NCBI RefSeq assembly: GCF_030186535.1
Contig: NZ_JASNVW010000001.1
Span: 310,001 to 374,000, forward strand
Reading direction: 5' to 3'
DNA length: 64,000 bases
From: Ignisphaera cupida
Lineage (GTDB): Archaea > Thermoproteota > Thermoprotei_A > Sulfolobales > Ignisphaeraceae
Part shown: positions 1-64,000 of the stretch, piece after piece
Position numbering within the stretch: the stretch's first letter is position 1
How the letters are laid out: each line of letters starts with the position of its first letter
Position numbers and translations under genes: made by a program
Notes under the pieces: model-generated
The model's input: only the letters and a program-made list of their open reading frames with translations
Databases searched by the model: none
What the model was told of the DNA's origin: nothing

Positions 1-2
1 TT

Positions 3-416
3 AGGAGAAAGTGGAGCTGGGGAAAAGCTATTGAAGTTAAAATACCTTTAAAACCAAGGTTCATCAAGTCACATCACTGGATTGAAAGCAACTATGGCAA
101 AGTGGCTATAGCTAGAGGTCCCTTGATTTACTGTATCGAGCAAGTAGACAATAAAGAATTTGATGTAAGAAACCTGGCTGTAAAACCAGATGAGGCAAAG
201 CTTGAAGAGGAGTATAGAAAGGATATGCTTAACGGAATTGTTGTTATCAAGGGTCATGGATATGAGTTACCTAGTGATAGCGAAAAGCTCTATAGAGATT
301 TTGATGAAACACTGGAAAAACCAGTTAAGAAACTAACATTTACTGCTATACCATACTATGCCTGGAACAATAGAGGAGCTACAAAAATGCTTGTATGGAT
401 TAAAACAATTCAATGA
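3..416 (+). CDS. C-terminal part of GH127-type beta-L-arabinofuranosidase (truncated by window edge)
   Basis: The reading frame is open from the window edge, so only the last ~137 codons are present. The visible part has the pattern G-K-V-A-I-A-R-G-P-L-I-Y-C-I-E-x-x-D-N, typical of the C-terminal beta domain of the DUF1680/GH127 family, and ends in a V-W-I-K strand. Family members remove arabinofuranose residues from plant glycans and glycoproteins; the catalytic Glu/Cys residues lie upstream of the window, so activity cannot be judged. Gfo/Idh oxidoreductases and an oligosaccharide-type ABC transporter downstream fit a sugar-catabolic locus. A GTG at 102 is internal to the domain and is not the start. 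Confidence 0.75.
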   Translation, partial: RRKWSWGKAIEVKIPLKPRFIKSHHWIESNYGKVAIARGPLIYCIEQVDNKEFDVRNLAVKPDEAKLEEEYRKDMLNGIVVIKGHGYELPSDSEKLYRDFDETLEKPVKKLTFTAIPYYAWNNRGATKMLVWIKTIQ

Positions 417-505
417 ATTATTTTGATTTTCAACAACATTACATAGCTTTACCAGATGCAGCTTTAACCAAGGATTCAATTCTAAATCTTGGAGTAAATT
501 TATGA
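413..505 (+). other. Possible 30-codon ORF overlapping the GH127 stop (ATGA)
   Basis: An ATG overlaps the TGA stop of the preceding gene by the ATGA arrangement used for translational coupling and opens a 30-codon frame ending in TGA. The peptide has no recognisable motif and nothing continues it in another frame. It may be chance or the remnant of a lost downstream gene. Confidence 0.15.
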
Positions 506-674
506 ATAAGTTTTTATGATTACATAGAGTTACATCATCGCCAAAGACATAATTATAGAGATAAGTGTACATAATTCTTTACTGCTTTTAATGCAAAGAC
601 TAATATGAACTTATTTTACATTTAAAATTTGTTATATTTTGTTTGGAATTTGCTTCAGCATCTGCGGTGAAATG

Positions 675-1328
675 ATGATAGATATGGGAGTTGTTATAAG
701 CATTGTAAGTACTATTGTATCTATAGCTGTATCTATTGCTAGCTTAGCTTATTGGCTTGGCAAAAAGTTTTCAGAGATAGATTCAAGATTTAAGCTAATG
801 GATGAAAGATTTAATCGAATAGATAAAAAGTTTGAGTTAATAGATACAAAATTTAAGCAAATTGATGAAAGATTTAATCAGATAGATAAGAAGATTAGTG
901 ATCTAGAAAATAGCATTTCTAATCTGAGGTCGAGAATGGATAGATTGGAAAACGCCTTTTCGCAATTTTCAGACCTTCTTATATCTCTACTAAGCAGTAA
1001 AGGCATGTTTACATCAACTGAGGTTATTCTTGTAAAAAGTGTTGTTAAAGCACTGCTTCCAGCAACAAGATCCAAGTACTACACAAAAGAAGTTTATGAA
1101 AAACTCAAGCAACTACTAGATAAGAATCCAGAAGACTACACAATGGCTGATATTGAAGAGCTTTTCAGAATAGCAGATCTCATAGAAATGGAGGGATTTG
1201 AAAGCAATAGAAGAGATTTGAAAGAGTATGCATGGAGACTAAGATTCTATGCCATGATAGTTAGAGCAGTTTACATATATCCAAAGATTGTAAAAGCAGA
1301 AGAAAAAATTGAACACATTAAACGATAA
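675..1328 (+). CDS. Membrane-anchored coiled-coil protein, unknown function
   Basis: About 217 residues. The start is placed at an ATG just after GGTGA (666-670); ATG 672 or 684 are alternatives, and a longer frame from TTG 639 would put the ribosome site inside the gene. Residues ~5-28 form one hydrophobic helix (V-V-I-S-I-V-S-T...). Residues ~28-95 are a heptad coiled coil with repeated F-x-x-I/M-D-x-R/K-F units. The rest is a predicted helical domain without known motifs. Similar short coiled-coil proteins are common in archaea but have no agreed function. It is a single gene with no clear operon partner. Confidence 0.65.
   Translation: MIDMGVVISIVSTIVSIAVSIASLAYWLGKKFSEIDSRFKLMDERFNRIDKKFELIDTKFKQIDERFNQIDKKISDLENSISNLRSRMDRLENAFSQFSDLLISLLSSKGMFTSTEVILVKSVVKALLPATRSKYYTKEVYEKLKQLLDKNPEDYTMADIEELFRIADLIEMEGFESNRRDLKEYAWRLRFYAMIVRAVYIYPKIVKAEEKIEHIKR
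798..890 (+). repeat. Internal coding repeat of the coiled coil
   Basis: A stretch encoding D-E-R-F-N-x-I-D-K-K occurs twice about 63 nt apart (near 798 and 860), with almost the same DNA; intermediate copies (F-E-L-I-D-T-K-F-K-Q-I-D) are diverged. The coiled coil probably grew by tandem duplication. Confidence 0.6.
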
Positions 1329-1481
1329 TTTTATCCAACTTAATTCCAAGTTTATTTCCTGTTTTGATAACACCTCTACACAAAACGCTTTAAATGAACT
1401 AAGTAAGTCAAGAACATATTTTCTTTTAGTTAATGTAATGCTGAAAATATAGCATTGAATAATATGGCATATACACAAAAA

Positions 1482-1490
1482 CTTTAAAAG
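1482..1490 (+). promoter_or_regulatory. Probable TATA box of the oxidoreductase gene
   Basis: CTTTAAAAG lies ~35 nt before ATG 1523. An archaeal initiation ~25 nt downstream would put the transcript start near 1512, after TTG 1499, which favours ATG 1523 as the translation start. Confidence 0.4.
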
Positions 1491-1522
1491 TATTAATATT
1501 GAAAAAAGTTGATGTGTGTTGT

Positions 1523-2524
1523 ATGGCAGATAAATTAAGAATGGCTCTTGTAGGAGCAGGCATGATTGTAAGAGAGGCTCATATAAAATCATTGAAAAGG
1601 TTAAGTGATAGAGTTGAGGTAGTGGCAGTATATTCTCGTAGACTTGAGGTTGCGAAAAATTTTGCTAAGGAGCATGGAATTCCTTTATATACAGATAACT
1701 GGAGAGAGGTTATTGGAAGAAGCGATGTGGATGTAGTTTTAATTGCCACTCCTAATTACACTCATAAGCCCATAGCTGTTGAAGCTGCTAAAAGCGGTAA
1801 ACACATATTTCTTGAAAAGCCTATAGCATTGAGTATAGAAGATGGTGAAGCGATTGTTAAGGAAGCAGAAAGTCATGGAGTCAAGCTGTTAGTGGGACAC
1901 TGTCTCAGGTTTTGGCCAGAGTATGTAAGGATCAAGAAAGCTGTTGAAAATGGTGTTATTGGTGAGCCTAGAGTTGCTCGAGCCTATAGGCTATCTTCAT
2001 TTCCTCGCTGGACTCAATGGCATAGATATAAAGAGTTTAGTGGAGGTGTTGTGATAGATTTGGGCATACATGATTTAGACTATTTGAGATGGGTTCTTGG
2101 CGAACCAGTTGAGGTTTATGCTGTTGGCGGTATTAGAACAAGGTATTCTGTTGATGCAATTGATTATGCAATGGCTATTATAAAATTTAGAGATGGTGCA
2201 ATAGCATATGTGGAATCGAGCTGGGCTATGCCTGAAAACTTCAGATTCTACACATATCTTGAGATTACAGGCACAAAAGGGCTTTTAACAGTAGATAACA
2301 ATACTACTGCAACAGTTACTACATATATAGATGATTCATTTTGGAGCTTTGCCCCTGTAGATGATAATGCATATTACCTGGAAATGAAGGCATTTCTTGA
2401 TTGGATTCAACATGATGTTAAACCACCATTGGAGCCCAGGGATGCTGTGGAGAGTCTTAGGCTGGCACTGGCTATAGTAAAGAGTATAGAAAGAGGTGAG
2501 GTAGTGAAAATAGCAGTGGGGTGA
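1523..2524 (+). CDS. Gfo/Idh/MocA family oxidoreductase
   Basis: Predicted NAD(P)-dependent sugar or polyol dehydrogenase, cytoplasmic, ~333 aa. The N-terminal Rossmann fold has G-A-G-M near residues 10-14. The family E-K-P motif (F-L-E-K-P-I-A) follows, and the C-terminal alpha/beta domain has G-G-V-V-I-D-L-G-I-H-D-L-D-Y, with the His expected near the substrate. ATG 1523 is chosen over TTG 1499 because of the upstream TATA box and because the Rossmann strand begins right after it. The next oxidoreductase follows immediately, so the two are probably co-transcribed. Substrate unknown; linkage to GH127 suggests a pentose or its derivative (inference). Confidence 0.85.
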   Translation: MADKLRMALVGAGMIVREAHIKSLKRLSDRVEVVAVYSRRLEVAKNFAKEHGIPLYTDNWREVIGRSDVDVVLIATPNYTHKPIAVEAAKSGKHIFLEKPIALSIEDGEAIVKEAESHGVKLLVGHCLRFWPEYVRIKKAVENGVIGEPRVARAYRLSSFPRWTQWHRYKEFSGGVVIDLGIHDLDYLRWVLGEPVEVYAVGGIRTRYSVDAIDYAMAIIKFRDGAIAYVESSWAMPENFRFYTYLEITGTKGLLTVDNNTTATVTTYIDDSFWSFAPVDDNAYYLEMKAFLDWIQHDVKPPLEPRDAVESLRLALAIVKSIERGEVVKIAVG

Positions 2525-2529
2525 GAACA

Positions 2530-3528
2530 ATGATTAGACTTGCTATAGTGTCATTTGCTCATATGCATGCATGGAGTTATATTAGAGTTGTTAAAGAGTT
2601 GGAGGCTGAGGGAAAGGCTGTTTTAGAGGCTATATATGATGATAATACCGAAAGGCTTAGAAAAGCTGCGGAGATTTACAAACCAAAGAATGTTTATAGC
2701 TCATTTGATAAAGTGATTGAGAACAAAGAAATTGATGCAGTAATTATAGCCTCGGAAAATGCTAGGCATGCAATGTATGCAATACCGTTGATGAAAGAGG
2801 GAAAGCACGTACTTGTTGAAAAACCAATAGCTACAACAATTAATGATGCAAAGCAAATGGTTGAAGCGGCGAAAAAGAGCAATGTAAAACTCCAAGTGGC
2901 ATTTGTTATGCGTTACCATGATGCAGCTATAGAAGTTAAAAACATTGTTAATAAACTTGGCAAAATATGGTATATAACATCGACAAATCATGGTACATGC
3001 CCCTTTGACTGGTTTGTAGACCCTGTACTTGCTGGTGGAGGCGCTATGATGGATCACATAGTTCATGTAGCTGACTTGATACGGTTTTACACAGGTAGAG
3101 AATTCTACGAGGTCACGGCATTCATTGGAAGAAATCTGTATCCAGAACTCAAAGTAGAGGATAATGCACTGCTCATAGCAAAGCTAGATGATGGAACACC
3201 AGTATCAATTGATTGTAGCTGGTCTAGACCAAAAACATGGCCGACATGGGGTGATGTCTACATGCATATTGTTGGTGAAAGAGGAGCAATAATTCTAAAC
3301 GCATTCAACCAAAACATTTGGATTGCCAACACAAACTCATTTAAGTGGCATTACTTTGGCCCCGATGCAGACAAAAACATGATTCTTGACTTCATAGATT
3401 GTATAAAAAAGGATAGAAAACCCAAAGCCACAGGCGAAGACGGGTTGAAAGCACTAGAAGTTGTAGTAGCAGCATATAAATCTGCAAAAGAAGGAAGACC
3501 AATAAAAATTTCCGAAATTGAGCAATGA
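2530..3528 (+). CDS. Gfo/Idh/MocA family oxidoreductase, second copy
   Basis: About 332 aa and only distantly similar to its neighbour. It has the V-E-K-P-I-A motif and G-G-G-A-M-M-D-H-I-V-H-V-A-D, so it belongs to the same family of NAD(P)-linked sugar dehydrogenases. The usual glycine-rich loop is replaced by S-F-A-H-M-H-A-W-S, so cofactor binding may differ. The GTG at 2521 overlaps the previous stop, but GGTGAG at 2520-2525 is well placed for ATG 2530, which I prefer. Two paralogues in tandem suggest consecutive or reversible oxidation steps on one sugar (inference). Confidence 0.82.
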   Translation: MIRLAIVSFAHMHAWSYIRVVKELEAEGKAVLEAIYDDNTERLRKAAEIYKPKNVYSSFDKVIENKEIDAVIIASENARHAMYAIPLMKEGKHVLVEKPIATTINDAKQMVEAAKKSNVKLQVAFVMRYHDAAIEVKNIVNKLGKIWYITSTNHGTCPFDWFVDPVLAGGGAMMDHIVHVADLIRFYTGREFYEVTAFIGRNLYPELKVEDNALLIAKLDDGTPVSIDCSWSRPKTWPTWGDVYMHIVGERGAIILNAFNQNIWIANTNSFKWHYFGPDADKNMILDFIDCIKKDRKPKATGEDGLKALEVVVAAYKSAKEGRPIKISEIEQ

Positions 3529-3658
3529 ACAATAAATTAAAAGTAATGTTTATTTTCAACTAAATAACTTATTTTAATGTTTACCTGTCAACAGCTTTCT
3601 AGAAACTGGATTTTATTAAATTTTTGCAAGAGATAAAATCGTATAACTTTAATTAAAA

Positions 3659-3667
3659 TTTATAAAT
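3659..3667 (+). promoter_or_regulatory. TATA box before the ABC binding-protein gene
   Basis: TTTATAAAT lies 33 nt before the chosen ATG at 3700, a normal archaeal spacing with a very short leader. It probably drives the whole 3700-9983 operon. Confidence 0.5.
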
Positions 3668-3699
3668 GTGTCCGCATGAAAAGTAATTTGGGGTGTCAT

Positions 3700-5790
3700 A
3701 TGCGTAGTTATACAAAAATGATAAGTAAGATTGGCCTTTGTGTATTAGTAATATTGTTGATAATACTTCAATACTACTCAGCTTATGTAGGTGCACAAGA
3801 AAGAAGAAATTACTTTGTGGGAGCATGGCCTTATCTGATACCACCCACTGGTCATTTTAACCCGTTTGCACCAAACGCAATAACACTAGGCATATACTTT
3901 GATCTTATATGGGCTCCTCTAGGCATGTATATTTGGCACAATTCGTCATGGTTTAAGATCCTTGGGGAAGACTGGTACTTCAGTCCTGATTACCGCACAT
4001 TCACTGTAAAGATTAGGAGAGATGCGAGGTGGAGTGATGGAACACCCTTTACAACAAAGGATATTAAATGCACTTGGCTACTTTTGTGGTCTCAAGGGCA
4101 TGCACTATTTAAATATGTTGACCCAGATATTGAAACACCTGATGACTATACAGCTGTCTTTCATATAGTTAATCCTGTTGCACCAATGATTGTAGAAAGG
4201 TATGTAGTTCGCCAAAACTATGCCCCATATAAAACATATAAACAATTCTGTGATCAGCTAGAGTCATTGATAAGAGCTGGTGTAAAGGACTTTAAGGTTA
4301 GAGATGTTCAAAACATTGCAGGTAATTTATCAGAGTTCAGGCCAGATAAAATGCTTGCATCAGGACCATTTGAAATTGATGTGGCAAGTATTACAGAAGC
4401 TGAGCTATGGCTAAAGAAAAACCCGTATTCGCCATTCGCTAAGGATGTTTTGTTTGACTGGATAAAAATATTCAATGGAGAAACACCTGTTGTAATGCCT
4501 CTTGTGATGGCCAAAGAGGTGGATTACGCTACGCATGGCTTTCCAGTTGCTGCTGAAAAACAGTTCATAGAACTTGGAATCAAGATCCTTAGACCACCAA
4601 CATATTTTGGTCCTGCACTAGCTTTTAACTACAATCATAGTAAGTATGGTGAGTTATTTAGGAGGAAGGAGTTTAGACAAGCAATAGCCTATGCATTAAA
4701 TATGACTGAAAATGCATTTGTATCACTAGGTGTGAGTGCCAGGCCATCAAAATATATGACTGGTACATTTGATGAAATCACAGAGCTATGGCTATTGCCA
4801 GAATACAAAGCAATGTTAAATAAATATGAGTATAATCCAGCTAAAGCAGAAGAATTGTTAAAGAGCATAGGACTTGAGAAGAAAGGTGGGACATGGTATT
4901 GGAAGGGAGAGCCTGTAGAGCTAGAGATAATGGTTCATGCAGAATTTGCCGATTGGTCTGCATCAGCTGAAAATGTTAAAACACAACTTGAGAAATTTGG
5001 ATTCAAAGTAGTTTTAAGACCAACAACATTTACACAAGTAACTCCATTAATTCAGCAAGGCCAATTTATGATAGCATATGTTGGGTGGGGAGCAGGCCAT
5101 CCACACCCATTTATGAGCTACGATTCGTTGTTTGCAACATTCAATACAAGATATTATATGGGTACAGGATACATAGGTATGTCGCTTCCAATGATTTGGG
5201 ACACTAAAATAGGCAAGGTCAATGCGTCTGAGCTAATATATTTAATGGGATATAGTTTAGATATAAACAAGCAAAAGGAAGCATTTTCAAAAATGGCCGT
5301 AGCATTCAATGATTTCTTACCAGTTATACCATTGTGGCAGAGATATGGAAACAACCCAGTATTAGACGGTGTAAGGGTATGTGGATGGCTACCATTCAAT
5401 GATCCATTATACAAAAACTCTGTTTATACTGACAGCTTCGTGATAATAATGATATATGCAGGTATACTACATCCATGTGGAATTGTGCCAACACCTAAAC
5501 CAACTCCCACACCTACACCAACACCTACTCCGACTCCAACTCCTACACCAACGCCTACTCCAACACCATCTCCAACACCAACACCTACAACAGCACCTGG
5601 TGTTGTAGCAACTGTTACTGTTTTTGCTACTCAAACAATTGAAAGAACTGTTACAACAATATCAACAGTGTTATCAACAACAACATCAACTATTACACAA
5701 ACAGTAACAGAATGGACAACAACAATAGCAATAGCAATAGTACTATTCATAATAGGATTCGCAATAGCATGGACAATAAAAAGAAGATAA
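3700..5790 (+). CDS. ABC transporter substrate-binding protein, family 5 (peptide/oligosaccharide)
   Basis: About 696 aa. ATG 3700 is preceded by GGGGTG (3690-3695); the ATG at 3676 lacks such a site. An N-terminal signal/anchor helix (I-G-L-C-V-L-V-I-L-L-I-I-L) is followed by a large SBP_bac_5 domain (W-S-D-G-T-P-F-T-T-K-D-I is typical). Residues ~596-635 are a Pro-Thr linker, then a Ser/Thr stalk and a C-terminal membrane helix with K-R-R end. This build, with the receptor held on the outer membrane face by a C-terminal anchor, is known for crenarchaeal and Thermococcus solute receptors, many of which bind oligosaccharides rather than peptides. First gene of a complete transporter operon. 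Confidence 0.9.
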   Translation: MRSYTKMISKIGLCVLVILLIILQYYSAYVGAQERRNYFVGAWPYLIPPTGHFNPFAPNAITLGIYFDLIWAPLGMYIWHNSSWFKILGEDWYFSPDYRTFTVKIRRDARWSDGTPFTTKDIKCTWLLLWSQGHALFKYVDPDIETPDDYTAVFHIVNPVAPMIVERYVVRQNYAPYKTYKQFCDQLESLIRAGVKDFKVRDVQNIAGNLSEFRPDKMLASGPFEIDVASITEAELWLKKNPYSPFAKDVLFDWIKIFNGETPVVMPLVMAKEVDYATHGFPVAAEKQFIELGIKILRPPTYFGPALAFNYNHSKYGELFRRKEFRQAIAYALNMTENAFVSLGVSARPSKYMTGTFDEITELWLLPEYKAMLNKYEYNPAKAEELLKSIGLEKKGGTWYWKGEPVELEIMVHAEFADWSASAENVKTQLEKFGFKVVLRPTTFTQVTPLIQQGQFMIAYVGWGAGHPHPFMSYDSLFATFNTRYYMGTGYIGMSLPMIWDTKIGKVNASELIYLMGYSLDINKQKEAFSKMAVAFNDFLPVIPLWQRYGNNPVLDGVRVCGWLPFNDPLYKNSVYTDSFVIIMIYAGILHPCGIVPTPKPTPTPTPTPTPTPTPTPTPTPTPSPTPTPTTAPGVVATVTVFATQTIERTVTTISTVLSTTTSTITQTVTEWTTTIAIAIVLFIIGFAIAWTIKRR
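5488..5590 (+). repeat. Pro-Thr coding microsatellite (linker)
   Basis: Tandem six-base units of the form CCAACA/CCTACT encode an uninterrupted (PT)n linker with one Lys and one Ser interruption. Synonymous codons vary between units, so it is not a fresh expansion, but length may still change by slippage. Confidence 0.8.
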
Positions 5791-5864
5791 ATCGTAATAA
5801 AAATATAAATTTTTTATTTTAATCTTATTTAGGATTAGATAATGTTAAAATTGGTGATTAATTG

Positions 5865-6896
5865 ATGTCTTTACATCATAAATTATATCGTATTTTTAGA
5901 AGTTACTTGTTCTGGAGGGTTGTAAGAGCTTTTGTAACAATACTTATTGTGATGACGCTTACATTTTTTATATTAAGGCTTATGCCAGGTAATCCAATTG
6001 ATTTATACATAATAAATTTAATGACTTCAGGAGGTTTATCATATGAGGAAGCTAGAAACAGAGCGTTAGCAATGTTTCGTATTAATCTTACGAGACCTTT
6101 ATATGAGCAATACTTTGAGTATGTATCAAATGTTTTTAGGGGTGATTTGGGTCATTCCATAGTAAGTATAGGAACGCCTGTTATTAAGATAATAGCTGAG
6201 TTTCTTCCGTGGACTATTTTCTCTGTTGGAATAGCTCTCATAATATCATTTTTGTTAGGTATTTTCATAGGAACTTTCATGGCTTATCGAAGAGGTAGTA
6301 AGATAGACTCTGTGCTTATATCATTATTCTCAATACTTTCTGCCATACCAAATTATATAATTGGTTTATTATTCATAGTAATTCTGGGTGCGCAGCTGAA
6401 AATAGTGCCATTTACTATGCTAAGAGGTGCTTACAGTCCCTATATAAAACCAGGGTTTACTGTAGAATTCATAGCAGATATATTTCTGCATGCTGCATTT
6501 CCGATACTAGTTTATGTTTTGACAACTATAGGTAGCTGGGCATTGACTATGAGAGGAAGTGTGATATCTGTTCTTGGTGAAGACTATGTACTTGTAGCTA
6601 AAGTAAGAGGGTTGCCTGAAAGAAGAATTATGTGGACGTATGTAGGGAGAAATGCTATTCTACCTCTTTTCACAAACTTAGCTATATCAATAGGCTTTAT
6701 ATTTGGTGGTTCAACACTTGTTGAATTTGTTTTTGTATATAGAGGTATAGGTTACAGGCTTTGGGAAGCAATTTCTGCAAGAGATTACCCAGTAGCTCAA
6801 GGCATATTTTTAATAGTTACAGCAGCTGTTGTGATAGCCAATCTAATTGCAGATCTTATCTATGCAATACTTGATCCAAGGGTGAGAATACAGTGA
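5865..6896 (+). CDS. ABC transporter permease, DppB/OppB type
   Basis: About 343 aa with six predicted membrane helices. ATG 5865 follows GGTGAT (5853-5858); the TTG at 5862 is less likely. The N-terminal region has the DppB signature F-I-L-R-L-M-P-G-N-P-I-D. The cytoplasmic coupling (EAA-like) loop, D-Y-V-L-V-A-K-V-R-G-L-P, lies at ~238-250 and is followed by R-R-I-M-W-T-Y. It forms the membrane channel with the next gene; their ends overlap by four bases (GTGA). Confidence 0.92.
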   Translation: MSLHHKLYRIFRSYLFWRVVRAFVTILIVMTLTFFILRLMPGNPIDLYIINLMTSGGLSYEEARNRALAMFRINLTRPLYEQYFEYVSNVFRGDLGHSIVSIGTPVIKIIAEFLPWTIFSVGIALIISFLLGIFIGTFMAYRRGSKIDSVLISLFSILSAIPNYIIGLLFIVILGAQLKIVPFTMLRGAYSPYIKPGFTVEFIADIFLHAAFPILVYVLTTIGSWALTMRGSVISVLGEDYVLVAKVRGLPERRIMWTYVGRNAILPLFTNLAISIGFIFGGSTLVEFVFVYRGIGYRLWEAISARDYPVAQGIFLIVTAAVVIANLIADLIYAILDPRVRIQ

Positions 6897-7801
6897 AGCA
6901 CTCCAATAAAAAATCAATTGGTATTGCTAAGCATAGAGCAGTTTTTTTAGTAGTTTCAGCGGCAAAATTCTTACGTATACTTAGCAAAAATAAAATAGGT
7001 ATGCTTGGCTTAGTCATACTATTGTTTTTTATAGTGCTAGGTTCTATAGGTCCTCTGATAATACCTAGACCAACTAGTAATCCAACTGCGATTTACTTAC
7101 CCCCTAGTTTGGAACATCCTTTTGGAACAGATTTTGAAGGAAAAGATGTTTTTGCGCAAATAGTTCATGGCACACCAATAGTTCTTCAAATAGCTTTCTT
7201 AACGGGGTTTTTAACCGTTATAATTTCATTTACATTAGGGGCTTTGTCAGGCTATAGAGGGGGTTTAGTTGACTCTATCATAATGTTCATATCTGATGTT
7301 ATACTAACAATACCATTTATACCATTATTTATGGTGTTAGCTACAGTAGTGAAGTTTAACGAGGCTAGAATCATAGCTTTGCTGCTCGCAGTATTTTCAT
7401 GGCCTCCTATTGCAAGAGCTATTAGATCTCAGGTATTGGCATTAAGAGAAACAACATTTATTGAAGCTGCAAGGATTATAGGCTATTCATCTATTGAGAT
7501 AGTATTTAGAGAAATATTGCCAAATATTGCAGCATTTATTGCAGTAAGTTTCATATTCGCATCTATCAATGCTATATATGCTCAAGTAGGTCTTGCTTTT
7601 CTAGGTATAATACCCTATATTGGAGAAAACTGGGGAATAATGATAAACAGGGCTTATACATATGGAGCTATTTTTTATAGCAAGAGTTTTTGGTATAACA
7701 TGGCCCCTATAATAATGATAATACTTCTCCAATTAGGTCTATTACTGTTTTCAAGACTACTTGAAGACTTTCTAAATCCTAGGGTGAGAGTAGGTGAATG
7801 A
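6893..7801 (+). CDS. ABC transporter permease, DppC/OppC type
   Basis: 302 aa. GTG 6893 overlaps the upstream stop as GTGA, with GGTGAG at 6881. It has the DppC-type N-terminal helix (N-K-I-G-M-L-G-L-V-I-L), H-P-F-G-T-D-F-E-G-K-D-V-F in the periplasmic-side loop, and an EAA loop T-F-I-E-A-A-R-I-I-G-Y at ~187-197. Partner permease of the 5865 product, coupled by translation. Confidence 0.92.
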   Translation: MKHSNKKSIGIAKHRAVFLVVSAAKFLRILSKNKIGMLGLVILLFFIVLGSIGPLIIPRPTSNPTAIYLPPSLEHPFGTDFEGKDVFAQIVHGTPIVLQIAFLTGFLTVIISFTLGALSGYRGGLVDSIIMFISDVILTIPFIPLFMVLATVVKFNEARIIALLLAVFSWPPIARAIRSQVLALRETTFIEAARIIGYSSIEIVFREILPNIAAFIAVSFIFASINAIYAQVGLAFLGIIPYIGENWGIMINRAYTYGAIFYSKSFWYNMAPIIMIILLQLGLLLFSRLLEDFLNPRVRVGE

Positions 7802-8777
7802 GAAAATACTGAGAATATCAAGACTTAGTATAATTTATGGTGCTAGAAGAGGTTTTGTAAAGGCTGTTAGAGATGTTTCACTGGATCTGTATAGAGGAGA
7901 ATGTCTAGCATTAGTAGGAGAAAGTGGCTCAGGAAAAACAACACTTGCCTTGTCAATAGTCAGAGCTTTACCTACAAATGCAAAAATTGTTAGTGGAAAC
8001 GTATACTATCATCTTGATAATAATAAGGAGGTTGATATAACCAAGTTAACTGAGGATGAAATGAGAAAAATCAGATGGAGAGAAATAGCAATGGTTTTTC
8101 AAGGAAGTATGAATGCGTTCAATCCTGTATTAAAGATAGGGGATCACTTTATTGAAACAGCAAAGGCCCATAGATTTGCTATGGACAAAAATGAAATAAT
8201 TGAAAAAGCCTCTAACCTGCTATCGCTAGTTTTGCTTGATGCTAAACGAGTTTTAAATAGTTATCCACATCAGCTTAGTGGCGGAATGAAACAAAGAACT
8301 CTCATAGCTTTATCGTTACTTCTTAATCCAAAAATTATTATAATGGATGAACCAACATCAGCATTGGATGTTGTATCACAAAAAGTAGTATTAAATGCTC
8401 TTAGCAATATTAAGAAAGAGCTAAATTTATCAATGATATTTATTACACATGATCTGGGCATAACAGCTGAAGTTGCCGATAGAGTTTCTGTTATGTATGC
8501 TGGTCAAATTGTTGAAATAGGTAATGTGTTCGAGATGTATTATGATCCTCTTCATCCATATACCCAAGGTCTTTTAAAAGCTATACCAAGGCTCAGAGGC
8601 TCTGTAAACATAACATCAATACCAGGATCTCCACCAGACCTCATAAATCTACCCCCTGGATGTTCCTTCCATCCTAGATGCCCATTTGCTATGGATGTTT
8701 GTAGAAGGGAGGAGCCGCCGATGATTGAGGTTGATAAGAATCGTTTTGTGAAGTGCTGGTTATATATGAAAAAATAG
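7794..8777 (+). CDS. ABC transporter ATP-binding protein, OppD type
   Basis: 327 aa, GTG start overlapping the permease end by eight bases with GGTGAG upstream. Walker A G-E-S-G-S-G-K-T-T is at ~42-50, the ABC signature L-S-G-G-M-K-Q-R at ~160-167 and Walker B I-I-I-M-D-E-P at ~180. The C-terminal oligopeptide/dipeptide domain has P-P-G-C-S-F-H-P-R-C-P-F, the conserved Cys region typical of Opp/Dpp ATPases. It powers uptake together with the OppF-type protein. The last ~27 codons match a distant paralogue almost base for base (see repeat entry at 8670). Confidence 0.93.
   Translation: MNEKILRISRLSIIYGARRGFVKAVRDVSLDLYRGECLALVGESGSGKTTLALSIVRALPTNAKIVSGNVYYHLDNNKEVDITKLTEDEMRKIRWREIAMVFQGSMNAFNPVLKIGDHFIETAKAHRFAMDKNEIIEKASNLLSLVLLDAKRVLNSYPHQLSGGMKQRTLIALSLLLNPKIIIMDEPTSALDVVSQKVVLNALSNIKKELNLSMIFITHDLGITAEVADRVSVMYAGQIVEIGNVFEMYYDPLHPYTQGLLKAIPRLRGSVNITSIPGSPPDLINLPPGCSFHPRCPFAMDVCRREEPPMIEVDKNRFVKCWLYMKK
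8670..8749 (+). repeat. 80-bp tract nearly identical to 39827-39906 (inverted copy)
   Basis: This part of the OppD-type gene matches the reverse complement of 39827-39906 with two differences, at 8681 and 8729. Both copies encode the Cys-rich C-terminal segment ending in D-K-N-R-F-V. Flanking sequence is much more diverged, which suggests gene conversion or recombination. Confidence 0.85.
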
Positions 8778-8786
8778 GGTGTATAT

Positions 8787-9773
8787 ATGCAGCCACTTGT
8801 TGAACTTAGAGATGTTATTGTTGAATTTAAAGTAGGCACATACTTTTCTAGAAGAGTAGTCAGGGTACTCAATGGGATTAACTTTAAAATTTTTGATGGA
8901 GAGACTGTTGGTGTTGTTGGTGAAAGTGGTTGTGGGAAAACAACATTGGCTAGAGTTATTGCCGGTATTATTAAGCCATCGCAGGGGAAGGTGCTATTTC
9001 AAGGAGAAGATATCTGGAATTTAAAAAGCAGTGAATATCGTGAATTTAGAAAAAGTGTTCAAATGATACATCAGGATCCCTATACATCACTTAATCCAAT
9101 GCACACAATATTCACGATATTATCTAGACCTATATTAAAGTATGGAGTTATTGATAAGAGTAATGTTAGAGAATATGTTGCAAAACTATTAACAAGAGTA
9201 GGACTAACACCACCTGAGGATTTCATGTATAAATATCCACATCAGCTTTCAGGAGGGCAGAGACAAAGAGTTGCTATAGCCAGGGCACTGAGTCTAAGAC
9301 CAAAACTTTTGATTGCTGATGAACCTGTTTCAATGATAGATGTGTCTTTAAGAGTAGATATACTAAAACTGATATCAGAACTTAAGAAAGAGTTTGGCAT
9401 GACACTTCTTTACATAACACATGATCTTGCAACATTGAAATATATTGCTGGAACTGGAAGATTAGCTGTGATGTATTTAGGGGAAATAGTTGAGATAGGA
9501 TCAATAGATAAAGTTATTGAGAATCCTCTTCACCCATATACACAGTTACTTATTTCAGCATTGCCTGAACCAGACCCTAAGATCACTAGAACTAAGCAAC
9601 TTCCAAAACTTCGAAGTTTAGATATACCAAGTATCGCTAATCCACCACCAGGTTGCAGATTCCATACTAGGTGCCCATATTACATAGAGGATACATGTAA
9701 TAAGGTTAAGCCTAAACTGATTGAGGTTGAAAGAGAACACTATGTATCATGTCATCTATATACAAGAAAATAG
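8787..9773 (+). CDS. ABC transporter ATP-binding protein, OppF type
   Basis: 328 aa, ATG start nine bases after the OppD-type stop, with AGGGTG upstream. Walker A G-E-S-G-C-G-K-T-T is at ~45-53, the signature L-S-G-G-Q-R-Q-R at ~155-162, and Walker B L-L-I-A-D-E-P with V-S-M-I-D at ~174-185. The C-terminal P-P-P-G-C-R-F-H-T-R-C-P oligopeptide domain is present. It forms the ATPase heterodimer with the preceding gene. Confidence 0.93.
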   Translation: MQPLVELRDVIVEFKVGTYFSRRVVRVLNGINFKIFDGETVGVVGESGCGKTTLARVIAGIIKPSQGKVLFQGEDIWNLKSSEYREFRKSVQMIHQDPYTSLNPMHTIFTILSRPILKYGVIDKSNVREYVAKLLTRVGLTPPEDFMYKYPHQLSGGQRQRVAIARALSLRPKLLIADEPVSMIDVSLRVDILKLISELKKEFGMTLLYITHDLATLKYIAGTGRLAVMYLGEIVEIGSIDKVIENPLHPYTQLLISALPEPDPKITRTKQLPKLRSLDIPSIANPPPGCRFHTRCPYYIEDTCNKVKPKLIEVEREHYVSCHLYTRK

Positions 9774-9794
9774 AGTATTATTAGTTGATAGTAT

Positions 9795-9983
9795 ATGGAT
9801 AACAATGGTGCTTTAAAAACCTGGTTATCCCTTGCAATATTATTAGTAATACTTTCGCTAGTTACACTTCCTTTCCAAGACCTCAATTCAGCATCTTTTG
9901 TAGTCAATATCTTTGCATTAATCGTAGCTTTTATTTTACTTGTACTAATCATTGTGTTTATAAAGAAAAGAATCATTGTCTGA
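9795..9983 (+). CDS. Small two-helix membrane protein at the end of the transporter operon
   Basis: 62 aa from ATG 9795, 21 bases after the OppF-type gene. Two hydrophobic helices (~9-26 and ~35-56) are separated by a short loop, and the end is basic (K-K-R). No known family. Its place and strand suggest co-transcription with the transporter, perhaps as an accessory membrane subunit (inference). The other ABC ATPase pair at 38991-40803 is also followed by a small two-helix protein, which supports it being a real gene. Confidence 0.55.
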   Translation: MDNNGALKTWLSLAILLVILSLVTLPFQDLNSASFVVNIFALIVAFILLVLIIVFIKKRIIV

Positions 9984-10241
9984 GTAATACTATGTTATTC
10001 TTTTGAAGTTATTTTACTTTTAAAGCATTTTGTAACTAACCTTACATCGTTATTAGCTAAAAATTCTCATAGTGAAGTTATAGAATTACTTCATGTCAAT
10101 AAGTGTGTAGCTTAGTGTTATAACTTATATCATCTCGAAGATGTAATAAACTCTTACATGACAGCATGAATAGTTTCATTATTGAATCTCGTCAGATTTA
10201 TGATTTATGATATGCTAAAATTGTTTTAGATTATTAAAGGG

Positions 10242-10988
10242 TTATTTAATCGTGTCATAACTTGGCTTAAGCTTTACAAAAACTTCTTCTAGATTAGATG
10301 AATTCATGCTTTTCTTTAGCTGTTCTGGTGTTCCTTCAGCTATGAGCTTTCCTTTATATAACATGCCTACTCTATGGCTTAAATACTCTACTTCAAGCAT
10401 GTTGTGGCTACTTAGAAGAACTGTGATTTTATATTCTTTGTTGTATTTTTTTATCAGGTTTCTCACATAAATGCTTTTTTCAACATCTAAACCAGTTGTT
10501 GGCTCGTCGAGTATTAGAAGCTTTGGTTTGGATGCTAAAACAGTGGCAACAGCAAGTATTCTCTTCATACCCTTGCTATATGTTCTTATAGGCTTTTTCA
10601 AGTAGTTTCCAAGATCTGCTATTGTGATTGCTTCTTCAACAGCTTCTTCAAGTCTTCTACCACTAAACCTTAGAGAAAGCATAAATTTTACAAAGTCGAA
10701 ACCTGTTAAATCTCTGTAGGCACCAGCCTCCTCAGGCAAGTAGCTTATCATAGACCTTACACGCAAAGGCTCAGCAACAACATTAACACCATAGACAAGA
10801 ACAAGACCGCGAGTAGGCTTAATCAAAGTTGCTATAATTCTCAAAGTAGTTGTTTTGCCACTACCATTTGGGCCAATCAAAGCATATATTTCACCACTTT
10901 CAACAGTAAAGGAAATGCCGTCAACACCTATGCTACCTCTACCATATATCTTCACAAGATCCTTAACAACAACAGCAGGAGGATTCAA
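10242..10988 (-). CDS. ABC transporter ATP-binding protein, CcmA/NatA type
   Basis: 248 aa, TTG start. Walker A G-P-N-G-S-G-K-T-T is at 39-47, a variant signature Y-S-K-G-M-K-R-I-L at 137-145 (SKGM instead of SGGQ), Walker B L-L-I-L-D-E-P at ~157-163 and T-T-G-L-D after it. This is the export-type ATPase group often paired with ABC-2 permeases. No permease lies next to it, so its partner must be elsewhere. Confidence 0.88.
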   Translation of the reverse strand: MNPPAVVVKDLVKIYGRGSIGVDGISFTVESGEIYALIGPNGSGKTTTLRIIATLIKPTRGLVLVYGVNVVAEPLRVRSMISYLPEEAGAYRDLTGFDFVKFMLSLRFSGRRLEEAVEEAITIADLGNYLKKPIRTYSKGMKRILAVATVLASKPKLLILDEPTTGLDVEKSIYVRNLIKKYNKEYKITVLLSSHNMLEVEYLSHRVGMLYKGKLIAEGTPEQLKKSMNSSNLEEVFVKLKPSYDTIK

Positions 10989-11424
10989 ATCAAAACCCCA
11001 TTTTTAACTAAGACCTTGTGAACAAATAAATCTTTGTGTTGTTGCTACAGCCACACTCTATCTTCTTTCAAGAACTCAAGTATCTCGATTTAACATAAAA
11101 ACTGAGGAAGCAAAAATGGGTATAAACTTTATTTTTGTTTAATGTAGAGATAGGAGCAGATAATGCTACACAATGCTGGTTACGAGGTATTGCTTAGGAG
11201 TAAACTCGGCGCTAAGAAAGTTTAGCTAGAGATAAGCTCATGTAAACAGAATGGTACCATGCCTCAAATGTTGCAGCCATTGAATTGCATTTAGTTCTAA
11301 TATATGGTATAAATTGCTGTGAAACAATAATACAAATTACAATGCTTCTTGACTCTATTCTCCTTATTATAGAGCATGTTTATATGTTTGAAATACAATT
11401 TTATTTCTGAAAAGGTGTTTAGCG
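10989..11424. other. 436-bp gap, possibly with a decayed ORF
   Basis: No intact gene. On the + strand a frame from ATG 11163 encodes L-H-N-A-G-Y-E-V-L-L-R-S-K-L-G and stops after 20 codons; the same frame after the stop gives L-E-I-S-S-C. The first part resembles the N-terminal helix-strand of archaeal nuclease-like proteins, so it may be a relic, but evidence is thin. The rest is AT-rich. Confidence 0.25.
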
Positions 11425-12084
11425 TTGATTAAAGGAGTTGTTTTTGACTTGGATGGGACTCTTGTTGATAGTGTTGAAATTCATGTTTCTGCATGGCTAG
11501 AAGCCTGCAAAGCTATGGGCTTAGTTAAAGATGATGTGGAGGAAATGAATATGGAGAATCTTATTAGAAAACTAGTTGGGTTAGCACCAATTGATATTGC
11601 ATACAAAATTGTTAGCAACTCTGAATTGGCTAAAAAGCTTGCTGAAACCAAGCAAAGAATATATCTAACAAAAATTGAAAGAGTAAAGCTTTTTCCAAAT
11701 GTTGAAAAATCTCTTGAAACTCTTAAGAAAATGGACATGAAAATAGCTATAGCATCATCAGTTTCAAGCAATATAATAAAAAGGATTTTGGAGTTAAACA
11801 ACATAGCGAATTATATAGATGCTTACGTGGGAAGCGATGAAGTTTCAAAAAGAAAGCCAGAACCGGACATATTCCTAAAAGCACTAGAAAAAATAAGTGT
11901 TAAACCAAGCGAAGCTGTAATAGTTGGAGACACAGAATACGATATCATACCAGCAAACAAAATAAATGCTATATCAATACAAATATGCTGGAAACAATGC
12001 CTAGAAACCAATACAAAACCAAATTTCTATGCAAAAAACATAGAGGAAGTAATAGAAATAATTAAAAAACTCATTAATAAATAG
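11425..12084 (+). CDS. HAD-superfamily hydrolase, beta-phosphoglucomutase/phosphatase-like
   Basis: 219 aa from TTG 11425, with AGGTG twelve bases upstream. Motif I is D-L-D-G-T (nucleophile Asp8, acid/base Asp10), motif II Ser111 (I-A-S-S), motif III Lys144 (R-K-P-E-P) and motif IV G-D-T-E-Y-D (168-173). The helical cap inserted after motif I places it with subfamily I beta-PGM and phosphoglycolate/sugar phosphatases. Likely dephosphorylates or isomerises a small sugar phosphate; the exact substrate cannot be read from sequence. Confidence 0.88.
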   Translation: MIKGVVFDLDGTLVDSVEIHVSAWLEACKAMGLVKDDVEEMNMENLIRKLVGLAPIDIAYKIVSNSELAKKLAETKQRIYLTKIERVKLFPNVEKSLETLKKMDMKIAIASSVSSNIIKRILELNNIANYIDAYVGSDEVSKRKPEPDIFLKALEKISVKPSEAVIVGDTEYDIIPANKINAISIQICWKQCLETNTKPNFYAKNIEEVIEIIKKLINK

Positions 12085-12190
12085 AACATCAAATTAATAC
12101 CATATTTAACACAAATAATTCTAACAATCAATCTAGCCAATATATTTTAAATCAACTATTTAGACAAAGACTAGAAAATTAAATGGTCTT

Positions 12191-12340
12191 GCCCCTCGGT
12201 GCTGTAACCAAAGACAAAAAGCCATGCATCGGAATCTGAGCATCCAGCACAACCCCCAGGGCTTATCCCCTGAGGGCGTGCTAGATACCCAGATTCCGAT
12301 GCATGGCTTTTTGTCTTTGGTTACAGCACCGAGGTTTGGC
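12191..12340. repeat. Fold-back element: 45-bp perfect inverted repeat around a structured centre
   Basis: The left arm 12194-12238 and right arm 12290-12334 are exact reverse complements over 45 bases. An outer GCC (12191-12193) can pair with GGC (12338-12340) past a T bulge. Inside, AGCAC (12246-12250) pairs with GTGCT (12278-12282), and CAGGG (12257-12261) with CCCTG (12268-12272) around a short loop. The element is clearly more GC-rich than its surroundings. It has no ORF of its own. Candidates: a non-autonomous transposable (MITE-like) element, or a structured RNA. No second copy is visible in this window. Confidence 0.9.
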
Positions 12341-12409
12341 ACCAAATATATATTGTTCTTGGTGGATTATATATGGCTTCTCACAAATAATACCTCTATT
12401 GTATTTTCA

Positions 12410-12436
12410 TGCATTGAGTTGTTTATATGCAATGCA
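12410..12436. other. Short inverted repeat
   Basis: TGCATTG (12410-12416) and CAATGCA (12430-12436) are perfect complements with a 13-nt loop, followed on the + strand by a T-run. Could be a terminator-like hairpin or a protein site. Confidence 0.4.
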
Positions 12437-12457
12437 TTTTTCTTATCTTTTACTTTG

Positions 12458-12475
12458 GTATTACTAAGGTAATAC
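12458..12475 (+). terminator. Hairpin with 3' T-run
   Basis: GTATTAC / GTAATAC form a perfect 7-bp stem with loop TAAG, followed directly by TTTTTATAT. This looks like an intrinsic terminator, unusual for archaea where T-runs alone normally suffice; an operator next to a TATA-like sequence is the alternative. Confidence 0.35.
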
Positions 12476-12597
12476 TTTTTATATGAGTTATTTATTTTGT
12501 TGAATGTATTAAGAACTTGTATTGGTATTATTTGTATGGTAAAGTTGTTTTTTACCGTTGTGCATAAATCCATTTTGTTCTGTTCCATTCTAGGGCT

Positions 12598-13017
12598 TTG
12601 GAATCCAAAATCTATGTCGCTAATGAGAATTGGCTTATTGAATTGGTTGCGTCGAGGTTTAGAGAAGCTGGTTTTAGTGTCTATAAAAATATTGTTGTTT
12701 GTGATGTTGAGTTTGATATTCTTGCATTTGAGTATATTCAAAATGGTATCTATGTTCATATTGTTGAGGTTAAGAGGAGACCTAGTGATAAAATCTATAG
12801 GCAGCTTTCTAAACGATTGAAAATTGCTGATTATCTCTATGTTGCAATTCCATATGAGTTTTATTCATGGGCTTTGAAAAGAATTGATCCAAGAATTGGA
12901 ATATTATTGGTAGCTGGAGATGATGTTGTTGTATTTAGAAAACCTAGGTATCTTGGCAATGGATTTTTAATAGCGAACAATATGTGCAATATGGTTTTAA
13001 GATCTGATTCTAGATAA
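12598..13017 (+). CDS. PD-(D/E)XK nuclease-like protein
   Basis: 139 aa from TTG 12598; an in-frame TAA at 12565 limits the start and no ATG is available nearby. A conserved-looking Glu in the first helix (E15) is followed by V-E-F-D-I-L-A (Asp40) and H-I-V-E-V-K-R (Glu57, Lys59), the metal-binding D...ExK arrangement of the restriction-endonuclease fold (archaeal Hjc/Mrr-like small nucleases). A C-terminal strand-rich part may help dimerise. No methylase or helicase is adjacent, so it is a stand-alone nuclease-like protein of unknown role. Confidence 0.6.
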   Translation: MESKIYVANENWLIELVASRFREAGFSVYKNIVVCDVEFDILAFEYIQNGIYVHIVEVKRRPSDKIYRQLSKRLKIADYLYVAIPYEFYSWALKRIDPRIGILLVAGDDVVVFRKPRYLGNGFLIANNMCNMVLRSDSR

Positions 13018-13041
13018 GGATTTCGATGCTGTGTATTATAT

Positions 13042-13713
13042 TTAGCTGAGAGTTCTTCCCCCACCCCATATCATATTAAAGTATTTAAGCAATTTTTCAA
13101 CAACTTCAGAGCAGTTTGTCTCTATGGAAACTTCGTGATTTAGTGTTAAAGCGCTTTCAGTCCAGTTATGGCTTCCTATAACAGCAGTTTTATTATCGAC
13201 TATAACTATTTTTGCATGTGTTGTTTTTCCGCTTGATTCATCCAGTTTCACATTTATTTTATTGTTTATTAAATAGCTTATTGTTTCTGGGTAATCCTTG
13301 TATGTAACATCATCAACAATGATTTTCACATCAATTCCTTCTTTGTTTTTCAAAACAATTGTATTTAGAAGTGTATTTACAGGGTCTCCAGACTCTTTAG
13401 GATCATATTTCATGGCATACATAATTATGTAAATACTCTTGTTAGCATTTTGAAGCAAAGTCGAAACAGTTTTGAGATACTCTTTATCGAGTAAAACAAT
13501 TAATTTACAACCTGTTTGTTGTGCACTAGCTGCGTATTGTGTGTAGGTAGTTACAACACTTTTTGTTAATGTTATTAACTTGGTGGTTGTTTGCATTTGA
13601 GTAGTTGTAGCAATTTTTTCTCTGCTTTGCTGACTAGGCATCGACACTAAATAGGCTATGGCAAAGCCTAGCAATAAACCAATGAGAAATATGGTTAGAG
13701 GTTTTAGATTCAC
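13042..13713 (-). CDS. Membrane-anchored or secreted PLD-superfamily protein (single HKD, nuclease-like)
   Basis: 223 aa from GTG 13713. An N-terminal signal/anchor helix (~5-23) and a Thr-rich stalk precede one phospholipase-D domain. The HKD motif is H166-x-K168-x4-D173, followed by G-S-H-N-W-T (180-185). A single HKD with G-S-x-N is typical of Nuc-type endonucleases, which act as dimers; a phosphodiesterase on lipids is possible. The anchor places the domain outside the cell, where it could degrade DNA or other phosphodiesters for nutrients or defence (inference). Confidence 0.8.
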   Translation of the reverse strand: MNLKPLTIFLIGLLLGFAIAYLVSMPSQQSREKIATTTQMQTTTKLITLTKSVVTTYTQYAASAQQTGCKLIVLLDKEYLKTVSTLLQNANKSIYIIMYAMKYDPKESGDPVNTLLNTIVLKNKEGIDVKIIVDDVTYKDYPETISYLINNKINVKLDESSGKTTHAKIVIVDNKTAVIGSHNWTESALTLNHEVSIETNCSEVVEKLLKYFNMIWGGGRTLS

Positions 13714-13844
13714 TAAGACACACCTCTAGCAACACTTTTATAACATTGGTCCTAGTGCTTATAGATTTTATTTAACATCACAAACCTGGTTCACTCATAA
13801 AACTTATTTGCCTGAATCATACAGTTTTCAGGGGGCTGTACCCA

Positions 13845-14150
13845 ATGTTAACATGTATGGACGTAAATCTAAACTTCGCTGGTTCAAAAATAAGAATTGT
13901 GATAACAACTAACTCACCAAATGTTTGTGAAGAAATTAGAAATGTTATTGAAAGTGGAAGAATGGGTTTTTCTAGCTTGTTAAAAATCGTTGAAGCTCAT
14001 GGTGGTTGTTTAATAGGTTCTGAAAAACCATTAGAAATAACCACAAAAGATAATGCTGTGAAAGTCGTTGCGGAACCAACAAGTATATTCATAAGTATGT
14101 ATTGGGGAACTGTTGTGGATAAGGTTCGCGAAGTTTGCAAAGGTAGTTAA
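13845..14150 (+). CDS. Conserved-looking hypothetical protein
   Basis: 101 aa from ATG 13845, or 97 from ATG 13857 (M-D-V-N-L-N). Predicted alternating strands and helices, with three Cys residues (28, 55 and near the C-terminus) and no known motif. Codon use is like its neighbours and no good competing frame exists, so it is probably real. Function unknown. Confidence 0.5.
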   Translation: MLTCMDVNLNFAGSKIRIVITTNSPNVCEEIRNVIESGRMGFSSLLKIVEAHGGCLIGSEKPLEITTKDNAVKVVAEPTSIFISMYWGTVVDKVREVCKGS

Positions 14151-14208
14151 TGATGTGGTATGTATACAAGCCGTGAAAAGATGTGATTCATTCAACAACT
14201 TACCTTAT

Positions 14209-14925
14209 TTAATCAAAGGGTATTAGATGAGGCCCCAGTATTCTTGCCAGCGTCAAGTAGCTTGGTATATAAACTCTCTTTCTTCTTTTTCTAATACCAT
14301 TAATTATTGCTTTAGCAGCTTTTTCAGCATCTAAACCACTTTCAATGTTTTTACCAGCTCTTAAATGGAACTCTGTTTTTATCAAACCAGGATATACAAG
14401 CAGAAGATGAACACCATATTCTCTAAGCTCATCTCTTAAAGCCTCGGCTACATAGTTTAAAGCTGATTTTGTAGCACCATAGATTGGAAGGTTTTTCATA
14501 AGAACGTGAACACCTGCTGTGATAACCATTGCAACTACAGAGTCTTTGTGCATGAGGGGTAGAAGCTTCTTTGTTAGTAGTATTGGCGAAACAAAGTTTG
14601 TCATGGTCATGGAAATTATCTCCTCATCGCTATGACTTAAAACATTTTTGTATAGACCAAAACCAGCATTATTAACAAGAACATCAACATTGCTAAACAC
14701 GCTATAAACACTTTTCACAGTTTTCTCAATTCCATCAACAGTAGATAAATCAGCTACAACAAATGTAAAGCACTCTCCAAGCTCTTCTCTAAGAGCTTTA
14801 AGTCTTTCCTCATTTCTTGCAACACCAATAACTCTATTTCCTTTTTCTCTACATAAGAGCCTTGAAAGCTCCATACCAATACCAGACGAGGCACCTGTGA
14901 CAATACAGTTCAAGTAAATCACCAA
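14209..14925 (-). CDS. Short-chain dehydrogenase/reductase (SDR)
   Basis: 238 aa. The cofactor motif T-G-A-S-S-G-I-G is at 10-17, N-N-A-G at 85-88, Asn110, and Y149-x-x-x-K153 (Y-G-A-T-K). The residue 13 before Tyr, normally the catalytic Ser, is Thr136. The A-R-N-E-E after the second strand (V-A-R) suggests NADP preference. The C-terminal region G-L-I-K-T-E-F resembles the fatty-acyl/3-ketosteroid reductase branch. Likely oxidises or reduces a small alcohol or ketone; substrate unknown. Confidence 0.88.
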   Translation of the reverse strand: MVIYLNCIVTGASSGIGMELSRLLCREKGNRVIGVARNEERLKALREELGECFTFVVADLSTVDGIEKTVKSVYSVFSNVDVLVNNAGFGLYKNVLSHSDEEIISMTMTNFVSPILLTKKLLPLMHKDSVVAMVITAGVHVLMKNLPIYGATKSALNYVAEALRDELREYGVHLLLVYPGLIKTEFHLRAGKNIESGLDAEKAAKAIINGIRKRRKRVYIPSYLTLARILGPHLIPFD

Positions 14926-15024
14926 ACATATTTATTAAGCTAACCCAAATTTTTATGTCTCTACAACAATTCTAAATGAAAGTTGATTATGCTATTTAAA
15001 CATGAATAATAATCGAACTGAGCA

Positions 15025-15615
15025 TCACCCTTGCGAAGTTATCGTCACCCCAAGAATTTTAGAAACTATGTATGGAGTTACAAATGTTTCTACAATACTA
15101 GCAGCAAAAAGCATTAATGCAACTATGGCAATTATCATAGGAGCTTTTCTCAATGTTCTCAAAAGCTCATCTTTGCTTCTCCTCACAATATATCTCCAAA
15201 ACTCAACACCTATTTTAGTTCCAAAACCTGTTGCAAGAAGTATTGCAGGAATTTCTATAATTCCATGGGGAGCTATAGCGGCTATGCTTACTATGGGTGA
15301 TTGCATTAAGGAAGTAACAAAAAATGCTATTAAACCAACTACAAAACCATTTGCAAATACTATAAGCCCTGGAACGAAAACAGCTATTCCAAGAGCTATA
15401 GAAATTAAAGCTACTAACATGTTTCTTCCAAAAATGTAAAGCGCCATGTCAAAACTATAGAATTTCGTTGGTGCACCACCATAAATTTGCTTAGTGAGCT
15501 CCTTTACAAAACCTATTTCTCCAAGACTTTGAAAAGCCAAGGTTGCGAAAAAACCTAGTAAAATCCCTATTACGAAAAGTAGCAACATAATCAAAAACAT
15601 TGCTTTGATAGACAC
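15025..15615 (-). CDS. SpoIIM-like (DUF95) integral membrane protein
   Basis: 196 aa from GTG 15615 with GGTGAG upstream. About five predicted membrane helices, with the diagnostic P-H-G-I-I-E-I-P-A (116-124) of the stage II sporulation M/DUF95 family. In archaea these proteins have nothing to do with sporulation; some are linked to membrane remodelling or ATPase partners. No partner gene is next to it. Confidence 0.8.
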   Translation of the reverse strand: MSIKAMFLIMLLLFVIGILLGFFATLAFQSLGEIGFVKELTKQIYGGAPTKFYSFDMALYIFGRNMLVALISIALGIAVFVPGLIVFANGFVVGLIAFFVTSLMQSPIVSIAAIAPHGIIEIPAILLATGFGTKIGVEFWRYIVRRSKDELLRTLRKAPMIIAIVALMLFAASIVETFVTPYIVSKILGVTITSQG

Positions 15616-15752
15616 AGTGACTCACCTTAAGATTAGTAAAGCTTCTTCCTTCATTAAAATATTTTTACTATAATCATGTTAGTGTTGAGTATTATAATGC
15701 AAAAAGCTTTTAAGCATACAAAACAATTTGTGCTCATATTGACTGTGAAACC

Positions 15753-16718
15753 ATGGAAGAATCCGATTCGAATTCAGAAGATGATTCGTCGCATTATAGT
15801 AAATGCATTGATATAGTTGTTAGAACTGCAAAACATTCTGATGTAGATAAAGTCTTTAGAATATATAGTGATAGCATACAGTATCTCGATGTTGAAAGCA
15901 GAGATTGGATAGAGGGTATTGTGAAAAAGAAGAGTAGAAGGGCTAGAGTATATGTTGCTACAAGTAATGGGGATGTTATTGGTTTTGCAATAGTATATAA
16001 GAAGAGAAATAGAGCATACATTGATGCACTTGCTGTGGATGTGCTATATAGGGGTAGGGGTGTAGGTGAGTGTATTTTAAGAAGAATTGAAGAAATCTTG
16101 TTAGGTGAAGGAGTTGAAAGGATCTATTTGACTGTGAAAAACCATAATAACAGAGCCTTGGGTATGTATATAAAGAATGGCTATAGAATATCAAATGTTA
16201 TTTTCATTTTAGAAGCAAAGCAAACCAATATAGACACTCATGTAGATAGGAAAATGGTCAATAGTGTAAGCATCAATATTGGTAGTGTGAAGAGGTCATC
16301 AATTCCACGAGTAAAGCTTTTGGATGTAACAATGTGGAATAACTTTACATGGGATATTGACGAGGCTATATATAAAGTAAGTAAAGAAGAAATAACTAGA
16401 ATAACTATTGCAAGGGGGAAGAGATTAATTGGTTTAGCACAAATAGCAGTTGATGGAAAGAGCATATTGGTTGAAAGACTAGCGTTGTCATACTACAAGC
16501 CGTCGGAGTCACTAAAAATAATTATAGAGTCTATGAAGAATCTCATAGCCAACGACCCTGAAATCAGCATTGTTATACCAGTAGACTCAACAAAAACCTC
16601 GCTTCTAAAAACACTGATATCAATAGGCTTTAGAATAATTGACAGTGAATATGTGTTGTGCAAAGACATAATACAGAAGAATAATGTGCTAGGTATAGTA
16701 AACACTACTTCGAGATAA
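15753..16718 (+). CDS. GNAT acetyltransferase with extra C-terminal domain
   Basis: 321 aa. After an acidic, Ser-rich N-terminus, residues ~20-150 form a GNAT domain: motif A is L-A-V-D-V-L-Y-R-G-R-G-V-G (acetyl-CoA loop 100-105), then N-N-R-A-L-G-M-Y-I-K-N-G-Y (motif B). Residues ~170-310 look like a second alpha/beta domain without the acetyl-CoA loop, perhaps a degenerate GNAT repeat. It could acetylate a protein N-terminus/lysine or a small amine. DUF134 starts shortly after on the same strand. Confidence 0.8.
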   Translation: MEESDSNSEDDSSHYSKCIDIVVRTAKHSDVDKVFRIYSDSIQYLDVESRDWIEGIVKKKSRRARVYVATSNGDVIGFAIVYKKRNRAYIDALAVDVLYRGRGVGECILRRIEEILLGEGVERIYLTVKNHNNRALGMYIKNGYRISNVIFILEAKQTNIDTHVDRKMVNSVSINIGSVKRSSIPRVKLLDVTMWNNFTWDIDEAIYKVSKEEITRITIARGKRLIGLAQIAVDGKSILVERLALSYYKPSESLKIIIESMKNLIANDPEISIVIPVDSTKTSLLKTLISIGFRIIDSEYVLCKDIIQKNNVLGIVNTTSR

Positions 16719-16764
16719 AACATTTTAATTGTTTACACCAGAACAACATTTAGCAGGTGTTTCT

Positions 16765-17172
16765 GTGCCTAGACATCATAGACATAGACATGGCTGGTTT
16801 AGAGAAGCTGGACCTAGAATACCCATAGGAAATGTGATGAGTGTTGAAGATACAATATTTATTCCAATCAAATCTTTAGAAAACATTGAAGTAAAAGATT
16901 GTATAGAAATTTATGACTATGAAATAAAAGCTCTTGTTTACATCCACATAGAAGGACTTTCAACAGAAGAAGCTGCAAACAAAATGGGGTTGTCTAAAGC
17001 AACTTTCTGGAGAATTTTAGAGGGAGCTAGATTCAAAATTGCTAAGGCACTATCTGAGAGAAAACCAATGAAACTTGTTTCAACTAGGCAGATAAGCAAT
17101 GATAATAAAAGCTTATTAACCGAGAAACAGGTTTCAAGTACTGGTGAGAAAAATGGGCTGGTGGTGGGGTAG
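16765..17172 (+). CDS. DUF134-type predicted DNA-binding protein
   Basis: About 135 aa. GTG 16765 is chosen because AGGTG lies just upstream and the family starts with M-P-R followed by basic residues, matched here by V-P-R-H-H-R-H-R-H. Residues ~50-105 are the sigma-70 region 4-like helix-turn-helix: L-S-T-E-E-A-A-N-K-M-G-L-S-K-A-T-F-W-R. The TTG at 16729 gives an unlikely extension. The downstream gene overlaps its 3' end; the combination with NifX-like proteins recurs in prokaryotes, where DUF134 is thought to regulate the locus (inference). Confidence 0.82.
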   Translation: MPRHHRHRHGWFREAGPRIPIGNVMSVEDTIFIPIKSLENIEVKDCIEIYDYEIKALVYIHIEGLSTEEAANKMGLSKATFWRILEGARFKIAKALSERKPMKLVSTRQISNDNKSLLTEKQVSSTGEKNGLVVG

Positions 17173-17431
17173 ATCCTGGAGAGGACCATGGCCAGGTCAT
17201 GGACCATGGAGTCATTTACCACCGTGGCAAAGACCAGGATGGGTACTTGGCTGGATGTGGTGGCGCTATGGATATGCATACCCATATACAGCTCCATTCA
17301 CATATCCAGATAAAGAACTAGAGCTTAGGTACTTAGAGGATTTGAAAAATTATTTAAGCGATGTGATATTGAAAGATATTGATACTAGAATTGAAGAGCT
17401 AAAGAAGGAACTAAAGAAGGGCACTCAATAA
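17153..17431 (+). CDS. Trp/Pro/Gly-rich small protein (DUF5320-like)
   Basis: 92 aa. GGTGAG (17143-17148) places the start at ATG 17153, inside the end of the DUF134 gene. The first ~45 residues are extremely rich in Trp, Gly, Pro and aromatic residues (W-W-W-G-R-S-W-R-G-P-W-P-G), then a Tyr/Pro stretch, then a charged helix (E-L-R-Y-L-E-D-L-K). This matches the layout of DUF5320 proteins, usually found beside NifX/NifB-type proteins. Function unknown; metal or cluster handling is suspected from context. Confidence 0.7.
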   Translation: MGWWWGRSWRGPWPGHGPWSHLPPWQRPGWVLGWMWWRYGYAYPYTAPFTYPDKELELRYLEDLKNYLSDVILKDIDTRIEELKKELKKGTQ

Positions 17432-17432
17432 A

Positions 17433-17831
17433 ATGAGTAGAAACATTATCGCAATACCGATAGTGTCCTCTGGTATCAACAAATATGTTTTTCCACACTT
17501 TGGCAAAGCACCAAGTTTTGCTATAGTTGAGGTGATGGATAAAAGCTTCAGAATTTTATATGTTATCCAAAATCAGTATAGGGATCATATGCATGGAAAA
17601 GGCCATGAAGTAATCAAGATGCTAGTAGAGAATGGCGTAGACACTGTAATAGTTAGTGACATTGGTTATGGGGCATTTCAGCAACTAAAAGAATACAATA
17701 TAAGGATATATAAATTGCCTGAGAAAAGCCAAGGTCTCTACAGCCTGGAAGAGGCTTTAAAAATGTTTATAGATGGTTCACTAAAAGAATTGGAAGAACC
17801 TTCACAGCATAATCATCACCATCATTATTAA
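17433..17831 (+). CDS. NifX/NifB C-terminal-like (dinitrogenase Fe-Mo cofactor family) protein
   Basis: 132 aa, one base after the previous stop. It has the family pattern I-A-I-P-I-V-S-S-G...V-F-P-H-F-G-K-A-P-S-F-A-I-V-E and G-V-D-T-V-I-V-S-D-I-G-Y-G-A. The tail ends in a His-rich stretch (H-N-H-H-H-H), a likely metal site. Relatives bind iron-molybdenum cofactor or Fe-S precursors; no nitrogenase genes are present, so a role in Fe-S or metal trafficking is more likely than nitrogen fixation. Confidence 0.85.
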   Translation: MSRNIIAIPIVSSGINKYVFPHFGKAPSFAIVEVMDKSFRILYVIQNQYRDHMHGKGHEVIKMLVENGVDTVIVSDIGYGAFQQLKEYNIRIYKLPEKSQGLYSLEEALKMFIDGSLKELEEPSQHNHHHHY

Positions 17832-17833
17832 GC

Positions 17834-17839
17834 TTTTTT
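17834..17839 (+). terminator. T-run after the NifX-like gene
   Basis: Six T's directly after the stop of the three-gene cluster, before the convergent KaiC-like gene; matches the T-run termination of archaeal RNA polymerase. Confidence 0.4.
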
Positions 17840-17920
17840 ATCCAATCTATAATTATTTCAGTTAGAAAATTTTTATGAGAACATTTGTGTTCGCATCATA
17901 TTATATATTATGTAGTTGCT

Positions 17921-19312
17921 CTATAATGAAAAACTCCTTATTTTTTCAATAGCTTCTTCAACACATTGTCGCACTTCATGACTTTCAATTATTACCGGTG
18001 TTCTGTATCTTCTAAATGCCTTCAGAACATAGTCATATTTTGTGTCTTTGATAATATTTTCCATTACAAACATTAGATCTGCTATTGATGCGTCTTCCAG
18101 GCATTTATTCATGTTTACACAATTGCCAATTCTGATCGTTGATATGCCTTTGTGTTTCAAGTAGAGAATCTCATTATATAACTCTCTAAAGTATTTCTCA
18201 TAGTCTTGATGTTTAATAATATGTACACCATGAAAAACTACAATATCTGGCTTGTACTGCTCAACAAGTTCAAGCTCCTTAGCCTTTAACTCAGCTAGGC
18301 TTTGAGCATATGGATTGATTCCCTTGATTATTACATATCTATTTATAATTTCTTCAGCAATTTTTTCGCTAATACCATACCTGTTAAGTGTGCTAATTAT
18401 CATGTCTTTGAATATTGCAGGGGATAGCACATAGCTTACTATGAGAACCCTTAAGTTATAGGTAACAGCTTGTGCAAGAATAATTATGAATGCTTCTGCT
18501 CTTCCTTGTAGAGCTTCAGGTGGGTAGAAAATGTTTATAGTAAAATCTTTATGCATGTGACCAATTTTCTCGTTGTAGACTCTACATGGAAAATATATCT
18601 CCTCTTTTTGCTTAGGTATTTCCTCAAGTATTGGTGGAGTATATACAACAACTCCTTTATCATTAGTTATTGTGAATGGGATTTCGGCTAAGTATATGGG
18701 TTTTCCACGGGCTTTTCTAATCTCAATTAATCTTGTGAGAAACCCATTCTCTAAGCCACTCTTCAAAACAAGAATAGCATCAGCTACGAACTCGGGCGAG
18801 CCCATCTCAAGTGTTTGCTTACCATATGGAAGCTCTGCTAAGAGTATAAGCAAACCATTTATGGTTGATGACAGCTGGTAAAAATAGTTTAGAAGAATTG
18901 CTCTTTTATCAATACTAGTCTCTAAAGCCTCGATCAACGGTGTGATAGAGTCTATTACAACAACATTGAATTTCTCCTTAGAAATAATCTCAGAGATTGC
19001 CTCTAAAACCTTCTCCACATCACTCGACACGGGAAGTCTGACGAATTTCAGCAAATTCTTTTTCTCAGCTTCTCTAAGTTTTAATCCAAGCTTCTCCATA
19101 AACATGTAAAACTTTTCTTTCTCCTCGTAAAATGTTATATATAAGCATTTACCTCCTCTAACAGTATTGGAGTAGCAAATAGATGCAGCAAAAGTTGTTT
19201 TGCCAGATCCTGGATGCCCAGCTACAAGAATTGTATATGGAGGTGTAATCTCACCTAAAATCTTGTCAAGACCTTCAATTCCTATTTTAAATGCTTTAAC
19301 CTCTTCCACCAT
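17921..19312 (-). CDS. KaiC/RadA-like RecA-fold ATPase
   Basis: 463 aa. The N-terminal half is a RecA-type ATPase of the archaeal KaiC group: G-I-E-G-L-D-K-I-L-G at 11-20, Walker A G-H-P-G-S-G-K-T-T (32-40) and Walker B F-N-V-V-V-I-D-S (115-122). The C-terminal half (~240-463) keeps a RecA-like strand-helix pattern but has no clear Walker A, so it may be a degenerate second domain. Such proteins are widespread in crenarchaea and are linked to signalling or motility regulation; this one has no informative neighbour. Confidence 0.8.
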   Translation of the reverse strand: MVEEVKAFKIGIEGLDKILGEITPPYTILVAGHPGSGKTTFAASICYSNTVRGGKCLYITFYEEKEKFYMFMEKLGLKLREAEKKNLLKFVRLPVSSDVEKVLEAISEIISKEKFNVVVIDSITPLIEALETSIDKRAILLNYFYQLSSTINGLLILLAELPYGKQTLEMGSPEFVADAILVLKSGLENGFLTRLIEIRKARGKPIYLAEIPFTITNDKGVVVYTPPILEEIPKQKEEIYFPCRVYNEKIGHMHKDFTINIFYPPEALQGRAEAFIIILAQAVTYNLRVLIVSYVLSPAIFKDMIISTLNRYGISEKIAEEIINRYVIIKGINPYAQSLAELKAKELELVEQYKPDIVVFHGVHIIKHQDYEKYFRELYNEILYLKHKGISTIRIGNCVNMNKCLEDASIADLMFVMENIIKDTKYDYVLKAFRRYRTPVIIESHEVRQCVEEAIEKIRSFSL

Positions 19313-19550
19313 AAATCATCATCAAAACAACTTAGCTACAACACATCATCCACTAATACTTCATAGAATCAAATATATAAGTTTTTCATTTGTTTTAACG
19401 AAATTAACTAGATAGTTGACAAGATAGTGTATTGTGAAATGGTTTAAGAAGCTACTAAACTGTTTTAGCAAATCTCAACAATTTGAATCTATATTCATAT
19501 AATATTAACATGGTTAATACTGGTATGGTGAATCGCTGTTGTGTTTAACA

Positions 19551-21242
19551 TTACCTTAGCATTTTCTCTAGCTCTGTAATGCCAGCAGCACTCCAAAATC
19601 TGCCAACAATTGTTTCTAGCCCATTTGGCTTCCTCTCTTCTAGCCACAACTCTGCATATGTTTTTGCAATTGCTATGTAATCTGATGCTGTAGCTCTATT
19701 GTCTATAACCTTTAGAACAAGCTTGTAAAACTCCTTTATGAACTCTAAGCCCCTTGGCAAATTAATTGACTCTGCTTTTCTAATCACTTCCTCAATTTCC
19801 TTTCTAAGGTTTTCTATAACACCTTTATCTAGATATATCTTGGCTATTCTCATAATATCTGTTTTCAACACTATGTGTTTTGGTAGCCAAAAGCCCCATC
19901 TAACCCAAAATTCTTCCTTAGCGCTAAATATTTTTCCGAAATCCTTTCTAATCTCCAAAACCTCTTTCGCTTCACCTGTTAGCGCCATCCACTTCTCCTC
20001 CCATTCACCACTACCCTCAGCAATTTCCATAGAAGCTAAGATAAGTGGATCGAGATACTGAAACAGACACTCACTTCCATCATCACCCCACGCAGTTATG
20101 AGAAACCCTTCAACACTTGGATCATTTTTTGCAGCTGCAAAAAAGTTTCTAAGATTCTCTAGTGCTGTTGGATAATCTGGGTAAAACCTATTCCAATTCC
20201 ATAAACCAGGTGCAATAATTTGCCTCAAGCCCTTATCACTTATAATCTTTATAGAGTTTTTGAAATGCTCAACTGGTCTTGGAGTATAATCCCAATTAAC
20301 AACAATTGTTTCTCTCCATATTGGGCTTTCCAAGATGCTTCTCCACACCTCTTTCTCACTTTCTCTCAAGTAGGCTGCTGTTATCATGTCCCCCCAAATC
20401 ATAGGCTTCTTCCCATGCTCCTTAACAACACTTACCAACATCTTTGTATGCTCCTCATACAGCTTCGGCCCCTCAAATCTAAGTGTTTTGTCTAAGCTTT
20501 TGCCTCTTCCAAGAGCCCAGGTTTCATCACCACCAATATGTATATACTCTGATGGAAAGAACTCAACCACTTCCTTCAAAAGATCTTTAGCAAAGTTCCT
20601 AGCCTCCTCATCAGAAGCATCTAGCACACCCTCAGCTGGGTTGTGCCATTCACTAAATTTCCTGTATGGGGGTAAAACAAGTATTCTTTCCATATGTCCT
20701 AAGAGTTCTAGAGATGGTATAACCTCTACACCAAGTTTCTTACCATATTCAATGACTTCTCTAAGCTCTTCCCTACTATACCTGCCTCTAACAACACCAA
20801 TATCCTTGTATTTTTCCCATGGAAACAAATCCTCTAGATATAATGCGAGGTAATTGTATTTCAATATGTAAAGCCATTTCAACAATTTTTTGAGTGTGTT
20901 TACTGTTGGAACTCCACCTCTAGCAACATCCAGATGAAAACCTCTAAACCTATACCTAAACTCTTCAACAACTTTAACCTTTGGCAGCATTCCTCTTCCC
21001 TGCATAACAAGCTGAAGAATGGTTGCATAAGCTATTTTTTCGTCACCCCATATCCTAACAACACCTTTTTCAATAACAACACCTGATCCACTACCCTCAG
21101 TTTTCTCAACAACCCAACTACCTTTGCCAATACCAAACTCCTTTGCTAAAAACTCTGGAAAGTTTTGAAAACCATCAAAGTCATACCAAGTACCATCAAA
21201 TTCAATCATCTTTGGCTCAGGAACAATATATACCTTCTTCAC
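19551..21242 (-). CDS. GH20 beta-N-acetylhexosaminidase-like glycosidase
   Basis: About 563 aa. GTG 21242 is chosen because GGTGAGG lies four bases upstream; the earlier GTG at 21272 adds a dubious hydrophobic leader. After an N-terminal alpha/beta domain, the TIM barrel begins near R-G-F-H-L-D-V-A-R-G-G. The catalytic pair is H-I-G-G-D-E at ~235-240, where Asp positions the substrate acetamido group and Glu is the acid. No signal peptide is seen, so it probably works in the cytoplasm on imported GlcNAc/GalNAc-containing sugars. Similar archaeal and Thermotoga enzymes can act on other beta-glycosides. Confidence 0.85.
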   Translation of the reverse strand: MKKVYIVPEPKMIEFDGTWYDFDGFQNFPEFLAKEFGIGKGSWVVEKTEGSGSGVVIEKGVVRIWGDEKIAYATILQLVMQGRGMLPKVKVVEEFRYRFRGFHLDVARGGVPTVNTLKKLLKWLYILKYNYLALYLEDLFPWEKYKDIGVVRGRYSREELREVIEYGKKLGVEVIPSLELLGHMERILVLPPYRKFSEWHNPAEGVLDASDEEARNFAKDLLKEVVEFFPSEYIHIGGDETWALGRGKSLDKTLRFEGPKLYEEHTKMLVSVVKEHGKKPMIWGDMITAAYLRESEKEVWRSILESPIWRETIVVNWDYTPRPVEHFKNSIKIISDKGLRQIIAPGLWNWNRFYPDYPTALENLRNFFAAAKNDPSVEGFLITAWGDDGSECLFQYLDPLILASMEIAEGSGEWEEKWMALTGEAKEVLEIRKDFGKIFSAKEEFWVRWGFWLPKHIVLKTDIMRIAKIYLDKGVIENLRKEIEEVIRKAESINLPRGLEFIKEFYKLVLKVIDNRATASDYIAIAKTYAELWLEERKPNGLETIVGRFWSAAGITELEKMLR

Positions 21243-21328
21243 GAACCTCACCACAAACAATATTAAAAACACAAACTTAAATTTTTTATTAATCTGTTAT
21301 CTGGATACGAGTTGGAGGTTGCAAATTT

Positions 21329-22738
21329 ATGTCTGTAGAGATATCGATAGATCTTGGTAAGGAGGTACTAGAAAGGGTTCTGAGAAGAAATGTTGATGAA
21401 GCTGTAATAAGACTTCAAGAAAGAGTTTATGAGTTGATTGTTTTTGATAACGGGGTTTTGAGAAGCTATGGTGTTTCTAGAGTTGTTGGCATTGGTATAC
21501 AGGTTTTTGTAAATGGTTTTACAGGGTATAGCTACACTTCTTCACTGTCTCGGGAAAGCATTGAATCTGCTATTGATAGAGCTGTTAAAAGTGCTAGAAC
21601 CTTAGCTCTTGTTGCAAAACCAAGGAAGTTTGCTGAAGTTTCCAATGTTAAAGGATTTTACAAAACAAGTTATTCTGAAAACCCATTTTCTGTGGATTCC
21701 TCTGAGAAAATATCTCTAATCAAGGAGCTTAATATTAATGCTATGAAGAAACCTGGTATTGTTTCAGCTTTGACTAGACTTGGATGCGAAAGAGATAGAA
21801 GAGTTATTGTCTCTAGCAAAGGTATTGAGGTATTCAATGAGGTTACAATGGTTGGCTTGAGTCACATGGCTGTTGCAAAATCTGGAGAAATTATGGAGAG
21901 GGTTTATGATCAGAAAACATTTGTTGGAGGCTATGAAAAAATAAGGTCATTTGATTGGATGAGCTTTGTAGATGAGGTTAATGACCTAGCTGTAAAAGCA
22001 TCTATGGCATCTGCGCCAAAGGCTGGTGTTTACAGAGCTGTTGTTGATAATGAGTTGATTGGTTTATTGCTTCACGAAGCCTTTGGCCATGCTTCAGAAG
22101 GTGACTCTGTTCTATACAATGTATCTGTTTTGAAGGGTAGAGTAGGTGAGAAGGTGGCTAGTGAGTCTGTAACAATTGTTGATGATGGCTCTGTTGAGGG
22201 TGGTTATCCTATTCACTATGATGATGAAGGTGCTGAGAAAAAGAAAACAGTTATTGTTGACAAAGGCATTTTAAAAACATTTTTAAGTAGCAGATATGTT
22301 GCTGGAGAGCTTGGCATAGGGCTTACAGGTAATGCACGAGCCCAGGACATAACATTCAATGCTATTGTGAGACAAACAAACTTCTATATGCTTCCTGGTG
22401 ATGCGAAAGTTGATGAGCTTTTTGAAGGCATTTCAGAAGGTATTTATCTTAGGGGTAGAGGGGCTATGGGCGGCCAGGTTGATCCATCTATGGGCACATT
22501 CACTTTCAATGTTGGCCCCTCATATATTATTAAGAATGGTGAGATAGAAAAGCTTGTGAGAGGTGTAACAGTATCTGGAAACATATTGGATGTTCTAAAG
22601 AATGTTGAGCTAGTTGCAAATGATTTAAAGGTTTCTACAAGTGTTTTTGGTGGTTGTGGAAAAGCTTCGCAGCTTGTAAGAGTTGGTGATGGGGGTCCAC
22701 ATATAAGAGTTTCTAAAATTGTTGTAGGTGGTGAGTAA
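21329..22738 (+). CDS. tldD: TldD metalloprotease subunit
   Basis: 469 aa from ATG 21329 with GGAGGT upstream. The zinc motif H249-E250-A-F-G-H254 lies in L-L-L-H-E-A-F-G-H-A-S-E-G-D. The family D-D-E-G-A and the V-S-G-N-I-L-D strand follow. TldD pairs with PmbA/TldE, encoded three bases downstream, to form a protease that trims unfolded or modified peptides in the cytoplasm. The gene order tldD-tldE is the common one. Confidence 0.92.
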   Translation: MSVEISIDLGKEVLERVLRRNVDEAVIRLQERVYELIVFDNGVLRSYGVSRVVGIGIQVFVNGFTGYSYTSSLSRESIESAIDRAVKSARTLALVAKPRKFAEVSNVKGFYKTSYSENPFSVDSSEKISLIKELNINAMKKPGIVSALTRLGCERDRRVIVSSKGIEVFNEVTMVGLSHMAVAKSGEIMERVYDQKTFVGGYEKIRSFDWMSFVDEVNDLAVKASMASAPKAGVYRAVVDNELIGLLLHEAFGHASEGDSVLYNVSVLKGRVGEKVASESVTIVDDGSVEGGYPIHYDDEGAEKKKTVIVDKGILKTFLSSRYVAGELGIGLTGNARAQDITFNAIVRQTNFYMLPGDAKVDELFEGISEGIYLRGRGAMGGQVDPSMGTFTFNVGPSYIIKNGEIEKLVRGVTVSGNILDVLKNVELVANDLKVSTSVFGGCGKASQLVRVGDGGPHIRVSKIVVGGE

Positions 22739-22741
22739 AGA

Positions 22742-24094
22742 ATGAACATTGTTGAAATTGTTGAAAGAGGAGTTAGAAAAGCAGAATCTCTTGGTGTTTC
22801 CGAAGCTGAAGTCTATGTTGTTAGAGAGCATTCAATGTCCGTAGCTGGTGATGTGAGAGGTGTGGAATCTATAGTTAGTGGAGAGTCTGTAAGTGCATTT
22901 GCGAGAATTGTAATTGGTAAAAAGCTTTCTGTTCAAGGATCAATGATATCCACTCCAAGTGATATTGATGTACTTATTGAAAATGCTGTGAAAATAGCTA
23001 AGGTATCTTCAGAAGACCCAAAATGGGTTTCTTTACCAAAGAGACTTGGCTTATCAATGATATTTGACATTGTTGATGAAAGGATTAGAAATCCTGATAT
23101 AGGTTTCTATACAGAGATTGTTAAAGAAGCTCTTGAAAAGCCTAAACAGTTTGGCAAAATCGCTTTTACAAATATTGCTGAGGTTTCGTTAACCTTTTCT
23201 GAAAGAGCTATTGGCAATAGCTATCAACAGCCAGTGTCCTGCGAAAAAACAGATTTTGTGTTTTCAATAAATGTGAAGGCTGTTGATGAAGGTGCAGAAT
23301 CAAGTTTCTCTAGTTATTATCATGCACCAACACTAAGAGAGTTCAATATGAGTAAAGTTGTTGAAGAAGCAACAAATGTTGCCACCTCAACCTTAAGGGC
23401 AAGACCAGTTGAAACTGGCAAATACCAAGTTATTTTCATGCCAAGAGTATTTGCATCTGTTTTGCAAGCTCTTATAGTTCCAGCTATTAGAGCTGATATG
23501 GTTCAGAAAAACAGGTCTCCACTAGCAAACAAATTGTTTTCAGAAATTATTTCACAGGAAATAACATTGATAGATGATGGTGCAGCGCCCAACATGGCTG
23601 GCTCTAGTCCATTTGATGACGAGGGTGTTGCAACAAAAAGAAAAACAGTGTTTGATAGAGGTGTTCTAAGAACATTTCTGTATGATACTTATACAGCAAA
23701 TATAGATGGTAGGGAGAGTACTGGAAATGCTAGAAGAGCAGGTTCTTCAAACACATACCCAGATGCAACAAACATTATTGTGTTGCCTGGTTCCTCATCT
23801 CTAGAATCGATTATTAGAGACTTAAGAAAAGGTCTTGTAGTCTATGGCACAATAGGTGAGTGGTTATCAAATCCTGTTAACGGCTTTTTAAATGCTACAA
23901 TAACACATGGATTGCTTATTGAAAATGGTGAGGTTAAGCAGGCTGTTAAAGGTGTTGTTTTGTCTGGGGATATCTACAGGCTTTTGAAGGAAAACCTAAT
24001 TGCTTTGTCTAGAGAATACGAGGTTGTTTCAAATTATATGGTGCCAGCTATAGCAATTGATAACGTTACTGTTGCTGGTGAAGGTGGTGGGTAA
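22742..24094 (+). CDS. PmbA/TldE, partner subunit of TldD
   Basis: 450 aa, with GGTGAG from the end of tldD as its ribosome site. The same fold as TldD is visible (I-D-D-G-A...F-D-D-E-G-V-A-T-K-R-K and V-L-S-G-D-I-Y), but the HExxxH zinc motif is absent, as expected for the non-catalytic partner. Together they form the TldD/E protease. Confidence 0.92.
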   Translation: MNIVEIVERGVRKAESLGVSEAEVYVVREHSMSVAGDVRGVESIVSGESVSAFARIVIGKKLSVQGSMISTPSDIDVLIENAVKIAKVSSEDPKWVSLPKRLGLSMIFDIVDERIRNPDIGFYTEIVKEALEKPKQFGKIAFTNIAEVSLTFSERAIGNSYQQPVSCEKTDFVFSINVKAVDEGAESSFSSYYHAPTLREFNMSKVVEEATNVATSTLRARPVETGKYQVIFMPRVFASVLQALIVPAIRADMVQKNRSPLANKLFSEIISQEITLIDDGAAPNMAGSSPFDDEGVATKRKTVFDRGVLRTFLYDTYTANIDGRESTGNARRAGSSNTYPDATNIIVLPGSSSLESIIRDLRKGLVVYGTIGEWLSNPVNGFLNATITHGLLIENGEVKQAVKGVVLSGDIYRLLKENLIALSREYEVVSNYMVPAIAIDNVTVAGEGGG

Positions 24095-24821
24095 ATCGTT
24101 TAGAGAAGAGCTTAGAAACAGAGTATGGAGACTTATGGAGGAAAAGAACATTGCTAAATTTCCAAGACCTGTTTTTGGTAGAATACCAAATTTTGTTGGT
24201 GCTGAAGAAGCTGCTCAAAAACTTGTTCAATCAGATTTGTTTAGAAAAGCCAAGGTTGTTAAGGTTAATCCGGATGCTCCACAAAAACCAGTTAGAGAAG
24301 CTGTTTTGAAAAGCAACAAGATTTTGGTTATGCCAACACCTAGAATCTCAAAAGGCTTTCTATTGCTAGACCCAAGAAAAATTAGCCCAAACCTCTATAG
24401 CTATGCAGCAACAATTCAAGGCGCTTTCAAATATGGTTTGCCTATAGAACCAGATGAGATTCCCGAAATAGATCTTGTTGTTGCTGGCTCTGTTGTTGTT
24501 AGTATCTATGGTGAGAGACTCGGCAAGGGAGAGGGATACTCAGAGCTAGAATACTCAATTCTAAAAGAATTCAACAAAATCTCTGACAACACCCCAATAA
24601 CAACAACTGTACACGACATACAAGTTATAGATGAGCATATACATCTTGAACCATGGGACTTCACAGTTGACTATATCTACACACCAACCAGAGTCATTAA
24701 ATGTATTGGAGAAAGAAAAAGACCTATTGGAATCTTATGGCAATACTTAACAAAGGAGAAAATAGAGTCAATACCAATACTAAGAAAAATGCATCAAAGA
24801 AAGCATATAAATAATTCTTAA
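24087..24821 (+). CDS. 5-formyltetrahydrofolate cyclo-ligase family protein
   Basis: About 244 aa. The start is uncertain among GTGs 24078, 24084 and 24087; 24087 follows a GGTGAAGG repeat and overlaps the pmbA stop by eight bases. It shows the archaeal form of the MTHFS family: R-N-R-V-W at the start, F-P-R-P-V-x-G-R-I-P-N-F-V-G, A-K-V-V-K-V-N-P-D-A-P-Q, L-V-M-P-T-P-R-I and G-F-L-L-L-D-P. Family enzymes close 5-formyl-THF to methenyl-THF using ATP; crenarchaea use modified folates, so the true substrate may differ. Confidence 0.8.
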   Translation: MGKSFREELRNRVWRLMEEKNIAKFPRPVFGRIPNFVGAEEAAQKLVQSDLFRKAKVVKVNPDAPQKPVREAVLKSNKILVMPTPRISKGFLLLDPRKISPNLYSYAATIQGAFKYGLPIEPDEIPEIDLVVAGSVVVSIYGERLGKGEGYSELEYSILKEFNKISDNTPITTTVHDIQVIDEHIHLEPWDFTVDYIYTPTRVIKCIGERKRPIGILWQYLTKEKIESIPILRKMHQRKHINNS

Positions 24822-24823
24822 AT

Positions 24824-25102
24824 CTATGTACTTTCACTTACCTTTTTAATTTCATAATCTTTAAAAAACCTTTCAACAATGGAAAGCACAAGTTCTAATG
24901 TCTTCACATTATCTAGTTTATTCTCTACAATAACTAAAAACTTATCAGGCGATGTTATAACAGCTCGTACACTTTTTCTCATCCATGGATGCTTATCTAT
25001 AGTACTTCTCAATTCTTTCTTAAGTAAATGAGCAACAATACCAGGATTTCTACGTTCAATTTTAATTATCATTCTCAATTCAACATAGAATTCACAATCC
25101 AA
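24824..25102 (-). CDS. Hypothetical protein, possibly Pcc1-like
   Basis: 92 aa from TTG 25102, or 82 from ATG 25072. Predicted beta-alpha-beta-beta-alpha pattern: I-I-K-I-E-R strand, an Ala/Leu helix, then I-T-S-P-D-K-F-L-V-I-V-E-N-K and a final helix. Length and pattern resemble the KEOPS subunit Pcc1, but the match is only structural guesswork. It converges on the cyclo-ligase gene with almost no gap. Confidence 0.5.
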   Translation of the reverse strand: MDCEFYVELRMIIKIERRNPGIVAHLLKKELRSTIDKHPWMRKSVRAVITSPDKFLVIVENKLDNVKTLELVLSIVERFFKDYEIKKVSEST

Positions 25103-25284
25103 GGCTAATATTTCACTACAATCCTAAAACATTATTGAATCTTCAATAGATTAGGTAATACTAAGTAATTACAAATACATTACTTAGTTATCTCAGCTTT
25201 TTCCAGAGATAACACAAAGTTACATAACATAATCATAAGTAAGGCAATGCTAAGTTCTGCAAAACACGTTTAAAAATGTTAGCA

Positions 25285-25875
25285 CTACTTTGCTATAACA
25301 TCATTTATTTTTATTGCAACTACACCTTTATTCATGAGATCTTCAATTGCCTTTTCTTCAGAGCCTGGAGGGCTATCTATACCTTTTATAGCATCTTCGA
25401 GTAAAAACACTTGATATCCAAGTTTAACACCATCTTCTGCTGTTGCTTTTACACAATACTCTGTTGCAACACCAGCAATGAACAATCTTTTTATGTTGCG
25501 GCTTTTCAGAGTGTTATCTAGTTCCGTATCCTCGAATCCACTATAAGCCTCTTTATCTTCTTTAAATGCCTTTGAAATTACAATTGTGTTTCTTGGAAGT
25601 TTCAAATCTTTGTGAAACTCTGCACCCCACGTGTTTTGAATACAGTGTGGTGGCCATGGACCACCTCTAGTATTGAATGATATGTGGTTTGGTGGGTGCC
25701 AATCTCTTGTTGCAACTATTAATGCATTTGATTTTTCAAACAACTCTATATACTTGTTTATAGCCGATATTATGGTTAGTGCGTTGGGGACTGGAAGAGT
25801 ACCACCTGGCATGAAATCGTTTTGCATATCAACAATTATTAGAGCATCAATTGGCAGTATTTTAATCTTGGCCAA
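25285..25875 (-). CDS. pncA: Nicotinamidase (isochorismatase family)
   Basis: About 196 aa. TTG 25875 follows GGTGAT at four bases, so it is preferred over GTG 25890. The catalytic Asp is in I-I-V-D-M-Q-N-D-F (Asp16), the metal site in R-D-W-H-P-P-N-H, the Lys in V-I-S-K-A-F, and the nucleophile Cys in V-A-T-E-Y-C-V-K-A. It hydrolyses nicotinamide to nicotinate in NAD salvage. Single gene between convergent and divergent neighbours. Confidence 0.88.
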   Translation of the reverse strand: MAKIKILPIDALIIVDMQNDFMPGGTLPVPNALTIISAINKYIELFEKSNALIVATRDWHPPNHISFNTRGGPWPPHCIQNTWGAEFHKDLKLPRNTIVISKAFKEDKEAYSGFEDTELDNTLKSRNIKRLFIAGVATEYCVKATAEDGVKLGYQVFLLEDAIKGIDSPPGSEEKAIEDLMNKGVVAIKINDVIAK

Positions 25876-25950
25876 GATAATCACCAACACAAAACAGTAT
25901 TTCCAAGTTTAAATTTCTTGCTACAATATTTTTAGTTTTGGTGAAAAGTT

Positions 25951-26391
25951 GTGGAAAGAGGTTTTGAGTTTTTGAGTCATACTGCTGATGTGCTTATAAA
26001 GGTGTGGGGAGAGAGTTTGGAGACCGTTTTTGAGGAAGCTGCAAAGGCAATGTTTGAAGTAATTACGGATACGAGCAGAGTTGAGCCCAAGAATGTTGTT
26101 GAGATAAGTGTTTGTGGTTATGATGTTGAAAATCTTCTCTATAGATGGTTGGAGGAGATGCTTTATCACCATGACAGTAAGAATCTTGTTTTTGGGGAAT
26201 TCCATGTGAAGAGAATATATAGTGTAAGCAACGAGGAGAAGATGCTGTGCCTAGATGGTTATGTAAAGGGTGAGGAGTTTCAGCATGAAAAACATGAGCC
26301 AAGAACTGTTGTAAAAGCTGTTACATATAACGAGATGAGAATTTGGAGAGAGAATGGGAAGTGGTATGCAACATTTGTAGTCGATATATGA
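25951..26391 (+). CDS. Archease
   Basis: 146 aa from GTG 25951. Family signatures: F-E-F-L-S-H-T-A-D-V at the start, A-A-K-A-M-F, E-N-L-L-Y-R-W-L-E-E-M-L-Y, V-K-A-V-T-Y-N-E-M and the invariant C-terminal F-V-V-D-I. The Asp in H-T-A-D and the last Asp bind metal. Archease activates the tRNA-splicing RNA ligase RtcB by promoting guanylylation; rtcB is not in this window. Confidence 0.92.
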   Translation: MERGFEFLSHTADVLIKVWGESLETVFEEAAKAMFEVITDTSRVEPKNVVEISVCGYDVENLLYRWLEEMLYHHDSKNLVFGEFHVKRIYSVSNEEKMLCLDGYVKGEEFQHEKHEPRTVVKAVTYNEMRIWRENGKWYATFVVDI

Positions 26392-26403
26392 GAACCTTAA
26401 ATG

Positions 26404-27246
26404 TTATTTAATCATTCTATAAAACAAGTTTTTCACTATGAGCATCACATCCTCTGGCTTTAGAAAATGCTGAAGCTCTCTATATGCAGAATCGAATATT
26501 TCTCTCATATTGCTTGCTTTGTGATATTTTCCAAAGTACCACAGAAGAGCATCTAGATTTAGAGGTGGAACAGAGGATTTTTCGCCAACCATTGTCCAAA
26601 TACTTCTTATAGTTTTGCTGAATTTTAGCAAATTATAGCTGCTTATAGCAATTCCCTTAGGCAAATCCAAGGCACCAGAAAGATACGTTATTATTGCAAC
26701 CCTTGTGTCAACTGGAATGGGTATAGTTAGTGGAACTTGAACTTGTTTCTCAAAGGCTTTGTTAACATAGTAAATCATTTTAATAGCAAAAACAATGGTT
26801 TTAGAGTTTTCATCAACCTTTAAACATCTTGCAGTAATTTTTCTAATGGTCTCTAAATCATTGAGAATAAGAATATTTTCTAGCTGAGTACAGCGAATAA
26901 TTTTTTCAATTCTTTTAATTTTTTGATTGAGAAGATATCTATTATACTCTTTTGCAAAGTCTTCAACAATTTCAACTAGCGATCTCATTCCGGATCTAGA
27001 TACGCACTTAGTAGCAACGTAGTCTGCAAATAAAGACCAGTAAATTTCTCCTGTCTGAGAAAGTCTGTAGCTAATAAGAGCATTTAGAAAAACAAGCAAA
27101 TAACTTGCCAAACCACATTCAGCAACCAATTTCTTTACAGCTCTAAACTGTGGATCTAAATCCTCAAAAGCAATAACTTTCTCAAAGCCAATTGCTTTAA
27201 CCATTTCTGCTAATTCATCAACTCTTCTGCTATTAACTCTAAGCAA
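26404..27246 (-). CDS. AGOG-type N-glycosylase/DNA lyase (8-oxoguanine repair)
   Basis: 280 aa from TTG 27246, seven bases after GGTGA. It has the features of the archaeal GO glycosylase family: L-N-A-L-I-S-Y-R-L-S-Q-T-G-E-I-Y-W helix, S-K-T-I-V-F-A-I-K-M with candidate catalytic Lys149 or Lys156, and I-P-I-P-V-D-T-R-V-A with catalytic Asp180. The enzyme removes 8-oxoguanine and cleaves the backbone by beta-elimination. It converges tightly on archease. Confidence 0.8.
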   Translation of the reverse strand: MLRVNSRRVDELAEMVKAIGFEKVIAFEDLDPQFRAVKKLVAECGLASYLLVFLNALISYRLSQTGEIYWSLFADYVATKCVSRSGMRSLVEIVEDFAKEYNRYLLNQKIKRIEKIIRCTQLENILILNDLETIRKITARCLKVDENSKTIVFAIKMIYYVNKAFEKQVQVPLTIPIPVDTRVAIITYLSGALDLPKGIAISSYNLLKFSKTIRSIWTMVGEKSSVPPLNLDALLWYFGKYHKASNMREIFDSAYRELQHFLKPEDVMLIVKNLFYRMIK

Positions 27247-27336
27247 GCAATTTTCACCAAATAATTCCTTGGTATATAATCATAATTTGAAGTCTTTAAC
27301 AAGAATTTAAATTGATGTAATTTTTCGCTATACTAC

Positions 27337-27732
27337 TTAGCCTATTAACCTTCTAACCTTATCCAAAAATCTTCTAACATCAACAACATACCTCTCATGA
27401 ACACCCTCACCAACTAAGACATTTTTCCAAAAAGCCTTAACCTCAAACATTAGCCTTCTACCCTCTTTTGAAACAAGCTTCACCTCAATTCTTATAGTAG
27501 CTCCTGAAGGTGCTGGATTAACATGTTTAACATTAATTATGAAGCCAACAGTTGTGTAACCAACTGGAATATATTTTTCAATACATTTCGAAGCTGTTAC
27601 CTCCATAAATAATATCATCATCGGCGTAGCCAAAACATTAACATGTTTTGCAATATGCTCATCACCAATTTTATAATCTTCAATACATGTAATGCCAGTA
27701 GGTATTAACTCTACGAGGTCCTCATAGCTCAT
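27337..27732 (-). CDS. Hotdog-fold thioesterase (FlK-like)
   Basis: 131 aa. ATG 27732 lies six bases after AGGTG; the GTG at 27741 is the alternative. The sequence fits the fluoroacetyl-CoA-thioesterase-like hotdog group: L-A-T-P-M-M-I-L-F-M-E-V-T-A helix, V-G-Y-T-T-V-G, and N-P-A-P-S-G-A-T-I strand. Probably cleaves short acyl-CoA thioesters or acts as an acyl-CoA binding protein; no specific substrate is indicated. Confidence 0.78.
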   Translation of the reverse strand: MSYEDLVELIPTGITCIEDYKIGDEHIAKHVNVLATPMMILFMEVTASKCIEKYIPVGYTTVGFIINVKHVNPAPSGATIRIEVKLVSKEGRRLMFEVKAFWKNVLVGEGVHERYVVDVRRFLDKVRRLIG

Positions 27733-28074
27733 AGACTGCACCTATAGCTTTTAGAGATTTAACTATGTAGCTTTGCAGCATTTGCCAAAAAAGTATTTGT
27801 ACTAAATCAAATATGTAAAGAGCTTGTCAAAGAAACTTTGAATAGATGTTTCTACAGGAATCTGTCTTGGGCAATTACATGGTATTTGTTTTGAAAATAT
27901 TTTAACTGTTCTTTACTTGTATCAACAGCCTTTTTATTGTTCAAGTCTTTTTACTTAGCCAAGGTAAATACACAAAGATTATTGGGTTTGGGACATGGAA
28001 TTTGAATACATGCTTTGCTTTTTCAAATTCAAAAGCTTTAGAATGTTGTAGGAAGGAAATAGCTTGGGATTTGT
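27733..28074. other. Intergenic region, no gene seen
   Basis: About 340 bp of AT-rich sequence with several T-runs on the + strand. I see no ORF with a ribosome site, no GC-rich island and no clear repeat; it holds the 3' end of the AbrB-PhoU gene and the promoter of the thioesterase. Confidence 0.6.
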
Positions 28075-29112
28075 CTATTCATATATCATTGCTGAAACAA
28101 GTTCAAATGGTATTAAGCTTAGTATATCATAAACATTCATTGCTATGTTCTCAAAGGATTTTATGAATTCAGTGAACCAATAAAGATCTAAGCTCTCAAT
28201 TAGTTTTACTCTTAAATGCTTTAGGCTATCTCTAGTTATTAAACATGTTTTCATGTATTGTCTAAGCTCTGCTATTTCAATTGATTTTTCATGAGCCTTC
28301 ATAACAACATCTCTGTAGATTTCATCGATGTTATTTACAGCTTCTTTGACTTTGTCAATACTTTCTTTGCTAAGCTTTTCCCTCTTGGGGCTAAGCTCTA
28401 TTGATGCCAATGCAGCGTTTTTAGCTTCATCACCAATTTCCTCAATGAATTTTATGAGCATTCTTGAGTCAACAAGCTTTAGAAGAACTTTTGGCTCAAG
28501 TACCTGCGTCAATATCCTTTTTCTTATTGTTCTTGTTATGTAGAAATATAATCTGTTGACATCTCTATCTCTAAGCACAACTGCCTTAGCCAACTCTATG
28601 TCTCCAGACTCTAGAGAGTTGAAAGCATCGAGGTACATAAATCTAATCATTTTGTGCATGTTTCTTATAAGTGAATCTATATCAGCATCTTCAGATGCTA
28701 GAACCTTCAAAACAATATAGTTGCTTCCAATATCAACTGTTTCCAGTCCTAGCAAAAGATCTTTTGTAGACTCTATAACACCCTTAACCTCTCTCTCAAT
28801 TGCTCCACCAGAAAACCTCAGCGTTATTGTGTCAAAACCTCTAAGATAAGCTGTCAAAAGAGATGTGTAAACCTCTGCAGGCTTATCAACAAAAATTTCA
28901 ATTTCGTTTCCATACCTAGCTTCTGAAGACTCCAACACCTTCTCGCTTTTTGCAATAGGCAAAATCTTTAAAGCTCCGTCAACATCTATAGAAACCTCTA
29001 CAACAGATCCCTTGTCGAGATTAAATCTTCTAAGCCACTCCTTAGGCAAAGCCACATATACAGAGCCTCCTATACCTTGCAATCTATATATTTTCTTCAA
29101 AGCAAACACCAT
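28075..29112 (-). CDS. AbrB-PhoU phosphate-uptake-type regulator
   Basis: 345 aa. Residues 1-50 are a SpoVT-AbrB DNA-binding domain: L-K-K-I-Y-R-L-Q-G-I-G-G-S-V-Y-V-A-L-P-K followed by G-S-V-V-E-V. The rest is helical with PhoU-like spacing (L-V-D-S-R-M-L-I-K-F-I-E-E-I-G-D-E-A-K-N-A). This architecture is common in archaea and is annotated as a regulator of phosphate uptake. No Pst transporter is nearby, so the target is unknown; it is transcribed divergently from the ECF transporter. Confidence 0.82.
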   Translation of the reverse strand: MVFALKKIYRLQGIGGSVYVALPKEWLRRFNLDKGSVVEVSIDVDGALKILPIAKSEKVLESSEARYGNEIEIFVDKPAEVYTSLLTAYLRGFDTITLRFSGGAIEREVKGVIESTKDLLLGLETVDIGSNYIVLKVLASEDADIDSLIRNMHKMIRFMYLDAFNSLESGDIELAKAVVLRDRDVNRLYFYITRTIRKRILTQVLEPKVLLKLVDSRMLIKFIEEIGDEAKNAALASIELSPKREKLSKESIDKVKEAVNNIDEIYRDVVMKAHEKSIEIAELRQYMKTCLITRDSLKHLRVKLIESLDLYWFTEFIKSFENIAMNVYDILSLIPFELVSAMIYE

Positions 29113-29227
29113 TTGATATGTGAACAGTGTTTAAGCTAGTTTAAAAAGTTTAAATTTTATCAGCTTTAAACATCAGCCTTAAAACATTTGGCAATGTACA
29201 TATGATTAAATTATGTCGATTTAAGTG

Positions 29228-29818
29228 ATGCAAACGTCTCAAGACAGAAGACAAGGAAAGGTCTTTGGATATTCAGAAATAGCTTTACTAGCAATCTTTT
29301 CAGGTCTTTCGATAATGCTTCACATATTCCAATGACCATATCCATTAACAACATTTTTAAAATTTGATTTGGCAGGTGTTCCAATAGCTGTATTAACATT
29401 ACTAAATATGAGATTAGGTTTAATATCATTACCTATTTTCTGGATTGGAAGTGTTGCATTAACAACAGATCCAACAAAGGTTGTTGGACCTACAATGAAA
29501 GTTGTTGCAGAGGCTTCTACAGCTCTTCCCCTAGCGCTGCTATTCAAAGCTCTAGAAGCCAAGAAGAAACACTACACACATGTAGCAGCTTTTATAGCTG
29601 CACTTATTAGTCGTGTTGGTGTTATGCTTCTTTTAAATTATTTAGTGGCGCCTTACTGGCTTATATGGACTGGATGGATGAAGAACTTTGAAGCTGCATA
29701 TAAACTTGCATTGGCTTATCTACCAGTAATTGCTTTGTTTAACGCTATTGTTGTTTGTTATGTTGCTTCTCTATCACTTAGCATATTTGCTACGCTCAAG
29801 AAGTATTTCATGTTTTAG
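29228..29818 (+). pseudogene. ECF transporter S component with in-frame TGA
   Basis: A single frame runs from ATG 29228 to TAG 29818 and would encode ~196 aa, but TGA at 29333-29335 interrupts it after codon 35. Before the stop comes Y-S-E-I-A-L-L-A-I-F-S-G-L-S-I-M, after it P-Y-P-L-T-T-F-L-K-F-D-L-A-G-V-P, both hallmark segments of ECF substrate-binding membrane proteins, so the stop lies within a conserved region. A TTG at 29369 could restart but would lose helix 1. The ECF ATPase and T genes follow. Possible explanations are nonsense mutation, sequencing error or readthrough. Substrate (vitamin-like) unknown. Confidence 0.75.
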
Positions 29819-29855
29819 ATGTGGCTGAATAAGACTTGGTGAAGGGAATAGTAGT

Positions 29856-31304
29856 ATGAATAATGTTGTTGAAGTTAAAAATCTTTGGCTTAGATACAAA
29901 GATGGTAACTGGATACTTAAAGGACTTAGCTTTGAAGCTTCTGATAATGAGACTCTTCTCATAGTTGGTAGAAGTAGTAGTGGCAAATCGTCTTTTGCAA
30001 AAGCATTGATAGGCATAGCTCAAAGCATTTTTGGCGCTGAGGTAAGTGGCGAAATCTCGTTGTGTTCTAAGAGATTGGATGAGATGAGCTTAAGAGAGGT
30101 TCAGATGTGTGTACAAATTGTTAATCAGGATCCATACACACATTTTTTAGAGCCTATACCAATAGATGATTTGATTAGCTATGCTGAGAAGTTTTATGGG
30201 GAGGAGGCACCAAGTTATGTCAACAAGATTATTAGGTTATTGAAGATTGAAAGTATTGTTGAAAAGCCTATTACAGTTCTTTCGAATGGTCAAATGAGAA
30301 GAATTTCCATTGCCAAGACCCTTATTCCAAATCCAAAAGTTTTGATTTTAGATGAGCCCTTCATGTGGTTGGATGATAGTGATGGCATGGAGCTTGTTGA
30401 GAATGTGATTGACATGCTTAGAAAAATGGGGAAAACAGTTATAATCTTTGAACATAGATTTAAACGCTTGGTTAATAAAGTTGACAAGTTTTATGTGCTT
30501 AAAAACGGTGTTTTAGAGAAGCTAGATACTAACATTCTTAAAAACAAAATGGATGGCATAAACAATCAAGGTAATGCAAATTTGGTTAATCATAAACTTG
30601 ATGATTTAGCTAATCAGATTAGTCAATGCGATGTTGTTTTAGAGATGAACAATGTTTGGTATAAATATGATAATTCTAGGTGGATTTTGAAAAACGTTAA
30701 TATGAGGATTTGTAGAGGTGATACAATAGTTATTTATGGTGTTAATGGTTCTGGAAAATCAACCTTGCTAAGAATTTTAGCAGGTGTTCTAAAACCTGTG
30801 AAAGGCTATGTAAAGAGATATGCAGATGTTTCTTATGTTCCTCAACTACCTTATTTGTTCTTTACCGAGGACAGTGTAAATGAGGAAACAGAGGCTATAT
30901 GCAAGGCTAAGAAGCTTGGAGTGAAATGTATCGAGAAATGTAAAGAAGTTCTGAAGAGGTTTGGTTATGGTTATGACGATTTTGAGAAACTTCCTTTGAA
31001 TTTATCCTGGGGACAAGCTACAAGACTTTCAACTCTCTTAGCATACTTTACGTCAAAGAAAGGCGTTGTGCTTTTTGATGAACCATTTACAGGGTCTACA
31101 TATATAGAGGCTTATCAGCTTATACAAACACTTTCTACATTATCAGATGTAGCAAAGATTATTACCCTAAGCTCCAAGGACTATATACCCCTCTTTCCAT
31201 ATGCAAAAACATATGTACTTGAAGAAGGTGTTTTAAAGCCTTTTCTCTATACAGACAACAGCATTAATCAATTAATTGAACTAGCTACAAAAATATATAG
31301 CTAG
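29856..31304 (+). CDS. ECF transporter ATPase, two fused ABC domains
   Basis: 482 aa. Domain 1: Walker A G-R-S-S-S-G-K-S-S (38-46), signature L-S-N-G-Q-M-R-R, Walker B V-L-I-L-D-E-P. Domain 2: Walker A G-V-N-G-S-G-K-S-T (~295-303), signature L-S-W-G-Q-A-T-R and Walker B V-V-L-F-D-E-P. Fusing EcfA and EcfA' in one chain is known in archaea (CbiO-like). It energises vitamin or metal uptake with the EcfT gene that follows and the S component upstream. Confidence 0.9.
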   Translation: MNNVVEVKNLWLRYKDGNWILKGLSFEASDNETLLIVGRSSSGKSSFAKALIGIAQSIFGAEVSGEISLCSKRLDEMSLREVQMCVQIVNQDPYTHFLEPIPIDDLISYAEKFYGEEAPSYVNKIIRLLKIESIVEKPITVLSNGQMRRISIAKTLIPNPKVLILDEPFMWLDDSDGMELVENVIDMLRKMGKTVIIFEHRFKRLVNKVDKFYVLKNGVLEKLDTNILKNKMDGINNQGNANLVNHKLDDLANQISQCDVVLEMNNVWYKYDNSRWILKNVNMRICRGDTIVIYGVNGSGKSTLLRILAGVLKPVKGYVKRYADVSYVPQLPYLFFTEDSVNEETEAICKAKKLGVKCIEKCKEVLKRFGYGYDDFEKLPLNLSWGQATRLSTLLAYFTSKKGVVLFDEPFTGSTYIEAYQLIQTLSTLSDVAKIITLSSKDYIPLFPYAKTYVLEEGVLKPFLYTDNSINQLIELATKIYS

Positions 31305-31330
31305 ACTTTGGCAACTTGGTGTAAATCTTT

Positions 31331-32047
31331 ATGAGCATATTCAAAGATTTTTTCAATTTCTTCATAATGCAGAAAAGGGGAAGTAGATTCTCAATACATT
31401 TTAGATTCTTGTTGTTACTTACCTTACTTGTGGAGATAGTAGTCTCTATAACATTCTTCAAAGATTCTAACATACTATTTACAGTTTATGTTGTTGGAAT
31501 CTCTTTTGCAATTCTGTTTGCTGTTAGCAACATTAGAAAAGTGTTGAATGCGTTAAAACTTCCACTAATATTTGTGTTGATAGGTTTTGTAACAATGCTG
31601 TTTTCAATGATAATGGGCTATGCAACACCATCTCTAAAAACGATCATCCTATCCTCTGCGAAATTAACTGCTTTATTTCTTGTTATTGCACTTGGTTTTC
31701 AGTGGATTAGCTTGAGAGAGTTTAGATGGGTTTTGAAGAAGCTAGGTCTTGGAAAAATAGGTAGCTTAGCAACAGTTGCACTAGCTGTAATGCCTGTGCT
31801 AATGTATCTCTACTCAGATGCTTACATTGCTACCTTACTAAAACTGGGTAAAAACAAGGTGCATAAAGCATTGAAGCCTATCATAATACATGCTGCACTA
31901 CTTTCAAGAGATTATGCCCAAGCAATATACTTATATGGATTACCTAAAACAATTCAAATAGATATGAAGAGGTTTGATGTAAAGGAGCTATTGCTGTTTC
32001 TAGCCATTTCTCTTATAGGTTTAGCTTTACAGCTTTTAGTACCATGA
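31331..32047 (+). CDS. ECF transporter T component (EcfT/CbiQ-like)
   Basis: 238 aa with five or six predicted membrane helices. It follows the double ATPase by 26 bases. The coupling segment near G-L-G-K-I-G-S-L-A-T-V-A-L and S-R-D-Y-A-Q-A-I-Y-L-Y-G takes the place of the Ala-Arg-Gly motifs of EcfT. Motifs are weaker than in bacterial EcfT, so the assignment leans on gene order. Confidence 0.75.
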   Translation: MSIFKDFFNFFIMQKRGSRFSIHFRFLLLLTLLVEIVVSITFFKDSNILFTVYVVGISFAILFAVSNIRKVLNALKLPLIFVLIGFVTMLFSMIMGYATPSLKTIILSSAKLTALFLVIALGFQWISLREFRWVLKKLGLGKIGSLATVALAVMPVLMYLYSDAYIATLLKLGKNKVHKALKPIIIHAALLSRDYAQAIYLYGLPKTIQIDMKRFDVKELLLFLAISLIGLALQLLVP

Positions 32048-32061
32048 TAAGTTTTTCCATG

Positions 32062-33366
32062 TTATATCGTAACTAATTTTGATTCTAAGGCTATTCTCAT
32101 GTATTTTTTGGTTTTTTCAATAGTTTCTCTAATTTCGTTTTCAAGTTCGTTTCTTGACATTTTTCTTCTAGCGTATCCAAGTTCTATTGCTTTTTCTGCT
32201 ACTGCTATAGCTTCTTTAACATATAGTTCTGTTTCTTGCATAGATCCTATGATTCTCTCTTCGTGAATTCCAGTTTCCTCTGTGTATTTTGCTATTGCAT
32301 ATGCTGCTGCAATAAACATTTCATCACTCATTTTCCTAGCTCTAACAGTTAAAACACCTCTGAAAACTGCTGGAAATCCAAGGCTATTGTTTATTTGATT
32401 TGGAAAATCACTTCTACCTGTAGCAACTATTTTTGCACCAGCCTCCTTAGCTTCCCAAGGCCAAATCTCTGGAATTGGATTTGCTTCAGCAAAAACAATT
32501 GCGTCTTTATTCATCAATTTAACCCACTCCTTTTTAATAACCCCGGGACCAGGTCTAGAAGCAGCAATAACAACATCTGCTCCATTAAAAGCTTTCTCAA
32601 TTTCTTGAACATCATCACCATTTGTTTCTAAAACAACTTGGTATTTCCATGGATTTTCAGTTTTCATCTTCTCTAAATCTCCTCTATTTTTGTGAAGAAC
32701 ACCCTTGCTATCCACAACAATAATATTATTTGGTTTTGCACCAAGAATTTTCAAGTATTTGTATGTACACAAATTAGCTGCTCCAGCACCAAACAAAACA
32801 ATTCTCACTTGGTTAATCCTCTTATCAACAATCTTAAGAGAGTTGATCAAAGCCGCTATAGTTACCAGGGCAGTTCCTTGTTGATCATCATGCCATACTG
32901 GAATGTTTAGAATTTGCTGAAGTTTCTCAAGAATATAGAAACACTTTGGAGATTCTATATCCTCAAGATTAACAGCTCCAAAACTAGACTCAAGAGCCTT
33001 CACAATAAATATGAAATTTTCAGGATCTTTAACATTAACAGCAAGTGGAATTGCATCAACACCACCAAGATACTTAAACAAAAGCGCCTTGCCCTCAAGC
33101 ACAGGTAGACTAGCCTCGGCACCAATATCACCAAGACCCAGAACCCTAGAACCATCACTTACAACAAGTGCTGTGTTCCAGCGCCATGTAAGCTCAAAAG
33201 ACTCGTTCTTATCAATATGAATCCTTTTGCACACTTCTGCAACACCTGGTGTATACCAAATGGCAAAATCATCTAAAGATCTTATGGGAACCTTTGGAAC
33301 AATTTCAATCTTTCCCTTGTAAAATCTGTGAAGCTCAAGAGACTTGGTAAACCAGTCAAAACCCAT
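32062..33366 (-). CDS. NAD(P)-dependent malic enzyme
   Basis: 434 aa, the short prokaryotic form. Catalytic Tyr38 is in W-Y-T-P-G-V-A-E-V, Lys93 in L-E-G-K-A-L-L-F-K, and metal-binding Asp in W-H-D-D-Q-Q-G-T-A (160-161). The dinucleotide loop is F-G-A-G-A-A-N (192-198), and A-N-P-I-P-E-I marks the C-terminal active-site loop. It converts malate to pyruvate, CO2 and NAD(P)H, linking the C4 acids to pyruvate metabolism. Confidence 0.93.
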   Translation of the reverse strand: MGFDWFTKSLELHRFYKGKIEIVPKVPIRSLDDFAIWYTPGVAEVCKRIHIDKNESFELTWRWNTALVVSDGSRVLGLGDIGAEASLPVLEGKALLFKYLGGVDAIPLAVNVKDPENFIFIVKALESSFGAVNLEDIESPKCFYILEKLQQILNIPVWHDDQQGTALVTIAALINSLKIVDKRINQVRIVLFGAGAANLCTYKYLKILGAKPNNIIVVDSKGVLHKNRGDLEKMKTENPWKYQVVLETNGDDVQEIEKAFNGADVVIAASRPGPGVIKKEWVKLMNKDAIVFAEANPIPEIWPWEAKEAGAKIVATGRSDFPNQINNSLGFPAVFRGVLTVRARKMSDEMFIAAAYAIAKYTEETGIHEERIIGSMQETELYVKEAIAVAEKAIELGYARRKMSRNELENEIRETIEKTKKYMRIALESKLVTI

Positions 33367-33449
33367 TCTAAATCACATTTTTACGTATTTGCAGTTGTCA
33401 ACTAAAAATTTTTCAATATTTGATGAGAACATTACATACATCTATTTTT

Positions 33450-33505
33450 CCTCACTGCGGGGCCTCATCACAAATCAGAATCGGAGATCGCAGACATCTC
33501 AAAAG
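33450..33505 (-). ncRNA. GC-rich island, candidate structured RNA
   Basis: The AT-rich gap between the malic enzyme and the kinase-like gene contains a GC-rich block. On the minus strand it reads CTGA, three bases, then GTGATGA, which matches D' and C' boxes of an archaeal C/D guide RNA. The outer C and D boxes are not recognisable. GAGAT/ATCTC (~33484-33501) can form a small hairpin. GC-rich islands in AT-rich hyperthermophile genomes often mark structural RNAs, but this is weak evidence. Confidence 0.25.
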
Positions 33506-33520
33506 GTTCTATATACAAAA

Positions 33521-34180
33521 CTATTTTAAAGCTATTAGAGTTATTGTCGAGGTTATCGCTATCAATGCATTGTCATCTATGTATCCAAATTCAAATCTTT
33601 CCACAAAAGTAGCTAGAATTGCTGCAACAACTCCAGCAAATCCAGCTAGAAAATAGCCCATGGGTATTGTCACAGCAGCCATGGCTAAGTTTCCAATCCA
33701 GTGTTTTGTTCTTCTTCCAAAAACAGCATTTCTAACAATACCTGTAGCAGCATCTCCAAATGATATGAATAGTGCTGGTATTATTGATTTCCATGGATTG
33801 TTTAGAAAAAGCCACAAAACCAGTATCGACGCCCCCCATGCAATGCAAAAGTTAACCTCGTAGACATTGTCCTTTGTTTGAAACCATTCAAGCTCTTTAC
33901 CCTTAATGTGAGGATACAATGTTATGAATGCTAATATAATTGCGAAAACGAATGGTGTAAAAGGCTCTTTGAAAAGAATTGGCACCAGCAACGCTATAAA
34001 ACCACCTGTGGAGATGTGTATAATCTTTCTATTATAATATACAACAACATTTTTTCTAAATCCTTTTCCAATAAGATAACTATACAATCTTCTAGTAAAG
34101 ATTGAGACAACAAGTAAGACATATATGAAAAGAGGAATAGCTATGGCAAAATCAAATACAAAAACCTTTAAACTAGTCAC
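33521..34180 (-). CDS. Dolichol-kinase/phosphatidate cytidylyltransferase-like membrane protein (SEC59/DGK1 family)
   Basis: 219 aa, GTG 34180 with GGTGTGA upstream. Six or seven membrane helices. Family signatures: N-R-K-I-I-H-I-S-T-G-G (residues ~49-59), F-G-D-A-A-T-G-I-V-R-N-A-V-F-G, and R-R-T-K-H-W-I-G-N-L-A-M. Members are CTP-dependent kinases of dolichol, diacylglycerol or phytol; in archaea the product may be a phospho-isoprenoid used in lipid or glycan synthesis. Confidence 0.8.
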   Translation of the reverse strand: MTSLKVFVFDFAIAIPLFIYVLLVVSIFTRRLYSYLIGKGFRKNVVVYYNRKIIHISTGGFIALLVPILFKEPFTPFVFAIILAFITLYPHIKGKELEWFQTKDNVYEVNFCIAWGASILVLWLFLNNPWKSIIPALFISFGDAATGIVRNAVFGRRTKHWIGNLAMAAVTIPMGYFLAGFAGVVAAILATFVERFEFGYIDDNALIAITSTITLIALK

Positions 34181-34215
34181 AATATTTCACACCACTAAAC
34201 ATTCAATGAAAAAGA

Positions 34216-34665
34216 TTAGCTTAGCTTTGTTAAGTCATACACTTGCTTATTTTCATTCACAATACCTATAAATGCTGTAGCACCTTTAATTTTAATAGCA
34301 GCTACTTTATAGTTATGGTTTTTTGGAATAGCGCTATAGTCTTTAATTGTTACAACAATTGCGTTTTCCTCTAGAATATCGTATGAGGAATCATCAATTT
34401 GATATCCCATGTTCTTTAAATTTTTTATATGCTTTGCGATTCTTTTTAATGGCTTTATGTAAACAGAATTCCAAAGCCATATCTTTAGCCACGTGAAAAA
34501 AGCTATGATGGGTAGCAAAATTAGCAGTGTTGTATAAAGTATTGAGTAGTTTTCAACAATTTTAGAGGCAACTACTAATGCAATTATTATTGGCATTGGT
34601 GGCAATATTACGAAAAATATTAGTGTTCTCCAAATCTTCTTTTCTAAATTTTTTAAAATACTCAT
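34216..34665 (-). CDS. Small membrane protein, unknown
   Basis: 149 aa from ATG 34665 (TTG 34677 is the upstream alternative). Two adjacent hydrophobic helices (~15-55) are followed by a soluble domain of strands ending in V-A-A-I-K-I-K-G-A-T-A-F-I-G-I-V. No known family recognised. It lies just upstream of the kinase-like gene on the same strand and may be co-transcribed. Confidence 0.6.
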   Translation of the reverse strand: MSILKNLEKKIWRTLIFFVILPPMPIIIALVVASKIVENYSILYTTLLILLPIIAFFTWLKIWLWNSVYIKPLKRIAKHIKNLKNMGYQIDDSSYDILEENAIVVTIKDYSAIPKNHNYKVAAIKIKGATAFIGIVNENKQVYDLTKLS

Positions 34666-34810
34666 TGCAATCAACAAATAATATTTTAGATATTTAAATT
34701 TAAAAGTTCATATAAGAATTTTGATTGTAATAGAGATTATAAATATTAGATGATGAAGACTGTGAACACTAGATAATGTGATGAGGTGTTTCAAGACTGG
34801 TTAAAAACAT

Positions 34811-35851
34811 TTACTTTATTTGCTTTAGTATTGCAATTCCCTTTTCTATTCTTGGTCTCACTGCTATTGTTTCCCATACTCTTAGCTTGTGATAATCATT
34901 TTCAGGACCTAAGTAATCAACTCTTGTATCAACACCAACAACAATGTCTATAACATGCGGATTTGCAGAAACTATTAACGCTGTATCCTCTGGCAAAATC
35001 GGTGTTGCAACAACATCTTTAACTATGCCCTTAATTCTTGTTAGCTCCATTACACCAGTTTTCTCATGAACTGCCAAAAGCTTTGTATATCTAACGGGAT
35101 TAACAAATAGCACAAATGGTTCTCTAACACCACTTTCAATCATTTTTGCTACAGCTTTTGCAACATCTGATAGTGCTTGGCCAGGCTCATCCCAACTACT
35201 CATATCCATCTTAACTGGGTTTGCAAGTTTCAACAGCTTTTCCAATATGAATTTATCTTCTAGTGATGCAAACTCTATGGAGGCTCTATAGCCATCTCCA
35301 AGCTCTATAGGCAAATTAGTTGCTTCCCCATATTCAACAGATCTTTGAGAAACCTTAAACTCTACGGAAATGTCTTCAAGAGGTAGAACAACTCTGGAAC
35401 CTGTTCCCACAACCTCTAGAGGAACCCCCTCAACACCTCTACCAACAACTGTTAAAGGTAAATACTTCCTAAAGACTCTAACAGAATCAACAGCTTTCAC
35501 AATAGCTTCTGAAACTCTTTTCCAAATATCATCGCCTTTACCAGCTGGCGGATCTGCAACTTCAATTCCTGTTAAGCTCTTAACTTCCTCAGCTCCTCTT
35601 TTCAGCTCCTCAACTTGCTGAGGATCCAAAGTCTTTAAAACAGCTAGAAACTCCCCAACATGTGTCTTCTCCTCTTTAGCAATATCCTCAAAAACCTTTC
35701 TAATTTTCTCATCATCTATTGATCTAGCAAGCTGGAGATATAGGTTAATTGCGTCAAGCTCAGCTATTATAGCAAGTCTAAGAGCTTCAGCAACTTCATC
35801 TTTAGAAAACTTTCTGCCAACAGGTAAATCAAGTGGATGCTTAGAGAGCAT
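34811..35851 (-). CDS. Encapsulin shell protein fused to ferritin-like domain (PfV type)
   Basis: 346 aa. ATG 35851 is chosen because GGTGTG lies upstream and the N-terminus M-L-S then matches the Pyrococcus furiosus virus-like-particle protein. Residues 1-105 are a ferritin-like four-helix part with iron ligands E31 (A-E-L-D-A-I-N-L-Y) and E61-x-x-H64 (E-E-K-T-H-V-G-E-F). Residues ~110-346 have the HK97-like encapsulin fold (F-R-K-Y-L-P-L, V-P-L-E-V-V-G, D-M-S-S-W-D-E-P-G-Q-A). The product should assemble into a protein nanocompartment that oxidises and stores iron inside. The HTH gene upstream may control it. Confidence 0.88.
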   Translation of the reverse strand: MLSKHPLDLPVGRKFSKDEVAEALRLAIIAELDAINLYLQLARSIDDEKIRKVFEDIAKEEKTHVGEFLAVLKTLDPQQVEELKRGAEEVKSLTGIEVADPPAGKGDDIWKRVSEAIVKAVDSVRVFRKYLPLTVVGRGVEGVPLEVVGTGSRVVLPLEDISVEFKVSQRSVEYGEATNLPIELGDGYRASIEFASLEDKFILEKLLKLANPVKMDMSSWDEPGQALSDVAKAVAKMIESGVREPFVLFVNPVRYTKLLAVHEKTGVMELTRIKGIVKDVVATPILPEDTALIVSANPHVIDIVVGVDTRVDYLGPENDYHKLRVWETIAVRPRIEKGIAILKQIK

Positions 35852-36001
35852 GTTTACACACCACACCAACAAAAATCTATATACATAGACTAAAATATAA
35901 ACTTTGCTAATTAAAATGGGGAAAAGTGCTCTAATAACTTTTAATTAAACGGATTGTGTTTATGTTAAACCTGAAATACTAATTCAATAAAAATGTTGGT
36001 G

Positions 36002-36556
36002 CTAAGATTTTTCAATTTTCTCAACTATTTTTCTAATTTGTGTAGAATTTTCAATTATTTTCTCAACCATACTTCCAATGGATTTTAAATCCTCCTTCAA
36101 TTCCTCTAATTTGCTTTTAAGCATTGCATTTTCTTTTTTAAGATCCTCAACTTCTTTACTAAGTCTTGAAAACTCTTCAGGTTTAGCAGATTCTACAACA
36201 GGTATTGAAAGCTTTAACTCACCTCTAGCAAGCATTTCATAAGTTTCTCTAACAAGCTTCCCAGCTTTTGTTTCACCCTTTAAATGCTTTCTTATTGTTG
36301 CCTCAGTTCTTCCAAGTTCTTCAGCAATTCTACTAATGGGATAGCCAGCTTTATCCATTGCAAGTGCTGCAGCAGCAACAGCTAAGCTATCAAGCCATGT
36401 TGTTAGCTCTTCACCAGATAGAATTGTTTGAACAACATCAGGTCTAAATACAGTTCCAAGTATTAACGCTGTTTCTAACTGCTTTATCTCTCTTCTCGAA
36501 ATTGGTGCAACAGGTATTTCTATTGAGATAGAAATTTCCTTTACAGGAAGAGACAT
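36002..36556 (-). CDS. HTH regulator with coiled-coil tail
   Basis: 184 aa from ATG 36556. Residues ~55-100 form a helix-turn-helix: Y-P-I-S-R-I-A-E-E-L-G-R-T-E-A-T-I-R-K-H-L-K-G. Residues ~130-184 are a leucine-rich coiled coil that should dimerise or trimerise it. It matches the crenarchaeal group of predicted regulators with this layout. It lies between nrdD and the encapsulin gene on the same strand, so it could control either (inference). Confidence 0.75.
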   Translation of the reverse strand: MSLPVKEISISIEIPVAPISRREIKQLETALILGTVFRPDVVQTILSGEELTTWLDSLAVAAAALAMDKAGYPISRIAEELGRTEATIRKHLKGETKAGKLVRETYEMLARGELKLSIPVVESAKPEEFSRLSKEVEDLKKENAMLKSKLEELKEDLKSIGSMVEKIIENSTQIRKIVEKIEKS

Positions 36557-36605
36557 TTTTTTTCACCTAGAATAATTCTTGGTGTTAGAATATAAAAATC
36601 TTAGT

Positions 36606-38465
36606 TTAAATCATTTCAATAATATCATCTGACATATCCTTTCTAACATTGAATTCAGCAACTCTGCCACTATTCCATGACTTTACAGGTCTGTAATAAC
36701 CAACTATTCTACTCCACAAATCTGTTGGTGCTCCACATTTGGGGCATTTAGATAATCTACCAATTGCTCTATAGCCGCATGATGAACAAACAACAAGTGT
36801 TGGCGTAATTGACATGTAGACAATGTCTGTATCTCTAAGTGTTGTTGTTACAAACTTTGCTACAACATCTACTGGAAGTTCTTTATCAACAAATACATGC
36901 TTTATTACACCACCTGTGAATAGCTTTTGACACTTAGATTCTATCTCTAGTTGCCATCTAAGATGAAGCGTTGTATATGGTGGTGTTAACTGATTTGTGT
37001 AAAATGGTGCTTTTCTGCCATTGATTTCCCCAACAGGAATATATGTTGTTAGATCCTCGGATGTGCTAAGCTTTTTCGCATACTCTATATCTTTCCACGC
37101 AAGCTTAACACCAAGCGTTTCCCCAGGAACTTCCTCAATGTTATACAAAACATTGTCTTCTTCCTCAAATTCTCTAAGCCTACTATTTATATAGTTGAGA
37201 ATATTACTATAAAGCTTTACAATTTTTGGTATGTCACTTGGCTGTGCATTGAACCAGAAGAATGGGTCTCCAAACATTATCGATACATATTCAGCCATGC
37301 CTATAACACCTATTGTGTTGTAATAGAATTTGAATGGGTTAACAGCATCTATATACTCTCTAGTCATTGGATACATGCCTTCTGCGAAAAGCTTTTGATA
37401 TCTTGCTCTAAACCACATCAATGTTGCTCTAGAGATCTCCAAAAGCTGATCAAGTTTATCAAGCATTGTTTTATCATCGGATGTTCTAGCAATCATTGCT
37501 AGCCTTGGAAGATTTATAACAACAACATTTACAGAACCTACAGATGGTGGCATATCCCATACACCTTTTGCTTGGTGAAGAATCTCCCTAACCCTGCTCA
37601 TGTCGCTTATAAGCCTACAGCAAAAACTAAACAAGTCCTCAGCTCTGTTGTTAAAACCATTGAGGAAGTACATTTGACCTGTTTTAGCAACCATTGACCA
37701 GTACAAACTCCAAAGCTCTGAATCACTCTCCAAAATCTTCTCCATGTCTTTATTCATAATTGTTGTTGGTATTGGAAATGTAAATGGCTGGTGAATAGCA
37801 TCGCCTTCAGCAAAAACCTCTGCAAAAGCTTTCAAAACCTGTTTTGCTTCATCGAAATAGTTCTCGAATGTTTCTGTAGAAAGCTTGAATTTGCTACTAC
37901 CTATGGATATTGGCTGTGCTCTGTAAAACTTGTTGCTAAGCGCAAAAACAATGTTTGAAAATGGGCTTTGACCACTTTTCAAAGGATAGTTCAAGTTATA
38001 TACAAATCTCTGAACATTTTGCTTTATAGCGCTATAGCCAAGACCATCCCTTTTAACATATGGAGACAAAACAACATCAACTCCATAAAGACCAACAGCA
38101 CCAGTTCTCTCCTGACTAAATATATAAACAGCATTAACAAGCTGATCAACAGCCGAATCCAAATGTTTCGGAGGTCTTGAAACAACAGTTGGTGTTCTAA
38201 GACCCTTCTCAACAATAAGCTTAGAGTCGAGACCACCACAATAAGGTCTCGCCACAGAACCATCTCTCAGCTTATATATGTATATCCAGCCTTCTTCATG
38301 AAGAATTAAAGCAGATTTTGGAAGAAGCTTTTGAGCCTCTTCATATATTGCAGAGCCAAGTACATGAGCCATTAAACCAGATATGGATATAGGCACATTA
38401 GCATTATCCTTAGTAGCCCACTCTAACCCACTTAAATACTCCTCAATAAGCGATTGCCTAGCCAC
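36606..38465 (-). CDS. nrdD: Anaerobic ribonucleoside-triphosphate reductase
   Basis: 619 aa from GTG 38465 with GGTGAG upstream. It is the glycyl-radical class III enzyme that makes dNTPs from NTPs without oxygen. The C-terminal zinc site is Cys560-x2-Cys563 and Cys574-x2-Cys577; the radical Gly is expected at 589 in R-I-V-G-Y-Y, followed by W-N-S-G-R-V-A-E. No ATP cone is evident at the N-terminus. The activase nrdG is not adjacent, so it must be elsewhere. Confidence 0.93.
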   Translation of the reverse strand: MARQSLIEEYLSGLEWATKDNANVPISISGLMAHVLGSAIYEEAQKLLPKSALILHEEGWIYIYKLRDGSVARPYCGGLDSKLIVEKGLRTPTVVSRPPKHLDSAVDQLVNAVYIFSQERTGAVGLYGVDVVLSPYVKRDGLGYSAIKQNVQRFVYNLNYPLKSGQSPFSNIVFALSNKFYRAQPISIGSSKFKLSTETFENYFDEAKQVLKAFAEVFAEGDAIHQPFTFPIPTTIMNKDMEKILESDSELWSLYWSMVAKTGQMYFLNGFNNRAEDLFSFCCRLISDMSRVREILHQAKGVWDMPPSVGSVNVVVINLPRLAMIARTSDDKTMLDKLDQLLEISRATLMWFRARYQKLFAEGMYPMTREYIDAVNPFKFYYNTIGVIGMAEYVSIMFGDPFFWFNAQPSDIPKIVKLYSNILNYINSRLREFEEEDNVLYNIEEVPGETLGVKLAWKDIEYAKKLSTSEDLTTYIPVGEINGRKAPFYTNQLTPPYTTLHLRWQLEIESKCQKLFTGGVIKHVFVDKELPVDVVAKFVTTTLRDTDIVYMSITPTLVVCSSCGYRAIGRLSKCPKCGAPTDLWSRIVGYYRPVKSWNSGRVAEFNVRKDMSDDIIEMI

Positions 38466-38784
38466 TCAAACTCACCTTGGTAACAAAAATATTTGCTTCC
38501 ATGGATTTTGTTTCACGGGTATAGTAAGACCCATAATACATCTCCAACCAGATAGTAATATTCTAATATTACGTAAAGATTCAAAGGGTAATTACAAGAG
38601 AGGGTTTGCTGAAAGTTACCTAGAGGTTATCTAGTAATTGCAGAATTGTTTAAGTATCCTTAATATGTCTCCATATAGGGGCAATAGTGATTAGTATTGA
38701 AAGGTTTGATTTTATCACAAAACTTTTTTCACAACTTTTCATAAATTGTGAAACAAAGAATTGTGCTTTTAAAATATTATGATT
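38466..38784. other. 319-bp intergenic region with a short inverted repeat
   Basis: It holds the upstream region of nrdD and the 3' end of the ABC cluster. TTCACAA (38728-38734) and TTGTGAA (38746-38752) form a perfect 7-bp stem with an 11-nt loop. No gene or RNA is recognised. Confidence 0.5.
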
Positions 38785-39003
38785 TTATACATATCCTTCT
38801 CTTATCTCCTTTCTAATTCTATGTATTATCGCATATATTCCTATGATGGTTATGATCATTAGAATACTCGTAAACTGTACTGTAAAGTCGAAACGTTGTT
38901 GTGAGAGATAGTATGCAATAACAAATATTTCTAGTATTAAAGCCCATATAAGCATTGTTAAGAAGTATCTGTGTTGTTCTATAGCCACAGTCACCACTGC
39001 CAC
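38785..39003 (-). CDS. Small two-helix membrane protein after ABC ATPases
   Basis: 72 aa. GTG 39003 overlaps the end of the ATPase gene by 13 bases, and several other GTGs follow within a few codons. Two hydrophobic helices (~13-33 and ~43-60) precede a basic/acidic tail. No family recognised. Position resembles that of the small protein after the first transporter operon (9795-9983). Confidence 0.55.
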   Translation of the reverse strand: MAVVTVAIEQHRYFLTMLIWALILEIFVIAYYLSQQRFDFTVQFTSILMIITIIGIYAIIHRIRKEIREGYV

Positions 39004-39791
39004 TTTTTGTAAAGTGTTGGCACGCTATCCAATAGCTGTTTTGTATATTCGTGTTTTGGGCTCTTAATTACTTCATCTGGCGAGCCAATATCAACTATTT
39101 TGCCTTTGTACATAACCATGATCCTATCAGAAACATAATATGCCAAGCCCATGTCATGAGTAATGAATATTGTTGATGTTTTGTAATCGTCTCTTAAATT
39201 CATAAACAATTTTATTATTGCTCCTCTCATTGATGCATCTATCATCGAAACAGGCTCATCAGCTAAAATGAGCTTTGGTTTTAGAAGCCAGCATCTTGCA
39301 ATCATAAGTCTTTGTCTCTGGCCTCCGGAAAGCTGATGAGGATATTTACCTAGAACATCTTCTGGTATTAACCCAACATATGATAAAGCCTCTCTAACAA
39401 GCTTCTTTCCCTCATTAGAGCCTGGTGCTATGCCAAGAAGATTCAAAGCTTGATTCAAGACTCTATCAACGGTGTAGAATGGATTGTAGCTAGCATAAGG
39501 ATCTTGGAAAACAGCATGCACCTCCTTCCAATATGCTTTCAACTCATTTTTAGATTTTATATCTCTCCAAATATCTTTTCCCTGAAATTTTATAATACCA
39601 CTTGTTGGAGGCAGTAATCTCAGTATCATTTTTGCTGTTGTTGTTTTTCCTGAACCACTTTCACCAACTAGAGAAACAACCTCCCCTTCTTTTATATCAA
39701 ATGATATGTTGTTAACTGCTATAATTCTTCTTTTTCTAATGAATCCAGATTCATATACTTTTGTTAGGTTTCTAACTTCAAGTAGAGTCAT
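38991..39791 (-). CDS. ABC transporter ATP-binding protein, OppF type (orphan pair)
   Basis: 266 aa. Walker A G-E-S-G-S-G-K-T-T is at 43-51, the signature L-S-G-G-Q-R-Q-R and Walker B L-I-L-A-D-E-P-V-S-M-I-D follow. It lacks the Cys-rich oligopeptide C-terminal extension, so it is shorter than the 8787 homologue. It starts seven bases after the OppD-type gene; no permease or binding protein lies nearby. Confidence 0.9.
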   Translation of the reverse strand: MTLLEVRNLTKVYESGFIRKRRIIAVNNISFDIKEGEVVSLVGESGSGKTTTAKMILRLLPPTSGIIKFQGKDIWRDIKSKNELKAYWKEVHAVFQDPYASYNPFYTVDRVLNQALNLLGIAPGSNEGKKLVREALSYVGLIPEDVLGKYPHQLSGGQRQRLMIARCWLLKPKLILADEPVSMIDASMRGAIIKLFMNLRDDYKTSTIFITHDMGLAYYVSDRIMVMYKGKIVDIGSPDEVIKSPKHEYTKQLLDSVPTLYKKWQW

Positions 39792-39798
39792 TTTTCAA

Positions 39799-40803
39799 TC
39801 ACCTTTTTACATGTAACCAGCATGAAACAAAACGATTCTTATCAACTTCAATCATCGGCGGCTCCTCCCTTCTACAAACATCCATAGCAAATGGACATCT
39901 AGGATGAAACCTACAGCCAGGTGGGGGATTGGATAAGTCTGGTGGTTGCCCAGGTATATATCTTAGTCCTCTCTTCCTAACCTCCTCTTCTGGTGTTAAT
40001 ACAGAGCCCATTAACCCATCTGTATAAGGATGCAAAGGCTTAGCTATAACATCATCTGTTGACCCATCTTCAACAATTTTTCCTGCATACATAACAACAA
40101 TTCTTGTTGCTAATTGTCTTACTGTTGCAATGTCATGAGTTATAAATATGATGCTTTTTATAATGTTTTTGTTATAAATATCTATAAAGGTTTTTAGAAC
40201 CATTTTCTGTGTAACAACGTCTAATGCAGATGTTGGCTCATCAGCAATTAAAAGTCTTGGGTTTAGAAGTGTTGCAATTGCAATAACAGCTCTTTGCCTC
40301 ATACCACCAGATAGTTCAAAGGGATACATGTTAATAGCTATTTCAGGTAATCCAATTTCCTTAAATCTTTTAATAGCAAGCCCAATAACCTCTTCTTCAT
40401 CAACTTCTGGATTATGTGATTTTATAACATCTAGAATTATTCTTCTAATTCTCAATGTTGGCATTAAAGCATTTAAAGCTGCTTGAGGTATGATAGCAAT
40501 TTCTCTTCCCCAAATCCTTTCCCTTAGTGTATCTCTATCAAGCTTTTGAAGCTCTAAAAAATCATTTCCAGTAAACAACTTTACAGAACCACTAACAAAA
40601 ATAAGAGGAGGCCTAATATTCATCATAATAACATTTGCAAGTGTTGACTTTCCACTACCACTTTCCCCAACAACACCAATAATCTCTCTTTCAAAAACCT
40701 TAAGAGAAACCCCATCAACAGCTTTAATAATTCTTTGTGTAGGGCCTATTACTTGCCTATAATATGCTTTTACATTATTTAGCTCAAGCAGAGTACTGTA
40801 CGT
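39799..40803 (-). CDS. ABC transporter ATP-binding protein, OppD type, with ACG start
   Basis: 334 aa if translation begins at ACG (complement 40803-40801). The frame is closed by TAA at 40816-40818 and contains no ATG, GTG or TTG until 40626, which lies after Walker A. The ACG is preceded by AGGTGG (complement 40815-40810) six bases away. The upstream part encodes an intact N-terminus (L-L-E-L-N-N-V-K-A-Y-Y) and Walker A G-E-S-G-S-G-K-S-T (~46-54). The signature L-S-G-G-M-R-Q-R, Walker B L-L-I-A-D-E-P-T-S-A-L-D and a C-terminal P-P-G-C-R-F-H-P-R-C-P-F domain are complete. Confidence 0.85.
   Translation of the reverse strand, partial: TYSTLLELNNVKAYYRQVIGPTQRIIKAVDGVSLKVFEREIIGVVGESGSGKSTLANVIMMNIRPPLIFVSGSVKLFTGNDFLELQKLDRDTLRERIWGREIAIIPQAALNALMPTLRIRRIILDVIKSHNPEVDEEEVIGLAIKRFKEIGLPEIAINMYPFELSGGMRQRAVIAIATLLNPRLLIADEPTSALDVVTQKMVLKTFIDIYNKNIIKSIIFITHDIATVRQLATRIVVMYAGKIVEDGSTDDVIAKPLHPYTDGLMGSVLTPEEEVRKRGLRYIPGQPPDLSNPPPGCRFHPRCPFAMDVCRREEPPMIEVDKNRFVSCWLHVKR
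39827..39906 (-). repeat. 80-bp tract nearly identical to 8670-8749 (inverted copy)
   Basis: Partner of the tract in the first OppD-type gene; two mismatches in 80 bp, while the rest of the two genes is clearly diverged at protein level. Confidence 0.85.
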
Positions 40804-40932
40804 GGATAACCACCTTTACAAGAGACTGTGTATAAACAAGCTCTGTACTTTAAAAAGTTCTTATAAATTTTTTGTTATAGTTCAAATGCTGCATACCCTA
40901 CATAACAATAAATACTTTAGTACTTTGTTTTA

Positions 40933-42447
40933 TCACTTTGCTTTGTTTAGTATAGCAGCTTCAGCAACTTTTTGCTCACTTGCCTCCTCTTTTCTAAATT
41001 CTGCAACTATAGTACCATTTCTCATAACAAGTATTCTATCACTCATGTTCAAAACCTCTGGAAGCTCCGAAGATATCAATATTATGGCTTTGCCCTCTCT
41101 TGCTAGTTCAACCATAAGCTTTCTGATTTCGACTTTAGCTCCTACATCGATTCCATGTGTGGGCTCATCTAATATTAAAACCTTTGCTCCTGTAGCCAAC
41201 AGCTTTGCTACAGCAACTTTTTGTCTATTTCCACCACTAAGGTACATGGTTTTTCTATATGGGTCTTTAGGAACTATTCTCAGTTTCTCAATGAATGATT
41301 TAACTATTTCATGCTCTTTTCTCATATCTACAGGGGATACCAAACCTAGTTCAGATAGCTTTAAAGAATTTGCGATGGAGAGGGTTATGTTATCCTTTAC
41401 ACACATTAAATAGACAAGAGCTAGTCTCCAGTCCTCGGGTAGATAAACAATGCCATTCTTTATAGCATCGAAAGGCTTTTCTATTACTATTGGTTTTCCT
41501 TCCAAGAGTATTTCTCCAGATGCCTTTCTTCTATAACCTATTAATGTTTGTGCCATTTCAGTTCTTCCAGAACCTACAATACCATATATGCCAAGTATCT
41601 CCCCCTTTCTAACATAAAATGATACATTCTTTATAAAACCTGTGTAATCTGAGAGATTCCTGACTTCAAGAACCTTATCACTAATTTCAACAGGTTGCTT
41701 TGGAAAGAACTCCTTAACCTCTCTTGCTATCATAGCCCTTATAATTTCGTTTATGTTAAACTGATCTCTAGTAAACTCCTTTACTATTTCACCATCCCTC
41801 ATAACATATATTCTATCAGCAACCTTCATAACCTCTTCAATTTTGTGACTAACAAATATTATTGATATGCCCATAGACCTTAACTTAAGCATTAGATTCA
41901 ACAACTGCTCAGTTTCAAAAGGTCCAAGAGCTGACGTGGGCTCATCAAATGCTATAAGCTTTGCCTTAAAATACAATGCTCTTGCAATTAGTGTCAATTG
42001 TGCTATTGCAGCTCCCACACTACTACCTTTAGCCATTGGATTAACATTTACTCCAAGCTCCTTAAACAATTCACTAGCTATTGCTAGTTCTTCTGCTTCT
42101 GACCTTGGTTTAAAAAGCCACTTCTTTTCAGTACCAAGAAAAATGTTTTCAGCTAGAGATAGATTCCCAACCAATACTATGTCCTGAGGAATATACATAA
42201 GCCCATGCTTTAACGCTTCTAGAGGAGACGAGAACTCAACAATTTTCCCAAACCAATATATTTTGCCACTATCTCTTCTTATAACACCTGTTAAAATTTT
42301 TAGCAATGTTGATTTGCCAGCACCATTTTCACCAACTAGCCCCAGAATCTCAGCCTCTTTCACTTTCATAGTAACATTTTTAACTGCTATAACACCTGGA
42401 TATCTTTTCCAAATATTTTCAGCTAACAAAATTACTTTCTCGCTCAA
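40933..42447 (-). CDS. Sugar ABC transporter ATPase, two domains (RbsA/MglA type)
   Basis: 504 aa from TTG 42447, with AGTGATT upstream; a longer frame to 42516 has no ribosome site. Domain 1 has Walker A G-E-N-G-A-G-K-S-T (39-47) and Walker B L-I-A-F-D-E-P; its signature region is S-V-G-A-A-I-A-Q-L, atypical. Domain 2 has G-I-V-G-S-G-R-T-E in place of a full Walker A and L-S-G-G-N-R-Q-K with L-I-L-D-E-P-T-H-G-I-D-V-G. This asymmetry is normal for RbsA-type importers. It is divergent to its permease and binding-protein genes. Confidence 0.9.
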   Translation of the reverse strand: MSEKVILLAENIWKRYPGVIAVKNVTMKVKEAEILGLVGENGAGKSTLLKILTGVIRRDSGKIYWFGKIVEFSSPLEALKHGLMYIPQDIVLVGNLSLAENIFLGTEKKWLFKPRSEAEELAIASELFKELGVNVNPMAKGSSVGAAIAQLTLIARALYFKAKLIAFDEPTSALGPFETEQLLNLMLKLRSMGISIIFVSHKIEEVMKVADRIYVMRDGEIVKEFTRDQFNINEIIRAMIAREVKEFFPKQPVEISDKVLEVRNLSDYTGFIKNVSFYVRKGEILGIYGIVGSGRTEMAQTLIGYRRKASGEILLEGKPIVIEKPFDAIKNGIVYLPEDWRLALVYLMCVKDNITLSIANSLKLSELGLVSPVDMRKEHEIVKSFIEKLRIVPKDPYRKTMYLSGGNRQKVAVAKLLATGAKVLILDEPTHGIDVGAKVEIRKLMVELAREGKAIILISSELPEVLNMSDRILVMRNGTIVAEFRKEEASEQKVAEAAILNKAK

Positions 42448-42523
42448 GCAAATCACTGCACTAGCAATACTTTTCTCACTCCTTCTCTGGATATATAAGC
42501 TTAAATTTTTTGCCATAGAATTT

Positions 42524-42532
42524 ACTTATAGT
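42524..42532 (+). promoter_or_regulatory. Promoter in the divergent sugar-transporter spacer
   Basis: ACTTATAGT lies ~26 nt before ATG 42554 and would direct a transcript starting close to it. On the other strand GCTTATATA (complement ~42493-42502) is suitably placed for the ATPase gene. A shared regulator site would have to lie between. Confidence 0.4.
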
Positions 42533-42553
42533 TTATTTTTATTGGGGATATTA

Positions 42554-43519
42554 ATGAGCATAAAAATTGAAGACATTGTAAGAGGTAGACTACCCTTATT
42601 CAATGTATTAATAGCAATCGTTCTAATAGCTATTGTGACAGGACTCATTAATCCAAAGTTCTGGGAACTGGGCAACTGGCAAGCGCTATTAACATGGTAT
42701 CTAGGTCTTAGTGTTTTAGCTATGGGCGAATCAATGGTTTTAATATCTGGTGGAATCGATTTGTCTGTAGGATCCCTAGCTTCATTCTCGTCAATGTTAC
42801 TAGCAATAGCCGTGGATAGACTGGGTTGGTCTCTTCAACTCTCAATAATATTCGTAATAACTGTTGCTGTTTTTATAGGCTTATTCCATGGAGCATTTGT
42901 CAGCATTTTCTCACCGCCACTACCACAAATAATGCCTGCATTCATAATAACCTTGGCAGACAACATATTTTTTGGTGGTCTTGCTACAGCACTCACACTT
43001 GGATGGCCAATACCACTATACAAATACCCTGACTTGATGCTAATAGCAACACCTTGGATGCTCGCTTCAATACTTTTAATTGTTGCATTAGTATCTATCT
43101 ATGTACAGAGATACAGCATTATAGGAAGATATATATATGCTGTTGGAGGTAATATTGAGGTTTCGCGATTAAGTGGTGTACCCATAAACAGAGTTAGACT
43201 ATTTGTTTATAGCTATAGCGCTATGTGTGCATCTATTGCAGGCATAATATTTACTGCGTTGATGATGACTGGCTATCCAGGTGTTGGAAGAGGTCAAGAG
43301 CTTTATGCTATAGCATCAAATGCTATAGGAGGTGTTAGTTTAGCTGGTGGAGAAGGAAATGCTGTAGGAGCTGCTGTGGGAGCATTCTTAATAACGCTAA
43401 TTAGAAATGCCCTTGTTTTAAGTGGTGTTTCACCATATTGGTATGACCCAGTAACAGGAGTTATTTTGGGTGTTGCTGTTGCAGTTGATTTATATAGAAG
43501 ATCTAGAGGTGCTAGATAA
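42554..43519 (+). CDS. Sugar ABC transporter permease (RbsC type)
   Basis: 321 aa. ATG 42554 follows GGGGAT; the open frame upstream to 42263 lies over the ATPase gene and is a shadow. Eight to ten membrane helices. Family signatures: L-I-S-G-G-I-D-L-S-V-G-S, Y-A-V-G-G-N-I-E-V-S-R-L-S-G-V-P-I-N-R-V (EAA-like coupling loop) and A-I-G-G-V-S-L-A-G-G-E-G. Forms the channel with the divergent ATPase and the next gene's binding protein. Confidence 0.92.
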   Translation: MSIKIEDIVRGRLPLFNVLIAIVLIAIVTGLINPKFWELGNWQALLTWYLGLSVLAMGESMVLISGGIDLSVGSLASFSSMLLAIAVDRLGWSLQLSIIFVITVAVFIGLFHGAFVSIFSPPLPQIMPAFIITLADNIFFGGLATALTLGWPIPLYKYPDLMLIATPWMLASILLIVALVSIYVQRYSIIGRYIYAVGGNIEVSRLSGVPINRVRLFVYSYSAMCASIAGIIFTALMMTGYPGVGRGQELYAIASNAIGGVSLAGGEGNAVGAAVGAFLITLIRNALVLSGVSPYWYDPVTGVILGVAVAVDLYRRSRGAR

Positions 43520-43611
43520 GATTCAACTTAGAGTATACTCGTATATATCATTTTTGTGCTACATATAGATTTTTTAGGTCTGAAATTTTAAACCTATTTT
43601 CGGTGTGCTAG

Positions 43612-44751
43612 ATGAGAGGAATTGCAAAAACTACTTTAATAGCTATAATAATTGCAGTTGTGGTTATTGCTGTTGCTGGTGGTTATGCCGCTTACTGGTT
43701 CTATAGCCAGCAGGCAAGACCAAGCAAGCTTGTATTTGTAGTTATAGGCAAATCTGTTCACCCATATTGGTCTGTTGTTGAAGCAGGTGTGAAGAAAGCT
43801 GGTCAAGAGCTTGGTGTTGATGCAATCTTCTGGGTTCCTCAGAAAGAGGATGTGCAGGCTCAGTTAAGCACAATGGATTCATATATTGCTCAAAAAGTTG
43901 CTGGCATAGCTATTGCACCATCTGATCCAAGTGCAGCAACACCATATATAAACAAGGCTTTGCAGCAAGGCATTCCAGTAATAACTATAGATACTGATGC
44001 CCCACAGTCAAACAGGTTAGCATATCTTGGCACTGGAAACTATAAAGCTGGTTGGCTAGCTGGTTTAGCTGCTTGGCAGCTCGCAAAAGAGAAGGGTTAT
44101 ATAAAGCCTGGTGCAACAATTAAAATTGCCATGTTAACAGGTTCTCTAACAGCTATGAACTCTCTAGAGAGAATGGCAGGATTCAAAGATGCTATAATGA
44201 ATTGCTCTCAAAAAGATCCAGACATAAAAGGTAATATCGAAATTGTTTGGCTAGGTCCATACAATGATCAAGAGGATCCAACACAAGCATTGAATCTCGC
44301 ACTTTCAGTTATACAAGCAAATCCAGATTTAACAATAGCATTTGGTGTGTATGCCTATGACGGTCCTGCATGGGCAAAAGCCTTGCAGCAAGCTGGTATA
44401 CCACCAGGCAAGGTTGTGCTAGTAGAATTTGATGTGACATCAGATAATGTGCCACCACTGCAGCAAGGCTATGCTCTTGTTACCGTTGGGCAAAGACAGT
44501 ACTTCATGGGTTACTATGGAGTAAAGCTACTATATAACATGACCAAGTATGGTGTTGATGAGGCCCTCAAAAACTTTGTGCCGGGATATCCAAATAACAA
44601 AATATTTGATACTGGTATAGATCTTGTTGGAATGAGTCACAAAGAGTTTACAGCACCCACAGGAGAGAAGGTAACAATACTATCACTAAGTGAGTATAAG
44701 CAACTTGCTCAAGAACTAGGCATAGACCCATCTTTGCTTGGTTTAAGCTAA
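43612..44751 (+). CDS. Sugar ABC transporter substrate-binding protein (RbsB type)
   Basis: 379 aa from ATG 43612. An N-terminal hydrophobic helix (~8-28) anchors it, then a periplasmic-binding-protein type 1 fold begins with L-V-F-V-V-I-G-K-S-V-H-P-Y-W. V-A-G-I-A-I-A-P-S-D-P and I-P-V-I-T-I-D-T-D-A are ligand-pocket strands, as in ribose/xylose receptors. A T-run follows the gene at 44772. Confidence 0.9.
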   Translation: MRGIAKTTLIAIIIAVVVIAVAGGYAAYWFYSQQARPSKLVFVVIGKSVHPYWSVVEAGVKKAGQELGVDAIFWVPQKEDVQAQLSTMDSYIAQKVAGIAIAPSDPSAATPYINKALQQGIPVITIDTDAPQSNRLAYLGTGNYKAGWLAGLAAWQLAKEKGYIKPGATIKIAMLTGSLTAMNSLERMAGFKDAIMNCSQKDPDIKGNIEIVWLGPYNDQEDPTQALNLALSVIQANPDLTIAFGVYAYDGPAWAKALQQAGIPPGKVVLVEFDVTSDNVPPLQQGYALVTVGQRQYFMGYYGVKLLYNMTKYGVDEALKNFVPGYPNNKIFDTGIDLVGMSHKEFTAPTGEKVTILSLSEYKQLAQELGIDPSLLGLS

Positions 44752-44771
44752 AATCATTTTTAATAATCCAA

Positions 44772-44779
44772 TTTTTTTT
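44772..44779 (+). terminator. T8 terminator after the binding-protein gene
   Basis: Eight consecutive T's ~20 bp after the stop codon, typical of archaeal termination. Confidence 0.5.
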
Positions 44780-44960
44780 AACTATTTTACATATTTCTTC
44801 AGAGCTACTCCGGTTTCATCACAACTCAATGCCATCGCCACTCATCATCTAAACACACAAATACTTTTTGTGGTAATAAAATTTTAAGAAAGTACGAATC
44901 TGATAAACATGATATGGTGCAGCATTTTCGCAATTAGTTATGTGTTCTAGGTGCTGATAA

Positions 44961-45482
44961 TTGGCTTGGGATAGTGATAATGAGTGTTACTTGTATTTGC
45001 CACAAGTCATCAGCAATGTTTTTAGAGATAAGGGTGAGGTATATCGCTATATAAACAGTTTTCGTGTTGTGCCAAATGTTATTGAATTGAGTAAAGCTAT
45101 AGAAGAATTAAAAATTGCTATAAATGATTTTGTGAAGAGAATTGAAAAAACTGTGCAGTGTATTATTGTTGTGAAGACTTGCTATGGTGGTTTTTCAATT
45201 GCTATTGTGTTTGATGGTGGGAAAAAAGTTTTTTATGCTCTTCTAAACTCTCTTTATAGCACCAATAACCTTGATTATGTTGTTAATTCTGTTTTAAGCT
45301 TTTTGAATTGTTCTGCAAACATGTGTTGTTTAAAGGAGTTGAAAGCTATTTATATTGTTAATGGTGAAAAGCTCAGCTTTGGATTTAGATGCTTATTCGA
45401 TGTCTTCATGGCAAAGGCTGTTATTCTCAATGCAATTCTTTTGGCGTTTTTCATAGCTAATATACAAATCCTTCGAGAGTAA
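44961..45482 (+). CDS. Hypothetical protein with C-terminal membrane helix
   Basis: 173 aa from TTG 44961, preceded by AGGTGCTG. A soluble N-terminal domain (helices and a strand pair I-I-V-V-K-T-C-Y-G-G-F-S-I-A-I-V-F-D-G-G) contains several Cys, then a hydrophobic C-terminal helix (A-V-I-L-N-A-I-L-L-A-F-F-I-A). No known family. Its 3' end overlaps the convergent TldD-like gene by 26 bases. Confidence 0.55.
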   Translation: MAWDSDNECYLYLPQVISNVFRDKGEVYRYINSFRVVPNVIELSKAIEELKIAINDFVKRIEKTVQCIIVVKTCYGGFSIAIVFDGGKKVFYALLNSLYSTNNLDYVVNSVLSFLNCSANMCCLKELKAIYIVNGEKLSFGFRCLFDVFMAKAVILNAILLAFFIANIQILRE

Positions 45483-46716
45483 TTTGAGGAGCTATTTCAG
45501 TAACTATCCAGTTCTTTTCTTCTGATACCCTCATTTTCTGATTTTTTGCTATGGCGCTGATTCTTTTTAAAGCTTGAAGAGGTATTTTAACTTCTCTAAT
45601 TCTTATTGACTCACTCAATTCACCATTTACAATAGCAAAGCTTATTTGAGGAACAATCCTAATGTATCCTTCCTCCAATGTTGCAATAGTTACTCCATCT
45701 ATGAAGAAACCCTTTTTTGTTTCCTCCACCATTTCCTTATCACTCCAATCACCAGAGCCTAGAACAAGTACTGTGTGAAATGGTGTAGGACTTGTGAAGA
45801 GACCGTGTGCTGATCCGGGTTCTGAAGAAAAGGCTTTTGCTGTTGCTCTAGTGTGGTGAAGATCTCTAACAATACCATCTTCTACAAGTACTCTCCTCCT
45901 TGTTGCCACACCTTCATCATCGAAAAACCTTATCGATGGTGTTTCATGTGTGTTTGGCTCGTCGTATAGGTTGAAACCATCTGGAAAAAGCTTAGCCCCC
46001 AAAAGCTTTGCGCTTTGCGGATAAAGTGGGTTTAGCAAATGCGATATCTCATGAATAAGTGCTGCAGTTGTTTCACTGCCTAGAATTATCTGTGATTTTC
46101 CAACTTCATATGGTTTCAAAGACTTTACTTTGACAACTTTTCCTATTCTCGAAATAGCATCTCTAAACATAGCATCTATACTCTTTACTATGGAGCTTGC
46201 TGACCAAGCAATAAGCATATTGCGTAATGCTGCGAATATGTTTTGGCCATATGTTGTTGAGCCCACCAAACCTATTTCTATATCAACATATTTCTTAACT
46301 TCTTTAGCACCTTCCTCACCATTTCTAAAAATAGTTCTTTGAGTATTGTGCAAACCTACAAGAACTTCGCACTTAACACTATAAGAAGCTTTAACCTCTT
46401 GACACAAATCTGTTACAAGATTAATTAAATCATCTTCAGATGGAAACTCTTTACCAACTTCAACAGAACCATTGAAAAGCTCTGCATCTGCAAAGTCCCC
46501 GCAAATATTGTCTTTTACTAAGCTCAAAACCTTTCTCTCCAGAACATCGGATGCGACTTCACCCCCTTGTGTGGACACTATATACCAACACCCATTCTTA
46601 TTAACTCTAACACCACTAACATAAGCAGTTAGTGTGTTAATTTCTATAGAGCCATCTCTATAAGCTATTTGCTTAACATTTTCAAAATACTCAACTCTAT
46701 CTTTGTAAATAGTCAT
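45457..46716 (-). CDS. TldD-like metalloprotease (divergent third copy)
   Basis: About 419 aa. ATG 46716 is preceded by GAGGG. It keeps the zinc motif H222-E223-I-S-H226 (A-L-I-H-E-I-S-H-L-L), a shorter HExxH where TldD has HExxxH, the D-D-E-G-V-A-T-R-R-R segment and the I-V-P-Q-I-S-F strand. It is much diverged from the 21329/22742 pair. Stand-alone, it may act as a homodimer or on a special substrate (inference). Confidence 0.8.
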   Translation of the reverse strand: MTIYKDRVEYFENVKQIAYRDGSIEINTLTAYVSGVRVNKNGCWYIVSTQGGEVASDVLERKVLSLVKDNICGDFADAELFNGSVEVGKEFPSEDDLINLVTDLCQEVKASYSVKCEVLVGLHNTQRTIFRNGEEGAKEVKKYVDIEIGLVGSTTYGQNIFAALRNMLIAWSASSIVKSIDAMFRDAISRIGKVVKVKSLKPYEVGKSQIILGSETTAALIHEISHLLNPLYPQSAKLLGAKLFPDGFNLYDEPNTHETPSIRFFDDEGVATRRRVLVEDGIVRDLHHTRATAKAFSSEPGSAHGLFTSPTPFHTVLVLGSGDWSDKEMVEETKKGFFIDGVTIATLEEGYIRIVPQISFAIVNGELSESIRIREVKIPLQALKRISAIAKNQKMRVSEEKNWIVTEIAPQITLEGFVY

Positions 46717-46798
46717 AAAAACCCTCAAAACAGTAATTAATGCACAACAAAGCTAAAGAGCTTTAGCTTAGAAACAGGAACCTGGTATAAACATCAGT

Positions 46799-47725
46799 CT
46801 ATTTTTTCAAGGCTATGTTAAAGGGAAGTCTCATTTCATTGACTTTTACAAAAGCTTTTTTAATCTCATCTAAATTGGGTTTAGGTCTTAGAAAAGGTTT
46901 TAGATCAACCCCCTTTGTAGCCATTATACATGGTGTTAATATGCCATCGGCTGTTAATCTTATTCTGTTGCAGTACATGCAGAAAACTGTGTTATGAGTC
47001 CATTTAACTATCTCAACCTCGTTTCCTGTATTAAGAACATATACGGGTCTGTGATGCAACCCCCTGAAGTATTTACGTATTGATATGCTCTCCAAGTACT
47101 TCACAATATCATCTATGGGTTTGTATAGTTTATCAAATATGTGCTTTGGTATTGAAATAGGTTCAAGTTCTATAAATCTGAGTTTATAGCCATGTGTTGA
47201 TACAAAATCTATAAAGTTTTTATATTCATTGTCATTAATGCCATTTAAAATTACAACATTTATTGTAATTGGATTTAATCCCACTTCCTGGGCTTTTCTC
47301 AAGCTAGAAACAACTTTGTCTAAAGCATCAAGGCCTGTGACATATCTATACTTCTCTCTGTTGAGCGATGGCATGGAGACGTTAATTCTCATTAACCCTG
47401 CTTCAGCCAGTTTCTCCACATAAAATTCAAGCCAGTAACCATTTGTAGTCATTGACAAGTCCCTTGGTTTTGTTTCTGAAAAAGCCTTTACAATATCTAC
47501 AATATCTCTTCTAGCCAGGGGTTCGCCACCAGTTAACTTAAATTCTGATATCCCTAGAGAAGAGGCTACTATTGCTATAACTCTATACTCCTCTGCTGAA
47601 AGCCCATATCCTCTATTTAGCAATCCTTCTCTATGGCAATAGATACAGCGATAGTTGCATTCACTTGTCACACTAACTCTTAAATTCTCTAGCTTCCTTC
47701 CCCATCTATCTACAAGAGATACCAT
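46799..47725 (-). CDS. moaA: MoaA, GTP 3',8-cyclase (molybdopterin synthesis)
   Basis: 308 aa. The radical SAM cluster is Cys23-x3-Cys27-x2-Cys30 (C-N-Y-R-C-I-Y-C), the SAM motif is G-G-E-P-L, and the second cluster is C249-x2-C252-x13-C266 (C-M-Y-C-N-R...C). It makes the first intermediate of the molybdenum/tungsten cofactor. The chain ends in A-L-K-K without the Gly-Gly tail important in bacterial MoaA. No other mo genes are nearby. Confidence 0.9.
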   Translation of the reverse strand: MVSLVDRWGRKLENLRVSVTSECNYRCIYCHREGLLNRGYGLSAEEYRVIAIVASSLGISEFKLTGGEPLARRDIVDIVKAFSETKPRDLSMTTNGYWLEFYVEKLAEAGLMRINVSMPSLNREKYRYVTGLDALDKVVSSLRKAQEVGLNPITINVVILNGINDNEYKNFIDFVSTHGYKLRFIELEPISIPKHIFDKLYKPIDDIVKYLESISIRKYFRGLHHRPVYVLNTGNEVEIVKWTHNTVFCMYCNRIRLTADGILTPCIMATKGVDLKPFLRPKPNLDEIKKAFVKVNEMRLPFNIALKK

Positions 47726-47822
47726 TACACTACACTCTATATATCAACATACCTATGCCACATTTTGAAAATATAAGTCTAGTTATTATGAAAATGTTTT
47801 CTAGAATTTTAAGGAATTTGAA

Positions 47823-49142
47823 ATGTTTGAAGAAACATGCTTTGCAATAGTCTACAACAAAGACAATAGATATAGTGTTAATGCCTTGGTAGCGGCCATA
47901 GAGTTTGCAGAACCAAAAATACCTGTTATTAGAATACCGCTTTATAAAATAATGGATGTTGTTCAGCAAATCATTGATTTGTATAGAAAATGCAGAAAAG
48001 TTGTTGTTGGATTCTCGTTCATGACTCCACAAATTCTTCTCATAAAAGAATTAGTGAAGCTAATCAAACTCTATACCCCACAAACACTACTTGTTGCTGG
48101 TGGTCCTCATGCAACTGGCGATTACTTAGGAACTATAACAAGGCTTGGTTTTGATATTGTTGTCTATGGAGAGGGAGAGGAAACGATAGTTGAACTACTT
48201 AGAAAATATAGTGAATCTGATGAGTATAGAGTTTGTGGAACAGCTTATAGCGATGGTGATAGAATTATTGTTAGAAAAAGAACAAAGTTTGTTAACCTTG
48301 ATTTTTATCCTCCGTTTCCATATTGGAAAGGTGTTGTTAATCCAATTGAAATTATGAGGGGATGTTCATTAGCGTGTTACTTTTGTCAGGTTACCTATTC
48401 TTTTGGATTGCCTAGGTACAGAAGCGTAGAAGTTATTGTTAAATATGCTAAGAAGTCAATTGAAAATGGATTAGCAGATCTAAGATTCATAGCACCTAAT
48501 TCGCTTGGCTATGGCAGTAAAGATGGTGTTAAACCAAATCATGATGCTCTTTATAATCTTCTTAGCTCTCTACACAATATTGCTAAAGAATATGGTGGAA
48601 GAGTATTTTTCGGCACTTTTCCAAGTGAAATAAGGCCTGATTCAGTTGATGTTGAATCTGCTGATATTCTGAAAAGGTTTGTAAATAATAGAAGAGTTAT
48701 AGTTGGTGCTCAAAGTGGCTCTAATAAAATTTTGAGAATTATTCATCGAGGACATACGGTTGAAGATGTTGAAAATGCCATAGATATTCTTATTCAAAAA
48801 GGTTTTGGTGTTGACATTGATTTAATATTTGGTTTTCCCTTTGAAGATGAGGAAGATTTCAAGGCAACAATAGATTTTATGGAAAAGTACATGGACAAAA
48901 ATGTGAGATTTCATTTACATACATTTATACCACTTCCAGGAACACCTTTTTCAGACTTGGAATCAAAACCTTTAGACAGTAGAAAGAAAGCTGTTTTATC
49001 CAAATTTATTGGTAAGGGAAAAGCATATGGTTATTGGATACAACAAGAAAAAATATCGTCATTAATATCCTGGTTAAAGCAAAGCAAAGTTATTTATGGG
49101 CCTCGCGAAAATGCTCAAAAATCTAAGCTGTATTACTGTTAA
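47823..49142 (+). CDS. B12-binding domain/radical SAM protein (MJ_1487-like)
   Basis: 439 aa. The N-terminal ~130 residues look like a cobalamin-binding Rossmann domain (L-L-V-A-G-G-P-H-A-T-G-D, F-D-I-V-V-Y-G-E-G-E-E). The radical SAM cluster is C181-x3-C185-x2-C188 (R-G-C-S-L-A-C-Y-F-C-Q), followed by the barrel and H-T-F-I-P-L-P-G-T-P-F. Members of this archaeal family are uncharacterised; methylation or rearrangement of an unknown substrate is plausible. Divergent from moaA. Confidence 0.8.
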   Translation: MFEETCFAIVYNKDNRYSVNALVAAIEFAEPKIPVIRIPLYKIMDVVQQIIDLYRKCRKVVVGFSFMTPQILLIKELVKLIKLYTPQTLLVAGGPHATGDYLGTITRLGFDIVVYGEGEETIVELLRKYSESDEYRVCGTAYSDGDRIIVRKRTKFVNLDFYPPFPYWKGVVNPIEIMRGCSLACYFCQVTYSFGLPRYRSVEVIVKYAKKSIENGLADLRFIAPNSLGYGSKDGVKPNHDALYNLLSSLHNIAKEYGGRVFFGTFPSEIRPDSVDVESADILKRFVNNRRVIVGAQSGSNKILRIIHRGHTVEDVENAIDILIQKGFGVDIDLIFGFPFEDEEDFKATIDFMEKYMDKNVRFHLHTFIPLPGTPFSDLESKPLDSRKKAVLSKFIGKGKAYGYWIQQEKISSLISWLKQSKVIYGPRENAQKSKLYYC

Positions 49143-49221
49143 CAATTTTAGCACTGTGGAGAAAAGCTACTAGAAAAAAGTTTATTGTCTAATTGACTAA
49201 AAACAGGCTTTGCTGATTTTT

Positions 49222-49452
49222 TTACTCAACTTTTATTGATCCTGTTGGGCAAGAGGCAGCAGCGTTTTTAGCAGCTTCAACAAGGTTGTCAGGTATTTCA
49301 CCTGTGGACTGTTTCTCATCGTCATTTTTTCTATAGGGATCTCTTATTCTTGTTTTTCCTGTTACAGGATCCAACTCGAATATGTCAGGTGCTAATGCCC
49401 AGCAGACTCCGCAAGCTATGCATGTCTCCTTATCTACTACTACCTTAGCCAT
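49222..49452 (-). CDS. Ferredoxin, single [4Fe-4S] cluster
   Basis: 76 aa from ATG 49452 (GTG 49464 is an alternative). Ligands C11-x2-C14-x2-C17 (C-I-A-C-G-V-C) and C68 (A-A-A-S-C-P-T-G-S-I). This is the monocluster type with a charged central insertion (K-N-D-D-E-K-Q), an electron carrier for oxidoreductases such as 2-oxoacid:ferredoxin oxidoreductases. Confidence 0.9.
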   Translation of the reverse strand: MAKVVVDKETCIACGVCWALAPDIFELDPVTGKTRIRDPYRKNDDEKQSTGEIPDNLVEAAKNAAASCPTGSIKVE

Positions 49453-49552
49453 TTTTTGCACCACTAATGCTCTTCTATGGCAAGGTTTAAAAAGGTTTTG
49501 TGTTTAAATAGTGATTTGCTTTAAAATAATTGTTTACTTATGGCATGTGTAA

Positions 49553-50803
49553 TTAATGCTTTACCTCTTGTTTCAAAAAATCTTTGTTTTCTATGCCTAT
49601 AGATGTTCTATTCAATGTTCTAAGCCAGGAAATTCTAATTGGTGTCATAGCCACCATGGCTAGAAATCCTTGGAATATCCAGTTAATTGGTGCCATGATA
49701 AGTGCTATGTCTAAAAATCTTTGGTATAGTATAAGATAGCTTGGTGCAAAGAATATTGAAATCAGCTCTATTTTCGCTAGGACAAGTGTTATTAATGGCA
49801 CTTGAATAAACTGAGATGCTACTAGAATTATTAGTGCTATGGAGGGTGCTGTTAAGGCAACAGGCTGTAGATATGCAAGTGTTAGTAATATGAGTTTTTT
49901 CTTACTTAGAATTTTTCTATGCTTTGTTACAGTATCTTTAAAACATTGTAGTGTTCCTCTATACCACCTAATTCTTTGATTTACCAAGCTTCTTATATTT
50001 GATGGTGCCCCCTCTATTATGGGAGTATCCAAAAGAGCTATCTTCTCATTGTAGAAAGATGCTAGTATTGAAAGATATGCATCCTCAGCCAAAACCTCTG
50101 GCATACCCCCTATTTTCTCTAAGAACCTAGCTGATAAGGTCAACCCTTCTCCACTAACTAAAGGAGTTCCAATAAATTTTGCTAAACCAGGCAACCCAAC
50201 ATTGTACCAAAGAAATGTGTCTATGTATGAAAGTTTTCCAATAATGTTGTTACCAACTCTATAAACCTTTGCCCCAACAATGCTATAACCACTTAGAGTA
50301 AGCTTTGCAACTTTTTCAATGTATAGACTATCCAATATGTTGTCTCCACCATCCAAGATAATGAATGCTCCATAAAAATGCGTTACATATTTTAAGACAA
50401 GATTTATTGAAGAAGCCTTTGATTTTCTCTCTCCTCTATTCATGAATATGTATATACCGAAACCCTTTTCAATTAACATATCTATGTTTTCAAAAACATG
50501 TATCAATGTTTTTAAATCGTTATTCTCAAGTATTACATAAACATCTACTTTTCCAAGTCTATACCTCTGTTTACTAATACTCTTAAATGTTTCCCGTACA
50601 GAAGACTCATCCTCCATGTATAGTGGTATTAGAATAGCAACATCAAATGGGTCATCATTTAGAGAATTAGAATCGTTCTCCACATCTATGTTCAGCCAAA
50701 CCTTTCTTCTGAGATTAGCAACAGCGCTAAAGAATGATGGTATGCCATAGATAAATGACATTATTATAATTGATGTTGGAATGTACCACAGTATTGAAAG
50801 CAT
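49553..50803 (-). CDS. Membrane glycosyltransferase family 2
   Basis: 416 aa. A membrane helix at ~5-28 precedes a GT-A domain with I-L-I-P-L-Y-M-E, the nucleotide/metal site F-I-I-L-D-G-G-D, the acidic E-D-A-Y and the Q-R-I-R-W acceptor motif (~275). Two to four helices follow. This is the cellulose/chitin-synthase-like processive or polyprenol-linked GT2 layout. Likely makes a cell-surface glycan at the cytoplasmic face of the membrane; donor sugar unknown. Confidence 0.85.
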   Translation of the reverse strand: MLSILWYIPTSIIIMSFIYGIPSFFSAVANLRRKVWLNIDVENDSNSLNDDPFDVAILIPLYMEDESSVRETFKSISKQRYRLGKVDVYVILENNDLKTLIHVFENIDMLIEKGFGIYIFMNRGERKSKASSINLVLKYVTHFYGAFIILDGGDNILDSLYIEKVAKLTLSGYSIVGAKVYRVGNNIIGKLSYIDTFLWYNVGLPGLAKFIGTPLVSGEGLTLSARFLEKIGGMPEVLAEDAYLSILASFYNEKIALLDTPIIEGAPSNIRSLVNQRIRWYRGTLQCFKDTVTKHRKILSKKKLILLTLAYLQPVALTAPSIALIILVASQFIQVPLITLVLAKIELISIFFAPSYLILYQRFLDIALIMAPINWIFQGFLAMVAMTPIRISWLRTLNRTSIGIENKDFLKQEVKH

Positions 50804-50928
50804 TGTTACAGCCTCACAATATCTAAACCTATCTCTTAAATATAAATTTTTAAATCAATTAATTTATGTGAATCAAAGTAAAAGCAAGATTTATAAAAAT
50901 CTATCAATAATTTGATAGCTATAGTAAG

Positions 50929-50935
50929 AGGTGTG
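50929..50935 (+). promoter_or_regulatory. Ribosome-binding site before valS
   Basis: AGGTGTG lies five bases before ATA 50941 and supports initiation there. Confidence 0.6.
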
Positions 50936-50940
50936 AAGCT

Positions 50941-53400
50941 ATAGAAGTAAGAGAAACAAGAACACAACTATTTAAGCCAAAAATTAGTGATGTTAGATGG
51001 CGAAAGGAAATTGAGAAAAGCCTTGTTGAACAATGGGAAAAGGAGGGTTTATTCAAGTTCAACTTCGATCCATCTAAACCAGTTTTGGTAATAGATACTC
51101 CACCACCATACATTTCAGGCAAGCCGCATGTGGGTCAAGTTGCACACTACATTCAAATAGATATGGTTGCAAGAGCTTTTAGAATGCTTGGCTACAATGT
51201 TCTTGTACCATTTTATGCTGATAGAAATGGCTTGCCTGTTGAGGTTTTTGTGGAAAGAACATATGGTGTAAATCCACATGAAGTTGCAAAAACAGTTGAG
51301 GGTAGGGAGAGCTTCTTAGATTTGTGTAAAAAGCATTTAGACAATGTTGAGAAAGAGTTTATAAGTCTTTGGAGAGCTCTTGGATGTTCATTTGAATATT
51401 GGAGAAATGGAACTGATAGTGAGGAGTATAGAAAGATAACGCAATCAACATTTATAGAATTGTGGAGAAGAGGGTTAATATATGAGGCAGAAAGACCGGT
51501 TTTGTGGTGTCCTAGATGTGGTACTTCTCTTGCTGAAGCTGAGATTGAGTATAAGGAGGAGGATGCAGAACTATACTACATTAAATTTCATTTAAAAGAT
51601 GGTGGAGAGGTGGTTATAGCAACTACAAGACCAGAGCTTTTAGCATCATGTCTTATTTTAGCATATAACCCCAATGATTCAAGATATAAGCATTTAAGAA
51701 ATAAGAAAGCGATTGTACCTCTCTATAATCATGAAATTGATATTATTGAGCATCTCTCTGTTGATCCATTATTTGGAACAGGCATTATGATGATTTGTAG
51801 CTATGGAGATCAAACAGATGTTAGAATAGTTAGAGAGCTTGGTTTAAAGCCTAGAATAAGCATTGATGAAAGAGGTAAATTAGTTGATGAGCTGTTGAAG
51901 GGATTGAGTATTAGAGATGCTAGAAAGAAAATTGTTGAAATGTTGAAGGAGAAAGGACATATTCTAAAAATTGAAAAGATTAAGAGGAATGTACCTGTTT
52001 GCTGGCGTTGTGGAACACCTGTAGAAATTATTCATATGAGAGAATATTTTCTTAAGCAACTAGAGTTTAAAGATGCTATGCTAAAAATTGCTAAGGAGGT
52101 TAAATTCCTACCTGAAGAGCATAGAATTAAGTTAATCAACTGGATAGAGTCTATATCAATGGATTGGCCAATTTCAAAAACAAGATACTACGCCACAGAG
52201 GTACCTGTGTGGAAATGCAGAAAATGTGGTTCAATACTTGTTCCAGAGCCTGGAAAGTATTACAGGCCATGGAAAGACCCACCACCTTGGGATAAATGCC
52301 CAGTTTGTGGAGCATCGAAAAATGAGCTAGTTGGGGAAACACGTGTGTTTGATACATGGTTCGACTCATCAATATCTGTTTTATATGCTGCTGGTGCAAC
52401 AAAATATCCCAACGTATTCAGCATGTATCTTAGAGGTGAAGCAAAGGCTTTAAGACCTCAAGGCTATGACATTATAAGAACGTGGCTTTATTATAGCTTG
52501 CTCAGAGTCTATCAATTGTATGGAAAAGTCGCGTTTGATTATATTAGGGTTAGTGGAATGGGGCTTGATGAAAAAGGTGAGGCTATGCATAAAAGCAAGG
52601 GGAATGTTATATATCCTGAGCCTTATATAGAGAAGTTTGGAGCTGATGCACTAAGGTTTTGGAGTGCTATAGCATCTAAACTTGGTAGTGACTATAGATT
52701 CTCAGAGCAAATGATTAAAACAGGGTCTTTGTTTGTAACAAAGCTTTTAAACATAGCAAGATTTGTCTCAGCATTTCCAATAGTTGAAAGTGTTGAAGAG
52801 TTGCATCCTCTTGATGTTGCAATTCTTGCAAAGCTAAACAATGTTGTAGATGTTGTTAGAAAAGGTTTTGAAAATATGGACTTTTACGAACCCATTAATC
52901 AGATATACCATTTTACATGGGATGTTTTTGCTGATCACTATTTAGAGATGGTTAAGGCTAGAGCATATAATGTAGCAAATGAGTATACAGAATCTGAACA
53001 GAGAAGTGCCTACTTCACATTGCATACTGTGTTGAGAGGTATATTGCTCATGTTGGCACCTATAATGCCTTTTGTCACAGACTATATATGGAGAAGCATG
53101 TACAAGAATACCTCTATACACTTAGAGACTTATCCAAACAAAGTTCCTTTGCCTGGTAATGCAAATGAGCTTAGCAAATTATTTGACATTGTTATGAATT
53201 TAAATAGCAGTATTTGGAAGTTTAAGAAGGATAGAAACATTAGATTTAGTGAAGAACTTAAAGCAACTCTGTATTTGCCAAAAGAGTTGCAAGTATTCTC
53301 AAAAGATATTAAGAATCTACATAAAATTACTAAAATAGAGTTTGGGGTACCTGAAGAACCATACATAAATCTTGGCAATAACTGCTTTTTAAAGATCTGA
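50941..53400 (+). CDS. valS: Valyl-tRNA synthetase, probable ATA start
   Basis: 819 aa if translation begins at ATA 50941. The frame is closed by TAA at 50908; between it and the first TTG at 51085 there is no ATG, GTG or TTG, yet residues encoded there (R-W-R-K-E-I-E-K-S-L-V-E-Q-W-E-K-E) are the normal class I synthetase N-terminus. HIGH motif H-V-G-Q at ~63, editing-domain A-T-T-R-P-E-L-L, archaeal W-P-I-S-K-T-R-Y-Y-A-T-E, a zinc-like C-x2-C region, and a KMSKS variant H-K-S-K-G-N at ~551. It charges tRNA-Val and edits mischarged Thr. Confidence 0.9.
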   Translation: MEVRETRTQLFKPKISDVRWRKEIEKSLVEQWEKEGLFKFNFDPSKPVLVIDTPPPYISGKPHVGQVAHYIQIDMVARAFRMLGYNVLVPFYADRNGLPVEVFVERTYGVNPHEVAKTVEGRESFLDLCKKHLDNVEKEFISLWRALGCSFEYWRNGTDSEEYRKITQSTFIELWRRGLIYEAERPVLWCPRCGTSLAEAEIEYKEEDAELYYIKFHLKDGGEVVIATTRPELLASCLILAYNPNDSRYKHLRNKKAIVPLYNHEIDIIEHLSVDPLFGTGIMMICSYGDQTDVRIVRELGLKPRISIDERGKLVDELLKGLSIRDARKKIVEMLKEKGHILKIEKIKRNVPVCWRCGTPVEIIHMREYFLKQLEFKDAMLKIAKEVKFLPEEHRIKLINWIESISMDWPISKTRYYATEVPVWKCRKCGSILVPEPGKYYRPWKDPPPWDKCPVCGASKNELVGETRVFDTWFDSSISVLYAAGATKYPNVFSMYLRGEAKALRPQGYDIIRTWLYYSLLRVYQLYGKVAFDYIRVSGMGLDEKGEAMHKSKGNVIYPEPYIEKFGADALRFWSAIASKLGSDYRFSEQMIKTGSLFVTKLLNIARFVSAFPIVESVEELHPLDVAILAKLNNVVDVVRKGFENMDFYEPINQIYHFTWDVFADHYLEMVKARAYNVANEYTESEQRSAYFTLHTVLRGILLMLAPIMPFVTDYIWRSMYKNTSIHLETYPNKVPLPGNANELSKLFDIVMNLNSSIWKFKKDRNIRFSEELKATLYLPKELQVFSKDIKNLHKITKIEFGVPEEPYINLGNNCFLKI

Positions 53401-53414
53401 ATTGTGAGTAGAGA

Positions 53415-53945
53415 ATGGTTTTCATAATTGCTAACATAGCTGTTGAAGAATCCTTTGGTCTTGTAAAAGCAGCGAGAATTTTAAGAGAGTGTGGTATTGA
53501 TTCAAAAAAGTTTTCTGTAAATACCTTCAACAACACGATAAGGATTTTCATAGATGATTTAGAGAAGGCTATGTGCTTTCAGAAAATCAAAGGCTATACA
53601 ACACTTGAAATAAAATCTATTTTCAAATGCGAGAAAAATGAAAAGACTTTGTCTAAACTGGGTCTTGTTAAAGTATTTCCAGTTTCTATGAGGGTGATAG
53701 GTTATGTACCAATTGATGATGCTGTTGTGCTTATTCAAAAAACATCTAGGAAGGGTGTATATGTTGCTACAATATGTAGGATTAGAAAAGTTGAGATACC
53801 TCTACCACCAACAGCATGTATGTTTATTGCAAATAGTGAAGATGATTTGAAAAAAGTAATCTTTTATTCAATGCTCTTAAGCAAATTAGAAAAAACTATT
53901 GAAAATCAATGTTCATTTTCTGCTAGTACTGTAAATAATCATTAG
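53415..53945 (+). CDS. Hypothetical protein downstream of valS
   Basis: 176 aa from ATG 53415, 14 bases after valS and probably co-transcribed. Alpha/beta pattern with Cys residues, no known motif. Its end overlaps the convergent 103-residue gene by 33 bases. Confidence 0.55.
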   Translation: MVFIIANIAVEESFGLVKAARILRECGIDSKKFSVNTFNNTIRIFIDDLEKAMCFQKIKGYTTLEIKSIFKCEKNEKTLSKLGLVKVFPVSMRVIGYVPIDDAVVLIQKTSRKGVYVATICRIRKVEIPLPPTACMFIANSEDDLKKVIFYSMLLSKLEKTIENQCSFSASTVNNH

Positions 53946-54212
53946 ACCATCTATGTAGTCCACTATCCAATAGTCTACAGAATCCATTTTCTCATTCTCA
54001 ACAACAATTATTGGTAACCCACCAGTTGAAATTCCTTGCCTAACTAATGCAATTAAGGCTTTTTCAAATGATTCAAAATCTTGAACAAAAACTGTTATAC
54101 ATCGAACCTCGCTACACATGGGCTTTCCTCTCACAAATATAACAGCATTGCTTATTCCAAGCTCTGACTCAATTTTTGTTATCAGCTCCTCAACACTTCT
54201 CCTATCAACCAT
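53913..54212 (-). CDS. Hypothetical small alpha/beta protein
   Basis: About 99 aa from ATG 54212 (GTG 54224 gives four more). Helix L-I-T-K-I-E-S-E-L-G, strand A-V-I-F-V-R-G-K, strand I-T-V-F-V-Q-D-F, helix F-E-K-A-L-I-A-L-V, strand L-P-I-I-V-V-E. No family recognised. Confidence 0.55.
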   Translation of the reverse strand: MVDRRSVEELITKIESELGISNAVIFVRGKPMCSEVRCITVFVQDFESFEKALIALVRQGISTGGLPIIVVENEKMDSVDYWIVDYIDGLMIIYSTSRK

Positions 54213-54247
54213 ATCCAAAACCACAAAGAATTAAAGCACTTCACAAA

Positions 54248-54256
54248 TTTTTATAT
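54248..54256 (+). promoter_or_regulatory. TATA box of the HD-domain gene
   Basis: TTTTTATAT ~17-25 nt before ATG 54273 implies a nearly leaderless transcript. Confidence 0.4.
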
Positions 54257-54272
54257 GTTGCTGTGATTAGAC

Positions 54273-55058
54273 ATGGTTGTTGTATCCCCAAACCTAATTA
54301 ATCAACATATTTTGTCATCGAGTTTACTTAAGGAGGCTCACCAAATAATTGAAAGTGATGAAGAGCTTTCAATACTTTTAAAAATGAGCAATGTAATGGC
54401 TGTTACAAGGCTTAAATACAACGATCATGGGATAACACATGCAAGAATAGTTGCGGGAGCCGCCTTGGAAATGACTGATATACTTAGTGGCAGTGGAGTT
54501 GAGTTTACAACTATTAGAGATGGAATTACAAAAAATATTGATGAGGTAAAGCTCGTTGTATTGTTATCAGGGTATATGCATGATATTGGAAATGCTGTTC
54601 ACAGGTTTAAGCATGAGTTTGTAGGGGCTTTGCTAGCTAAGGACATTTTAAATAGGGTTTTGAGTAAATTAGGATTTGATAAGAGAAGGGTTGTGGAGTT
54701 AAGGCAAGAAGTTATGCACATAATATTTTCAACAGAATACAATGTGCAGTGTTTAACTATTGAATGTGGAATTACTAAAATTGCTGATGGGCTTGACATG
54801 GCTGAGGGAAGAGCTAGAATACCATATAAACTTGGCAAAATCGATATGCATGCTGTTTCTGCATTAAGTATAAAGCGTATTGAAATCGATAGAGGTTTTT
54901 CAAGACCTATCAAAGTATCTGTTTACATGGATGATGCAGCTGGGCTTTTTCAAGTAGAAGAGGTTTTAATGCCAAAAATCAAAACAAGTATGCTGGAGGA
55001 CTATGTGGAAATCTATATCTATACAAATTCAAAGCTGCTTAAATACTATCCAAAGTAA
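54273..55058 (+). CDS. HD-domain phosphohydrolase
   Basis: 261 aa. H52-G-I-T-H56 and H103-D104 (Y-M-H-D-I-G-N) give the metal-binding HD motif; a second H (R-F-K-H-E) and D (A-D-G-L-D-M) follow at the usual distances. HD proteins cleave phosphate from nucleotides, cyclic nucleotides or related molecules. A C-terminal ~80-residue strand-rich domain may bind a regulator. Its end overlaps the convergent JAMM gene by 13 bases. Confidence 0.85.
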   Translation: MVVVSPNLINQHILSSSLLKEAHQIIESDEELSILLKMSNVMAVTRLKYNDHGITHARIVAGAALEMTDILSGSGVEFTTIRDGITKNIDEVKLVVLLSGYMHDIGNAVHRFKHEFVGALLAKDILNRVLSKLGFDKRRVVELRQEVMHIIFSTEYNVQCLTIECGITKIADGLDMAEGRARIPYKLGKIDMHAVSALSIKRIEIDRGFSRPIKVSVYMDDAAGLFQVEEVLMPKIKTSMLEDYVEIYIYTNSKLLKYYPK

Positions 55059-55747
55059 TTCACAAAACATTTAATGTTTGAAGATATAGTGCAAATATCT
55101 TCAATTTTCTCATACCTGTTTATAGCAATTGTTAATAGCTCATAGTCTTTCCATGTTGGTATACCAGTTCTGTACATACAAAAAGAGCCTTTGGTACTAT
55201 ATATGCATCCCCCAATACCCCTCTCAGCAATGAGATCTCTCATAGAGTACAAATCTTTTTTAGATGGAATAGGTGGATATCCAATGGGGTGTGTATGTGC
55301 AATGAATATAACATCTCGTATCTGGGGAATTGCAACACTTTTTTCAAAGCCTTGAACAATAACTGCTTTTCCACTTTTTAACACAATCTCCATGTACTCA
55401 ACATCCTCAAAGAGATACTTGTATAGATGTCTCTGTGTAGCGACATAGAAATTTTTGCATAGTGTTTTCAACGAAGATGATAAGTTGTTGTTTGTACATT
55501 TTATTGAGTCAATGCAAATAAACTCTATATGTCTTCCAAAAAACTTCTCTACATAATTGCATAACCCACTTTGCTTAGGTATATAAACTTGGATTGTTCC
55601 ATGATTAAATAAATTGTTTATACAAATTTCTAAAGTCTCATTCTCTTCTAGAGTATTTTCAACAATGTATTCTATAGAAGACAAAATTTTGAAATGCTCA
55701 ACCTGCTTAACAATATAGCTATCATTAATTATTTCCTCAAAAAGCAT
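55046..55747 (-). CDS. JAMM (JAB1/MPN) metalloprotease-like protein
   Basis: 233 aa from ATG 55747. The zinc motif is H151-T-H153-P...S162-K-K-D165 (A-H-T-H-P-I-G-Y-P-P-I-P-S-K-K-D), the full JAMM pattern. About 110 residues precede the domain, so it is longer than minimal archaeal JAMM isopeptidases. Family members remove ubiquitin-like SAMPs or sulfur-carrier tails; no ubiquitin-like gene is adjacent. Confidence 0.82.
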   Translation of the reverse strand: MLFEEIINDSYIVKQVEHFKILSSIEYIVENTLEENETLEICINNLFNHGTIQVYIPKQSGLCNYVEKFFGRHIEFICIDSIKCTNNNLSSSLKTLCKNFYVATQRHLYKYLFEDVEYMEIVLKSGKAVIVQGFEKSVAIPQIRDVIFIAHTHPIGYPPIPSKKDLYSMRDLIAERGIGGCIYSTKGSFCMYRTGIPTWKDYELLTIAINRYEKIEDICTISSNIKCFVNYFG

Positions 55748-55760
55748 TGCCAAAAAACCT

Positions 55761-57329
55761 TTAGAGTGGTATCAAACCATGTTTCTTTGGTGGTCTCATT
55801 CTTATATCTCTTTTTGTTAAGAAGAAGTTTAGAGCCTCTACCAAAACCTTTCTTGTTTCCGAAGGCTCTATCACAGCATCCACATATCCTCTAGAAGCTG
55901 CATAGTAAGGTGTTGTAAGTTTCTGTTTATACTCACTAACGAGTTTCTTCAATAGCTCTTCACGCTCTTTTTCATCCTTTAAGGATTGAAGCTCTCTACG
56001 CCAAATAATTTCAGCAGCTGCTTCAGGCCCCATAACAGCAATTTCAGCTGTTGGCCATGCAACAACAAAATCTGCTCCAAGATGTTTTGATCCAAGAGCT
56101 ATGTAGGCTCCTCCATAAGCCTTTCTAACAATAATAGTTAATTTAGGTACTGTTGCCTCGGCATATGCATAAATAATTTTTGCTCCATGTCTTATAATAC
56201 CTCTGTGCTCTTGATATGTTCCAGGCACAAAACCTGGAACATCAACAAAAGTCACTATGGGCAAATTGAATGAGTCGCAGAATCTGACAAATCTTGCTAT
56301 TTTGTCTGATGAGTCTATATCTAGAGAGCCCATATAGTAAAGAGGCTGATTAGCAACTACACATATAGAATGACCATCGAGTCTTGCAAAACCCACTATA
56401 GCATTCTTTGCAAAATCTTTTTGAACCTCAAAAAATGTGTTTCTATCTACAACACCATTTATTATTTCATGCATATCATAAGGTTTTGCAGGATCTTCTG
56501 GAATGATATTATTCAATGCTGGCTCAGTCCTATGAGGATCATCACCAACATCTATTCTTGGTGGAAGCTCTAAACTATTTGATGGTAAATACGATAAAAG
56601 CTTTTTAACAATTTCTATAGCCTCTTTATCATCTCTTGCAACAAAATGTGCAACACCACTTCTACTAGCTTGTATCTCAGCACCGCCAAGCTCATACTCT
56701 GTAACATCCTCGCCAATAGCAGCTTTAACCACTCTTGGACCTGTTATAAACATATATGATGTTTTTGAAACCATTATTATGAAATCCATTAAAGCTGGGG
56801 AATATACTGCTCCACCAGCACAAGGCCCCATTATAACAGCTATTTGTGGTATTGAACCAGATGCCATAACGTTCATGTAGAATATTTCTCCATAGCCTTT
56901 AAGCGAGTCAACACCTTCTTGTATTCTGGCTCCACCAGAATCATTTAGAAAAATAACAGGAGCACCAACACTTAATGCAAACTGTATTGCCTTAACAATT
57001 TTAGCTGCATGCATTTCACCAACAGAACCACCCATAAATGTAAAGTCTTGAGCAATTCCAATAACATTTCTTCCACTAACCCTTCCAAATGCTGTTACAA
57101 CACCATCTCCAAAAACCCTTCTCTCACTCATACCAAATTCCGTAGCTCTATGAGTTACAAACATGTCAAACTCTGTGTACACACCATTATCAAAAAGCAG
57201 CTCAAGTCTTTCTCTAGCAGTGAGTTTGCCTGCTGCGTGTTGCCTGTTTATAGCCTCTATACCTCCTCCAAGTTTAGCTTTCTCAATATTTTTTCTAAGC
57301 TCCTCTATCTCCTTCCTCACAAAATCCAT
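55761..57329 (-). CDS. Acyl-CoA carboxylase/decarboxylase carboxyltransferase subunit
   Basis: 522 aa, the PccB/MmdA-type subunit. Signatures: Q-D-F-T-F-M-G-G-S-V-G-E-M-H, I-F-L-N-D-S-G-G-A-R-I-Q-E-G-V, M-G-P-C-A-G-G-A-V-Y-S-P-A and V-D-V-P-G-F-V-P-G-T-Y-Q-E-H-R-G. It moves the carboxyl group between biotin and propionyl- or acetyl-CoA. The biotin carrier lies 4 kb away (61214); no biotin carboxylase gene is in the window, so it may be part of a carboxylase elsewhere or of a methylmalonyl-CoA decarboxylase. Confidence 0.9.
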   Translation of the reverse strand: MDFVRKEIEELRKNIEKAKLGGGIEAINRQHAAGKLTARERLELLFDNGVYTEFDMFVTHRATEFGMSERRVFGDGVVTAFGRVSGRNVIGIAQDFTFMGGSVGEMHAAKIVKAIQFALSVGAPVIFLNDSGGARIQEGVDSLKGYGEIFYMNVMASGSIPQIAVIMGPCAGGAVYSPALMDFIIMVSKTSYMFITGPRVVKAAIGEDVTEYELGGAEIQASRSGVAHFVARDDKEAIEIVKKLLSYLPSNSLELPPRIDVGDDPHRTEPALNNIIPEDPAKPYDMHEIINGVVDRNTFFEVQKDFAKNAIVGFARLDGHSICVVANQPLYYMGSLDIDSSDKIARFVRFCDSFNLPIVTFVDVPGFVPGTYQEHRGIIRHGAKIIYAYAEATVPKLTIIVRKAYGGAYIALGSKHLGADFVVAWPTAEIAVMGPEAAAEIIWRRELQSLKDEKEREELLKKLVSEYKQKLTTPYYAASRGYVDAVIEPSETRKVLVEALNFFLTKRDIRMRPPKKHGLIPL

Positions 57330-57497
57330 TAAAACACCATCTAAATCAGGTATTTCGGTGCTAAATAAGACTTTCTAAAAATCGTAGTATTGAGTTGCTC
57401 CTAGAAACAATGATTTAGTCATTACTAAAATCAGTTTAAAAATGGTGATTTCAAAACTTGTCAACATATCTTAAGGTTTTGTAAAAGAATTGAAAGC

Positions 57498-59036
57498 TCA
57501 TATCTTTGAAAGAATTTTCAGCACAAACTCCCTTAACTTACTAATTTCCACTACTCCCTGCTTCACAAAAGCTCCAAGATCTTCCAACTCTCTTGCTACA
57601 TTCTCTAGAAAGAAATTTTCTCTAAACCATCTTGCAAGATCTCCTCTAAGAATGTGATAAACCAAAGACTCTTCAGGAACTATTTGAACAAGTGCCGCTA
57701 GTTCTGTAATGCACCTTGCTCTATATGGCAATGGTTTTCCAGGTGCTTGGTAAAATTGAAATGCCTTTTTACCTGGAAGAACAATTTTCTTTGCATATTT
57801 ACTGGGTTCTGAGGATATTTTCTCTAGAATCATTGTAGCAAACATTGCTAAAGCCTCTAAATAAGTTGTGTAAGCAACTACAACATCCTTATAGGGAGAG
57901 AAATAGTTGTGAACATCACCTGCAGGACCTGTTTTTGTAGCCATGTAGTATAAATGATCGCTTGACCCAAGTGTTCTCCAAATTTTTAGAGCTTCACCAC
58001 CAATTGCTTTAACATATGGCTCTAGACTTGCATAATATTCAAATAGCTTTTTCTGAAAATCATTCCCTAGCCACGCAGACAAATCCCTTTCATCAGCCCA
58101 GCTAATGGTTTCCCAAAAACTTACATCAATAACATCCCTTGGTTTATTTCTACAAGCAGCTTCATATGGTGATACAACATTTATGTTATCATGCCTAGCG
58201 ATTTCTATTGGTAGCCACTTCAAAAATTCTAGTATTCCTGTCGATGGATGGTGGTGTTCACCAAACGTTTCATAGTCTATTGCAATCAATATGACATCCC
58301 CAGGGGTTTTGGAAAGCCAAGAAGCATATTTATCAGCTGTTAATGGATATTGATCCCAGCTTCTATCTGAGAATCTAAACCCTATGTCATCGCTAAGTCT
58401 ATAGTTTCTCATCAAAATTCTAGCATTGCAACCTCTAGCACTATAGACATAGTTTGGGCTTCTCCAACCAAGTACTCTCTCAACACCTTCTGTTAGCACC
58501 ACATCATAGCCAAGTCTATTTAGTGTGCATGCAATATCGTTATTGTATATGAACTCAGTATTTTCAGCAACTCTTGGCTCAACACCAAAAACCTCTTTTA
58601 TCAATGACTTATGAAGCTCTAGCTGCTCAATAAACTCGTCTATGGAAAACAATGAGGCCAAGCTATGATAATATGTTTGCTCAACAAGCTCAGCAACATT
58701 TTCTAAAACAGCCTCGTTAATAACATCAACAACTCTTTTATCCCACTTCAATGCTTGCTCAATTAAAACTCCGCTTAAACTCATAGAAAACTTGAAATCC
58801 TTGCCAGATTTTCTCACACTTTTTACAGACTCCAAAAGAATCTTAGTTGCTTTAACATAACACCTTTCAGCAACTCTAACAAAAACCTCTTTATTAACCT
58901 CATTATCAAATATCAAATCAAACATTTCACTAAATGTCAAACCTCTTTTAATACCATTTAAAAGCATGTGTTTAAGCAAATCCTTTCTAAGCCTATACGG
59001 CTGATGCAACTCGAACATGAACACAACATCAACCAT
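57498..59036 (-). CDS. GH57 glycoside hydrolase, alpha-amylase-like
   Basis: 512 aa. N-terminal F-E-L-H-Q-P-Y-R-L (motif 1), nucleophile Glu161 in E-N-T-E-F-I-Y-N-N, acid/base Asp254 in I-D-Y-E-T-F-G-E-H-H, and C-terminal helical domain. No signal peptide, so it acts in the cytoplasm on alpha-glucans such as glycogen. It is near a second GH57 of another subfamily (61813). Confidence 0.9.
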   Translation of the reverse strand: MVDVVFMFELHQPYRLRKDLLKHMLLNGIKRGLTFSEMFDLIFDNEVNKEVFVRVAERCYVKATKILLESVKSVRKSGKDFKFSMSLSGVLIEQALKWDKRVVDVINEAVLENVAELVEQTYYHSLASLFSIDEFIEQLELHKSLIKEVFGVEPRVAENTEFIYNNDIACTLNRLGYDVVLTEGVERVLGWRSPNYVYSARGCNARILMRNYRLSDDIGFRFSDRSWDQYPLTADKYASWLSKTPGDVILIAIDYETFGEHHHPSTGILEFLKWLPIEIARHDNINVVSPYEAACRNKPRDVIDVSFWETISWADERDLSAWLGNDFQKKLFEYYASLEPYVKAIGGEALKIWRTLGSSDHLYYMATKTGPAGDVHNYFSPYKDVVVAYTTYLEALAMFATMILEKISSEPSKYAKKIVLPGKKAFQFYQAPGKPLPYRARCITELAALVQIVPEESLVYHILRGDLARWFRENFFLENVARELEDLGAFVKQGVVEISKLREFVLKILSKI

Positions 59037-59160
59037 TTTTAGTGACCTTCACAAAGTTTTCAGCACAAAATCACTTAGCTGCAATTAAATAGGAATAGTG
59101 TAATAGGTTTATTAACCTACTCTTCTCATCGCAAAAACAAGGTCTAGAGGCTAAAGCAGA

Positions 59161-60210
59161 ATGAGTGATGAGTATAAGAATCCATACCTAGTTGAAAAAT
59201 TGAAAACATTTGAAGTAGAGAGAAGAGATGTTAAGGAACTTCTTAGAGATATGGCAAACACAGCCTATCAGGGTAGAGCATTGGGAGAGGTATATGAAAT
59301 TATAGTTGAGATGATTAAGGATCCAAACAACACAATATTCCTAGGACTTGCAGGTTCTATGAGTACCGCGGGTATGTGGAAGATAATTAAGTGGTTGATT
59401 GAGAAAAGATATGTTGATGTTGTTGTTTCTACAGGTGCAAATATTTCAGAGGATATCTATGAGGCTATGGGGTTTAGCTATTACAAAGGCTCTCCAAATG
59501 TTGATGATTCAGAGCTTTTGAGATATAAAATTGATAGATTTTACGATGTTTTTGCAAGTGAGCTTGACTATAGAAAAATGGAGAATCTCATAAAAGAATT
59601 TATATACACCCTTCCAAAGGGTTCTCAATACTCAACAGCAGAATTTTTGTATCTCTTTGGCAAGTACTTGAATAGCAAAGGAATAGACTGTATAGTATCA
59701 GCAGCTTACAGAGCAGGGGTTCCAGTATTCTCACCAGCTCTTGTTGATAGCGGCTATGGTGTTGCAGCTGTTCTTGCAATAAGGGAAAAGGGGCATAACA
59801 TAGTACTTGATATGGTTAAAGACTTTGATCAAATTGTTGAAATTGGTAGAAAAGCAGAGAAAATGTCTGCTATTTACATAGGTGGTGGTGTTCCCAAAGA
59901 CTATGTGAATCTAGTAACTGTTATGCAAACACTTCTAGGAGGTATGGAAACAGGTGTGGAAACATACAAGTCGCTAGAGTATGTTGTTCAAATAACTATG
60001 GATGCTCCACAGTGGGGTGGTCTCTCAGGTGCCACGTTAGAAGAGGCTGTTAGCTGGGGGAAGGTATCTCCAAAAGCTAAGAAGAGAGTTGTTTATGTTG
60101 ATGCAACAATAGCTCTTCCACTTATAGCACAAGGCCTATACGAAGAAAATATTGTTAGAAAGAATCCTCCAGACCTCAGATGGGTTTTCAGCAACATTAG
60201 AACACCATAA
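59161..60210 (+). CDS. Deoxyhypusine synthase
   Basis: 349 aa. N-terminal Y-Q-G-R-A-L-G and G-L-A-G-S-M-S-T-A-G-M, V-V-S-T-G-A-N-I-S-E-D-I and the catalytic Lys301 in S-W-G-K-V-S-P-K-A. It uses spermidine and NAD to modify a Lys of initiation factor aIF5A. A universal archaeal gene. Confidence 0.93.
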   Translation: MSDEYKNPYLVEKLKTFEVERRDVKELLRDMANTAYQGRALGEVYEIIVEMIKDPNNTIFLGLAGSMSTAGMWKIIKWLIEKRYVDVVVSTGANISEDIYEAMGFSYYKGSPNVDDSELLRYKIDRFYDVFASELDYRKMENLIKEFIYTLPKGSQYSTAEFLYLFGKYLNSKGIDCIVSAAYRAGVPVFSPALVDSGYGVAAVLAIREKGHNIVLDMVKDFDQIVEIGRKAEKMSAIYIGGGVPKDYVNLVTVMQTLLGGMETGVETYKSLEYVVQITMDAPQWGGLSGATLEEAVSWGKVSPKAKKRVVYVDATIALPLIAQGLYEENIVRKNPPDLRWVFSNIRTP

Positions 60211-60216
60211 AAACTC

Positions 60217-60227
60217 TTTTTCTTTTT
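60217..60227 (+). terminator. T-rich terminator after deoxyhypusine synthase
   Basis: TTTTT-C-TTTTT directly after the stop codon; archaeal-type termination signal. Confidence 0.45.
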
Positions 60228-60266
60228 CAAACAAAGTTTTATGTAAGGTCTGGTGGAGTTTTTTCA

Positions 60267-60974
60267 ATGTCTGAAAAAGTTTTTGGATATACAGAAAAAC
60301 TTACAATAGTTAAAATCCTAAAAGCATTGAACAGATTCTTTAGCTTAAGAGATCTTGAACAAGTACTCGATGTTCCATTTCAAAGCTTGTGGAAATATGT
60401 AAATTTAATTGGGTTGCCAAGTGAGGAGGTTGTTGAAAGCATTTCTACAAAGTTAGCAAAGCTTAGAATAGTTGATGAAATTCTTGCCAATGAAGCTAAA
60501 AAGTTTAGGTCAAATCCATATAGTCTTTCAATGAACATGGGGTTTCTAGAGCTATATGCACTAAAAATTGCTGCTAGTTTGAAGAATTTCGATATAGATG
60601 TTGTTGTTTCACTGTCTCAAGAAGCTTCAACATTAGCTACATTGGTAAGCAATGAAACGGGTGCAGATCTTTGTATTCCATTACCAAATGAAAACCTAAA
60701 TCCAGAGCTCATAAAAGTTATCTCATATTACTCCACTGCATCAAAAAAGATGAAGATGTTGATATATCCAAGAAATTGTGTGAAGGAAGAGAAGAAGGTG
60801 TTTCTTTCAGACCTTATTCTCATAGACCTAGACAAATTTGAAGCCGTTAATGCATTGATTAAGTCTAAAGATAGTAAGGTATTTGGAATAGCAACAATCT
60901 ATATTTCGAAAAATGCTCTGGAAAAGCTTGCATCTCATGATATAAAAATTGTTTATCATGTGGATGTTCTATAA
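60267..60974 (+). CDS. HTH regulator with PRTase-like domain, probably not catalytic
   Basis: 235 aa. The N-terminal ~60 residues form a helix-turn-helix (L-T-I-V-K-I-L-K-A-L-N...L-R-D-L-E-Q-V-L-D-V-P). The rest matches a type I phosphoribosyltransferase fold (I-D-V-V-V-S-L-S-Q-E-A-S-T-L-A), as in archaeal PurR/GfcR-like regulators. The PRPP loop (L-I-L-I-D-L-D-K-F-E-A-V) lacks the small-residue loop of active enzymes, so it probably senses a nucleotide or PRPP rather than catalysing. Confidence 0.7.
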   Translation: MSEKVFGYTEKLTIVKILKALNRFFSLRDLEQVLDVPFQSLWKYVNLIGLPSEEVVESISTKLAKLRIVDEILANEAKKFRSNPYSLSMNMGFLELYALKIAASLKNFDIDVVVSLSQEASTLATLVSNETGADLCIPLPNENLNPELIKVISYYSTASKKMKMLIYPRNCVKEEKKVFLSDLILIDLDKFEAVNALIKSKDSKVFGIATIYISKNALEKLASHDIKIVYHVDVL

Positions 60975-61055
60975 AACATAATTACATTCTTGTCATGCGT
61001 ATAAAAGGAGATCTCTGTATTTTTAGCCTATGTTACAAAAATTTAAGTTACACTA

Positions 61056-61063
61056 TTTATAAA
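61056..61063 (+). promoter_or_regulatory. TATA box before the Lys-rich microprotein
   Basis: TTTATAAA lies 26-33 nt before ATG 61089, a classic archaeal spacing for a start site at or near the ATG; A-G-G-T-G-T-G also lies between, so both leaderless and led initiation are possible. Confidence 0.5.
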
Positions 61064-61088
61064 GGTAAATAAGTTTAGGTGTGACAAT

Positions 61089-61160
61089 ATGTCCAAGAAG
61101 CCTGGGAAGAAAGCTGAGAAAAAGGAAGAGAAGAAGGCTGAGAAAAAGGCAAAGAAGTAA
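61089..61160 (+). CDS. 23-residue Lys-rich microprotein
   Basis: ATG 61089 follows AGGTGTG (61077-61083) at five bases and a TATA box, and opens a 23-codon frame ending in TAA. The peptide holds 12 Lys in six KK pairs plus Glu and Ala (K-K-A-E-K-K-E-E-K-K-A-E-K-K). It resembles the lysine-rich N-terminal extensions of crenarchaeal ribosomal protein S25e but has no such protein after it. The +1 frame, from GTG 61081, reads an Arg/Lys-rich run like ribosomal protein L41e but runs on far longer. Likely a nucleic-acid-binding peptide. Confidence 0.5.
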   Translation: MSKKPGKKAEKKEEKKAEKKAKK

Positions 61161-61213
61161 ACAAGTAAATAATTCATTATATTTAAATCTAATTCACTTT
61201 TTTAAACATTGTT

Positions 61214-61615
61214 TCACTGGTTCAATTCCCTCAATTTTATCAATGGATCACCAACATTTACAAAAGATCCTTTTGAAACAAAGATTTTTTCTACAACACC
61301 TTTTCTAGGCGATGTAATCTCTATTTCCATTTTCATGGACTCTATAACCACAATTGCATTGCCTTCGCTGATAAAATCACCCTCCTTCACATAAACATCA
61401 ACAATTCTACCCGGTATCTCAGCTACTACTACCAGTTCTCCTGGTCTTAACTCTATTCTTGGATAAGTATTAGATACTGCAAAGCTTTTTCTAGTAACCT
61501 CAACAATGTATTCTCTATCATCAATCCTAATTCTATATACATTCTCTTTTTCCTGAAATATGTAAACCTCTACTTTTCTGTCTCCACTTCTTACAGATAG
61601 TTTACGCCATTGCAT
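61214..61615 (-). CDS. Biotin carboxyl carrier protein
   Basis: 133 aa. The biotin Lys95 is in I-E-S-M-K-M-E-I-E, flanked by I-P-G-R-I-V-D-V-Y-V-K-E-G-D and V-N-V-G-D-P-L-I: the swinging-domain fold. About 50 residues of N-terminal linker/beta domain precede it. It serves as the carboxyl carrier for the carboxyltransferase at 55761 (inference from family and proximity). Confidence 0.9.
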   Translation of the reverse strand: MQWRKLSVRSGDRKVEVYIFQEKENVYRIRIDDREYIVEVTRKSFAVSNTYPRIELRPGELVVVAEIPGRIVDVYVKEGDFISEGNAIVVIESMKMEIEITSPRKGVVEKIFVSKGSFVNVGDPLIKLRELNQ

Positions 61616-61765
61616 GCTAAATCGCTTAACAAATACGTAGACTGTGGTAAATATGGGTTACGCTACCACACGATTTCACATTAACTACTCCATAGGATGT
61701 AATTGTCATTTTGTGAAACTTCTTAAAAATATTTAAGCTTTGGGTTATTGGTTTAAACAGTGCAG

Positions 61766-61776
61766 TTTTTATAAAT
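61766..61776 (+). promoter_or_regulatory. TATA box of the GH57 gene at 61813
   Basis: TTTTTATAAAT ~37 nt before TTG 61813; with the GGGAG at 61804 it gives a leader of about 14 nt. Confidence 0.45.
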
Positions 61777-61812
61777 CATGATAACAAAAACATATTGTGA
61801 CGTGGGAGTGCC

Positions 61813-63363
61813 TTGGACATTGCTATAATACCTAATTCACCAATCTATGTCTATGGCGAAGCAGCAAAGGTCGATGTAGTTATCTATAGAGATGTTCCTT
61901 GTGAAGAATTTGAGGTTTCTTTTGAATCCAAGTTCGTTATTTCAAATAGTGAGAGAAAAGTTTTTTCTGATTTGAGGAAAGTGAAGGGTGGTGTTGAGGT
62001 TTCTACACAGTTTGTATTTGAAATACCACGTGCTGAGAGTTCAGAGTATGTTTTAAGGCTTTTTGCCAAGGTTAGGGGGTGTGGTGAGGAGGCTTCTGAA
62101 AATATAAACCTTTCTGTTTATGGTGTTGTTCAAAAGCTTGTTAATCTAGTTATTGTTTGGCATAATCACCAACCACCAAATTATTTACCAAGTGGTGCCT
62201 ATTTTGCTGACTATCCATTTAAATGGGTTATTTACAATTTGTTTGAGCCATATGCCTTGGGAGGTCCTTACTATATTCATGCAAAAGTCTATGAAATGTT
62301 TCCAAAAGTTAAAACAACTGTTAATCTCTCTCCAAGTCTTTTAGCTCAGTGGAGAGAAGCTATTGAAAGAGGCTATGTAATGGAGAATGGGGAAAGGATT
62401 TTGCCTAGCGATAGAAGAATTGAGCTTATTAAGGAAACTCTTGAACTCTATAAAAAGCTTGCAAATCAAAACTCCATAGAGATTCTAACATCTGTATATG
62501 CACACACCATCCTGGGGTATTTAATTCATAGATTTGATATGGAGGAGGTTATTAGAGATGAGCTAAGATTGGGAATGGAGATAACAAAAGAGGTCGCGGG
62601 TTTTGAGCCTCATGGTGTTTGGACACCTGAAATGGCTTGGCATAACAGGCTTGGCTCTATCTATGCTGATATGGGTTTGGAGTATACCATTCTTTGTGGA
62701 AAAAGCCATTTCACTAGAGCTATAGGAGATAAAACAACTATTTACGAGCCCTACGAATTTGTTGGTAATGGGAAGAGAATCAAGATTTTGTTTAGAGATC
62801 AGGCAATTAGTGATTTGATAGGCTTTAGAAACAACTTTGCTAATAGAGTAGAAGCTTTGAAAGCAGCACTAGACACAGTTCTCAACATTGTTAGTAGAAG
62901 AGGCTTTGTAACAATTGCTTTAGATGGTGAAAACTGGATGATATTCTCTAAGTATCCTAAAAACACCTATCCATACTTTGTAAAGCTATATGAATACATC
63001 AATACCTTGCAAGAGAAAGGCTTCTTAAAAAGTTTAACTGGTTATGAAGCTGTGAAGACTTGTGGTGATAGCTGTAGAAAGATTTTGTATATTCCAACAA
63101 ATTCGTGGGTAAACAGTTTCCACAAATGGGATGGTGAATTGAACGAACAAAGATATATGTGGTTTGAAATTGAAAAAGCTTATCAGAGACTCAAGATATA
63201 TAAGCAATTGATTGGAGAAACAAAGGATATTAAAGAAGCTTACTGGGCTTTGTACCACGCTATAGATAGTGATTATTGGTGGACAGAGTTTTGGAATCCA
63301 AGAGTTATAAAGACTTGGCTTGAGGAACTTCACAAAACTTTGAATAGTATAAAAATTGTTTAG
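61813..63363 (+). CDS. GH57 glycoside hydrolase with N-terminal beta domain
   Basis: 516 aa from TTG 61813, which has GGGAG upstream. Residues 1-110 are a beta-sandwich. The catalytic barrel starts with W-H-N-H-Q-P-P-N (~116-123); the nucleophile is Glu273 in V-W-T-P-E-M-A-W and the acid/base Asp371 in I-A-L-D-G-E-N-W. Belongs with amylopullulanase/branching-type GH57 enzymes. No signal peptide: a cytoplasmic alpha-glucan enzyme. The next gene on the other strand is a sugar nucleotidyltransferase, which suggests a glycogen or sugar-nucleotide locus (inference). Confidence 0.88.
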   Translation: MDIAIIPNSPIYVYGEAAKVDVVIYRDVPCEEFEVSFESKFVISNSERKVFSDLRKVKGGVEVSTQFVFEIPRAESSEYVLRLFAKVRGCGEEASENINLSVYGVVQKLVNLVIVWHNHQPPNYLPSGAYFADYPFKWVIYNLFEPYALGGPYYIHAKVYEMFPKVKTTVNLSPSLLAQWREAIERGYVMENGERILPSDRRIELIKETLELYKKLANQNSIEILTSVYAHTILGYLIHRFDMEEVIRDELRLGMEITKEVAGFEPHGVWTPEMAWHNRLGSIYADMGLEYTILCGKSHFTRAIGDKTTIYEPYEFVGNGKRIKILFRDQAISDLIGFRNNFANRVEALKAALDTVLNIVSRRGFVTIALDGENWMIFSKYPKNTYPYFVKLYEYINTLQEKGFLKSLTGYEAVKTCGDSCRKILYIPTNSWVNSFHKWDGELNEQRYMWFEIEKAYQRLKIYKQLIGETKDIKEAYWALYHAIDSDYWWTEFWNPRVIKTWLEELHKTLNSIKIV

Positions 63364-63365
63364 CT

Positions 63366-64000
63366 TTACCTAATCACTATATTCTCTATGTGTACATTGC
63401 TTGGAATTTCTTTGTGAGGCCATATCTTAACATTTCTAAGTGTTGAACCATCACCTACAATAACATCGTCACCAATTACGGAATTCTCTATTCTAACATT
63501 TTTACCTATCTTAGTATGTCTACCCACTATGCTATGGGAAATTACTGTTCCAGAATCAATTCTGCATCTATCCATAACAACACTATAGTGTATGGAAACA
63601 CCATCATTGATTATAGTGTAATTGTCTACAACACTATTTGCAAGCGAAACATTTTTTCCTATTTTAACGTGACGACCTATTAGATTATCTCCATCTACTT
63701 TGATATTTCCAGACAAAATGTTTTGAAGTATTTGCTTATGTAGCTCCATAGACTCTTTGCTTTTTCCCTGAACCTTAACATTTCTTGTTAGCATTTTAGC
63801 CTCTAACTCTTCTGGAGGTAGATTTCTAAGCATGTAGAATACAGCCTCGAGATACCTCTCTGGAGTTCCTATGTCGAACCAGTAGCCCTTTAACTCAAAT
63901 GCGTAAACAGGTAGTCCACTCTCTATTGCAAGAGGTATTATGTGCTGTCCAAAATCCATTAAACCTCTTTCTCTATACTCCATCACCTTTGGTGATGATA
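63366..64000 (-). CDS. Sugar-1-phosphate nucleotidyltransferase, C-terminal part (truncated by window edge)
   Basis: The frame is open to the window end, so the N-terminal catalytic part is missing. The visible ~211 residues include G-Y-W-F-D-I-G-T-P-E-R-Y, the end of the nucleotidyltransferase domain, then a left-handed beta helix of hexapeptides (I-G-R-H-V-K-I-G-K-N-V, I-G-K-N-V-R-I-E-N-S-V-I-G-D-D-V-I-V-G). This is the layout of mannose-1-phosphate guanylyltransferase/glucose-1-phosphate NTases. GTG 63986 and ATG 63983 are internal. Converges on the GH57 gene. Confidence 0.85.
   Translation of the reverse strand, partial: SSPKVMEYRERGLMDFGQHIIPLAIESGLPVYAFELKGYWFDIGTPERYLEAVFYMLRNLPPEELEAKMLTRNVKVQGKSKESMELHKQILQNILSGNIKVDGDNLIGRHVKIGKNVSLANSVVDNYTIINDGVSIHYSVVMDRCRIDSGTVISHSIVGRHTKIGKNVRIENSVIGDDVIVGDGSTLRNVKIWPHKEIPSNVHIENIVIR

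Follow-up and report, generated by a model that had tools for sequence, protein, structure and literature searches.

Archaeal EndA acts on a bulge-helix-bulge (BHB) motif, in which a 4-bp helix is flanked by two 3-nt bulges on opposite strands, and the TACK-type enzyme tolerates relaxed forms of this motif (PMC7714728). Outside tRNA introns, circles made by EndA have been described for pre-rRNA and, in Haloferax, for an intron in a 5' UTR (PMC7714728). Thermoproteus has an SRP RNA that is likewise circularised through EndA (PMC4731332), and circular forms of omega RNA are reported from archaea (PMC12558985). The locus analysed here resembles several described systems. It has the 4-bp helix, the two 3-nt bulges and the EndA and RtcB genes in common with the BHB-processed circular RNAs of archaea (tRNA introns, pre-rRNA circles, the HVO_1309 5'-UTR intron and Thermoproteus SRP RNA). 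With the type III toxin-antitoxin systems (ToxIN and CptIN) it shares a small, expected nuclease and a structured RNA that are apparently co-regulated, and with the OMEGA systems (TnpB or IscB with omega RNA) a nuclease gene adjoining a structured non-coding RNA. Its protein resembles the UPF0102/YraN, Hjc, SPO1766 (3dnx), XisH and NucS families in the PD-(D/E)XK fold and in the E-x-D and E-x-K motifs.

The locus lies in a 64,000-nt stretch of the Ignisphaera cupida genome, hereafter the window, whose positions are used throughout. The original prediction described a perfect 45-bp inverted repeat, and the arms at 12194-12238 and 12290-12334 are indeed exact reverse complements, in a structure far beyond chance. 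The element is also, as had been stated, GC-rich within an AT-rich gap, with a HAD phosphatase gene on one side (11425-12084, plus strand) and a PD-(D/E)XK-like gene on the other (12598-13017, plus strand), and the claim that it contains no ORF holds in substance, the only ORFs crossing it being mechanical ones of 61 and 82 aa. A repeat finder extended the inverted repeat to 12194-12261 and 12267-12334 (68 nt, 88% complementary), and the stem is near-continuous over about 70 bp. The plus strand folded at -119.8 kcal/mol (z -17), and none of 200 shuffles was equally stable. The minus strand (156 nt) folds better, at -138.7 kcal/mol (z -20.6), with mismatches of the plus strand becoming G.U pairs; its structure is a single rod, some 70 pairs long, that ends in the loop GAUAAG. 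The other hairpins of the 64-kb window did not fall below -41 kcal/mol, and the fold-back is present once in the 1.74-Mb genome. With the BHB motif described below, the functional unit exceeds 12191-12340, to about 12344 on the right and about 12185 on the left, so that the putative RNA gene spans 12185-12344 on the minus strand, its 5' arm being the perfect repeat at 12290-12334 and its 3' arm that at 12194-12238.

A DNA search against 60 relatives returned one clearly shared stretch, the apical hairpin (12249-12277, minus strand; hexaloop at 12262-12267), in two genomes of the same genus (G005 and G006). Both contain a rod at the shared loop with arm sequences different from those of the window, and among the three rods 21 pairs are kept through two-sided changes. 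A covariance model built on these three sequences detected a further, more distant rod in another genus (G013); run over whole genomes it reached 4 genomes only, the others apparently being lost to its speed filters. The exact loop pattern gave one true relative (G006) among the genome contigs and a chance match on a rod-less Dehalococcoidia contig, and no rod accompanied the loop-motif matches elsewhere in the family, including those in G010, which lacks the nuclease. Because the rod adjoined a homologue of the 139-aa protein encoded at 12598-13017 in all of the first four genomes, this protein was used as bait. Homologues were present in 24 of 214 genomes of the order, and a profile search of 229 genomes of the class delimited a core nuclease family (E below 1e-38) in 21 genomes: 9 of the window's genus, including its own, 3 others of its family and 9 of a second family. 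Sampling 398 genomes from the phylum added no core members.

Sliding-window folding revealed a very stable rod adjoining the nuclease gene at 20 of the 21 core loci; in G009, a genome of the window's genus, it occupies C1:1437779-1437936 on the minus strand. At 17 unrelated control loci of the relatives, the best hairpins reached a stability of at most about 0.64 kcal/mol per nt (-0.64), compared with -0.87 to -0.91 in the window, and no comparable rod was found at 10 loci with distant homologues only (best -67.9 kcal/mol). A weaker hairpin of 57 pairs and -64.8 kcal/mol stands beside one distant nuclease homologue (G033, L073 1220-1376) and might be a diverged relative. The only core nuclease lacking a rod, on its 8.3-kb contig, is that of G011 (L082, contig 6); its branch in the nuclease tree is also the longest of all, so this genome may have lost the RNA, or the role of the protein may have changed. 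Each genome has one rod copy, a count to be read with several of the genomes being incomplete bins and with whole-genome searches for nuclease-less rods being of incomplete sensitivity. Matches to a BHB-end pattern away from the nuclease, the first version of which had a gap too narrow for most second-family genomes, yielded no comparable rod except the GC-rich L101 (-102 kcal/mol), which is not a continuous rod.

The arrangement of the two genes varies. At 11 loci, which belong to the Ignisphaera family, the rod is upstream of the nuclease gene and divergent from it. At 6 loci of the second family the two genes converge, with the rod located at the 3' end of the nuclease gene or overlapping it, and at 3 loci (L040, L044 and L048) the rod is upstream on the nuclease strand. 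Gene neighbourhoods also differ between genome groups, and no family other than the nuclease occurs in more than 9 of the 21 stretches, compared with 20 for the nuclease. A gene for a PLD-like protein whose N-terminus has a hydrophobic segment comes after the nuclease gene in just three related genomes (window 13042-13713, minus strand; L003 30-731; L004 2301-3008). Since the rod and nuclease genes remain neighbours even where their order, orientation and surroundings have changed, a joint function is the best explanation we can offer, and on the comparative sequence data a link between the rod RNA and the nuclease gene appears almost certain.

A BHB motif was found at the base of all 20 rods, in the exact 3-4-3 form in 17 of them. 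The order is outer pairs, a 3' bulge of 3 nt (mostly AGA, AAA or AGG), a 4-bp helix, a 5' bulge of 3 nt (mostly AAA, AGC or AGA) and then the long stem. In the window, the 5' half (12335-12343, minus strand) consists of the outer GG (12343-12342), the helix strand UGCC (12341-12338) and the bulge AAA (12337-12335), and the 3' half (12185-12193, minus strand) of the helix strand GGCA (12193-12190), the bulge AGA (12189-12187) and the outer CC (12186-12185); this is the arrangement by which an EndA substrate is defined. Among the non-canonical forms, L038 and L042 fit another register with an irregular stem start, and the 3' bulge of L035 is irregular. The outermost pair of the BHB helix covaries (CG, UA, GC, GU and AU). 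We thus have little doubt that the base of the rod is a BHB motif. The host genome encodes both EndA (PF01974, E 2.4e-28) and RtcB (PF01139, E 4.1e-172), and from the basal motif it can be predicted that EndA should excise the rod and the ligase should circularise it. EndA cuts between nucleotides 2 and 3 of each bulge, which in the window would yield a circle running from 12335 to 12188 on the minus strand (148 nt); the predicted products of the other rods measure 97-160 nt. Across loci, A/T richness peaks at -31 to -27 before the BHB. In the window a TATA-like box, TATATAAT, lies at 12367-12374 (minus strand), about 25 nt before a transcript start that this peak would place near 12344, and the rod would then seemingly be the main product of its transcript. 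The predicted transcription start, excision and circularity are, taken together, likely.

Such an RNA gene with BHB excision could also exist without the RNA working in a complex with the protein, if it were only a substrate or cis-regulator of the nuclease gene, for example one that the nuclease cuts to tune expression. The constant adjacency of the rod, its position just upstream on the same strand in L040, L044 and L048 and its antisense overlap with the nuclease gene 3' end in the convergent genomes would all suit this explanation. However, the three layouts rule out one common cis mechanism, and a leader mechanism cannot be general, since the divergent RNA of the Ignisphaera family does not form part of the mRNA; we consider such a role alone unlikely. 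The rod and nuclease might instead be a selfish, intron-like element in which the BHB provides harmless splicing and a homing-type nuclease moves the unit. Archaea are known to have BHB introns associated with homing nucleases, the surroundings of the module vary and some genomes are without it. Against such an element, the rod does not split any gene, the site has neither tRNA nor rRNA, the nuclease is encoded outside the rod and there is one copy per genome; moreover, flanking genes 5 and 6 are common to five Ignisphaera genomes, which indicates a stable position of the module there. This origin is improbable, slightly more so than cis-regulation. A tRNA or tRNA intron had been considered as a further identity, and no tRNA was found in the window.

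The conservation of the rods bears on whether they act as RNA or as DNA. Nineteen of the 20 rods are more stable on the BHB strand, with a mean difference of about 17 kcal/mol, the exception being L040, whose other strand folds better; at L041, L047 and L050 the difference is small and a wider folding window favours the other strand. The 20 rods contain 148 G.U pairs on the BHB strand and 66 on the other. With its filters off, the 3-rod model found all 20 rods in the collected loci and scored the BHB strand higher in each. Rods range from 45 to 72 pairs, and pairing is kept where arm sequence is not: each of the ten basal stem pairs takes up to six pair types with almost no mismatch (the pair counts do not use a plain MAFFT alignment of the full set, in which the arms are misaligned). 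In the close pair G006/G005, five pairs changed on both sides, all by transitions, two changed on one side, both to G.U, and none was broken. The apical loop is conserved within groups, in sequence and on the same strand. When the loops of L041, L043, L045-L047 and L050 were set against those of the Ignisphaera rods, most convergent loci had the GGUAACC or GGUGACC types and most Ignisphaera rods the GGGU..UAAAGCCC type. The type of loop seems to track the clade of the nuclease, a pattern that coevolution of the loop with the protein would produce. Rfam 15 gave no match above the gathering threshold, the sub-threshold ones being chance matches to long hairpins such as microRNA precursors.

These data speak against a DNA cruciform that is recognised by an adjacent Holliday-junction-resolvase-like nuclease and whose arms are kept identical by gene conversion. 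Such a cruciform would agree with the perfect arms in the window and with the protein's weak resemblance to nucleases of the resolvase and repair types. The strand bias in G.U pairs, the change by transitions through G.U, the asymmetric BHB conserved with covariation and the same-strand conservation of the loop sequence are contrary to it, and the G.U-directed pattern of change is not expected from gene conversion of palindrome arms; we regard the cruciform as highly improbable. The MITE-like element that had been offered as one of two options, or a recent inversion-duplication accident, either of which could leave perfect arms in an intergenic gap, can be dismissed with near certainty, since a repeat family requires several copies with shared terminal repeats and this fold-back has one copy, with arms common to no relative and with no match in phages, plasmids or one viral-contig scan, and since in other genera the arms have turned over yet remain paired. 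The other option, a structured RNA kept by selection, has stood: one copy per genome and compensatory changes in relatives, named beforehand among the signs of an RNA, were both found. That earlier reading did not include the minus-strand coding, the basal BHB motif, the link with the nuclease gene or the shared promoter box. The covariation and strand bias make a structured RNA under selection for pairing all but assured.

We then examined the promoters of the two genes. GTATTAC, on either strand, occurs at all 20 loci (L031-L050) in the 220 bp before the nuclease core, and at 19 of them in the 130 bp before the rod, against a background density of 0.12 per kb; at divergent loci the rod-side and nuclease-side counts overlap. 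The convergent genomes, where each gene has a promoter of its own, carry GTATTAC in both, although L043 has just a loose form on its rod side. The extended box, GGTATTACC, is nearly palindromic and forms a perfect dyad in the window (GTATTAC-TAAG-GTAATAC, 12458-12475) between the divergent RNA and nuclease genes. Most intergenic GGTATTACC-like copies in the 21 stretches belong to the module, and at L043, L047 and L050 the box occurs as tandem copies 8 bp apart. The sharing of one GGTATTACC-like box by both promoters can be held with good confidence, and it suggests joint control of the two genes by a single DNA-binding factor, possibly the nuclease. As the box follows the module through its neighbourhoods, the factor would most simply be encoded by the module, in which case the nuclease or its complex may bind the box.

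The partner gene (12598-13017, plus strand; TTG start assumed) encodes a 139-aa protein in which E38-x-D40, E57-x-K59 and Q69 are invariant among 18 members. Its AF2 structure has a pLDDT of 91 and matches PDB 3dnx best (E 9.3e-7), followed by XisH and, more weakly, NucS, so that fold and catalytic E/D...E-x-K residues place it in the PD-(D/E)XK superfamily. Its matches in Pfam and NCBIfam are below cut-off (UPF0102 at 14.7 bits, gathering cut-off 23.6), PADLOC reported nothing, and the phages, plasmids and viral contigs searched contained no relatives of the nuclease. With the catalytic residues kept, the protein is probably an active nuclease of an unnamed family. In the nuclease genes of L036, L041, L044, L046, L047 and L050, no ATG, GTG or TTG lies in frame upstream of the conserved core; an unusual start codon, a frameshift, an assembly error or other processing are possible.

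On balance, the data favour a module of RNA and nuclease, found in Ignisphaera and one other family, that is self-contained and co-regulated and whose circular rod binds the nuclease and either controls or equips it. A rod-shaped non-coding RNA would be transcribed from the minus strand and cut out by EndA at the basal BHB, and RtcB would join its ends to give a dumbbell-like circle of about 148 nt. Circular rods are resistant to exonucleases and well suited to growth near 90 C. Contact with the PD-(D/E)XK protein would be made by the conserved apical loop of the circle, and the long helix would act as a scaffold defined by shape and not by sequence. Since the ends and the pairing are conserved, length is moderately variable and arm sequence is not conserved, recognition would probably be by loop and helix shape; for binding itself we put the chances at about even. 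The bound rod might restrain the nuclease, like an RNA antitoxin, or equip it for nucleic-acid work. These data agree equally with a toxic nuclease that the rod inhibits and with an active one that it scaffolds, and in either case the rod is most likely a stable partner. The RNA is unlikely to act as a guide, as nearly all of it is paired with itself and its arms had no matches in the phage, plasmid and viral collections searched. One factor at the GGTATTACC-like box, perhaps the nuclease itself, would co-regulate both genes. More tentatively, the module could represent a new class of archaeal RNP, in which a closed circular rod is the dedicated inhibitor, cofactor or sensor of a PD-(D/E)XK nuclease under one operator, possibly bound by the complex, and possibly with a role in defence. 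If this is correct, the locus would encode a circular RNA with the circle as its apparent end product, generated by the tRNA-splicing machinery and provided with a dedicated nuclease partner; it would offer a handle on the roles of circular RNAs in archaea and an RNA-protein system beyond the type III toxin-antitoxin and OMEGA designs. The rod RNA, with conserved shape and turned-over sequence, also illustrates how such RNAs escape sequence searches. The module is directly testable in a cultured organism.

BHB processing is already known, as are nuclease-RNA pairs in other designs, and the biogenesis, if confirmed, is of a known kind. A literature search, which covered few subscription papers and no preprints, found no published description of the rod RNA. 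In contrast to the BHB-processed circles described so far, the RNA here is a stand-alone gene with no tRNA, rRNA or SRP sequence and belongs to no Rfam family, the rod is seemingly the product, and one nuclease gene is attached. Unlike type III toxin-antitoxin systems, the module has no tandem-repeat RNA in a toxin-gene leader and contains just one rod, which at 17 of 20 loci diverges from the nuclease gene or converges with it; EndA-type processing is predicted for this RNA, and the protein has a PD-(D/E)XK fold, from which the ToxN fold differs. OMEGA and IS200-IS605 systems are set apart by the 139-aa PD-(D/E)XK-like partner, which has no RuvC or HNH domain, and by the lack of transposon ends and of a free guide. 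The window protein falls below the family cut-offs of UPF0102/YraN, Hjc, SPO1766, XisH and NucS, and we know of no RNA partner for any of these families. As the defining features of type III and OMEGA systems that we looked for are missing, Rfam has no such family and no description was found, the rod RNA and its nuclease, as a system, fit no known kind. These comparisons, with an undescribed RNA beside the nuclease gene in 20 of 21 genomes, point to a new RNA-protein system.
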